A stretch of 35,243 nt of DNA from Patescibacteria group bacterium. Lineage in GTDB: Bacteria > Patescibacteriota > Microgenomatia > UBA1400 > JAHJAY01. Within the stretch, counting starts at the first letter, position 1, and every line of letters starts with the position of its first letter. The notes beneath the pieces are model-generated. The model saw only the letters and a program-made list of their open reading frames with translations, had not been told where the DNA came from and did no database searches. Position numbers and translations under genes: made by a program. The DNA is taken from contig JAHJAY010000018.1 in the NCBI GenBank assembly GCA_018813815.1, forward strand, positions 1 to 35,243, read 5' to 3'. Positions 1 to 35,243 of this stretch are shown here, piece by piece.

Positions 1-99
1 ATTATTGTTGGTCAAATGCTTGGATACTATTTAGGGATTGGACGTGGAACAGATCCTGATAAACCCAGGAATCTTGCAAAAAGCGTAACTGTAAAATAA
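1..99 (+). CDS. glmS: GlmS C-terminus (glucosamine-6-phosphate synthase), partial
   Basis: The window opens inside a reading frame that gives 32 residues before a TAA stop at 97-99. The tail contains [18 protein letters not shown], which matches the very conserved C-terminal end of glutamine-fructose-6-phosphate aminotransferase (typically a D[12 protein letters not shown] ending). GlmS makes glucosamine-6-phosphate from fructose-6-phosphate and glutamine in the cytoplasm, the first committed step to UDP-GlcNAc. Only the end of the second SIS (isomerase) domain is visible. The next gene starts 10 bases later on the same strand and codes for a YvcK/GlmR protein, so the two are probably co-transcribed. 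Identification rests on the tail motif alone, but that motif is distinctive. Confidence 0.85.
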
Positions 100-109
100 A
101 ATCTATTTT

Positions 110-1090
110 ATGCCTAAAAAGATAGTTGTTATTGGGGGAGGAACCGGGAGTGCTGTTGTGCTTTCAGGATTGAGAGAATACCCCGTTGATTTAACAGCCA
201 TAGTTGCAGTTACAGATAGTGGCGGATCCACCGGCAGGTTGCGTACAGAATTTGGTTTTTTGCCTGTCGGCGATATGCGTCAATGCTTAGCCGCCTTGGC
301 AAAAGGAAACAAAAGCGAGTATATCAGAAAACTTCTTTTGTATCGTTTTGATAAAGGTAAAGGGCTTGAGGGACACAATCTTGGTAATTTAATTTTGACT
401 GCATTAACAGATATAAGTTCTTCTGAACCAAAAGCAGTAGAAGTTGCTGCTCAGATATTTCGCCTTGAGGGCAGGATATTACCAATTACAACAAAAAATA
501 TTCAATTAATGGCTGTATATGAAAATGGGAAAACTGTTATTGGTGAGCATGAAATTGACGAACCAAAACAGGGTGGAAAGAGAATTATTAAACTATTAAC
601 TAAACCAGAGGCAGTGATTTATAAAGAGGCAAAAAAAGCCATTTTAGCGGCTGATTTGATTATTTTAGGCCCCGGAGATCTTTATACAAGTATTTTGCCA
701 AACCTGATTATTAATGGTGTTAGAAAAACTTTCTTATTGTCTAAGGCGAAAGTTGTTTATATTGTTAATCTTATGACTCGTTTTGGCCAGACGCATAACT
801 TGAGCGCAAATGATCATGTTCAGGAGATAGAAAGATACCTTGGAAAAAAACCAGACTTTGTTTTGTTTAATAATAGAAAAATACCGGAGAAAATTTTACA
901 ACTTTATAAAAAAGAAAAAGGCTTTCCAACAAAAGATGATATTAAAGGAAAAATTCATTATAAGTTGATTAGGGGTGATTTTTTGGCTCCAGAATTGGTT
1001 ATTAAGCCAAAGGGAGATGTTAAAAAAAGAAGCTTCCTTCGCCATAATTCAAAAAAACTAGCCAAGACAATTATTTCCTTGCTAAAATAG
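110..1090 (+). CDS. yvcK: YvcK/GlmR family protein (CofD-like fold)
   Basis: A 326-residue cytoplasmic protein of the CofD/YvcK family, at the usual family length. Visible signatures are the nucleotide-binding GGGTGS at residues 9-14, DSGGSTGRLR at 36-45, PVGDMRQCL at 52-60, GHNLGNL at 88-94, GPGDLYTSILPNL at 187-199 and NLMTRFGQTHN at 220-230. Known YvcK proteins are needed for growth on gluconeogenic carbon and for normal cell-wall synthesis; the Bacillus homologue, renamed GlmR, binds UDP-GlcNAc and stimulates GlmS. The gene lies 10 bases behind glmS, which supports that role here by context. True CofD (2-phospho-lactate transferase of F420 synthesis) is less likely, because the motifs follow the YvcK pattern and no F420 genes are nearby. 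Confidence 0.88.
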   Translation: MPKKIVVIGGGTGSAVVLSGLREYPVDLTAIVAVTDSGGSTGRLRTEFGFLPVGDMRQCLAALAKGNKSEYIRKLLLYRFDKGKGLEGHNLGNLILTALTDISSSEPKAVEVAAQIFRLEGRILPITTKNIQLMAVYENGKTVIGEHEIDEPKQGGKRIIKLLTKPEAVIYKEAKKAILAADLIILGPGDLYTSILPNLIINGVRKTFLLSKAKVVYIVNLMTRFGQTHNLSANDHVQEIERYLGKKPDFVLFNNRKIPEKILQLYKKEKGFPTKDDIKGKIHYKLIRGDFLAPELVIKPKGDVKKRSFLRHNSKKLAKTIISLLK

Positions 1091-1136
1091 TGTTAGACGC
1101 GATAATTTGAGCTTCGAACCAATTAGTAATCTAAAC

Positions 1137-1931
1137 ATGAAGCTGGCAATTATTATTCCTACCGTTAATCAAGTTGGGGTTTTAAAAAAAGCCTTGATTT
1201 CTTTGCTGGCCCAATCATTAATTGAGATTGAAACAATAATTGTGCTTGATGGCACTAATCAATCAAACCAGCAGATTATTAAAAAGTTTTGTTGTCAACA
1301 CCAGCTTAAGGCGCGTTTTTTAATTAACCGTCAGAGTCACGGTTTTGCCCGGGCAGTGAATCAAGGGATTAAATCGGTTCAGTCAGAGTTAATTGTTTTA
1401 ATGAATGATGATGTGGTTTTACAAAGAAATTGCCTGAAGGCTTTGTTAGATTTTTATCGCAAGCATCAGAATCAGCAGCTTTATGGTCAAGCTTTAGTGT
1501 TAAATAAGCAGGGTGAAATTGACACTGCCGGAGGAGAATTATTGTCACAGGGCAGGGTAAAAATGCTCAAATGTTCGAAAAAAATCCAACTGGTTTCTGC
1601 TACCTTAGCTTTTTACCCAAGGCGGCTTTTTGATCAGGTGGGTTTTTTTGACGAACGCTTTGGTTCTTATTTGGAAGATGTTGATTTGTCTTTGCGGGCC
1701 AATAAAAAAGGTTGGCAGGGTTATTTAGTGCCTCAGGCGCGGGCAATTCATCTCGGGCAAGCTACCAGCCAAACCCGGCGGGCTTATAAACAGTGGCATG
1801 ATTTTAAAAATTGGCTCATAATAGCTGTAAAGCATCGGGAAGTGTTTGATTGGAAAAACAACTGGCGGCTAATTTTAGTTGAAAGATTGAGAAATCTTAG
1901 CGGCTTGTTTAAAGCGATTTTAAAACCATGA
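1137..1931 (+). CDS. Glycosyltransferase family 2
   Basis: A 264-residue GT-A fold transferase using a nucleotide-sugar donor, probably in the cytoplasm or at the inner membrane face. It opens with AIIIPTVNQ, the usual first beta strand of GT2 enzymes, carries the metal-binding acidic pair as NDDV (Asp 91-92) and has a YLEDVDLSLRANKKGW segment (Glu180-Asp181) typical of the acceptor-site catalytic base region. I chose ATG at 1137 because the ten residues added by a TTG start at 1107 precede the conserved first strand and look unrelated. Its end overlaps the next gene by 4 bases (ATGA), placing it in the glycan operon. Its sugar and acceptor cannot be read from the sequence. It resembles rhamnosyltransferase-type GT2 proteins. 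Confidence 0.82.
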   Translation: MKLAIIIPTVNQVGVLKKALISLLAQSLIEIETIIVLDGTNQSNQQIIKKFCCQHQLKARFLINRQSHGFARAVNQGIKSVQSELIVLMNDDVVLQRNCLKALLDFYRKHQNQQLYGQALVLNKQGEIDTAGGELLSQGRVKMLKCSKKIQLVSATLAFYPRRLFDQVGFFDERFGSYLEDVDLSLRANKKGWQGYLVPQARAIHLGQATSQTRRAYKQWHDFKNWLIIAVKHREVFDWKNNWRLILVERLRNLSGLFKAILKP

Positions 1932-3343
1932 AATTAGTTAAAAAACCCATGTTTTGGATTATGTTTGGCGCATTGGTTTTGCGCTTGATTGGTTTAAACC
2001 AAAGCTTATGGCTGGATGAAGGTGTTCAGGTTCAAACGGCCCGGCTTTCACTTAGGCAATTGTTTGTTCAGCATTTTCCCAGTGATTTTAATCCACCCTT
2101 AAGCTATTTAATTACTTACTTTTGGCTTAAGTTGTTTGGCGCTTCAGAGATTAGCCTGCGCTTGCCTTCAGTTATTTTCGGCCTTGCCAGTGTATATTTG
2201 CTGTATTTAATTAGTAACGAATTATTTCCCAAGAAAAAATTACTTAGTAGGGCTGCCGCCTTGCTCATGGCAACAGCGCCATTACATATTTATTATTCTC
2301 AGGAAGTTCGTCCTTATTCTTTAGCCTGTTTTTTAGTGTTGGCCGCGGTTTATTGGTTTTTGAGGCTGGTTAACAATCCGAGCAAACGCTGTGCCAGATG
2401 TTATACGTTATGCGTTGTTTTAATGCTTTATTCTCATTATCTTACCTGGTTGATGCTGCCGGTTTTTTGGCTCGGAACAAAGTTATTAAAGCCTAATAAA
2501 AAAACTATCAAAAGTTTACTGTTTACTAATTACTGTTTACTGATTGCTATTTTTCCCTGGCTGCCCTTTTTATTTAAACAACTTAGGTTTGGCTGGACAC
2601 AAGCGGCCAGTTTGCCGGTTTGGGGACAGACTGTTGGTTCAGTTTCGCTCAAGAGCCTGGTTTTAGTGCCGCTCAAGTTTACTATTGGCCGGATTTCTTT
2701 GGATAATAATCTGGTTTATGCTTTATTGCTTTTGCCGGTTTTAAGCCTAATAGGGGCTTTACTGTTCAGGGCTTGGCAGAAAAAAACCAAACCGGCTCTT
2801 TTTGTTTGGCTTTGGTTGATATTGCCGCTTGGTTTAGGAGCGTTGATTTCGCTCAAGCTGCCGGTCTTTTTTTACTTTAGGTTTTTGTTTGTTTTGCCCG
2901 CTTTTTATCTGCTTTTGCTTTGGGGGTTGCAATCAAGCGCTAAAAAACATCAAGCAATCTTGCTGGAAGCCCTTTTAGCCATTAATTTAATTTGCTCAAC
3001 CCTTTATTTGGCTTTTCCTTGTTTTCACCGGGAAAATTGGCGCAGGGCGGTTCAGGCGCTTCATTTGCGCAATCAGCAAGCCGCGCCGGTTTTAATTATT
3101 CCTGAGGTCAGCCAGCCGTTTGCTTATTATGATCAGGGCGAGTCAAAGCTTTTGACTTATGGACAAATTGACCAGCTTTCAGATCAGAACTTTGTTTGGC
3201 TGGTTAAATATGCCCAGCCGATTTTTGAGCCTGATAATAAAACCGAAAAAATGCTGATTAAAAATCGCTGGCAATCAATTTATGAAGCTGACTTTCGCGG
3301 CGTTACCATTAAAAAATTTATTTCCTTGAAAAATGAACGATAA
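1928..3343 (+). CDS. GT39/ArnT-like membrane glycosyltransferase
   Basis: A 471-residue polytopic membrane protein with roughly ten or more hydrophobic segments. The first extracytoplasmic loop carries LWLDEG (Asp30-Glu31) and then SDFNPPLSY (residues 52-60), the acidic and NPPL signatures of the PMT/ArnT (GT39/GT83) class, followed by YYSQEVRPYSL. Such enzymes transfer a sugar from a polyprenyl-phosphate carrier to an acceptor on the outer face of the membrane. It overlaps the preceding GT2 by 4 bases and the following EamA gene by 11 bases, so it belongs to the same operon. The gene contains a run of 7-base tandem units at 2514-2548. The donor sugar and acceptor are unknown. Confidence 0.78.
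   Translation: MKLVKKPMFWIMFGALVLRLIGLNQSLWLDEGVQVQTARLSLRQLFVQHFPSDFNPPLSYLITYFWLKLFGASEISLRLPSVIFGLASVYLLYLISNELFPKKKLLSRAAALLMATAPLHIYYSQEVRPYSLACFLVLAAVYWFLRLVNNPSKRCARCYTLCVVLMLYSHYLTWLMLPVFWLGTKLLKPNKKTIKSLLFTNYCLLIAIFPWLPFLFKQLRFGWTQAASLPVWGQTVGSVSLKSLVLVPLKFTIGRISLDNNLVYALLLLPVLSLIGALLFRAWQKKTKPALFVWLWLILPLGLGALISLKLPVFFYFRFLFVLPAFYLLLLWGLQSSAKKHQAILLEALLAINLICSTLYLAFPCFHRENWRRAVQALHLRNQQAAPVLIIPEVSQPFAYYDQGESKLLTYGQIDQLSDQNFVWLVKYAQPIFEPDNKTEKMLIKNRWQSIYEADFRGVTIKKFISLKNER
2514..2548 (+). repeat. Five-unit heptanucleotide tandem repeat
   Basis: Five adjoining 7-base units read GTTTACT, GTTTACT, AATTACT, GTTTACT, GATTGCT. Three are identical and two differ by two bases each. They lie inside a membrane segment of the GT39-like gene. 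Seven is not a multiple of three, so gain or loss of one unit would shift the frame. Confidence 0.6.
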
Positions 3344-4229
3344 ACAAAAAGCCGTTGGTTTAATTTTCTTAGCCAGTTTTTTAACCGGAGGAGTTACTAG
3401 TATGGTTAAAATTGGTGTTAGTTTGATTCCACCCTTTGGTTTTTTGTTTTTGCGAATGATAGTTTCCTTCATGATTATGAGTCCATTATTTTTAAAATCC
3501 AAGCTGAGTTGGCAAAAATTCAAGCCTTTGATTTTGATTTCTTTTCTGCCGACGATTAATATCGTGTTTTTTGCTTTGGGAGTAAGTTTAACCGGAGCGA
3601 CTATTGGCCAGGCTCTTTATGCCGCTTGTCCGCTTTTGGCCGGAGTGCTGGCTTATTGGGTATTGGGGTCAAAGCTTAGCCGGAGCAAAATCATCGGTGT
3701 GGTTTTGGGTATGTTTGGAGTGGTAGTTATGATTTTACTGCCGGTTTGGCAAAAAACCAGTTTTTTTTCCGGTGGTTTGAGTGGAAATTTACTTATCATG
3801 GTTGGAGTTTTGGCTTATTCTTTTTATCAAGTGGTTTCTCAAAAAGCTCAGGAAGAATATCCGCCAATTATAATTACTCTTGCTTTTATTAGTGTGGCTT
3901 TAGTGGTTATTTTTCCCTTGGCTTTAGTTGAGTTAAGCCGGGAACCTGGTTGGTGGCGTCAGCTTAATTTACAGGTCTGGCTTAGTGTTTTGTATGCCGG
4001 TTCGTTCGGTACAGCGGTTGCTTATGGGTTAAACCAATATATTATTAAATTTGGCGGTCCGGTTTTAGCCGCCATGACGCTTTATCTTCAGCCGGTTTTT
4101 GCTTTTTTATGGGCAAGGGTGTTGCTGGGAGAACGTTTAACCCCGGGCTTAGTTTTTGGCGGTAGTTTGGCTTTGGTTGGAGTTTGGCTGGTGACAAAAT
4201 CAGCCGATAAAGCAAAGGAGGCAAGGTGA
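3333..4229 (+). CDS. EamA/DMT family transporter
   Basis: A 298-residue integral membrane protein made of two repeated EamA halves, about ten transmembrane segments in all, the standard size for the drug/metabolite transporter superfamily. Visible hallmarks are a glycine- and alanine-rich helix near ALGVSLTGATIGQALY in the first half and a matching LYAGSFGTAVAYGLNQY plus LYLQPVFAFLWARVLLGERL in the second. It starts 11 bases inside the end of the GT39-like gene and ends in a GTGA overlap with the following GT4 gene. DMT proteins export or import metabolites; small relatives (ArnE/F) flip undecaprenyl-linked sugars. Because the locus lacks a recognisable Wzx or ABC exporter, a role in moving a glycan intermediate is possible but is only inference from context. 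Confidence 0.8.
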   Translation: MNDKQKAVGLIFLASFLTGGVTSMVKIGVSLIPPFGFLFLRMIVSFMIMSPLFLKSKLSWQKFKPLILISFLPTINIVFFALGVSLTGATIGQALYAACPLLAGVLAYWVLGSKLSRSKIIGVVLGMFGVVVMILLPVWQKTSFFSGGLSGNLLIMVGVLAYSFYQVVSQKAQEEYPPIIITLAFISVALVVIFPLALVELSREPGWWRQLNLQVWLSVLYAGSFGTAVAYGLNQYIIKFGGPVLAAMTLYLQPVFAFLWARVLLGERLTPGLVFGGSLALVGVWLVTKSADKAKEAR

Positions 4230-5371
4230 TTATTGGTATTAATGGCAACGAGGCTAATGTTACCCAGCGGGTGGGGAGCAACCAGTATGCTTTTCAATTG
4301 CTTAAGCAGTTGAAAATTTTTAAAAAGCCCCAATTTGTGGTTTATCTTAAAAAGCCCCCGGTTTCTGATATGCCAAAAGAGTCAAGTAATTGGCGCTATC
4401 AAGTGTTTGGGCCGGGCCGCTTGTGGACTCAATTGGCTTTGCCGTTAAAGCTTTGGCACGACCGGAATAAATTAGATGTTTTTTTTACTCCCGGTCATTA
4501 TGGGCCGCGTTTTTGTCCGGTGCCTTCAGTGGTTTGTATTTTGGATTTGGCTTTTTTAAAGTATCCCCAAAGTTTTAGGCCTCAAGATTTGACTCAGCTT
4601 AAATCCTGGACCAAATATTCAGTTAAGCAGGCTCAAAAAATCATCGCCATTTCTCAGGCAACTAAAAAAGATATCGTCAGTCATTATGGTGCGGCTCAAA
4701 CAAAAATAAAAGTGATTTATCCGGGTTTAATTGAGCTTAAAAAGGGCGAAGATACTACCGTAAAAGTTCTGAAAAAATATCGGTTCAAGCCACCTTACTT
4801 GCTCTATATTGGTACGCTTCAGCCCCGCAAAAACCTGACTCGTTTAATTCAAGCCTTTGCTTCAATACCTCCAAATCTCTCCACCTGCGGTAGATCTCCC
4901 GGAGGGAGACAAATTTCCAAATCTCTGGTTATTGTTGGTAAAAAGGGCTGGATGTATAAATCTATTTTTGATCAGGTAAAGCAGTTAAAGCTGGAAAAAC
5001 AAGTGATTTTCACTGGTTATTTGAGTGATCAGGAGCTGGTTTGGGTTTGCCGGCAGGCTGAGGTTTTAATCAATCCATCGCTTTATGAAGGTTTTGGCTT
5101 TCCGGTTTTAGGAGCAATGGCTCAAGGAACCTTGGTTTTAGTCAGCCGGTCTTCGAGTTTGCCGGAAATCGTTGGCCAAGCCGGTTTATATATTGACCAG
5201 CCGGATTCAGTTGAGTCAATAAAAAAAGGTATAATAAAGGCACTGAGTTTGAGTTCCGGTCAAAAAGCAAGCTTAATCAAGCAGGCTAAACAGCGGGCCA
5301 AAACTTTTACTTGGCAAAAAACTGCCAAGCAAACCCTAGAAATTTTAACAGAAACAGGAGGTAAAAAATGA
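4226..5371 (+). CDS. Glycosyltransferase family 4
   Basis: A 381-residue GT-B fold retaining glycosyltransferase. The GTG start at 4226 follows a strong Shine-Dalgarno (AAAGGAGG at 4214-4221) and overlaps the previous stop. The donor-domain motif YIGTLQPRKNLTRLIQAF lies at residues 194-211. The nucleotide-sugar loop reads PSLYEGFGFPVLGAMAQG: the first Glu of the EX7E motif is present (Glu288), but the second position is Gly296 (codon GGA at 5111-5113) where family members usually have Glu. Residues about 217-231 are an unusual Gly/Arg-rich stretch coded by a small palindromic insertion (4871-4926). Both oddities leave the frame open, so the enzyme may work or may be weakened. It overlaps the acyltransferase gene by 4 bases. 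Confidence 0.8.
   Translation: MIIGINGNEANVTQRVGSNQYAFQLLKQLKIFKKPQFVVYLKKPPVSDMPKESSNWRYQVFGPGRLWTQLALPLKLWHDRNKLDVFFTPGHYGPRFCPVPSVVCILDLAFLKYPQSFRPQDLTQLKSWTKYSVKQAQKIIAISQATKKDIVSHYGAAQTKIKVIYPGLIELKKGEDTTVKVLKKYRFKPPYLLYIGTLQPRKNLTRLIQAFASIPPNLSTCGRSPGGRQISKSLVIVGKKGWMYKSIFDQVKQLKLEKQVIFTGYLSDQELVWVCRQAEVLINPSLYEGFGFPVLGAMAQGTLVLVSRSSSLPEIVGQAGLYIDQPDSVESIKKGIIKALSLSSGQKASLIKQAKQRAKTFTWQKTAKQTLEILTETGGKK
4871..4926 (+). repeat. Palindrome-bearing in-frame insertion flanked by 10-base direct repeats
   Basis: CCAAATCTCT occurs at 4871-4880 and again at 4917-4926, bracketing 36 bases. Inside is a hairpin TCTCCC-GGA-GGGAGA (4895-4909). The translated stretch has no counterpart in the other GT4 genes here at the same place, just before the SLVIVGKKGW strand. 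No second copy was seen in this window. Confidence 0.5.
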
Positions 5372-5973
5372 CTTCGCCATTTAAAGACCGGATGGGCCAG
5401 CCACTTTCCTGGTTAGAGGCAGGTGAAAAAATCAGCGGCCGATTTTATAATTATTATTTGGATGCAAAAATCGCCTTGCTTTGGTTTTTGGGCTACATAC
5501 CTTTTCATTCAATTCGACGTTTTGTTTTTCAGTTGGCAGGAGTTAAAATTGGCCGGCAATCAACTATCCATATTGGTGCCCGCTTTTATCAACCAAAAAA
5601 TGTTCAAATTGGTGAAGGCACAATTATCGGCGATCATGCCATTCTTGACGGTCGGGCTAAGTTAATTATTGGTAATCATGTGGCGATGGCTTCCCGGGTA
5701 ATGATTTTTAACAGCCAGCATGATGTGGAAGCTGAAGATTTTAAGACGGTTGTCAAGCCGGTTGAAATCAATGACTATGTTTTTGTCGGTCCGCGGGCAA
5801 TCGTCCTTCCCGGAGTTAAAATCGGCCGGGGTGCGGTTGTAGCCGCCGGTGCCGTGGTGACTAAAGATGTTGAACCAATGACTGTGGTTGGCGGCGTGCC
5901 GGCTAAACCGATTCGTAAAAGGGGAGTGAAAGAACTGAACTATCGCTTGGGGCGGCCGCGCTTATTTCAATGA
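5368..5973 (+). CDS. Hexapeptide-repeat acyltransferase (LbetaH family)
   Basis: A 201-residue left-handed beta-helix acyltransferase, likely transferring an acetyl group from acetyl-CoA to a hydroxyl of the surface glycan. Hexapeptide turns are visible from about residue 60 (VKIGRQSTIHIGARF, VQIGEGTIIGDHAIL, LIIGNHVAMAS) and again near the end (VKIGRGAVVAAGAVVTKDV, then VVGGVPAKPIRKR, a classic family ending). His118 in NSQHD matches the catalytic His of the maltose/galactoside acetyltransferase group. A clear Shine-Dalgarno (AGGAGG at 5356-5361) precedes the ATG by 6 bases. The gene overlaps the upstream GT4 and downstream GT2 by 4 bases each. A hydrophobic N-terminal stretch (residues about 33-56) may lie on the membrane. 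The sugar substrate is unknown. Confidence 0.85.
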   Translation: MTSPFKDRMGQPLSWLEAGEKISGRFYNYYLDAKIALLWFLGYIPFHSIRRFVFQLAGVKIGRQSTIHIGARFYQPKNVQIGEGTIIGDHAILDGRAKLIIGNHVAMASRVMIFNSQHDVEAEDFKTVVKPVEINDYVFVGPRAIVLPGVKIGRGAVVAAGAVVTKDVEPMTVVGGVPAKPIRKRGVKELNYRLGRPRLFQ

Positions 5974-6866
5974 AGCTTTCAATAATTATTGTTGCTTATA
6001 ATTCTCAAAAAGACTTTGTCAGGCTTTTGCCCTCAATTTTTACTCAAAAAAAAGCCAAACCAGAAGTGATTGTGGTTGATAATGCTTCAACTGATAAAAC
6101 TGTTAGCTGGTTAAAAAAACATTATCCCAAGATAAAAGTAATTGCTAATCAACAAAACCGCGGCTTTGGTACAGCTAACAACCAGGGAATTAAAGCCGCC
6201 AGTAATGATTTGCTTTTTCTTTTAAATCCCGATACCCGGCTTCAGTTCGGTTGTTTAGAGCAGATTATTAGCTGGTTTACTGTTAATCCTGACAAACAAA
6301 TTGCCGGCTGCCAGTTGTTAAATCCTGATGGTTCAATCCAGCCCTCAGGCGGCTTTAACCCAACCTTGTTTAAGCTTTTTTGCTGGGCATTTTTTATTGA
6401 TGATTTGCCGATTTTCCGGCGGTTGGTAAAACCATATCAGGCGCGGGATCTAAGCTTTTATCAACAAGAGCGTCAGTTTGACTGGTTAATGGGGGCGGCT
6501 TTAATTTTCCGGCGGCCGGTCTTTAAACAAATCGGTTATTTTGACGAGCATATTTTCCTTTATGGCGAAGAAGTTGAATTGCTTTTTCGCGCCCAAAAAG
6601 CCAAAATTCCGGTTTGGTTTCTGCCTCAAGCAAAAGTGATGCATTGGGGCTATGATCCCAAACAATCCCTTAAAGAATCAGCTGTTTTAGGTGAATATCA
6701 GGCTCTGGATTATTTTTTCCGCAAACACCGGCCGGCTTGGCAGTGCTTAGTCCGGCGCCTGATTTTAAAAAGTGGCGCTTTCTTAAGGGCAATACTATTT
6801 GGTAAAATTACCCATAACAAGGAGAAAGCGAAGATTTATGAAAAAGCTTGGCGTTTGGTTAAATAA
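5970..6866 (+). CDS. Glycosyltransferase family 2 (WbbL-like)
   Basis: A 298-residue GT2 transferase of the rhamnosyltransferase/WbbL-like type. It starts with LSIIIVAYNSQKDF, has VVDNASTDKT at residues 35-44, the metal-binding NPD at 86-88 (LLNPDTRL), and YGEEVELLFRAQKAKIPVWF near residue 205, the acceptor-site acidic region. Its start overlaps the acyltransferase stop (ATGA), and its end overlaps the O-antigen ligase gene by 29 bases. WbbL-type enzymes add rhamnose to lipid-linked intermediates, but the donor cannot be assigned from sequence alone; no dTDP-rhamnose genes are in the window. Confidence 0.84.
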   Translation: MKLSIIIVAYNSQKDFVRLLPSIFTQKKAKPEVIVVDNASTDKTVSWLKKHYPKIKVIANQQNRGFGTANNQGIKAASNDLLFLLNPDTRLQFGCLEQIISWFTVNPDKQIAGCQLLNPDGSIQPSGGFNPTLFKLFCWAFFIDDLPIFRRLVKPYQARDLSFYQQERQFDWLMGAALIFRRPVFKQIGYFDEHIFLYGEEVELLFRAQKAKIPVWFLPQAKVMHWGYDPKQSLKESAVLGEYQALDYFFRKHRPAWQCLVRRLILKSGAFLRAILFGKITHNKEKAKIYEKAWRLVK

Positions 6867-8622
6867 GTATTTTTTGTCTGTTTGGGCTGTTTTCCTGCTT
6901 TTTTTTATTCCCCTTTATCCCAAACTGCCCCTGCTTGATATTTTACCCGGTTATATTGTCCGGATAAGATTGGAAGACTTTTTTATTGCTTTTGCCTGGC
7001 TGTTGCTTGCTTATCAGTTGATTAAACAACGCATCCAGCTGAAAAAGGCGCCACTGTTTAAACCAATAGCGATTTATTTAATCATTGGTTTTTTATCTTG
7101 TTTGTCAGCCCTTTTTATTACCAAGACTGTGCCTCTGGAGCTAATTCACGCCGGCAAGCTCTGGTTGCACTATTTTCGCCGAATTGAATATTTTTCCTTA
7201 TTTTTTATTTTTTATTTTGGTTTTAAAGCCTTGCCTAAAAAATGGCAGGCAAGGGCTTATTTTCCGTTGCTGCCGATTTTGCTCATTGTAGCGCTTTATG
7301 GTTTTGGCCAAAAATATTTTTATTGGCCGGTTTACTTAACTATGAATCGTGAATTTTCCAAAGGCATGAAGCTTTATTTGACTGAGCATGCTCGGGTTTC
7401 TTCAACCTTTGGCGGCCACTATGATTTAGCCGCGTTTTTAGTGATTCTTTTACCCCTGATATTGGCCTTGTTTTACGCTGTTTCTAAAAAATTGCTCAAG
7501 TTGGCATTTTTGCTTGGTTTTAGTGCCGGCTTTTGGTTGTTGATTTTAACCGCTTCGCGAACTTCATTTATTGCCTATTTGGCTTCTGTTGGTATCTTTT
7601 TCTTTTTAATGGCTATTAAAAAAGGCTTTAAGTGGAGCCTGCTTCGCGGCGGTTTAGTTATTTTCCTAAGTATATTTATTATGCTCTTTTTTGGCGATCT
7701 TTCCAGCCGTTATGCTCATTTTGTGTCCGGAATTAAGAAATATCCGGGAATTTGTTTTACTGTTGAACCTAAAGAAGCTAAGGAGGCTGAACTGATTGCT
7801 AAGCCGGTTTTACCCGGCGGGGCAATTTTGGAAAAAGAAGAAGATAAAACCAAAACCGCCAGTGAAAGTGCTGTTTGCCGGGCTTTAATTAGGGTGAATG
7901 AAAAAATTAATTTGGAAAAATTAGCTGAATTAATCCAAAAAGCCAAGCAAAGCAAGCTGGTGGCGTGGTTAAAGCCCAAGCCCAAAAAACCTGATGCTTC
8001 TCAGGTAGTTACCAAGACCGATGAAGTGCCGGTGCCGGTCAGGCCTTTGCCGCCTGACGTTTATGAGGACATTCCTTTGTATCCTACCGCTAGCCCAAGC
8101 GCTGAGTCAGCAATAGCTACAGCTACATTAACGCCAGCGCCAGCGCCGGTTGGCCGGACTTATTCGGATAATGCTTATAAATACGGCTTGTCGGCAGCCA
8201 TCCGGCTTGATGCTTTATGGCCATTGGCCTGGGAAGGTTTTGAACGCAATCCTTTATTGGGCTCAGGATATTCAACTTTAACCAAGGTTAAGCCGACTGA
8301 TTTTACTGAGGCGGAATCAACTGATAATGACTATTTGCGCATGCTGGGCGAAACCGGCTTATTAGGCAGTTTGAGTTTTTTAGCTATTTTCGGTGTAGTT
8401 TGTTATCAAGCCTGGCAAAGTTTAATTCATAGCCGGCATGTTTATGATCAACTTATGGCTGGAGCAATAATTGCCCTGGTGGTTGGTTTATTAATTAACG
8501 CTGTTTATATTGATATTTTTGAAGCCTCAAAAGTTGCTTATATGCTTTGGGCAGTGGTGGGAATCTTTTTTGCTACACGGGCTAAATTAAAAATTAATCC
8601 ACCAACTGGCGGAAAAAGATGA
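6838..8622 (+). CDS. O-antigen ligase/polymerase-like membrane protein (Wzy/WaaL type)
   Basis: A 594-residue polytopic membrane protein. The ATG at 6838 is preferred over one at 6799 because it is preceded by AAGGAG (6819-6824) and begins directly before the first membrane segment. The helix LLILTASRTSFIAYLASVG and the late FERNPLLGSGYSTL motif are typical of the Wzy_C/O-antigen ligase family, which polymerises or attaches lipid-linked glycan outside the membrane. Between them lies a long soluble segment, about residues 295-440, rich in Lys, Glu, Pro and Ala, that should sit in the large outer loop. The 3' end overlaps the next membrane transferase by 4 bases. Whether it acts as a polymerase, a ligase or a protein glycosyltransferase cannot be told from sequence. 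Confidence 0.8.
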   Translation: MKKLGVWLNKYFLSVWAVFLLFFIPLYPKLPLLDILPGYIVRIRLEDFFIAFAWLLLAYQLIKQRIQLKKAPLFKPIAIYLIIGFLSCLSALFITKTVPLELIHAGKLWLHYFRRIEYFSLFFIFYFGFKALPKKWQARAYFPLLPILLIVALYGFGQKYFYWPVYLTMNREFSKGMKLYLTEHARVSSTFGGHYDLAAFLVILLPLILALFYAVSKKLLKLAFLLGFSAGFWLLILTASRTSFIAYLASVGIFFFLMAIKKGFKWSLLRGGLVIFLSIFIMLFFGDLSSRYAHFVSGIKKYPGICFTVEPKEAKEAELIAKPVLPGGAILEKEEDKTKTASESAVCRALIRVNEKINLEKLAELIQKAKQSKLVAWLKPKPKKPDASQVVTKTDEVPVPVRPLPPDVYEDIPLYPTASPSAESAIATATLTPAPAPVGRTYSDNAYKYGLSAAIRLDALWPLAWEGFERNPLLGSGYSTLTKVKPTDFTEAESTDNDYLRMLGETGLLGSLSFLAIFGVVCYQAWQSLIHSRHVYDQLMAGAIIALVVGLLINAVYIDIFEASKVAYMLWAVVGIFFATRAKLKINPPTGGKR

Positions 8623-10061
8623 AAAAAACCTGGCTATTTGTCATTCTTGCTCTTGGTTTTTTAGTGCGTCTTTATCGAATTAATTTTCCTTTAGCTGATT
8701 GGCATTCCTGGCGCCAAGCCGATACTGCGGCTGTAGCCCGGAATTATTGTCAACAGGGGATTGATTGGTTCCGCCCCCGTTTTGACGATCTTTCCAATAT
8801 CCCTTCAGGTCAGGATAATCCTCAAGGGTGGCGGTTTGTTGAGTGGCCGATTTATAATGTTTTACATTGTCAGGTTTATAAAATCACCAGCGCTTTTATA
8901 CCTAATTTCAGTTTTGAGGCGGCCGGCCGGCTGACGGCAATCTTTTTTTCTTTGGCCTCAATCAGTTTGATTTACCTGTTGGTTAAAAGCCTGTCCGGCG
9001 AAAAACTAGCCTTATTAGCCAGCTTTTTTTTGGCAGTTTTACCTTTTAATATTTATTATTCCCGAACAATTTTGCCAGAATCAGCCTTAATGGTTTTTTC
9101 TTTATCCTGGTTTTACTTTTTTGTTGTTTGGTTAAAAACTGATCGAGCTTGGAGCTATTGGTTGTCTTTGGCTAGTTTTGCTTTAGCCTTATTAATCAAG
9201 CCTTATGTGATATTTTTCGGTTTACCCCTGCTTTATCTTTGGTGGAAAAAAGATAAGTTAAAAATTGTCAAAAATTGGCAAGCTTACCTTTTTTTGGGTC
9301 TGCCTTTAGTGGGTTTTATTGCCTGGCGTTGGTGGATGAGTCATTTTCCTGAAGGTATTCCGGCTTATCTTTGGTTATTGAATCAGAATGGCATCCGCTG
9401 GCGGCCGGCTTGGTTCCGCTGGCTGTTCGCCGATCGGCTCGGCCGGTTAATTCTTGGTTATTGGGGCTTGATTCCTTTTGCCTTGGGTTTAATAGTTAAG
9501 CCGGGTAAGCATGCCGGCTGGTTTTATCATTGGTGGCTGGCGGGTATCCTGGTTTATTTAAGCGTTTTTGCTACCGGAAATGTTACTCATGATTATTATC
9601 AGGTAATTACCCTGCCTTTAATTTGCGTTTTTCTGGCCAAAGGAACCGAATTTTTGCTCAAACCGCCCAAAAAACACTTTTCCCTGATTATTGGTTATTG
9701 TCTATTGTTTGCAAGCCTAGCCTTAATGCTGGGCTTTTCTTGGTTTTATGTCCGGGATTTTTTTAATATTAATCATCCGGAAATCGTACTTGCCGGCCAG
9801 GCGGCTGATCAGCTTTTACCACCTGAGGCTAAAGTAATTGCTCCTTACGGCGGCGATACGGCATTTTTATATCAGACCAATCGTTCCGGTTGGCCGATTG
9901 GTTTTGAAATTCAAGACAAAATTGATAAAGGTGCCACTCACTATGTGTCAGTCAATTTTGACGAGGAAGTTAATTGGTTAAAAGATAGGTGTCCGGTACT
10001 GCATCAAGCCGAACAGTTTGTGATTATTGACCTGCAAAACTGCTCCCAGCCGTTAAATTAA
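8619..10061 (+). CDS. GT39/ArnT-like membrane glycosyltransferase
   Basis: A 480-residue polytopic protein with an N-terminal helix followed by a loop reading WHSWRQADTAAVARNY, where the Asp (about residue 34) corresponds to the catalytic acidic residue of ArnT/PMT-type enzymes, and FVEWPIYN (about residues 74-81), a second acidic loop. Several hydrophobic helices and a soluble C-terminal part follow. It probably transfers a sugar from polyprenyl phosphate to a glycan or protein on the outer membrane face. It overlaps the O-antigen ligase-like gene by 4 bases and is the last gene of the first glycan operon; a palindrome and a strong promoter for an unrelated toxin-antitoxin pair follow at once. 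Confidence 0.75.
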   Translation: MKKTWLFVILALGFLVRLYRINFPLADWHSWRQADTAAVARNYCQQGIDWFRPRFDDLSNIPSGQDNPQGWRFVEWPIYNVLHCQVYKITSAFIPNFSFEAAGRLTAIFFSLASISLIYLLVKSLSGEKLALLASFFLAVLPFNIYYSRTILPESALMVFSLSWFYFFVVWLKTDRAWSYWLSLASFALALLIKPYVIFFGLPLLYLWWKKDKLKIVKNWQAYLFLGLPLVGFIAWRWWMSHFPEGIPAYLWLLNQNGIRWRPAWFRWLFADRLGRLILGYWGLIPFALGLIVKPGKHAGWFYHWWLAGILVYLSVFATGNVTHDYYQVITLPLICVFLAKGTEFLLKPPKKHFSLIIGYCLLFASLALMLGFSWFYVRDFFNINHPEIVLAGQAADQLLPPEAKVIAPYGGDTAFLYQTNRSGWPIGFEIQDKIDKGATHYVSVNFDEEVNWLKDRCPVLHQAEQFVIIDLQNCSQPLN

Positions 10062-10093
10062 TTTACTTGACAGAATATAACTTTGGTGTTATA
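10054..10093. promoter_or_regulatory. Candidate HigA operators (two inverted repeats)
   Basis: A perfect 12-base palindrome TAAATTAATTTA (10054-10065) touches the -35 box. TATAAC-N6-GTTATA (10076-10093) fills the spacer and overlaps the -10 box. Both positions suit repression by the antitoxin; assignment is by location and symmetry only. Confidence 0.45.
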
Positions 10094-10095
10094 GT
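10067..10095 (+). promoter_or_regulatory. Strong sigma70-type promoter for the HigBA pair
   Basis: Exact TTGACA (10067-10072), 17-base spacer, then TATAGT (10090-10095). Predicted transcription start is about 10102, giving a leader of roughly 7 bases to ATG 10109. This also explains why the apparent TTG start at 10067 is not a start codon: it is the -35 box. Confidence 0.7.
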
Positions 10096-10108
10096 TAAAA
10101 TCGTAAAG

Positions 10109-10456
10109 ATGTGGAAAGTTGATTTTTTTGAAAAGGAAATAGAGAGATTTTTAGATTTATTGTCTAAAAAAGAAAGGGCCAAGGTTTTAAGAAATATTTT
10201 TTTATTGGAGAGATTTGGCTTAGGCCTGCGTGAGCCAAATGTTAAATCATTAAAAATTAAAAAATTAAAAGAGTTAAGGATAATTTTTAGCTCGAAAATA
10301 TTTAGATTTTTGTTTTTTCATTATCAAGAAAAAACATTAGTAATTCTGCACGCTTTTATTAAAAAAACGCAAAAAACACCTGCAAAGGAAATAAGAATTG
10401 CCTTAGAAAGAATGAAACAATATAGAAAAAATAAAGGAGGAGCAGATGAATTATAG
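10109..10456 (+). CDS. higB: RelE/HigB-type toxin (phage Gp49-like family)
   Basis: A 115-residue basic protein. It has the layout of Gp49-like/HigB toxins of the RelE superfamily: WKVDFFEKEIERFLDLL at the start, an LKIKKLKELRIIFSS strand pair in the middle, FLFFHYQEKTLVILHAF as the core strand, and KKTQKTPAKEIRIALERM as the final helix. Relatives are ribosome-dependent mRNA endonucleases. ATG at 10109 is chosen because the longer frame would begin inside the promoter. It overlaps the downstream HTH antitoxin gene by 11 bases, the toxin-first order characteristic of higBA. The pair lies between two blocks of glycan genes and is more AT-rich than they are, consistent with an acquired module. 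Confidence 0.82.
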   Translation: MWKVDFFEKEIERFLDLLSKKERAKVLRNIFLLERFGLGLREPNVKSLKIKKLKELRIIFSSKIFRFLFFHYQEKTLVILHAFIKKTQKTPAKEIRIALERMKQYRKNKGGADEL

Positions 10457-10718
10457 ACAATATTTAAAAAGACAACTAAAAAATAAACAATTTAAAAAAG
10501 AATGGGACAAGCTTGAGCCCGAGTATCAACTGATTGAAAGCATGATTGCTGCTAGATTAAAGAAAGGATTAACTCAGGAAGGTCTAGCCAAAAAGATTAA
10601 AACCAAACAAGAGAGTATTTCCAGAGTGGAATCAGGCAGGGTTATACCAACCATTTCTTTTTTAAAGAGGATTGCTCAGGGTTTAGACACAAAGCTAGAG
10701 GTGAGGTTTGGCTATTGA
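10446..10718 (+). CDS. higA: HigA-type antitoxin, XRE/Cro helix-turn-helix
   Basis: A 90-residue protein with a central HTH_3 domain: the segment LTQEGLAKKIKTKQESISRV (residues about 43-62) has the LTQ-x-LA and S-I-SR-x-E signatures of XRE regulators, followed by ESGRVIPTISFLKRIAQGL. It should bind and neutralise the toxin coded just upstream and repress the shared promoter at 10067-10095. A strong Shine-Dalgarno (AAAGGAGG, 10434-10441) lies inside the end of the toxin gene, suggesting the antitoxin is translated more efficiently than the toxin. The gene ends 74 bases before the convergent oxidoreductase gene; no clear terminator is visible in that gap. Confidence 0.85.
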   Translation: MNYRQYLKRQLKNKQFKKEWDKLEPEYQLIESMIAARLKKGLTQEGLAKKIKTKQESISRVESGRVIPTISFLKRIAQGLDTKLEVRFGY

Positions 10719-10792
10719 TTTTTTAATTTTTACACCTTGGGAGTGTGGTAATCTGTAAAATGACTAGTTTTTCGGATAAAGATCATGTGCTA

Positions 10793-12013
10793 TTATTTTG
10801 TGATATCAGCCGCTTGTTTTCCTAAGCCAATCGCATAGTTGAGGCCGCGATCCCAGGGATAGATATGGGCTTGGTTAGCTAAATAAAGATTTTTAATTGG
10901 AGTTTTGATCGTTGGTTTTAACTGAGAATAGCCGGGAGTAACTACAGGCTGAGCGTATTTATTTTTAAACAGCCAGGCTTTTTTAATCCAGCCTCGGCGA
11001 AACTCAGGCTTGATTTTTTTAATATAGGGCAAATAAAGCTTGATAATTTCAGTTTTTGTCATTGACCATAAAGGTTGATTTTCGGTCAGATATTTACCCA
11101 CATAAAGCAGATGTTGGCCGCCATATTTTTCCGCCGGGATAAAATTTGTCTGTTCTACCAGGCTAATAAAAGGAAATCGGGAATCGCTGACATTAAGCCA
11201 GTAAATATCTTTGAGAATTGGTTTGTTAGTTTGTAAAACTAAAGTTAGACAGTGTAAAAATTTAATTTTCTGCCATGTTCGCGGCAGGCTGGGCACAAGT
11301 TTTAAAACAGTTGGCAAGGGAGTGGTTAAGAGTAATTTTTCGGCTTTAAAAGACTGTTTTTGAGTTCTGATTTTAAAGCCGGGAGTAATTTGTTTGACTT
11401 CTTGATCAAAATAAAACTTTACCCCTCGAATTTTAAGTTGTTTAACTATTGCTTCAGCCAGTTGTTGGAAGCCGCCGGAATAATAACCTAAGCTGAAAGT
11501 CCGGGCTTTGATCCGGGCCCAAAACCAGGCCAAAGAAATCTGATCCTGATAGCGGCCAAATTTACCGCTAAACAATGGCTGCCAATAAGTGTTGAAGTTG
11601 TGTTTACCCAGTCGTTTTTTTAACCATTGACTGGCGGTTTTAGTCTCGAGTTTTTGCCAGCGATGGGTAAGTTTTAATTGGCCTAAAGTCAGCAATGAAC
11701 GCGGGGTTAAAGAGTTAAAGAGTCCCTCAGCTTGATTGTTAACCCAAAAAGCAGTGGTTGGTTTTTTAAAAAAGAGCTGTTTGATTAAGCCTAATTCTTT
11801 TAAAAACTTTTTTAAGATCTTGTCTGAGCTAAAAACGTGGTGATAATGTTTATCTAAATACCACTGCCAGTTTTTTTCCCGCCAGCCGCCGGCCAGGCCG
11901 CCAACTTGATCAGTTTTTTCAATCACCACCACTGAGTAACCCGCTTGGTTAAGATACCAAGCGGCACTTAAACCGGTAAAACCGGCGCCAACAATTAAAA
12001 TCTTTTTTGCCAT
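10793..12013 (-). CDS. FAD/NAD(P)-binding amine-oxidase-like oxidoreductase
   Basis: A 406-residue flavoprotein and the only reverse-strand gene. The N-terminal Rossmann motif is GAGFTG (residues 9-14), followed by VVVIEKTDQVGGLAGG, the second FAD-binding stretch of the protoporphyrinogen oxidase/amine oxidase family. The C-terminal NLYLANQAHIYPWDRGLNYA segment is the matching FAD-contact region. Proteins of this type sit in many O-antigen and capsule loci; the reaction is not established and could be desaturation or rearrangement of a sugar or lipid intermediate. UDP-galactopyranose mutase is a related possibility, but its specific motifs are not clear here. The gene diverges from a GT4 gene with only 20 bases between the start codons. 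Confidence 0.75.
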   Translation of the reverse strand: MAKKILIVGAGFTGLSAAWYLNQAGYSVVVIEKTDQVGGLAGGWREKNWQWYLDKHYHHVFSSDKILKKFLKELGLIKQLFFKKPTTAFWVNNQAEGLFNSLTPRSLLTLGQLKLTHRWQKLETKTASQWLKKRLGKHNFNTYWQPLFSGKFGRYQDQISLAWFWARIKARTFSLGYYSGGFQQLAEAIVKQLKIRGVKFYFDQEVKQITPGFKIRTQKQSFKAEKLLLTTPLPTVLKLVPSLPRTWQKIKFLHCLTLVLQTNKPILKDIYWLNVSDSRFPFISLVEQTNFIPAEKYGGQHLLYVGKYLTENQPLWSMTKTEIIKLYLPYIKKIKPEFRRGWIKKAWLFKNKYAQPVVTPGYSQLKPTIKTPIKNLYLANQAHIYPWDRGLNYAIGLGKQAADITK

Positions 12014-12026
12014 TATGATAAACTAT

Positions 12027-12032
12027 ATTATA
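12027..12032 (-). promoter_or_regulatory. Candidate -10 box for the oxidoreductase gene
   Basis: On the minus strand, TATAAT is preceded directly by TG. Predicted start is about 12020, 7 bases before the start codon. No convincing -35 box was seen. On the plus strand TATGAT (12014-12019) could serve the divergent GT4 gene, so the two promoters would overlap in 20 bases. Confidence 0.4.
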
Positions 12033-12033
12033 C

Positions 12034-13218
12034 ATGAAGATTTTAATGCTCACGCCCTATTTGCCTTTTCCGCTTTATTCCGGCGGGCAAATCCGGACTT
12101 ATAATTTACTTAAGAATTTAGCTGACAAACACCAGGTAACTTTGGTAAGTTTTTACCGCCAGGAACAAGAATTAGACTATGTTAAAAATCTAGAGGAGTT
12201 TTGCTTTAAGGTTTTACCGGTTAAACGTCGCAAGACCTGGGGTTTAACCAATATTCTCCTAGCCGGTTTTAGTTTTTACCCCTTTTTAGTAGCCACTTAC
12301 CTTTCTTCCGAGGCCAAAGAAAAGGTTGAGCAGGAGCTTGGTTCCGGGCAATATGATTTGATTCACATAGAAACGTTTTACTTAATGCCTAACTTGCCTA
12401 AAACCGAAATGCCGATTTTATTGGTTGAACAGACCATTGAATATTTAGTTTACCAACGTTTTGTTCAGAATTTTAAGCTGTGGTTGATAAAACCATTGCT
12501 TTACCTTGATGTTTTAAAAATCAAGCTATGGGAACGCTATTTTTGGAGAAAGGCCAATTATCTGGCGGCAATGTCAACTGATGATCTGGAGATCATGTTA
12601 AAATCCGGGCATAAAAAAGAAGGCGGCATTGTTGCAAATGGGGTTGATATTGAATTTTTTGAAAAAAAGCGCGTCGTTAAAACCAGTCAGCCAACAGTAT
12701 TATTTGTAGGTAATTTTAAATGGCTGCCTAATAAAGATGCGGCCACTTATTTGGTTGAAGAAATTTGGCCGTTGATTAAAAAACAAGTGCCTCAGGCGAA
12801 ACTGTGGATTGTTGGCCGCAATCCGACTAAAGCCATTAAAAAGTATAACCAACTGCCGGATATCCGAGTTGGTCAAGTGGCTGACATTCGAGACGCCTTT
12901 GCTCAAGCTGATGTTTTGTTAGCGCCAATCAGAAACGGCCGGGGAACAAAATATAAAGTACTTGAAGCCATGGCGGCCGGTGTGCCGGTAGTAACCACGC
13001 CTTTGGGCGCTCAAGGTATTGAAGCCCGTCCGGGTAAAGAAATTGTTATTGCCACAAAAACTACTGATTTAGCCAAAGAAGCCAGCGCTTTATTGCTAAG
13101 TAAAAATAAAGATCAGCAATTGGCCCGCTTAGCTAAAAAACTTGTCAGGGCCAAGTATAATTGGCCAGCTATTTCGCAAAAACTTGATCAGATTTATCAG
13201 AAACTTGGCGGTGCTTAA
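12034..13218 (+). CDS. Glycosyltransferase family 4 (Stp1-like)
   Basis: A 394-residue GT-B fold transferase. It begins KILMLTPYLPFPLYSGGQIR, typical of GT4 acceptor-domain starts with the Gly-Gly loop, and has VEQTIEYLVYQRFVQ in the middle. The donor domain reads LFVGNFKWLPNKDAATYL, then LAPIRNGRGTKYKVLEAMAAG, the form of the EX7E region seen in the sugar-transferase subfamily that often accompanies exopolysaccharide loci; the first Glu is replaced and the second (LEAMAAG) retained, as is usual for that group. It is the first gene of the second forward glycan block and is followed with no spacing by a GT2 gene (stop 13216-13218, ATG 13219). Confidence 0.82.
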   Translation: MKILMLTPYLPFPLYSGGQIRTYNLLKNLADKHQVTLVSFYRQEQELDYVKNLEEFCFKVLPVKRRKTWGLTNILLAGFSFYPFLVATYLSSEAKEKVEQELGSGQYDLIHIETFYLMPNLPKTEMPILLVEQTIEYLVYQRFVQNFKLWLIKPLLYLDVLKIKLWERYFWRKANYLAAMSTDDLEIMLKSGHKKEGGIVANGVDIEFFEKKRVVKTSQPTVLFVGNFKWLPNKDAATYLVEEIWPLIKKQVPQAKLWIVGRNPTKAIKKYNQLPDIRVGQVADIRDAFAQADVLLAPIRNGRGTKYKVLEAMAAGVPVVTTPLGAQGIEARPGKEIVIATKTTDLAKEASALLLSKNKDQQLARLAKKLVRAKYNWPAISQKLDQIYQKLGGA

Positions 13219-14088
13219 ATGGATTTATCAATCATTATTGTTAACTACAACACTAAAGATTATTTGCAAAAGCTTTTGCGCTCAATTAAGCCGGCCTTAA
13301 AAACAATCAGCGCCGAAGTCTTTGTGGTTGACAATGGTTCAACTGACGGCAGTCAATTATTAATTAAAACCAGTTTTCCCTGGGTTAAGTTAATGGCTTT
13401 AAAAAAGAATTTCGGTTTTAGCCAAGCCAATAATTGGGCTTTAAAAAAAGCCCAAGGGAAATTCCTGCTATTGCTTAACTCAGACACTGAGGTATTAGCT
13501 GATACTTTTAAAAAGAGTCTTAATTTTATCAGTTCTCGGTCAAAAGCCGGCTTAATTACCTGTCGGGTTGAACTTGACAATGGCGAGTTGGATCCGGCCT
13601 CTCACCGGGGTTTTCCCACTCCTTGGGCGGCCTTAACTTATTTTTCAGGATTGGAAAAGCTTTGCTCCAAGTCGCGACTTTTTGGCCAATATCATCAAGG
13701 CTGGAAAGACTTGAATCAAGCGCATCAAATTGATAGTCCCTCCGGTTGTTTTTTCCTATTGAGAAATAAGGCCTTTAAAGAGATTGGTTATTTAGATGAG
13801 GACTTTTTTATGTATGGAGAGGATTTGGATTATGCTTTGAGGCTTAAACAGGCTGGCTGGCAAGCTTGGTTTTATCCTGGTACTAAAATTATTCATTATA
13901 AAAAACGTTCGGGCCGGGCCAACACAAACAAACAAGAGCAAATTAAGGCTACGCGTCATTTTTTTAAAACCATGGGCCAGTTTTATAGCAAACATTACTT
14001 AAAGCATTATCCAAACGTGTTTAAATGGTTGGTTCTTTTGGCAATTTGGCTTTTAGAAAAAATCAAAATATTAAGCATATATTTATGA
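13219..14088 (+). CDS. Glycosyltransferase family 2 (WbbL-like)
   Basis: A 289-residue GT2 transferase. It starts DLSIIIVNYNTKDYL, has VVDNGSTDGS at residues 36-45, the metal-binding NSD at 87-89 (LLNSDTEV) and FMYGEDLDYALRLKQAGW near residue 195. The C-terminal part contains a short hydrophobic helix (VFKWLVLLAIWLLEKI) that may anchor it to the membrane. Its stop overlaps the next start (ATGA at 14085-14088). It is similar in pattern to the GT2 at 5970-6866, so the two may add related sugars, but donor and acceptor are unknown. Confidence 0.84.
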   Translation: MDLSIIIVNYNTKDYLQKLLRSIKPALKTISAEVFVVDNGSTDGSQLLIKTSFPWVKLMALKKNFGFSQANNWALKKAQGKFLLLLNSDTEVLADTFKKSLNFISSRSKAGLITCRVELDNGELDPASHRGFPTPWAALTYFSGLEKLCSKSRLFGQYHQGWKDLNQAHQIDSPSGCFFLLRNKAFKEIGYLDEDFFMYGEDLDYALRLKQAGWQAWFYPGTKIIHYKKRSGRANTNKQEQIKATRHFFKTMGQFYSKHYLKHYPNVFKWLVLLAIWLLEKIKILSIYL

Positions 14089-15185
14089 AAATTGCCATTG
14101 ATTGTCGGTTTTGGGGAGTTGAACATACTGGTTTAGGCCGTTACACCGAACATTTGCTTAAAAACCTGCTTAAGCAGGACAAACAGAATCAATATTTTTT
14201 ATTAGTCAATTCTTCGGCTCAAGAACGGATTAAAACCGCTTTAGCCCCAAGCAAAAATTTTAATCTGGTTGAGGTTAATGCCCGCCATTATTCTTTAAAA
14301 GAACAATTAGTTTTACCGCGGATTTTAAATCAACTTCAACCGGATTTAACTCATTTTTTACATTTTAATACTCCGATTTTTTATTTTGGCAAAACTATAG
14401 TTACCATTCATGATTTAATTAAACATTATTCCAGGGGAAGGCAGACAACTACTCTGTCACCGCTAATTTACTACTTTAAATATTTAAACTATCGGTTGGT
14501 TTTTGGCCGGACAGTAAAAAAAGCAGTCAAAATTATTGTACCGTCAGAGTTTGTTCGACTTCAATTAATTAAAGTATATGGTTTAATTAATCAAAGAGTT
14601 AAGGTAATTTCAGAGGGAGTTGAACCGGAATTTTTTAAAACAACAAAAGCGTTTAAACAAACCAAGCCTTATTTACTTTATGTTGGCAATCTTTATCCGC
14701 ATAAAAACTTAGAGCGTTTAGTTCAAGCAATTAAACTGCTTCAGCCGCCAATTGAATTGGTAATTGTATCCAGCCGTGATGTTTTTTTAAAAAAATTTAT
14801 TCAGCAAGTGGATCATTTGTGTGTCCGGAAATTGGTTAGGTTTATTCACCAGCCGAGTGATCGACAATTAAGAGCCTTATATCAGGGTGCTGCGGCTTTT
14901 ATTACTCCGTCTTTGATTGAAGGCTTTGGTTTGCCCGGCATTGAAGCCATGGCCAGCGGTTGTTTGGTTTTAGCGGCTCAGGCCAGCTGTCTGCCGGAAA
15001 TTTATGGCAAGCATGCTTGTTATTTTGATCCGTTGGATGTTAATGATATTAAGGCTAAAATTGCTCAAGTGAGACGTTATCCGCCGGCAGTAAGAAAAAA
15101 GCTGATATTAAAAGCGAAAAATTGGGCTAAACAATATTGTTGGCAAAAAACTGCTCAGGAAACTCTTAGTGTTTATAAAAAATGA
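14085..15185 (+). CDS. Glycosyltransferase family 4
   Basis: A 366-residue GT-B transferase starting KIAIDCRFWGVEHTGLGRYT, a characteristic GT4 opening in which the Gly-x-Gly-Arg loop faces the acceptor. The donor half contains YVGNLYPHKNLERLVQAI and PSLIEGFGLPGIEAMASG, with both Glu residues of the EX7E motif present. ATG 14085 is chosen because it forms an ATGA overlap with the upstream gene and begins exactly at the conserved first strand; an upstream in-frame start at 14025 would add 20 unrelated residues. It is likely a mannosyl- or similar transferase, given a mannose-activating gene downstream, but that is inference. Confidence 0.83.
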   Translation: MKIAIDCRFWGVEHTGLGRYTEHLLKNLLKQDKQNQYFLLVNSSAQERIKTALAPSKNFNLVEVNARHYSLKEQLVLPRILNQLQPDLTHFLHFNTPIFYFGKTIVTIHDLIKHYSRGRQTTTLSPLIYYFKYLNYRLVFGRTVKKAVKIIVPSEFVRLQLIKVYGLINQRVKVISEGVEPEFFKTTKAFKQTKPYLLYVGNLYPHKNLERLVQAIKLLQPPIELVIVSSRDVFLKKFIQQVDHLCVRKLVRFIHQPSDRQLRALYQGAAAFITPSLIEGFGLPGIEAMASGCLVLAAQASCLPEIYGKHACYFDPLDVNDIKAKIAQVRRYPPAVRKKLILKAKNWAKQYCWQKTAQETLSVYKK

Positions 15186-16303
15186 AAGTTGCCCTAGTTT
15201 ACGATCGTGTTACTAAATGGGGTGGAGTTGAGCGGGTTTTGCTCGCCCTGCATCAGCTTTGGCCTGAGGCACCGCTTTTTACCGCGGTTTACCGGCCGCA
15301 GACTGCTTCGTGGGCTGAGGTTTTTCAAATAAAAACTTCATTTCTTCAACATTGGCCTTTAGCTAAGAGTCATCATGAGTTTTATCCCTGGTTAACTCCG
15401 CTGGCTTTTGAAAGTTTTAATTTTGATAAGTATGATGTGGTAATTTCTGTAACCAGCGCTGAAGCCAAGGCGATTATTACTAAGCCTGCAACCCTGCATA
15501 TTTGTTATTGTTTAACTCCAACCCGCTATCTATGGTCGCATCAGAAACGCTATTTTAAGCGGCCGGGCTTAGCTGGTTTTTCTCAGCTGGGTCGCCAGGT
15601 TTTTAAATTACTTAGCCCGCCAATGCGGTCTTGGGATAAATTAGCCGCCCAGCGGCCTGACGTTTATTTGGCCATTTCCAAAGTAGTTCAACAGCGAATA
15701 AAAAAGTATTATCATCGCAATTCAAGAGTGATTTATCCTGGCATTGATTCTAAGCAGTTTTCCACTAAACGCTATAGTTTAAATGTTAAACCCTATTTTT
15801 TAATTGTTTCCCGCCTAGTGCCTTATAAAAACATTGATTTGGCCATTAAAACTTGCAACCAACTGAAGACTAATCTCAAAATCATTGGTGTCGGCCGGGA
15901 AGAAAAATACCTGAAAGGCCTGGCTGGACCAACAATTCAATTTTTGGGCCAGTTGGGAGAGCAGGAATTAATTGCTTATTATCAAAATTGTCAGGCTTTA
16001 ATTATACCCGGAGAAGAAGATTTTGGTTTAGTTGCCCTGGAAGCTCAGGCCGCCGGCAAACCGGTAATTGCTTTAGCGGCTGGCGGGGCTAAGGAAACAA
16101 TTATTAGCGAACAGACCGGCTTATTTTTCTCCCGGCCAAAGACGGTTGATTTAGTTCAAGCCTTAATTCGTTTTGACAAAATGGCCCCTAACAAGTTTAA
16201 ATTAGCATGTCAGCAAAACGCCCAGCGCTTTGCTTTGACTATTTTTAAAACCAAGTTTAAAAATAAAGTGGAGGAATTGTGGCAACAACATCAGACATTT
16301 TAA
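15182..16303 (+). CDS. Glycosyltransferase family 4 (WbaZ-like)
   Basis: A 373-residue GT4 transferase that opens KVALVYDRVTKWGGVERVL, the form seen in WbaZ-type mannosyltransferases. The middle has CYCLTPTRYLWSHQKRYF, a segment very typical of that subfamily. The donor domain shows FLIVSRLVPYKNIDLAIKT and IPGEEDFGLVALEAQAAG, with both EX7E glutamates. It overlaps the upstream GT4 by 4 bases and the downstream mannose-1-phosphate guanylyltransferase gene by 25 bases; with GDP-mannose made by the next gene, a mannosyl donor is a reasonable guess. Confidence 0.83.
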   Translation: MKVALVYDRVTKWGGVERVLLALHQLWPEAPLFTAVYRPQTASWAEVFQIKTSFLQHWPLAKSHHEFYPWLTPLAFESFNFDKYDVVISVTSAEAKAIITKPATLHICYCLTPTRYLWSHQKRYFKRPGLAGFSQLGRQVFKLLSPPMRSWDKLAAQRPDVYLAISKVVQQRIKKYYHRNSRVIYPGIDSKQFSTKRYSLNVKPYFLIVSRLVPYKNIDLAIKTCNQLKTNLKIIGVGREEKYLKGLAGPTIQFLGQLGEQELIAYYQNCQALIIPGEEDFGLVALEAQAAGKPVIALAAGGAKETIISEQTGLFFSRPKTVDLVQALIRFDKMAPNKFKLACQQNAQRFALTIFKTKFKNKVEELWQQHQTF

Positions 16304-17403
16304 AAAACCTTTATGTGGTTATTCTTTGCGGCGGCGGTGGTACCCGGCTTTGGCCACGCTCGCGTCAAAAAACTCCAAAGCAGTTTATTAACTTTTTTTC
16401 TTCAAAAACCCTTTATGAAGAAGCAATTGAAAACATTACCGGTTTAGTTCCTCCTGAGAGAATTTTAATTATTACCAATAAAGATTATGTTGACGAAATA
16501 AGAGAAGAAAGTCCGGAAATTCCGCTTAAAAATATTATTGCTGAACCAGAAAAAAAGAATACAGCTTTGGCAATGGGTGTAGCTGCGGCTTATGCTTATC
16601 ATCGTAATCCTGAAGCAATAGTAATTAATATTGCTTCAGACCATTTGATTCAAAATGAAAAACTCTTTCAGAAAACTGTTCTGGCTGCTGCTGAAGCCGT
16701 TGCTGATGGCAATCATATCGCCACTATTGGTATTAAGCCAGCTTTTCCTCATACGGGGTTGGGTTATATTCACCGGGGTAAAGTGGTTGATAAGTGCCAG
16801 GGAATGCCGGTGTATCAGGCTCTTGGTTTTAAGGAAAAGCCTGATTTGTCCACCGCCAAACAATTTTTAAAATCCGGCCAGTATTTATGGAATGCTAACC
16901 TGTATACTTGGAACGCTGGTTTTGTTCTTGAGCTGTTTCGTCAATTGGCGCCTGATTTAGCTGAAAACATTGACAGGATTTATAAAGCAATTAATACCAA
17001 ACAAGAAGGGGTAGTTTTAAAACGCGAATATCAAAGGGCCAAGGCAGAGGCAATTGACTATGCTATTTCTGAAAAAACCGACAAACTGCTAGTTATTGCT
17101 GGCGAATTTGATTGGTGTGATGTCGGTGATTGGAAAACAGTTTATGAATTAGGTAAAAAGGGCCAATTGGGCAATATGGTAATTCAATCACGCCGGGCCA
17201 AGCCTGGCCGCAACGTAATGTTTGTTAATAGCAAAAATAATTTGGTGAATTATAATAATCAACTAATTGCTTTGGTTGGCGTTGAGGACTTGATTGTGGT
17301 TGATACTGATGACGCTTTGTTGATTTGCCGGCGCGACCAGGCACAAGGAGTAAGACAATTAGTCGATACCTTGAAAGAGTTTAAAAAAGATAAATTTCTT
17401 TAA
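16279..17403 (+). CDS. manC: Mannose-1-phosphate guanylyltransferase
   Basis: A 374-residue nucleotidyltransferase making GDP-mannose from mannose-1-phosphate and GTP in the cytoplasm. The pyrophosphorylase signature CGGGGTRLWPRSRQKTPKQF lies at residues 17-36. Other family marks are EPEKKNTALAMGVAAAY, INIASDHLI, HTGLGYIHRG, FKEKPDLSTA, LWNANLYTWNAGFVLELF and FDWCDVGDW. At 374 residues it has only the transferase domain, not the C-terminal isomerase domain of two-domain ManC/AlgA enzymes. The start is GTG 16279 with GGAGG close upstream; this places its beginning within the end of the GT4 gene. It provides donor substrate for mannosyltransferases in this locus. Confidence 0.92.
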   Translation: MATTSDILKNLYVVILCGGGGTRLWPRSRQKTPKQFINFFSSKTLYEEAIENITGLVPPERILIITNKDYVDEIREESPEIPLKNIIAEPEKKNTALAMGVAAAYAYHRNPEAIVINIASDHLIQNEKLFQKTVLAAAEAVADGNHIATIGIKPAFPHTGLGYIHRGKVVDKCQGMPVYQALGFKEKPDLSTAKQFLKSGQYLWNANLYTWNAGFVLELFRQLAPDLAENIDRIYKAINTKQEGVVLKREYQRAKAEAIDYAISEKTDKLLVIAGEFDWCDVGDWKTVYELGKKGQLGNMVIQSRRAKPGRNVMFVNSKNNLVNYNNQLIALVGVEDLIVVDTDDALLICRRDQAQGVRQLVDTLKEFKKDKFL

Positions 17404-17409
17404 GATTTT

Positions 17410-18027
17410 ATGGGATATCCGCAGCTAAAACGTTTAATTGATATTTTTCTCGCCCTATGTTTAGCGATTCTCTTTTTACCATTTTGGTTTATTGTGCCTT
17501 TGGTTATTTGGCTGGAATCGGGTCTGCCGATTTTTTTTGCCCATCGGCGGATAGGACAGGATAACAGTGAGTTTACTATGTATAAATTCCGTACCATGGT
17601 AAGAGGAGCAGATAAACTTTTAAGAAAAAATAAGCGCTTGTTTGAAGAGTTTAAAAACGGCGACTGGAAGTTGGCTAAAGACCCACGCATCACTGATTTA
17701 GGCCGAATTTTGCGCAATTTAACGATTGATGAATTTCCACAGCTGTTAAATGTGTTGCGCGGTGAAATGAGCATTGTTGGTCCGCGGGCCTATGTTACTC
17801 AAGAAATCAAAGAACAAACTAAAAAATACCCTAAGACTAAAAAATGGATAACAAGGATTCTTTCAGTTAAGCCGGGCGTTACCGGTCCTTGGCAGACTTC
17901 AGGCAGGAATGTAATTCCTTTTGACAAACGGGCTGAACTTGATTTTAAATATGCTAACAGTTTTAATTTTTGGGGAGATTTAAAAATCATTTTAAAAACT
18001 CCCAAAGCAATGATTTCAAAATGGTAG
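17410..18027 (+). CDS. Initiating phosphoglycosyl transferase (bacterial sugar transferase)
   Basis: A 205-residue small monotopic phosphoglycosyl transferase, which transfers a sugar-1-phosphate from a UDP-sugar to undecaprenyl phosphate and so starts a lipid-linked glycan. A re-entrant hydrophobic helix fills residues about 9-35, followed by the family motifs HRRIGQ, YKFRTMV (residues 58-64), the catalytic Asp107-Glu108 dyad in TIDEFPQLLNVLRGEMSIVG and the VKPGVTGPWQTSGR block. The length fits the minimal family (PglC/WcaJ catalytic core). It begins 6 bases after manC and overlaps the DUF4012 gene by 7 bases. It is the only initiating enzyme seen for the two glycan blocks. Confidence 0.92.
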   Translation: MGYPQLKRLIDIFLALCLAILFLPFWFIVPLVIWLESGLPIFFAHRRIGQDNSEFTMYKFRTMVRGADKLLRKNKRLFEEFKNGDWKLAKDPRITDLGRILRNLTIDEFPQLLNVLRGEMSIVGPRAYVTQEIKEQTKKYPKTKKWITRILSVKPGVTGPWQTSGRNVIPFDKRAELDFKYANSFNFWGDLKIILKTPKAMISKW

Positions 18028-19964
18028 AAATTGAAAAGATTGAGCTATCTCAACCGCCAGCTGAACAAACCGCCACTAAAGTAGTGAGTGGTAATAAAAA
18101 GCGCAAGCTGCCCAAGTGGTTTAAAACGGTTTTAATAATATTTTTTGTTTTACTGGTTTTACTGCTTGTTCAGGCAGTAGTCGTGGTGCCTGGTTTAATT
18201 AAAACTGGTAAAGAACTCAGTCACGTTGGCCAAACAATTACTGTCGGATTGCAAGCTCAGGATTTAATTCCGGTTAATGAGGGTTTAGCCGTTGCTGAAG
18301 AAGATTTACTTAAGCTTCAAAAACAGTATCGGTTACTAATTACTTATCGTTTTGTCCCGGGTTTAAGGGCTTATTATCAGGATGGTGAAGCCGGTTTAGC
18401 CGCTGCCTTAGCCGGGGTGCGGGCCGGTCAAATTTTAGTTCAAGCAATTGAACCTTATGCCGATATTCTTGGTTTTCGGGGCCACGGCAGTTTTGCTGGA
18501 GGAACGACAGAAGACCGCTTAATGAAAGTGGTGGAAACAATTAAAAAGTTACTCCGGAAATTGATCTGGTAGTTGAACAATTGGAGGTGGCAGAAGAGAA
18601 TTTAGCCCGGATTAACCCGGAGCGCTATCCTGAGAGTTTTAAAGATCAGGTAGTGCGTGCCAAGCTGATAAAAATTCAGCAAGCAGTTGGCGGCGGGGTA
18701 ACTACCCTTAAAGAACTTCGGCCCGGTCTGGAAGTTTTGCCGGCTTTATTAGGTCATCCGGAATCAAAAAAATACTTACTCATGTTTCAGAACGATACTG
18801 AAAAACGGCCAACCGGCGGTTTTATGACTGCCTATGCTACCCTGAATGTTGAGTCCGGCAAAGTGAGGGCGGAAGGCAGTCAGGATATTTATACCTTGGA
18901 TGCCAAGTTTAAACAGCGTCTTGAACCACCTGAACCGATTAAAAAAATACCATAAAAATGTGGCTTATTTTTATTTGCGCGATATGAATCTTTCGCCGGA
19001 TTTTAAAACTTCAATGGATCTATTCCGGACTTATTATGATGAGATTCCCGGTGAGTCGGAAGTTAATGGTGTGGTCGCGGTTGATACCCAAGTTTTGACC
19101 CGCCTGATAGAGGTTTTGGGGCCGGTTGAAGTGCCGGGTTATGGCAAGTTTACTGCTGAAATTGATGAACGCTGTAATTGCCCCAATATTATTTATCAAT
19201 TGGAATTAATTGCTGACGAACCGACCCATTTTTTTAAAGAAGACCGCAAGGGTGTTTTAGGACCGCTAATGCAGGAGATTATGTTTAAGGCTCTGGGAGC
19301 GGAAAATCATGTTTTTCCCCAGTTATTTGCTACTTTATGGCAGTCATTAAAAGAAAGACACATGTTGTTTTATTTTGATAATCCTGAAGAGCAGGCGGCG
19401 GCTGAAGCCATGGGGTTTGCCGGCCGAATTCAGCCGGCAAAAGGTGATTATTTAATGCTGGTGGATACTAATTTTGGCGGCGCTAAATCTGATTTGTATA
19501 TTGAGCAAACTATTGATCAGCAAATAAGCGTGGCTGATGACGGCAGTGTAGAAAAAACAGTTACCATTGAATATAAAAATCCCGAAGAACCGGACAACTG
19601 CAGTTTAGAAAGAGCATCCGGCTTATGTCTGAATGGGCTTTATCGTGACTGGGTCCGTTTATATGTGCCCCAGGGAAGTGAATTAATTGAGATTTTGGGT
19701 TCAGAAGTTGAGCCAGTCGTGTCTGAAGAAGGAGACAAAACTGTTTTTGAAGCTTTTTATGGTGATGAATCGCCTTTACGGCCTTTGGGTAAAGCCAAGC
19801 TGGTATTCCGCTATAAATTACCCTTTAAGGCAATTGATGACTATAATCTTTATTTGCAAAAACAAGCCGGGACTAAAGACTTTAACTACAGTTTTACCCT
19901 CAATGACCAGCCTCAACCGGGAATAGTTTTAAATCAAGACCAGCGATTGAATTTTAAGCTCTAA
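18021..19964 (+). pseudogene. DUF4012 membrane-anchored protein, split by two compensating 1-base shifts
   Basis: Three consecutive open frames add up to one DUF4012 protein of about 647 residues. Frame 1 (18021-18548) gives a short cytoplasmic part and one membrane helix (about residues 35-58). Near 18543-18548 (ATT AAA AAG) the homologous reading moves to the -1 frame, continuing TPEIDLVVEQLEVAEEN and reaching the core motif MFQNDTEKRPTGGFMTAY. Near 18941-18947 (seven A) the reading returns to the first frame, KKYHKNVAYFYLRDMNLSPD, and runs to 19964 through NGVVAVDTQVLTRLIEVLGP. One A too few and one A too many restore the frame overall. DUF4012 proteins are extracytoplasmic and often sit in polysaccharide loci; function is unknown. 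Sequencing error, recent decay or programmed slippage all remain possible. Confidence 0.82.
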
Positions 19965-19966
19965 AT

Positions 19967-20506
19967 TTGGCTTCTTACAAAGTTAACGCTATTGTTTTTA
20001 AATCCAAAGAAATCGGCGAAGCGGATCGCTTATTGACTGTTTTTTCTCAACATTATGGTAAGTTAACTTTAATGGCCAAAGGTGTGCGCCGGCCAATTTC
20101 CCGTAAAGCCGGTTGTTTACAGCCATTTAATCTGGTTAAGCTTGTAGTGGCTAAAACCAGAACCTGGCATATTATTACTGAAGCAGAGACTATTCAATGC
20201 TATACCCAGATTGTTGAGTCTCTTTCCAAAGCGGGCGCGGCTTATTATCTGGCAGAATTAGCTGATCAACTAGTGCCTTTGGAACAAAAGAACGAAGCGG
20301 TTTTTATTTTACTCAAACGTTTTTTTAGCCAACTTGACCAAGGAAAGCTTTATCCTAAGGATTTGTTTAATTATGCTTTTGAGCTCACCCAAATTCTGGG
20401 TTTTGGCCCGCCGGAACAGGTGACTGATCTAAAAAGCCTGGAACATTATCTTGAGTCTGTGATTGAGAAAGAGCTTAATAGCAAGTTTTTGCTTCGCCAA
20501 CTCTGA
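19967..20506 (+). CDS. recO: DNA repair protein RecO (short form)
   Basis: A 179-residue RecO, which helps load RecA on SSB-coated single-stranded DNA. The N-terminal OB-fold signature is clear: VNAIVFKSKEIGEADRLLTV, FSQHYGKLTLMAKGVRRPIS, then GCLQPFNLVKLVV. The helical C-terminal part ends with FELTQILGFGPP and a short tail. It is shorter than the roughly 240-residue E. coli protein and lacks a zinc-finger-like Cys cluster, as seems common in CPR genomes. The start is TTG 19967, two bases after the DUF4012 stop; no later start keeps the first strand. No strong Shine-Dalgarno is visible. Confidence in the family is high. Confidence 0.88.
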   Translation: MASYKVNAIVFKSKEIGEADRLLTVFSQHYGKLTLMAKGVRRPISRKAGCLQPFNLVKLVVAKTRTWHIITEAETIQCYTQIVESLSKAGAAYYLAELADQLVPLEQKNEAVFILLKRFFSQLDQGKLYPKDLFNYAFELTQILGFGPPEQVTDLKSLEHYLESVIEKELNSKFLLRQL

Positions 20507-20531
20507 ACGACTAATCTTATCAGCGTTTCGG

Positions 20532-20559
20532 TTGAAATATCCTATAATTATGGTAAACT
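20532..20559 (+). promoter_or_regulatory. Promoter of the unknown gene pair, predicted leaderless
   Basis: TTGAAA (20532-20537), 16-base spacer, TAAACT (20554-20559). The start codon follows 6 bases later, so transcription should begin at or next to the A of ATG 20566. An alternative -10 (TATAAT, 20543-20548) lies upstream without a matching -35. Confidence 0.5.
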
Positions 20560-20565
20560 ACCGAT

Positions 20566-21486
20566 ATGTTTGGAAAAGAGTTTGTATCAGGTCAGCATGA
20601 TGGAAAAGAACCTGGAGTTCAGGATTGGGTGCCAATGCGGCAGAGAGCTATGGGCCAACCGAGAATTATGGAGGCTGGGCCTTTTGTTTGGCAGCCTCAA
20701 TTTATTCTTTATGCTGAACATCTTGAGGTTAATAGCTTGGCGTTTGCTCTATTGCCTTTACTGGGGTTGGAAAAGCCGATTAAAATCGTTTCATATAATC
20801 CGCCAAAAGACAATGATGGGCCTGTAACAATGTTGGGTTCTATTTCTGCCAGCGGGGAGGCTGTGATCACTGGAGCTCTGGGAAGAGTTAAAAGACCTAA
20901 AAATGCTGGGGTATTTAGAGTCAATCAAGTGTCTGATGGAATTGAACTTCTTGTTAATTTTATTGGAATTGCCGATTATGTTGAAGCTGTTTTACCTGAT
21001 GGAAGAAGACATCCTCAATTTTTTGAAAGATATGGAGCAGAGATAGATAGAGCGATAAGAGGAAAAATGAAACAACTGCCCATATTAAACTTTTTACTTC
21101 ATGGTGTAGAACAACCTGGAGTCTTTTACAGTGAGCTTATGGGTTTTGCCATAAACTCACTCGCAGCAATTGTTGTCGCAGGTATAGGATCGTCGATGGT
21201 AATAAAGGAAAATCCTCATGACCCAGAAGCAGTTATTCCTCTTTTGCTTGCCTGTGGTCTTTTGTATGAGTTTGGGTGGACTTTACATAATGCAATAACT
21301 GTATGGTTAGAGCTAAGAAATCCCACAACTGATTCTATTAGAAAAGCTTATGCTGACTATTTAATTGAAAAGGTAGCAGTGGGAGATTTGCTTGGCTTAT
21401 TGTATCCTGAAAATTTAACGAACTATCTTTTTCTTCCATTGTTAGGTGCATTAGCTTGGAATAAAACTTTAATTCGGGGAAAATGA
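20566..21486 (+). CDS. Unrecognised membrane protein, first gene of an orphan pair
   Basis: I do not recognise this 306-residue protein. Residues 1-185 look soluble and mixed alpha/beta, with a Gly/Ser-rich MLGSISASGEAVITGALGRV stretch (89-108) and a charged segment FFERYGAEIDRAIRGKMKQ. Two strong hydrophobic helices follow (about 190-211 and 222-248), and a third weaker one lies near 270-296. No signal peptide or known catalytic motif is apparent. It begins a new transcript, with its own promoter at 20532-20559, and ends in an ATGA overlap with the next gene. Codon choice (AGA for Arg, ATA for Ile) is more AT-rich than in the adjoining recO and glyS genes, which hints at a different history. 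Confidence 0.75.
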   Translation: MFGKEFVSGQHDGKEPGVQDWVPMRQRAMGQPRIMEAGPFVWQPQFILYAEHLEVNSLAFALLPLLGLEKPIKIVSYNPPKDNDGPVTMLGSISASGEAVITGALGRVKRPKNAGVFRVNQVSDGIELLVNFIGIADYVEAVLPDGRRHPQFFERYGAEIDRAIRGKMKQLPILNFLLHGVEQPGVFYSELMGFAINSLAAIVVAGIGSSMVIKENPHDPEAVIPLLLACGLLYEFGWTLHNAITVWLELRNPTTDSIRKAYADYLIEKVAVGDLLGLLYPENLTNYLFLPLLGALAWNKTLIRGK

Positions 21487-22352
21487 ACGAACAATTCCAA
21501 AACTTAAAATCAACGCTCTACGAGCGTAAAATAAGAGCTGAATGGTTGCTAGAGGAGACTTCGTATCGGCTTCTTACTTCTCATAGAGAAAAATTAAGAG
21601 ACATGAAGCGTTTTGACAACCTTGTGGGTGGATTAATGAGTCTTTTAGATATTGATCCAACCATAGTTGCTAAACGACTAGCTCTAGATGGAGAACAGAC
21701 GAAAGTATTATTCTTTTTGCTTCAGGGGTTCCAAGAAGGAATGTTTGTGCGTCGTCGGCCAATCAGAAAATCCAGATGTGCCGATGAGAGGTTTTTGTAT
21801 GGTGCCTACAAGGTGACTCAAGCGCCTTTTATTTCTGCTAGAGAGAGAACAATGTCTGAGTCTGAATTAACTTTACTTTCAGCAATGGCAGAATTGTCTT
21901 TGCAAGAAGTCCGTATTGTTGCTTGCTGGAACTCAACGCACAATATGCCCTTAACAGCTAATTTTTGGGCATCAGGCGGTACAAAAATTAGCGGCAGCCT
22001 TTCTTTCATGTTTTTACCCATTAAGCCGGAATCTTTAGACGATTTATATATTCCCGGAACTCTTCCACTAATAAGGTCTCAGTTGGGAGAAGTTTGTTTA
22101 GTTGCCGGAGGAGGAGACAGGGTTGATTTTACAAGCGAATCTGATTCTATGGGTCAAAAAAAGACCACAACTAACAGATTCTATTATTTAGGAGAATTTT
22201 CTTTTGCTAGTAGAGATTTTGATAGCCAAAGGGTTCATTGTTGGGGACATAATTCAAAGTATCATTCAAAAACACGCCCTGTGGCGGAGAGGTTAATGGC
22301 TCATCAGTCTCGCGTAAGACAAACTGCAGCAGTTAAAATTACTCCTTGGTAA
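21483..22352 (+). CDS. Unrecognised soluble protein, second gene of an orphan pair
   Basis: I do not recognise this 289-residue protein. It has no signal peptide or membrane segment. The N-terminal third (residues 1-95) is helical and charged, with LYERKIRAEWLLEETSYRLL and LDIDPTIVAKRLALDGEQTK; a basic patch VRRRPIRKSRC follows near residue 90. The rest looks beta-rich with a late cluster of aromatic and His/Cys residues (FDSQRVHCWGHNSKYHSK). It overlaps the preceding membrane-protein gene by 4 bases, so translation is probably coupled and the two products may form a complex. AGA codons dominate for Arg, as in its partner. A regulatory, defence or surface role cannot be chosen from the sequence. 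Confidence 0.75.
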   Translation: MNEQFQNLKSTLYERKIRAEWLLEETSYRLLTSHREKLRDMKRFDNLVGGLMSLLDIDPTIVAKRLALDGEQTKVLFFLLQGFQEGMFVRRRPIRKSRCADERFLYGAYKVTQAPFISARERTMSESELTLLSAMAELSLQEVRIVACWNSTHNMPLTANFWASGGTKISGSLSFMFLPIKPESLDDLYIPGTLPLIRSQLGEVCLVAGGGDRVDFTSESDSMGQKKTTTNRFYYLGEFSFASRDFDSQRVHCWGHNSKYHSKTRPVAERLMAHQSRVRQTAAVKITPW

Positions 22353-22360
22353 CACTCCCC

Positions 22361-22388
22361 TTGAAAAATCAGCCCCAGACTATACAAT
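22361..22388 (+). promoter_or_regulatory. glyS promoter, predicted leaderless
   Basis: TTGAAA (22361-22366), 16-base spacer, TACAAT (22383-22388), then 6 bases to ATG 22395. The geometry is the same as at 20532-20559, so the mRNA probably begins with the start codon. Confidence 0.6.
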
Positions 22389-22394
22389 AAGTTT

Positions 22395-23756
22395 ATGGTT
22401 GATTTGTTGTCAAAAGTGGTATCTCTGTCTAAGCGGCGCGGCTTTGTTTTTCCCGGTTCGGAAATTTACGGTGGTTTAGCCAACACCTATGATCTGGGGC
22501 CCTTGGGAGTTGAACTTAAGCGTAATATTGTCAATCTTTGGTGGCAGGAGTTTGTCCACCGTTATCCGGAAATCTATGGTTTAGACACCAGTATTTTAAT
22601 GAGCCCGCGGGTTTGGGAAGCATCCGGTCATACTGAGAGTTTTAGCGATGTTTTGATTGACTGCACAAATTGCCAGTTAAGAACCCGGGCCGATCATTTA
22701 ATTGAAGATAATTTGCCGGACTTAAAAGTCGAAGGCAAAACGTCCAAAGAGCTTTTTGAGTTGATTAAAACCCACCAACTTAAATGTCCTAACTGTAATC
22801 AGTTTTCCTGGACACCGCCGCGGAATTTTAACCTTTTGTTTAAAACTGAAGTTGGCATTGTGGCCGGCAAAAAAAATACCGCTTACTTGCGGGGTGAAAC
22901 CGCCCAGGGAATGTTTGTTAATTTTAAGCAGGTGCTGGATTCAATCCGCCCCCAGCTGCCCTTTGGTTTGGCCCAAGTCGGCAAGGCCTTTCGCAATGAA
23001 ATTACTTTGGGTAAGTTTACTTTCCGGGTTTTAGAATTTGATTTGGCCGAGTTTGAGTATTTTGTTAGAGCAGATGAATGGGAAAAGTGGTTTGGGTTTT
23101 GGCAGGAAAAAACCCATGATTTTGCCCTTAAATTGGGAATTAATAAGCAAAAACTCCGCTGGCGGCCCCACACTAAAGACGAGTTATGCCATTATTCTAA
23201 ACGCACTGAAGACTTAGAGTATAACTATCCTTTTGGTTTTAAAGAGTGGCTGGCGGTGGCTTATAGAACAGATTTTGACTTAAAAAACCATATGGAAAAA
23301 TCCGGGGTTGATTTGAATTACACTGATCCTCAGACGGGCGAGCGTTTTATTCCTCATGTGATTGAGCCGACATTTGGGATTACCCGGAGCCTGACAACGG
23401 TTTTAATTGATGCTTACCATCAGGAAAAAGACCGCCTAATTCTTAAACTAAAACCTGAGATTGCGCCTTATAAAGCCGCGGTTTTTCCTTTATTGGCCAA
23501 CAAGCCCAAACTGGTGGCTTTGGCTCAGCAGGTTTACCAAGATCTCAGCCAGTCTTTGGTTGTGGCCTGGGATGAGCGGGGCAATATTGGCAAGCGTTAT
23601 TATAGTCAGGATGAAATCGGCACCCCTTGGTGTGTAACTATTGATTTTGATAGTCTTGAAGATAAAGCAGTCACTGTTAGGGACCGCGACACTACCAAAC
23701 AAGAGCGAATTGGTATTAACAAGCTGGGCAGTTATTTTAAGGAGAAGTTAGCATGA
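22395..23756 (+). CDS. glyS: Glycyl-tRNA synthetase, class II homodimer type
   Basis: A 453-residue class II synthetase that charges tRNA-Gly. It is the single-chain (alpha2, eukaryote/archaea/Gram-positive-like) type, not the E. coli alpha-beta type. Signatures are SKRRGFVFPGSEIYGGLANT at the start, YDLGPLGVELKRN, PRVWEASGHTESFSD, a zinc-finger-like pair of CxxC motifs (CTNCQ and CPNCN), LRGETAQGMFVNFK, FRNEITLGKFTFRVLEFDLAEFEYF (motif 2), and HVIEPTFGITRSL (motif 3), followed by the anticodon-binding domain. No Shine-Dalgarno is visible; the promoter at 22361-22388 predicts a leaderless message. Its stop overlaps the next gene by 4 bases. Confidence 0.95.
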   Translation: MVDLLSKVVSLSKRRGFVFPGSEIYGGLANTYDLGPLGVELKRNIVNLWWQEFVHRYPEIYGLDTSILMSPRVWEASGHTESFSDVLIDCTNCQLRTRADHLIEDNLPDLKVEGKTSKELFELIKTHQLKCPNCNQFSWTPPRNFNLLFKTEVGIVAGKKNTAYLRGETAQGMFVNFKQVLDSIRPQLPFGLAQVGKAFRNEITLGKFTFRVLEFDLAEFEYFVRADEWEKWFGFWQEKTHDFALKLGINKQKLRWRPHTKDELCHYSKRTEDLEYNYPFGFKEWLAVAYRTDFDLKNHMEKSGVDLNYTDPQTGERFIPHVIEPTFGITRSLTTVLIDAYHQEKDRLILKLKPEIAPYKAAVFPLLANKPKLVALAQQVYQDLSQSLVVAWDERGNIGKRYYSQDEIGTPWCVTIDFDSLEDKAVTVRDRDTTKQERIGINKLGSYFKEKLA

Positions 23757-24556
23757 AAAAAAAATTATTGTTATTGCTTGCCGGGATTGCTTGTTTATTA
23801 TTGATTGCTGTTTTAATCGGTTATAAAAAGAAACCAGAGTCAGAGCCTCAACCTCAAGCTCTGCCTCCGGCAGTAATTAACCAATTACCGATTAAAGACC
23901 GGCCTTATGTCACTTTAATACCGAGAGTCGATGGTAAAGAAGTGGTTTTAACTATTAACGGTTCTGCGGGTGCTGATTTGGTTGAATATGAATTAGAATA
24001 TCAGGCCGGCAACATGATTCAGGGGGCTTTTGGCCGGATTGACTTTAGTCAGGATGAGCCGCCGGTCAGTAAAGAGCTGTTATTTGGCAGTTGTTCTAAG
24101 GGGAAATGCAAATATGATGAGGATGTCAGCGGCGGCAGTTTGACTTTGCGCTTTGAAGGTGAACAGCGTTTTGTGCTTAAGGGCGATTTTACTTTACAGT
24201 TAATGGCCGAAACAGAAGGCATATTCACTTCCCGAGATGGCCGTTTGAGTTTGGATTTAGGCTCTAAAGATCTGGCCAGTTCTACTTATGTAATTGTGGC
24301 TAATACTTTGGGTTTGCCGGGTACGATTGAAGGTGAAGTTGTTGCCGGGCCGTACGGCTTTTTTACCGCGGCCAAGTCAGGCAAGTTGGCCGGCGCTGTT
24401 CTTAGCTGGCAGACTTCAGACGATCCGGCCGGTCTTAAAATTTATGGTTATGTTAATGGTGATTGGCAGGAATTCAGCCAAAATCGTTCAGTTGAAGATA
24501 AAACCATTTCAGTTTCAGTTGACCAGCTGACAACTTTTGTGTTGGTAAAAGAGTAA
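23753..24556 (+). CDS. Membrane-anchored extracytoplasmic protein of unknown function
   Basis: A 267-residue protein with a Lys-rich start and one N-terminal hydrophobic helix (residues about 4-23, LLLLLAGIACLLLIAVLIGY), then KKK and a Pro/Gln-rich linker. This suggests a signal anchor with the rest outside the membrane; a lipoprotein Cys in the right context is not convincing. The outside part looks like beta-sandwich domains: VVLTINGSAGADLVEYELEY near residue 65, and GSCSKGKCKYDED with two cysteines that could form a disulfide. It has a Shine-Dalgarno (AAGGAG, 23740-23745) and overlaps glyS by 4 bases. I do not recognise the family; a carbohydrate or wall-binding role is only a guess. Confidence 0.75.
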   Translation: MKKKLLLLLAGIACLLLIAVLIGYKKKPESEPQPQALPPAVINQLPIKDRPYVTLIPRVDGKEVVLTINGSAGADLVEYELEYQAGNMIQGAFGRIDFSQDEPPVSKELLFGSCSKGKCKYDEDVSGGSLTLRFEGEQRFVLKGDFTLQLMAETEGIFTSRDGRLSLDLGSKDLASSTYVIVANTLGLPGTIEGEVVAGPYGFFTAAKSGKLAGAVLSWQTSDDPAGLKIYGYVNGDWQEFSQNRSVEDKTISVSVDQLTTFVLVKE

Positions 24557-24563
24557 TCAGCTA

Positions 24564-24592
24564 TTGACAAGAGTTTTTAAGCAGTTTAAAAT
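24564..24592 (+). promoter_or_regulatory. Promoter of the first VapBC module
   Basis: Exact TTGACA (24564-24569), 17-base spacer, TAAAAT (24587-24592). It is followed immediately by a perfect 14-base palindrome and then the antitoxin start at 24630. Confidence 0.7.
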
Positions 24593-24594
24593 AG

Positions 24595-24608
24595 TGCTGT
24601 ATACAGCA
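24595..24608. promoter_or_regulatory. Candidate ribbon-helix-helix operator
   Basis: TGCTGTATACAGCA is a perfect 14-base palindrome over the predicted transcription start. The GTATAC core and position fit autoregulation by a ribbon-helix-helix antitoxin such as the one coded downstream. Confidence 0.55.
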
Positions 24609-24629
24609 TAAAAGTTAGCGGAGAAAATT

Positions 24630-24907
24630 ATGCAAATGCATAGAACACAGATTTATTTTCCTGAAGAGCACTTGGAAATTCTTAGACAGGAAGCAGTTAA
24701 AAAAGGCGTCAGTTGGCCCGGATAATTAGAAGTAAAGTTGAAGCGAAGACTCCAGCAATAAAAACAGCTAAGAAAAGAAAAACCAAAAAAATAAAAATGA
24801 CTGGGGCTGGTCTTTTATTGAAAATGGCCAAACAAGCAGAAAAGCAAGGGTTTAAAGGACCCAAGGATTTAGCCAGCAACGTTGATAAATATCTATATGG
24901 GGCTTAA
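24630..24907 (+). pseudogene. VapB-type ribbon-helix-helix antitoxin, frameshifted
   Basis: Reading from ATG 24630 (Shine-Dalgarno GGAG nearby) gives MQMHRTQIYFPEEHLEIL and then RQEAVKKGVS before a premature TAA at 24723-24725. From TTG 24713 in the next frame the protein continues LARIIRSKVEAKTPAIK to a TAA at 24905-24907. Joined at GVS-LARI, this is a normal 92-residue MetJ/Arc-type antitoxin: an N-terminal beta-strand and two helices for DNA binding, a Lys-rich linker, and a toxin-binding tail with GFKGPKDLASNVDKYLYG. One T appears to be missing at about 24711-24714. AAAGG lies just before TTG 24713, so the tail could be translated alone. It overlaps the toxin gene by 11 bases. Confidence 0.8.
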
Positions 24908-25325
24908 AAGTATATTTGTTGATACCAACTATTTTTGCGGCCTTTATAATTCAGCAGATACTCTTCATTTAAAAAGCAAAGAAATCTTTGAAAAATTTAA
25001 GAAAACGCAGCACAAATTATATACTTCCAGTTTTATTGTTGCTGAGGTCTTAACTGTTTTATCACAGCGAATTGGTAAAAAATCGTCAATAGATTTTGGC
25101 ACAGACATACTTAGTCAGGAAAATCTGATTAAGATTTTACGGATCAATACAAAAATAGAGCGCGACGCTTTTGTAATTTTTAAAAAGATAAAAAGTAAAA
25201 ATTTCAGCTTTGTTGATGCGCTTAGTTTGGCTCTAATTAAAAAACATAAAATTAACCTTTTACTTACGTTTGACAAGCAGTTAGTTAACCTGGCTAAAAC
25301 CAATAATATAAAGATTTTGTCTTAA
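24897..25325 (+). CDS. VapC-type PIN-domain toxin (first module)
   Basis: A 142-residue PIN-domain ribonuclease. The four acidic residues expected at the metal site are visible: Asp9 in FVDTN, Glu50 in VAEVL, Asp107 in FVDALS and Asp126 in TFDKQL. VapC toxins cleave RNA, often tRNA or rRNA, and are held inactive by the partner antitoxin. ATG 24897 is preferred to TTG 24882 because it begins right before the first strand and gives a normal length. The antitoxin gene directly upstream is frameshifted while this toxin is intact. The last seven residues (NNIKILS), the stop and ten further bases are nearly identical to the end of the second vapC gene. Confidence 0.85.
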   Translation: MGLKSIFVDTNYFCGLYNSADTLHLKSKEIFEKFKKTQHKLYTSSFIVAEVLTVLSQRIGKKSSIDFGTDILSQENLIKILRINTKIERDAFVIFKKIKSKNFSFVDALSLALIKKHKINLLLTFDKQLVNLAKTNNIKILS

Positions 25326-25336
25326 GCCTACGATCT
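25302..25336 (+). repeat. 35-base direct repeat, copy 1 (end of first vapC)
   Basis: Begins AATAATATAAAGATTTTGTC and ends CTACGATCT. It covers the last codons and stop of the first vapC and extends 11 bases past the stop. Copy 2 at 26045-26079 differs by one base. Confidence 0.75.
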
Positions 25337-25350
25337 AAAGAGTAGTGCCT

Positions 25351-25396
25351 ACTTTACTTATTGACAAAAGTAAAGCTGGAATATAAACTTACTTTA
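25351..25396. promoter_or_regulatory. Candidate AbrB operator: three copies of a TTTACT/AGTAAA element
   Basis: ACTTTACT (25351-25358), its inverse AGTAAAG (25369-25375) and TTACTTTA (25389-25396) lie at about 18-20-base intervals across the promoter. The spacing suits a dimeric AbrB-type repressor; not otherwise supported. Confidence 0.4.
25361..25389 (+). promoter_or_regulatory. Promoter of the AbrB-VapC module, nearly leaderless
   Basis: TTGACA (25361-25366), 17-base spacer, TAAACT (25384-25389). The ATG follows 9 bases later at 25399, leaving a predicted leader of only about 3 bases. TATAAA (25382-25387) is an alternative -10 at a poor spacing of 15. Confidence 0.6.
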
Positions 25397-25398
25397 TT

Positions 25399-25659
25399 AT
25401 GATAACAGCCACACTTTCAAGCAGAAACCAAATTACTATTCCTAAGGCGTTTTTAGAGTTTTTTGCCATTAAAAGTGGTGATAAACTATTAATTGAAGCC
25501 AGAGATAAGGCGATAAAACTACAACCAATGGGCAGAAGTGTGATTAGATCGCTTGGGGGCAGCGTCACAATCGCTAAAGCCCAAAAAGGAATGTCTTTGC
25601 AAAAAGTGATGAGAATAACCCAAAAAAGAGTCGCTCAAAAATTAGTCAATGAAAACTAA
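25399..25659 (+). CDS. AbrB/MazE-type swapped-hairpin antitoxin
   Basis: An 86-residue protein with an N-terminal SpoVT/AbrB DNA-binding domain: ATLSSRNQITIPKAF at residues 4-18 is the standard family opening, followed by FFAIKSGDKLLIEARDKAIK. The C-terminal half is basic and helical (KAQKGMSLQKVMRITQKRVA) and probably wraps the PIN toxin. Its 3' end overlaps the toxin gene by 11 bases, so the two are co-translated. It likely represses its own promoter. The mRNA is predicted to begin about 3 bases before the ATG and there is no Shine-Dalgarno. Confidence 0.87.
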   Translation: MITATLSSRNQITIPKAFLEFFAIKSGDKLLIEARDKAIKLQPMGRSVIRSLGGSVTIAKAQKGMSLQKVMRITQKRVAQKLVNEN

Positions 25660-26068
25660 GCATTTTTTAATTGATACTAACTTTATTCTTCGTTTTTTGC
25701 TTGATGTTCCTTCTCAGTTTAAAGAGGCTGAAAGAGTTTTTAAAAAAATAGAAGACAAAACAGCAACCGGGGTTGTAAGCGTTTTGGTTATTAATGAGTT
25801 AATTTGGATTTTTCAATATTTTTACAAGAAAAAACGCCAAGATTTTATTCCTCAAATTTTGAAGCTATTGTCTTTAAAAAACATTAAAATTTTAGAAATA
25901 AAAAAAGCTGAATTAATTAACATTTTAAAAGCAAGTTTAGAAAACAATTTTGATTATACTGATCTTTACCTTTTATTTCTTAGTAAAAAGTCCGGTCAAT
26001 CGATTCAATCTTTTGATAAGCAGCTGATTAGGGCGACTAAGCTAAATAATATAAAGATTTTGTCTTAA
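25649..26068 (+). CDS. VapC-type PIN-domain toxin (second module)
   Basis: A 139-residue PIN-domain ribonuclease with metal-site acidic residues Asp9 (LIDTN), Glu50 (INELIW), Asp105 (FDYTD) and Asp123 (SFDKQL). It is partnered with the AbrB-type antitoxin upstream, overlapping it by 11 bases. The protein is only moderately like the first vapC product over most of its length, but both end in an SFDKQL/TFDKQL helix and NNIKILS, and the DNA identity becomes near-perfect over the last 35 bases, running past the stop. The adjoining modules may therefore have formed by recombination at this shared tail. Confidence 0.86.
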   Translation: MKTKHFLIDTNFILRFLLDVPSQFKEAERVFKKIEDKTATGVVSVLVINELIWIFQYFYKKKRQDFIPQILKLLSLKNIKILEIKKAELINILKASLENNFDYTDLYLLFLSKKSGQSIQSFDKQLIRATKLNNIKILS

Positions 26069-26079
26069 GTCTACGATCT
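26045..26079 (+). repeat. 35-base direct repeat, copy 2 (end of second vapC)
   Basis: Matches copy 1 at 25302-25336 except for T in place of C two bases after the stop. The two copies are 743 bases apart and bracket the whole AbrB-VapC module. Confidence 0.75.
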
Positions 26080-26114
26080 GTGGCCGCATTTTCCTTACTT
26101 TTCCATTTTCCTGC

Positions 26115-26143
26115 TTGACAAGCTGTGAAAACATTATCAAAAT
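26115..26143 (+). promoter_or_regulatory. mraZ (division/cell-wall cluster) promoter
   Basis: TTGACA (26115-26120), 17-base spacer, CAAAAT (26138-26143). The -35 is perfect and the -10 imperfect. Predicted start is near 26150, just before the MraZ-box repeats. Confidence 0.5.
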
Positions 26144-26150
26144 GGTTGTT

Positions 26151-26170
26151 AGTGGTGAAAAGTGGTGAAA
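26151..26170 (+). promoter_or_regulatory. MraZ boxes (two exact 10-base direct repeats)
   Basis: AGTGGTGAAA occurs twice back to back (26151-26160, 26161-26170), right before ATG 26172. MraZ proteins bind short G-rich or AAAGTG direct repeats with 10-base spacing upstream of their own gene, so this is a likely autoregulation site. A weaker third unit may be the bases ATGGTTGTTA just upstream. Confidence 0.65.
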
Positions 26171-26171
26171 T

Positions 26172-26612
26172 ATGTTAATTGGTAATTATAACAACCGTGT
26201 CAGTCTTAAGGGCCGAACCGCAGTTCCGGCTAAGTTTAGGAGTGAATTAAGTAAAAAGATCATTATCACTAAAGGCTATGAAAAAACCCTGTTTTTAATC
26301 AGTGAAGATGAATGGGAAAAACAGCTGAACACGGTTAATCTCCAGCCGTTGGTGATTTCCCAGCCTCGAGAGCCGGATCGGTTTATTCTTGGAAATGCTT
26401 TTCCGATTATTCTTGATGATCAGGGCCGGTTTGTTATTCCTAAGAGTCTGCGTCAGCATGCTCAGATTAAAGAGCAGGCAGTTTTTGTGGGCGTTGGCAA
26501 CCGGGTGGAAATTTGGGATCAAGCCCGCTGGCAGGAATATCAGCAGTATTTAGGTGAAAATGTGGAAAAAATCGTTAACTCATTAGCCAGTAACCAGGAG
26601 CTAAAACCATGA
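26172..26612 (+). CDS. mraZ: Transcriptional regulator MraZ
   Basis: A 146-residue MraZ with the two-fold AbrB-like repeat. The first half reads YNNRVSLKGRTAVPAKFRSE and the second DDQGRFVIPKSLRQHA; the first copy has Leu-Lys-Gly-Arg where many relatives have Asp-x-x-Gly-Arg. A central aromatic motif (FLISEDEWEKQ) and the VFVGVGNRVEIWDQARWQEY ending are typical. MraZ forms a ring that binds repeats in front of the division and cell-wall cluster; such repeats are present at 26151-26170. It overlaps rsmH by 4 bases and leads the cluster as in most bacteria. Confidence 0.94.
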   Translation: MLIGNYNNRVSLKGRTAVPAKFRSELSKKIIITKGYEKTLFLISEDEWEKQLNTVNLQPLVISQPREPDRFILGNAFPIILDDQGRFVIPKSLRQHAQIKEQAVFVGVGNRVEIWDQARWQEYQQYLGENVEKIVNSLASNQELKP

Positions 26613-27490
26613 CCAGTGTTCACCAGCCAGTCATGCTTAAACAAGCAATTGAGTATTTAAATGTTCAGCCCGGTGAGGCATATTTTGATGCTACTGTTGG
26701 GGGTGGCGGTCATGCTCAAGCCATTCTGGCTGCCGGTGGCCGGCTTTATGGGATTGACCGCGACCCTCAAGCGGTTAGGCTGGCCCGGGAGCGGCTGACA
26801 GCCAGCTATCCTCAGGGCGGCTGGCAGGTTAATCAAGCCGACTTTGTTGATTTAAAAACTGCGGTTCAAGTTTTTAAATTAAACCAGTTCAGTGGGATTT
26901 TATTTGATTTAGGTTTGTCTTCTGATCAACTGGCTGATCGTCAGCGGGGATTTTCGTTTCAACTGGATGGACCTTTAGATATGCGTATGGATCCGGTTCT
27001 TAATGTAACTGCCGCAGATTTGCTTAAAGTTTTAAATAAAGGAGAATTATATGAACTTTTTAAAAAATTGGGCGAAGAAAAGCGTGCTTTACGCCTTGCT
27101 CAAGCTATTATTGATGCCCGTCAACAAACACCAATTACCACTAGTAAGCAGTTAGCTGATTTGGCGATGAGTGTTTGTGCTGGCAGGCGAGGTAAGCTAC
27201 ATCCGGCCACCAAAATGTTTCAAGCCTTGCGTATTGCAGTTAATGATGAGCTGAATAATCTTAAAGCCGCTTTACCCCAGGCAATTGATTTATTAAAAGC
27301 CAAAGGCCGTTTAGTAGTGATAAGTTTTCATGGACTTGAAGACCGCATTGTTAAACATTGCTTTAAAGATTTGGCAGTTGAGGGCGTGATCCGCTTGCTG
27401 ACTAAAAAACCAATTCAGCCTGAGTTAGTTGAAGTTAAAGCTAATCCGCGTGCCCGAAGCGCCAAATTAAGAGCGGCGGAGAAAGTTTGA
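26609..27490 (+). CDS. rsmH: 16S rRNA C1402 N4-methyltransferase RsmH (MraW)
   Basis: A 293-residue SAM-dependent methyltransferase acting on 16S rRNA C1402 in the decoding site. Motifs: HQPVMLKQAIEYL near the start, FDATVGGGGHAQAIL (SAM-binding), GIDRDPQAV, FDLGLSSDQLADRQRGFSF, DGPLDMRMD, and KGRLVVISFHGLEDRIVK, with Gly where the usual form is SFHSLEDR. The ending NPRARSAKLRAAEKV is standard. It overlaps mraZ and ftsL by 4 bases each, the usual dcw arrangement. Length is slightly below the typical 310. Confidence 0.96.
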   Translation: MTSVHQPVMLKQAIEYLNVQPGEAYFDATVGGGGHAQAILAAGGRLYGIDRDPQAVRLARERLTASYPQGGWQVNQADFVDLKTAVQVFKLNQFSGILFDLGLSSDQLADRQRGFSFQLDGPLDMRMDPVLNVTAADLLKVLNKGELYELFKKLGEEKRALRLAQAIIDARQQTPITTSKQLADLAMSVCAGRRGKLHPATKMFQALRIAVNDELNNLKAALPQAIDLLKAKGRLVVISFHGLEDRIVKHCFKDLAVEGVIRLLTKKPIQPELVEVKANPRARSAKLRAAEKV

Positions 27491-27771
27491 TGAAAAATAG
27501 AAGCTTATTAAAACTAATGATTTTGATTCTGATTATTTTTGGTGTGGGACAAATTTTGGTTTGCAGTTATTTAGCCAATAAAGGCCAACAGCTTAAAGAA
27601 ATTGAAAAAACAGTTTTGGCCTTGGAAAAAGAAAACCGTGTTTTGGTTAAAGATGTGGCTCAGGTTACCAGTTTATCTAAATTAAAAATTCAAGCCAGTG
27701 AACGAGGTTTTGTCGTCAACCCTGAAATTCTTGATTTATCTTCTTTACCAGTAGTAGCTTTAAAACCTTAA
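27487..27771 (+). CDS. ftsL: FtsL-like cell division protein
   Basis: A 94-residue bitopic membrane protein. A short basic cytoplasmic tail is followed by one hydrophobic helix (residues about 8-28, LMILILIIFGVGQILVCSYL) and a predicted coiled coil (QQLKEIEKTVLALEKENRVL), then a short tail. This topology and the position between rsmH and ftsI identify FtsL, which with FtsB recruits and activates FtsWI at the division septum. Primary sequence is poorly conserved in the family, so assignment leans on topology and context. It overlaps rsmH by 4 bases and ends two bases before ftsI. Confidence 0.78.
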   Translation: MMKNRSLLKLMILILIIFGVGQILVCSYLANKGQQLKEIEKTVLALEKENRVLVKDVAQVTSLSKLKIQASERGFVVNPEILDLSSLPVVALKP

Positions 27772-27773
27772 GC

Positions 27774-29501
27774 ATGGATCGAGTTAAAATTGTTTTTTTC
27801 TGCCTCAGTTTGGGTTTTATCTTAGTGATTGGACGTTTGTTTTATTGGCAAATTTTAAAAACAGAAGGCTTAGCCGCTCTAGCTGAAAGCCAATATTTTT
27901 CTTCTTTAACTGTGTCAGCCCGGCGAGGCGAAATTTTAGACAGCGATGGTTTTCCTTTAGTGGCTAACCAGCCGAGTTTTCTGGCTTTTGTGCAAAAAAA
28001 GGATCTGAAGATTACTCATCAGGCTTTGGCTGAACAAGTGGCGCCGTTTTTAACAACTGATTCGGTTGCGACTTTGAGCGCTGAAGAACAAGCTCAGGTA
28101 GTTGCCGCTTTGGCCAAAAAAGTTCAGGATCGCCTGGATAATCCCAATTTGGCCTGGGTGCCGGTCGGACGCAACTTAAGTCTGGAAAAAAAACAAGCTT
28201 TAGAATTATCAGCTATTCAAGGTTTGGATTTTCAAGAAAGTTCGACGCGGTTTTATCCTGAAGCGTCAATGGCCGCTCAACTTCTGGGTTTTGTCGGTAA
28301 AGACGACAATGACAATAATCAGGGTTATTTTGGGCTTGAAGGGTTTTATAATTTGGAGCTGGCTGGCCGGCCAGGAATTTTACGCCAGGAAAAAGACGCC
28401 TTAGGCAAACCTATTTTACTCGGGAATTATTATTCTATTCCTCCGCAGAACGGCAGCAGTTTAGGGCTTTTTTTAGATCGGGGTCTGCAATTCATGCTTG
28501 AAGAAGAACTGTCGGCTGGTTTAGCCAGATATGGGGCTAAAGCCGGCTCCATTACTTTGATAGAGCCGCAAACCGGAGCAATTTTAGGCATGGTTAGTCT
28601 GCCGCACTATTCCCCGGCAGATTATTCCCAAAGTGATTCCGAATTATTTAAAAATCCGGTTGTAGCCGAAACTTATGAGCCTGGTTCTACTTTTAAGGTT
28701 TTGGTGATGGCAGCAGCTCTTGATGCCGAGGCGGTTAAGCGAGAGGATAAATGTGATCAGTGTGAGGGTCCAAGGCAAATTGGCGAATATACGATTCGGA
28801 CTTGGAATGAAGAATACCATCCTGATGCCACTCTGGATGAGATTTTACAGTATTCAGATAATGTCGGGATGATTTTTGTTGGTGAACAGCTTGGTTTAGA
28901 ACCGCTTTTGACTTATATTAAAAATTTTGGTTTTGGCAATAAAACCGGCATTGATTTACAGGAAGAAACCGCCTCATTTTTACGGCTCAACAATAAATGG
29001 GGTCAGGTTGGTTTAGCCACTCTTTCTTTTGGCCAGGGGATTGCCGTGACCCGGATTCAGATGTTGGCGGCAGTGAGCGCCATTGCTAATCAGGGTCAAT
29101 TAATGGAACCGCATGTTGCTGCTAAAGTGATTAATAGTCAAAAGACAATTGCGATTGAACCCCGGACAATGGCTCAGGTGATCAAGCCGGAAACCGCGGC
29201 CATAGTGACTGATATGATGGTGAATGCGGTGAATAAAGGCGAGGCTCAATGGGCCGTGCCTCAGGGTTATAAAATTGCCGGCAAAACCGGGACATCACAA
29301 ATTCCCATTGCCGGTCATTATGATGAAGAAAAGACCATTACTTCGTTTATTGGTTTTGCGCCTGCTGATGAACCCCGGTTTGCTATGCTGGTAACTTTAC
29401 GCGAACCGAGTTCTTCGCCCTGGGGTTCAGAAACAGCGGCGCCGCTGTTTTTCCGCGTGGCTAAAAAGCTTTTCCTTTATTTTAACATTCCCCCAGAGTA
29501 A
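27774..29501 (+). CDS. ftsI: Penicillin-binding protein FtsI (PBP3-type transpeptidase)
   Basis: A 575-residue class B penicillin-binding protein that cross-links septal peptidoglycan outside the membrane. One N-terminal membrane helix (residues about 6-26) is followed by the dimerisation module (SARRGEILDSDGFPL) and the transpeptidase domain with all three active-site motifs: Ser305-x-x-Lys308 (PGSTFKVL), Ser361-Asp-Asn (YSDNVG) and Lys504-Thr-Gly (AGKTGTSQ). It has no PASTA domains. It sits directly after ftsL. The downstream gene appears to have its own promoter at its 3' end. Confidence 0.94.
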   Translation: MDRVKIVFFCLSLGFILVIGRLFYWQILKTEGLAALAESQYFSSLTVSARRGEILDSDGFPLVANQPSFLAFVQKKDLKITHQALAEQVAPFLTTDSVATLSAEEQAQVVAALAKKVQDRLDNPNLAWVPVGRNLSLEKKQALELSAIQGLDFQESSTRFYPEASMAAQLLGFVGKDDNDNNQGYFGLEGFYNLELAGRPGILRQEKDALGKPILLGNYYSIPPQNGSSLGLFLDRGLQFMLEEELSAGLARYGAKAGSITLIEPQTGAILGMVSLPHYSPADYSQSDSELFKNPVVAETYEPGSTFKVLVMAAALDAEAVKREDKCDQCEGPRQIGEYTIRTWNEEYHPDATLDEILQYSDNVGMIFVGEQLGLEPLLTYIKNFGFGNKTGIDLQEETASFLRLNNKWGQVGLATLSFGQGIAVTRIQMLAAVSAIANQGQLMEPHVAAKVINSQKTIAIEPRTMAQVIKPETAAIVTDMMVNAVNKGEAQWAVPQGYKIAGKTGTSQIPIAGHYDEEKTITSFIGFAPADEPRFAMLVTLREPSSSPWGSETAAPLFFRVAKKLFLYFNIPPE

Positions 29502-29505
29502 AGTG

Positions 29506-29514
29506 TGTTACAAT
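29506..29514 (+). promoter_or_regulatory. Extended -10 promoter for murE, predicted leaderless
   Basis: TGTTACAAT (TG-n-TACAAT) ends 6 bases before GTG 29521, so the transcript should start at the GTG. No good -35 was found, which extended -10 promoters often do not need. Confidence 0.5.
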
Positions 29515-29520
29515 AGAATT

Positions 29521-30744
29521 GTGCTTCAGAAGATTAAGAATATTTACCATTTTCTGGTGGCTTCAGCTGCTTTGATTTATTATCGCTTTCCGGCCAAAGA
29601 GTTGACTGTTATTGGCGTGACCGGCACTGACGGTAAAACCACCACCACCAGCTTGATTTATCACTTGTTGCTTGCCGCCGGTTTTAAGGTTGCCATGATT
29701 AATTCAGTTGAGGTTTGTTTTGGCCCAAAAAAAGTCCCTACCGGACTTCATGTAACCACGCCGGATCCTTGGCCTTTGCAAAAAATTATCCGTCAGCTGG
29801 TTGATCAGGGTTTTACTCATCTGGTTTTAGAAAGCACTTCCCATGGTCTGGATCAGCATCGCCTTTTAGGTTCTAATTTTAAAATTGCGGTTTTTACCAA
29901 TGTGACTCATGAACATTTGGATTATCATCGCACCTGGGAGAATTATCTTAAGGTTAAGGCTAAGTTAATGCTTGGGGCTAAACTGGCGATTTTAAATCGT
30001 GATGACCAATCTTTTAAACAGCTTGATAAACTGGCTAAAAAATATCAGTTAAGGGTTATTAGTTATGGTCAACAACCAGGGGCTGATTTTCAACCCCACA
30101 AGGTCAAGCTTAAAACTGACAGTTCCGGATTTCAGCTCAAAGGAATCAATTTTAGACTGCCCCTGCCTGGTGTTTATAATTTAGATAATGCTTTAGCGGC
30201 CATTAGCGCGGTTAATGCTTTGGGGGTTAGCTTTAAGGCTATTCAGCCAGTCTTAAATCAATTTAAGGGGGTTAAGGGTAGAATGGAGGAGGTTAAAAAC
30301 AAATTTGGTTTCCGGGTTTTTGTTGATTTTGCCCACACGCCTAATGCTTTAGCCAGGGTTTTAACTGCCATGCGGCTGATGACTAAAAAACGCTTGATTG
30401 CGGTTTATGGTTCAGCCGGATTGCGAGATCAAACCAAACGGTCAATGATGGGAGAAGTTGGCGCTCGTTTGGCTGATGTAGTGATTTTAACTGCCGAAGA
30501 TCCCCGGACCGAGGACGTTAATCAAATTATTAGCCAAATGGCTCAGGGTTGTTTAAAAGGCAGGGCTAAACTGATTAAACAAGTGGATCGGCAAAAAGCA
30601 ATTAATCTGGCAGTTAGGCTGGCGAAGTCAGGAGACGTGATTGGTATTTTGGGTAAAGGCCATGAACAATCAATGTGTTTTAATAGCATAGAAATGCCCT
30701 GGTCTGATTATCGGGCAGTAGAAAGGGCTTTGATAAGCAGATGA
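29521..30744 (+). CDS. murE: MurE-like UDP-MurNAc-tripeptide synthetase
   Basis: A 407-residue Mur ligase that adds the third residue to UDP-MurNAc-dipeptide, using ATP in the cytoplasm. The P-loop is GVTGTDGKTTTTSLIYH (GTDGKTT at 35-41). Later marks are LESTSHGLDQHRL, FTNVTHEHLDYHRTWENY, the LPLPGVYNLDNALAA block, GRMEEV, VFVDFAHTPNALARVL and VYGSAGLRDQTKRSMMG. LTAEDPRTEDVNQII is the counterpart of the E. coli DNPR motif; the retained Arg favours meso-diaminopimelate. It is shorter than E. coli MurE (about 495) because the N-terminal UDP-binding domain is mostly missing. The GTG at 29521 is chosen over 29503 because the extended -10 box overlaps the intervening bases. Confidence 0.87.
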   Translation: MLQKIKNIYHFLVASAALIYYRFPAKELTVIGVTGTDGKTTTTSLIYHLLLAAGFKVAMINSVEVCFGPKKVPTGLHVTTPDPWPLQKIIRQLVDQGFTHLVLESTSHGLDQHRLLGSNFKIAVFTNVTHEHLDYHRTWENYLKVKAKLMLGAKLAILNRDDQSFKQLDKLAKKYQLRVISYGQQPGADFQPHKVKLKTDSSGFQLKGINFRLPLPGVYNLDNALAAISAVNALGVSFKAIQPVLNQFKGVKGRMEEVKNKFGFRVFVDFAHTPNALARVLTAMRLMTKKRLIAVYGSAGLRDQTKRSMMGEVGARLADVVILTAEDPRTEDVNQIISQMAQGCLKGRAKLIKQVDRQKAINLAVRLAKSGDVIGILGKGHEQSMCFNSIEMPWSDYRAVERALISR

Positions 30745-31505
30745 GTGCATCGCCAATTATTTACTTTTCCCAATTTAAAAAATTTCCTGATTTAGTTCAT
30801 GGAATTTCCACCCGATCGTGGGGCAACATGGCGCTTACAGTTAATGGCCAGCCAGCCAGTCGCCAGTCAGTGTTTAATAACCGCCAACAATTGGCCCGGC
30901 AGCTTAAAATTAAGCCGCAAAACATTTATGAAGTCAAGCAAGCCCATAGCAGTAAAATTATAATTTTAGACAAAACCGGATTTAAAAATTACCGGTCAGT
31001 TGAAGCTGACGGTTTAATTACCAATTTGCCTCAGGTTTTTTTATTGATTAAAACGGCCGACTGCTTGCCGCTTTTATTTTATGACCCGGTTAAGCAGGTA
31101 GTGGCCGCGATTCATTCCGGCTGGCGGGGAACAACCGGTAAAATATTCTTGTTAGCTGTACTTAAAATGATTAATCATTTTGGTTGTCAAGCCAAAGATT
31201 TGTTAGTTGGTATTGGCCCGAGTATTAGTTCTTGTTGTTTTGAGGGAAAAACAATGTGGCAAACTGAACTGCCGGAATGGCAGCCATTTATTTTTAAACA
31301 AAATAACCAGTTTCATGTTGATCAACCGGCTTTTGTTAAACAGCAGCTAATCGAGGGCGGTATTGAGCCTAAAAAAATTAGTATAATTGATGAGTGTACT
31401 AGCTGTATGCCTCAGTGGTTTTCTCACCGGGCTGCTTTAGCCGGCAATCAAAGTAAAAATGGCCGCTTTGCGAGTATAATTGGCATTAAACATGGAATTA
31501 GGTGA
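30741..31505 (+). CDS. pgeF: Peptidoglycan editing factor PgeF (laccase-domain, YfiH family)
   Basis: A 254-residue YfiH/DUF152 protein. Zinc-ligand residues are visible as His69 (QAHSSKI), Cys108 (TADCLPLLFYD) and His125 (AIHSGWRGTTGKI), followed by GIGPSISSCCFEG and CTSCMPQWFSHRA. PgeF in E. coli hydrolyses UDP-MurNAc-L-Ser made by mistake by MurC; related proteins act on purine nucleosides. Its location directly between murE and murC, overlapping murE by 4 bases and murC by 14, is strong contextual support for peptidoglycan editing rather than nucleoside metabolism. Confidence 0.9.
   Translation: MSASPIIYFSQFKKFPDLVHGISTRSWGNMALTVNGQPASRQSVFNNRQQLARQLKIKPQNIYEVKQAHSSKIIILDKTGFKNYRSVEADGLITNLPQVFLLIKTADCLPLLFYDPVKQVVAAIHSGWRGTTGKIFLLAVLKMINHFGCQAKDLLVGIGPSISSCCFEGKTMWQTELPEWQPFIFKQNNQFHVDQPAFVKQQLIEGGIEPKKISIIDECTSCMPQWFSHRAALAGNQSKNGRFASIIGIKHGIR
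31475..31480 (+). promoter_or_regulatory. Possible internal -10 box before murC
   Basis: A perfect TATAAT lies 11 bases before ATG 31492, within pgeF. No -35 or TG extension is visible, so it may be chance in AT-rich DNA. Confidence 0.25.
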
Positions 31506-32913
31506 AATAAAAACCATTCATTTTACCGGGATTAAGGGGGTGGCAATGACCGCCCTGGCTTGTTGCGCTCAAGATTTGGGCATAAAAATTAGCGGCAGTG
31601 ATTTGGCTGAAATATTTGTGACTGACGCGACTTTAACCAAGAGGGGAATTAATTGGCATTCAGGTTTTTCTGACCAGCATTTACCGAAAAATTTAGATTT
31701 ACTGGTTTATACCGGTGCTTTTGGCTGTCAGCCAAATCCGGAAATTGCGGCGGCTGAAAAACAAGGTATTCCTGTTTTGAATCATGCTCAAGCGCTGGCC
31801 TTATTTACACAAGATAAAACTTTAATATCAGTGGCTGGTGTTGGTGGCAAATCAACTGTCAGCGCTATGTTGGCAACTGTTTTTGATACCGCGGGAGTAA
31901 GGCCGAGTTTTAGTGTTGGTGTGAGTGATATTCCGTGTCTTGACGCTCCGGGGCGCTATGTTAATAACAGCCGGTTTTTTATTGCTGAAGCGGATGAGTA
32001 TATTGCCTGCAAAAAGCGGGATGATCAACCGCGCTTTTGGTATCAGCGGCCCGAGTTGGCAATTATCACTAATATTGAGTTTGACCACCCTGATGTTTAT
32101 GCTGATTTTGAGCAAACCAAGACGGCTTTTGCCCAATTCACTGCCTCAATTTCCGAGCAGGGTTTATTAGTTGCCTGCGCTGATAGCCGGAAGGTAAAAG
32201 ATTTTTTAAAAAAGGTTGAAAAGCCGGTTCAAACTTACGGTTTTTCCGAAAAGGTTGATTGGCAGATTATTGATTGGCAACAAGGTGAGCAGTTTCAAAG
32301 TTTTTCAGTTGCTCAAGGGGGTGGAGTTTTCGGGCCAGTTAAACTAGGGGTTCCGGGCCGATTTAATGGTTTAAATGCGACTGCCACTCTAGCGGCAGCG
32401 ACTTTTTTCGGTTTGGGTTTTAAGCAAATCCAGTCCGGTTTAAAACGCTTTACCGGCACTAAGCGCCGGTTTGAATTAATTAAAGCGACTGCTGACTATA
32501 TTTTATATGATGATTATGCTCATCATCCGCGGGAAATTGAAGTGACCTTAAAAGCGGCTAAACACTGGTTGGCAGATTACAAAATTATGGTAATTTTTCA
32601 GCCTCACACTTATAGCCGCACCCGGGTTTTATTCAAGGAGTTTAGCCAAAGTTTTAGCTTGGCCGATCAGGTGATTCTGGTGCCGATTTATGCTTCGGCG
32701 CGGGAAAAACCCGATCCACAAACCAGTAGTTATCAACTTTATCAGCAAATTGCCCAACTTCATCGTCAAGCTTTTTATGTTAAAGATAAAGCCAGCTTGA
32801 CTCGTTTGTTAACAAAAACGCTGCAGCCTAAAACCGCTATTCTTACTTTAGGCGCCGGTGATATCTTTTTATGGCATCCTGAGATTATCAAAACTTTAAC
32901 TGCTTTAAGCTAA
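31492..32913 (+). CDS. murC: UDP-N-acetylmuramate-L-alanine ligase MurC
   Basis: A 473-residue Mur ligase joining L-Ala to UDP-MurNAc. It starts with HFTGIKGVAMTALACCA and SGSD, the UDP-binding domain. The P-loop is VAGVGGKSTVSAM (GVGGKST at 116-122), in place of the more usual GTHGKTT. FIAEADEY and TNIEFDHPDVY form the central acidic region, in a form closer to the recycling ligase Mpl, while FQPHTYSRTRVLFKEF and LTLGAGDIF near the end are typical of MurC. ATG 31492 is chosen over 31480 because it begins right before the first strand. It is followed two bases later by murB. MurC is preferred because of its neighbours and C-terminal motifs. Confidence 0.88.
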   Translation: MELGEIKTIHFTGIKGVAMTALACCAQDLGIKISGSDLAEIFVTDATLTKRGINWHSGFSDQHLPKNLDLLVYTGAFGCQPNPEIAAAEKQGIPVLNHAQALALFTQDKTLISVAGVGGKSTVSAMLATVFDTAGVRPSFSVGVSDIPCLDAPGRYVNNSRFFIAEADEYIACKKRDDQPRFWYQRPELAIITNIEFDHPDVYADFEQTKTAFAQFTASISEQGLLVACADSRKVKDFLKKVEKPVQTYGFSEKVDWQIIDWQQGEQFQSFSVAQGGGVFGPVKLGVPGRFNGLNATATLAAATFFGLGFKQIQSGLKRFTGTKRRFELIKATADYILYDDYAHHPREIEVTLKAAKHWLADYKIMVIFQPHTYSRTRVLFKEFSQSFSLADQVILVPIYASAREKPDPQTSSYQLYQQIAQLHRQAFYVKDKASLTRLLTKTLQPKTAILTLGAGDIFLWHPEIIKTLTALS

Positions 32914-32915
32914 AA

Positions 32916-33788
32916 ATGTTTAATTTAAAAAACTGTCAGACTAATGAACCATTGGCCAAGCATACCACTTTTGGCATTGGCGGCCCGGCTGATTATTTTT
33001 TCGTGGCTAAAAGTAAGGCTGAGCTAGTTGCCGCCATCAGATTTGCCAGGCAAAACCAATTGGCCCATATTGTTCTTGGTGGCGCTAGTAATATTTTGGT
33101 GGCTGATAAGGGCTGGCGCGGTTTAGTAATTAAAAACCAGGCCCAGTCAACAGTTTTTAAAACCAATTTAGTTGAAGCTGAAAGCGGCGTAGTTTTAACC
33201 CAGCTGGTGAAAGCGGCGTTGGTTAAAGGCTTGAGCGGTTTGGAACATTTTGCCGGTATTCCGGGCAGTTTGGGCGGCGCTTTATTTAACAATGCCCATT
33301 ATCAAGAATATTTGATTGGCGATTTGGTGCTGAAAATTGAGGTTTTAGATCAGAAAAACCAGCGGCAGACGGTTTTAGCCCGGGATTGTCAGTTTGCTTA
33401 TGAATTTTCCCGATTTCAAAAAAGCGGTGAAATTATTTTACAGGCCACGCTCAAGTTAAAACCGGGTGATCAGGCAGTTATGGAAAAAACTATGCAGGCG
33501 GCAATTGATTACCGTTTGAATAATCATCCCCAGGAGAAAAGCATTGGCTGTATTTTTCAAAACCCACCAGACAGACCGGCGGCTGAATTAATTACCGCCG
33601 CCGGCTTAAAAGGGAGGCGGGTTGGGGGAGCGATGGTGAGCCCTAAACACGCTGGTTTTATTATTAATGCTGACCGGGCCAAGGCAGCTGATGTGTTAAA
33701 ATTAATTGCCATTATTAAACAAAAAATTAAAGTTAAGTTTGGGATTGAGTTAAAAGAAGAAATTTTTTTGATTGGAGATTTTGAATGA
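32916..33788 (+). CDS. murB: UDP-N-acetylenolpyruvoylglucosamine reductase MurB
   Basis: A 290-residue FAD enzyme reducing UDP-GlcNAc-enolpyruvate to UDP-MurNAc with NADPH. FAD-domain motifs are TTFGIGGPADYFF (18-30) and VLGGASNILVADKG (53-66); then GLEHFAGIPGSLGGALFNNA (108-127), AYEFSRFQ, and SIGCIFQNP (209-217). The position that is Ser229 in E. coli is Cys212 here. The short length and lack of the E. coli tyrosine loop point to the type II form. It overlaps murA by 4 bases and follows murC closely, so three consecutive precursor-synthesis steps are coded together. Confidence 0.94.
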   Translation: MFNLKNCQTNEPLAKHTTFGIGGPADYFFVAKSKAELVAAIRFARQNQLAHIVLGGASNILVADKGWRGLVIKNQAQSTVFKTNLVEAESGVVLTQLVKAALVKGLSGLEHFAGIPGSLGGALFNNAHYQEYLIGDLVLKIEVLDQKNQRQTVLARDCQFAYEFSRFQKSGEIILQATLKLKPGDQAVMEKTMQAAIDYRLNNHPQEKSIGCIFQNPPDRPAAELITAAGLKGRRVGGAMVSPKHAGFIINADRAKAADVLKLIAIIKQKIKVKFGIELKEEIFLIGDFE

Positions 33789-35101
33789 AATTTAAAATTC
33801 AAGGCGGTCAGCCGCTTTATGGAGCCATTCGTTTAGGCGGAGCCAAAAACGCTTCTTTTAAATTAATGATTGCCGCTTTGCTGGCCCAAGGTGAGTCGCG
33901 TTTGCTCAATTTTTCCCGGATTAATGATGTTGAGGTGACTAAAAAAATTATTACCAGTTTAGGCGGCGGTATACGCAGTGCCGGCGAGCGGACTTTGTTT
34001 ATTAATTCGTCTGGTTTAAAAAGTTATACTATTCCGGAAAAATTAGCTCAGCAATCGCGGGCTTCAACCATGTTTGTCGGTCCGCTTTTAGCGCGTTTTA
34101 AGCAGGCGGTTTTACCTTTGCCCGGCGGAGATAAAATTGGCAAACGGCCCTTGGACCGCCATTTTGATGGTTTAAAAGCTTTGGGTGCCAAAGTGGAGTT
34201 TTTTAACGGTTTTTTTAAAGTTACTTGTTCCCGTTTACAAGGCACTAAGTTTACTTTTGCCAAAACCAGCCATACGGGTACGGAAACTTTAATCATGGCG
34301 GCGGTTTTAGCCCAAGGAACTACAGTGATTAATAATGCCGCGCTTGAGCCTGAAGTTGATGATTTGATTAACTTTCTCAATCAAATGGGTGCCAAGATTA
34401 AGCGTCAACCGGGCCGGATAATTGAGATTACGGGGGTTAATAAACTCAAACCAACAATTTATAAAATTATTCCTGACCGCAATGAAGCGGTTTCTTATGC
34501 AATTGCCGCTTTAGTGACTCAAGGTGATGTGGTTGTGGAAAACGCTGACCCCAATTGTTTAGCCAGTTTTTTGGATTTACTTGATAAAGCCGGGGCTGGT
34601 TTTGAAATAGGCAATTATGGCATCCGTTTTTACTATAAACAACCTTTAAAAGCCGTCGCGCTCGTGACCCAGCCTCACCCGGGCTTTATGACTGATTGGC
34701 AGCCTCTTTGGGCAGTGGTAGCCAGCCAATCAAGCGGTCTGAGTACGATTATTGAAGCAGTTCATACCAGCCGCTTTCAATATGTCCCTGATTTGGTGAA
34801 AATGGGGGCCAAGATTGAATTTTTTCAACCCACGCCTAATGATCCGAAAACCTTTTACAATTTTAATTTAACTGATGACCGGCCTGAATTTCAACACGGC
34901 ATTAAAATCATTGGACCAACTAAATTGACAGCCATTAAAGCTCAAGTGCCGGATTTGCGTGCCGGAGCAACTTTAGTTTTGGCTGCTTTAAGCGCCCAAG
35001 GGGAGACTGTTTTGGAAAACATTAGCCATATTGACCGGGGCTATGAGGACCTTGACGGCCGCCTGCGCCAGCTTGGCGCCAAAATCGAGCGGGTGGAGTA
35101 G
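33785..35101 (+). CDS. murA: UDP-N-acetylglucosamine 1-carboxyvinyltransferase MurA
   Basis: A 438-residue EPSP-synthase-like enzyme that transfers enolpyruvate from phosphoenolpyruvate to UDP-GlcNAc, the first step of peptidoglycan precursor synthesis. Signatures are IRLGGAKNASFKLMIAALLA at the start (Lys21-Asn22), LPLPGGDKIGKRPLDRH around residue 116, ALEPEVDDLINFLNQMGAKI, NPGF-like PHPGFMTDWQP, TSRFQYVPDLVKMGA and DLRAGATLVLAALSAQG. The catalytic loop Cys (Cys115 in E. coli) is Asp116 (codon GAT at 34130-34132), a natural variant known to give fosfomycin resistance while keeping activity. It is the last gene of the cell-wall run. Confidence 0.95.
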   Translation: MKFKIQGGQPLYGAIRLGGAKNASFKLMIAALLAQGESRLLNFSRINDVEVTKKIITSLGGGIRSAGERTLFINSSGLKSYTIPEKLAQQSRASTMFVGPLLARFKQAVLPLPGGDKIGKRPLDRHFDGLKALGAKVEFFNGFFKVTCSRLQGTKFTFAKTSHTGTETLIMAAVLAQGTTVINNAALEPEVDDLINFLNQMGAKIKRQPGRIIEITGVNKLKPTIYKIIPDRNEAVSYAIAALVTQGDVVVENADPNCLASFLDLLDKAGAGFEIGNYGIRFYYKQPLKAVALVTQPHPGFMTDWQPLWAVVASQSSGLSTIIEAVHTSRFQYVPDLVKMGAKIEFFQPTPNDPKTFYNFNLTDDRPEFQHGIKIIGPTKLTAIKAQVPDLRAGATLVLAALSAQGETVLENISHIDRGYEDLDGRLRQLGAKIERVE

Positions 35102-35206
35102 TATGAATAAGTTAAGATACATTTGCGACATTGATGTTTAGTGGATCACTACGCCAAAGCCTACCCCATTTTTAGTAGAATACGAGGCTATAGGAGGTGG
35201 ACTAAG

Positions 35207-35243
35207 ATGCTTTGTAGCCTACGAAAGTTTAGTCATGAGGAGG
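35207..35243 (+). CDS. Start of an unknown gene, cut by the window edge
   Basis: ATG 35207 follows a consensus Shine-Dalgarno (AGGAGG, 35192-35197) by 9 bases and opens MLCSLRKFSHEE before the window ends. TAGAAT (35176-35181) could be its -10 box. Inverted repeats lie around it: TAGTG/CACTA (35139-35151) and GACTAA/TTAGTC (35200-35205 and 35229-35234). The ribosome-binding site is stronger than nearly all others here, which suggests a foreign gene, possibly a transposase. Twelve residues are too few to identify it. Confidence 0.4.
   Translation, partial: MLCSLRKFSHEE

Follow-up and report, generated by a model that had tools for sequence, protein, structure and literature searches.

The question raised by the recO-glyS junction of this window, the whole analysed stretch of 35,243 nucleotides from a genome of 0.84 Mb, is whether the two adjoining genes lying there, P1 and P2, form one undescribed system or are two separate accessory genes. 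The encoded proteins have 306 and 289 residues, and the end of P1 and the start of P2 are joined by a 4-base overlap (ATGA). The sizes and the overlap given in the earlier note were verified, and the coordinates are listed in Table 1. As judged from sequence conservation, both are genuine genes, because homologues at 16-33% identity retain specific residues.

Table 1. Features of the P1-P2 locus and the homologous or comparable features in other genomes.
Feature	Location	Strand	Genome	Description
recO	19967..20506	+		left border of the insertion; PF11967 and PF02565 matches; full length for the lineage
Promoter-like site	20532..20559	+		TTGAAA-16-TAAACT (extended -10); ends 6 nt ahead of the P1 ATG
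P1	20566..21486	+		N-terminal soluble part ~1-180, hydrophobic hairpin ~185-251, C-terminal helices; unnamed family
P2	21483..22352	+		N-terminal helices 2-84, beta-rich domain 88-266, without membrane segment; unnamed family
glyS	22395..23756	+		right border; own leaderless-type promoter at 22361-22388
P1 homologue	L028:74-838		G090	33% identity
P1 homologue, C-terminal piece	L029:144-389		G090
P1 homologue	L030:1-531		G245	30% identity
P1 homologue	L031:6178-7053		G238
P2 homologue	L018:8047-8838		G291	28% over the alignment
P2 homologues, tandem pair	L016:4693-5451 and 5645-6469		G392
P2 homologue	L017:205-987		G226
Orphan junction ORFs	L040:853-1455, L049:3247-3612, L053:761-1443, L059:1252-1458			other genomes of the order

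The earlier note had recognised neither protein and had called for profile and structure searches; these were run for both, and no clear match to a known family was obtained. Nothing exceeded the curated cut-offs in Pfam and NCBIfam, PADLOC at E<=1 matched neither P1 nor P2, nor the homologues at L018:8047-8835 and L028:77-838, and PHROGs gave weak sub-threshold matches. The sequence searches of the PDB yielded composition-type matches, among them one of P1 to a designed helical repeat, which had an overall E of 3e-6 with no single passing stretch and was attributed to coiled or repetitive composition. With Foldseek, nothing significant was found against the PDB for either model or against viral proteins for the P2 model. 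Because both models are of low-to-moderate confidence, a known fold may still be hidden in either protein. Homology of P1 and P2 to each other, to the junction ORFs of G002, G026 and G015 or to neighbouring orphan genes was rejected, as no profile similarity was detected. Single-sequence scans of the genome contigs gave no matches, and no structured RNA was found.

The model of P1 is weak (pLDDT 55, pTM 0.49) and, together with hydropathy, places two adjoining hydrophobic helices at residues ~185-214 and ~220-251, in line with the N-terminal soluble part and helix pair described previously. P1 probably enters the membrane as a hairpin and carries a cytosolic head. The residues ahead of helix 1 and after helix 2 are basic and those in the turn are acidic, and this charge pattern suggests that both ends are cytosolic. 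The conserved positions of the family, scattered but consistent (alignment A3), are W21, R25, G38, W42, P44, I47, P71, P79, F132 and G157. Residues 255-299 resemble the C-terminal segment of an MFS transporter of G291, with 40% identity over 45 residues; this likeness is a single short segment, for which the family profile gave an E of only 0.33 and Pfam no match, and a transporter origin of the P1 C-terminus was therefore rejected as a chance BLAST match.

P2 is most likely a cytosolic helical plus beta protein, and its model is of moderate quality (pLDDT 64, pTM 0.68). Its family is marked by L178-P179, G211, a YYLLG-type strand and a C-terminal Y/W-G-x-N (alignment A2), the C-terminal signature being of the type Y-Y-L-L-G ... 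W-L-Y-G-x-N. The tail had been called His/Cys-rich, and the final 60 residues do contain four His and one Cys; among the five homologues, however, these residues vary or are absent, with no conserved His/Cys ligands, and a metal-binding tail is not supported. A profile match to tryptophan 2,3-dioxygenase (E 0.016 over 100 columns) lacks conserved context and is ascribed to chance.

With respect to transcription, a promoter-like site does precede P1, as had been proposed, but it is not distinctive. The TAAACT box is preceded by TG and ends at 20559, and the transcript of P1 and P2 is probably leaderless, a TAnnnT box a few nucleotides ahead of the start codon being the signature of leaderless genes (PMC3160421). 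The promoter of glyS next door has the same layout, and a TAnnnT box lies just before the glyS start in 16 of 27 relatives, compared with ~12% at random positions; the layout is therefore a norm of the lineage and not a mark of the P1-P2 unit. Since glyS has a leaderless-type promoter of its own, the arrangement suggests that P1-P2 and glyS are transcribed separately. The shared promoter-like site and the ATGA overlap, both read from the sequence, suggest joint expression of P1 and P2 in the genome of the window.

The predicted joint expression at one locus can be compared with the occurrence of the genes elsewhere. Homologues were sought within the window's own class in two successive searches, of 281 and 374 genomes, and each family was found in four of the 374, the window's genome counted in each. 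P1 occurs in 2 of the 72 genomes of the family to which G238 belongs and gave no match in the other 52 genomes searched in the order, and in a draw of 333 genomes from the phylum, the window's genome was the sole carrier of either family. No credible match to the P1 profile (A3) turned up in G291, G392 or G226, the carriers of P2, beyond the transporter segment mentioned above, and the P2 profile (A2) found nothing in the P1 genomes G090, G245 and G238. Among these draft genomes, P1 thus accompanies P2 in 0 of 3 and P2 accompanies P1 in 0 of 3. The earlier note took the pair as the best candidate in the window for an undescribed system and itself named separate carriage by relatives as the observation against this; the proposal fails that test, because P2-bearing relatives lack a detectable P1 and vice versa. 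The profiles were built on 4-5 divergent sequences and the searched genomes are 80-98% complete, so a very diverged partner could escape detection. The main weakness of the separation result is that homologues lie near or at contig ends in G226, G392, G090 and G245 (L016, L017, L028, L029, L030), which restricts the view of linkage to one side in some genomes; the same position hints at strain-variable regions that break assemblies.

The homologues occupy loci other than recO-glyS and have unrelated genes around them. The tandem P2 pair of G392 follows dnaX, the P2 homologue of G226 has tRNA genes and an unknown 522-residue protein as neighbours, and that of G291 is located within an array of unrelated orphan genes. 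The C-terminal P1 piece of G090 lies beside a putative Fic-type protein, so called after a motif in its sequence, and other orphan genes surround the P1 homologue of G238. In G291 the run of unknown genes (L018:6522-10976) encodes, among others, a 453-residue protein that has an HESIH motif and a single hydrophobic segment. Because the distant relatives never occur together, P1 and P2 are read as separate genes, and the evidence is better explained by two independently exchanged accessory genes than by an obligate system.

A true two-component membrane module, for example in defence or envelope stress, in which P1 would be the effector or anchor and P2 the cytosolic sensor or regulator, with the partner swapped in other genomes, where P2 adjoins other unknown genes, is an unlikely alternative that draws on the overlap and the single promoter, as well as on the unrelated larger proteins with hydrophobic stretches that G291 and G226 encode upstream of their P2 homologues. 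It is opposed by the occurrence of each gene without the other, by the failure of PADLOC, Pfam, NCBIfam and PHROGs to place either protein, by the position of the G392 homologue after dnaX, where it is itself duplicated in tandem, and by the lack of profile similarity to P1 in the upstream protein of G291. A narrower form, in which P2 would be a modular cytosolic component pairing with a different membrane protein from one CPR genome to the next, P1 being the one here, in an undescribed, membrane-associated and partner-swapping defence or host-interaction system, is considered improbable.

The history of the junction bears on whether the pair is ancestral. The order DUF4012-recO-glyS is conserved in most genomes of the order examined, and in many of them only 10-124 nt separate recO and glyS; recO is followed by a gap of 10 nt in G018, the closest genome (glyS identity 73%), and of 80 nt in the likewise close G027. 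Elsewhere the junction holds ORFs of 200 aa (G002), 121 aa (G026), 110 and 100 aa (G015) and 68 aa (G029), and those of G002, G026 and G015 are unrelated to the P1 and P2 profiles. The suspicion that recO-glyS is a recurrent insertion point was borne out within the order, the cargo being different every time. Truncation of recO by the insertion was rejected; RecO has the same length in relatives and is judged intact because theirs stops at the same place. Upstream, the DUF4012 gene is split across two overlapping frames (profile positions 3-47 in 18581-18955 and 62-131 in 18900-19964), possibly by a frameshift or an assembly error. Beyond glyS, a toxin-antitoxin cluster at 24882-26068 consists of two PIN-domain paralogues of 147 and 139 aa on either side of a MazE-type antitoxin at 25399-25659.

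The AGA-rich codon use that set the two genes apart from their flanks was confirmed. AGA accounts for 12 of the 14 Arg codons in P1 and 10 of the 25 in P2, compared with 55 of 469 in the other genes of the window (Fisher p=1.5e-9 and 5e-4, respectively), and the codon log-likelihoods of P1 (0.070) and P2 (0.017) are the two lowest among 34 genes scored, the next being 0.099. The tandem P2 pair of G392 is likewise AGA/AGG-rich relative to its neighbours (p=6e-12); the codon use of the homologues in G291, G226, G090 and G238 is not unusual. The codon use of P1 and P2 looks foreign, but weak selection rather than transfer could explain part of it. Elsewhere in the window, a Gp49-like (DUF891) gene at 10067-10456 has a GC content of 26% and AGA in 7 of 10 Arg codons, and is probably another acquired gene of toxin-antitoxin type.

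A single ancestral P1-P2 operon, vertically inherited, lost in most relatives and diverged beyond recognition in others, would account for homologues scattered over several families of the class. It is given little credence, since the junction is nearly empty in G018 and G027, the rest of the order searched gave no P1 match, the homologues occupy other loci and the codon use looks foreign. Also improbable is a remnant of a phage or plasmid insertion carrying structural or moron genes, to which the AGA-rich codons, the tRNA gene adjoining P2 in G226 and the weak matches of the P2 model, scattered among viral beta proteins, would point, but whose fold matches are non-significant, whose site shows no integrase, recombinase or other phage gene and only short, unconvincing direct repeats, and for which no relatives of the genes were found on viral contigs, in phages or, for P2, in plasmids.

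The reading we consider probable is that P1 and P2 are separate, fast-diverging and sporadic accessory families of a small-genome Patescibacteria/CPR-like class, which are here adjacent and presumably co-transcribed. The size of the genome, 0.84 Mb, and its gene content suggest that it is a member of this group. They were most likely acquired independently at a permissive recO-glyS site, and such independent exchange agrees with the extensive and frequent gene transfer reported among Patescibacteria (PMC12455944). A single leaderless promoter would drive both genes, and the ATGA overlap would couple the translation of P2 to that of P1. P1 would be inserted in the cytoplasmic membrane by its two-helix hairpin, with the N-terminal domain and the C-terminal tail in the cytosol, where P2 would reside as a helical plus antiparallel-beta protein. 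The functions would be accessory and non-essential, that of P1 perhaps at the envelope, with which it is probably associated; this role, the topology of P1 and the gain by transfer are what we infer from the data above. The overlap and the common promoter suggest some functional link in the genome of the window, and the shared operon may permit joint action here, with no mutual dependence across relatives.

Two small, well-delimited unnamed families with alignments are thereby added to the large pool of CPR-type orphan genes, and a housekeeping junction that repeatedly gains unrelated orphan genes offers a modest, testable way to follow how streamlined genomes acquire genes.

In comparison with known proteins, the P2 model has an alpha plus antiparallel beta layout in common with PsbP, LpqN and MTC28-type antiparallel sheet proteins, which are among the top ranks of the Foldseek matches. 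These matches are weak (E 0.04-0.4, zero at E<=0.001 with a model of pLDDT 64), with TM-scores <0.35 and no sequence match, and do not suffice to place P2 among these proteins. A parallel in kind lies in the families enriched in Microgenomates, which are mainly hypothetical and in many cases membrane-located (PMC6744442). Like P1 and P2, these hypothetical families of Microgenomates and Parcubacteria belong to small-genome hosts, are unannotated and include a share predicted to be membrane-located; they are widespread in their lineages, in contrast to the rare and patchy occurrence of P1 and P2.
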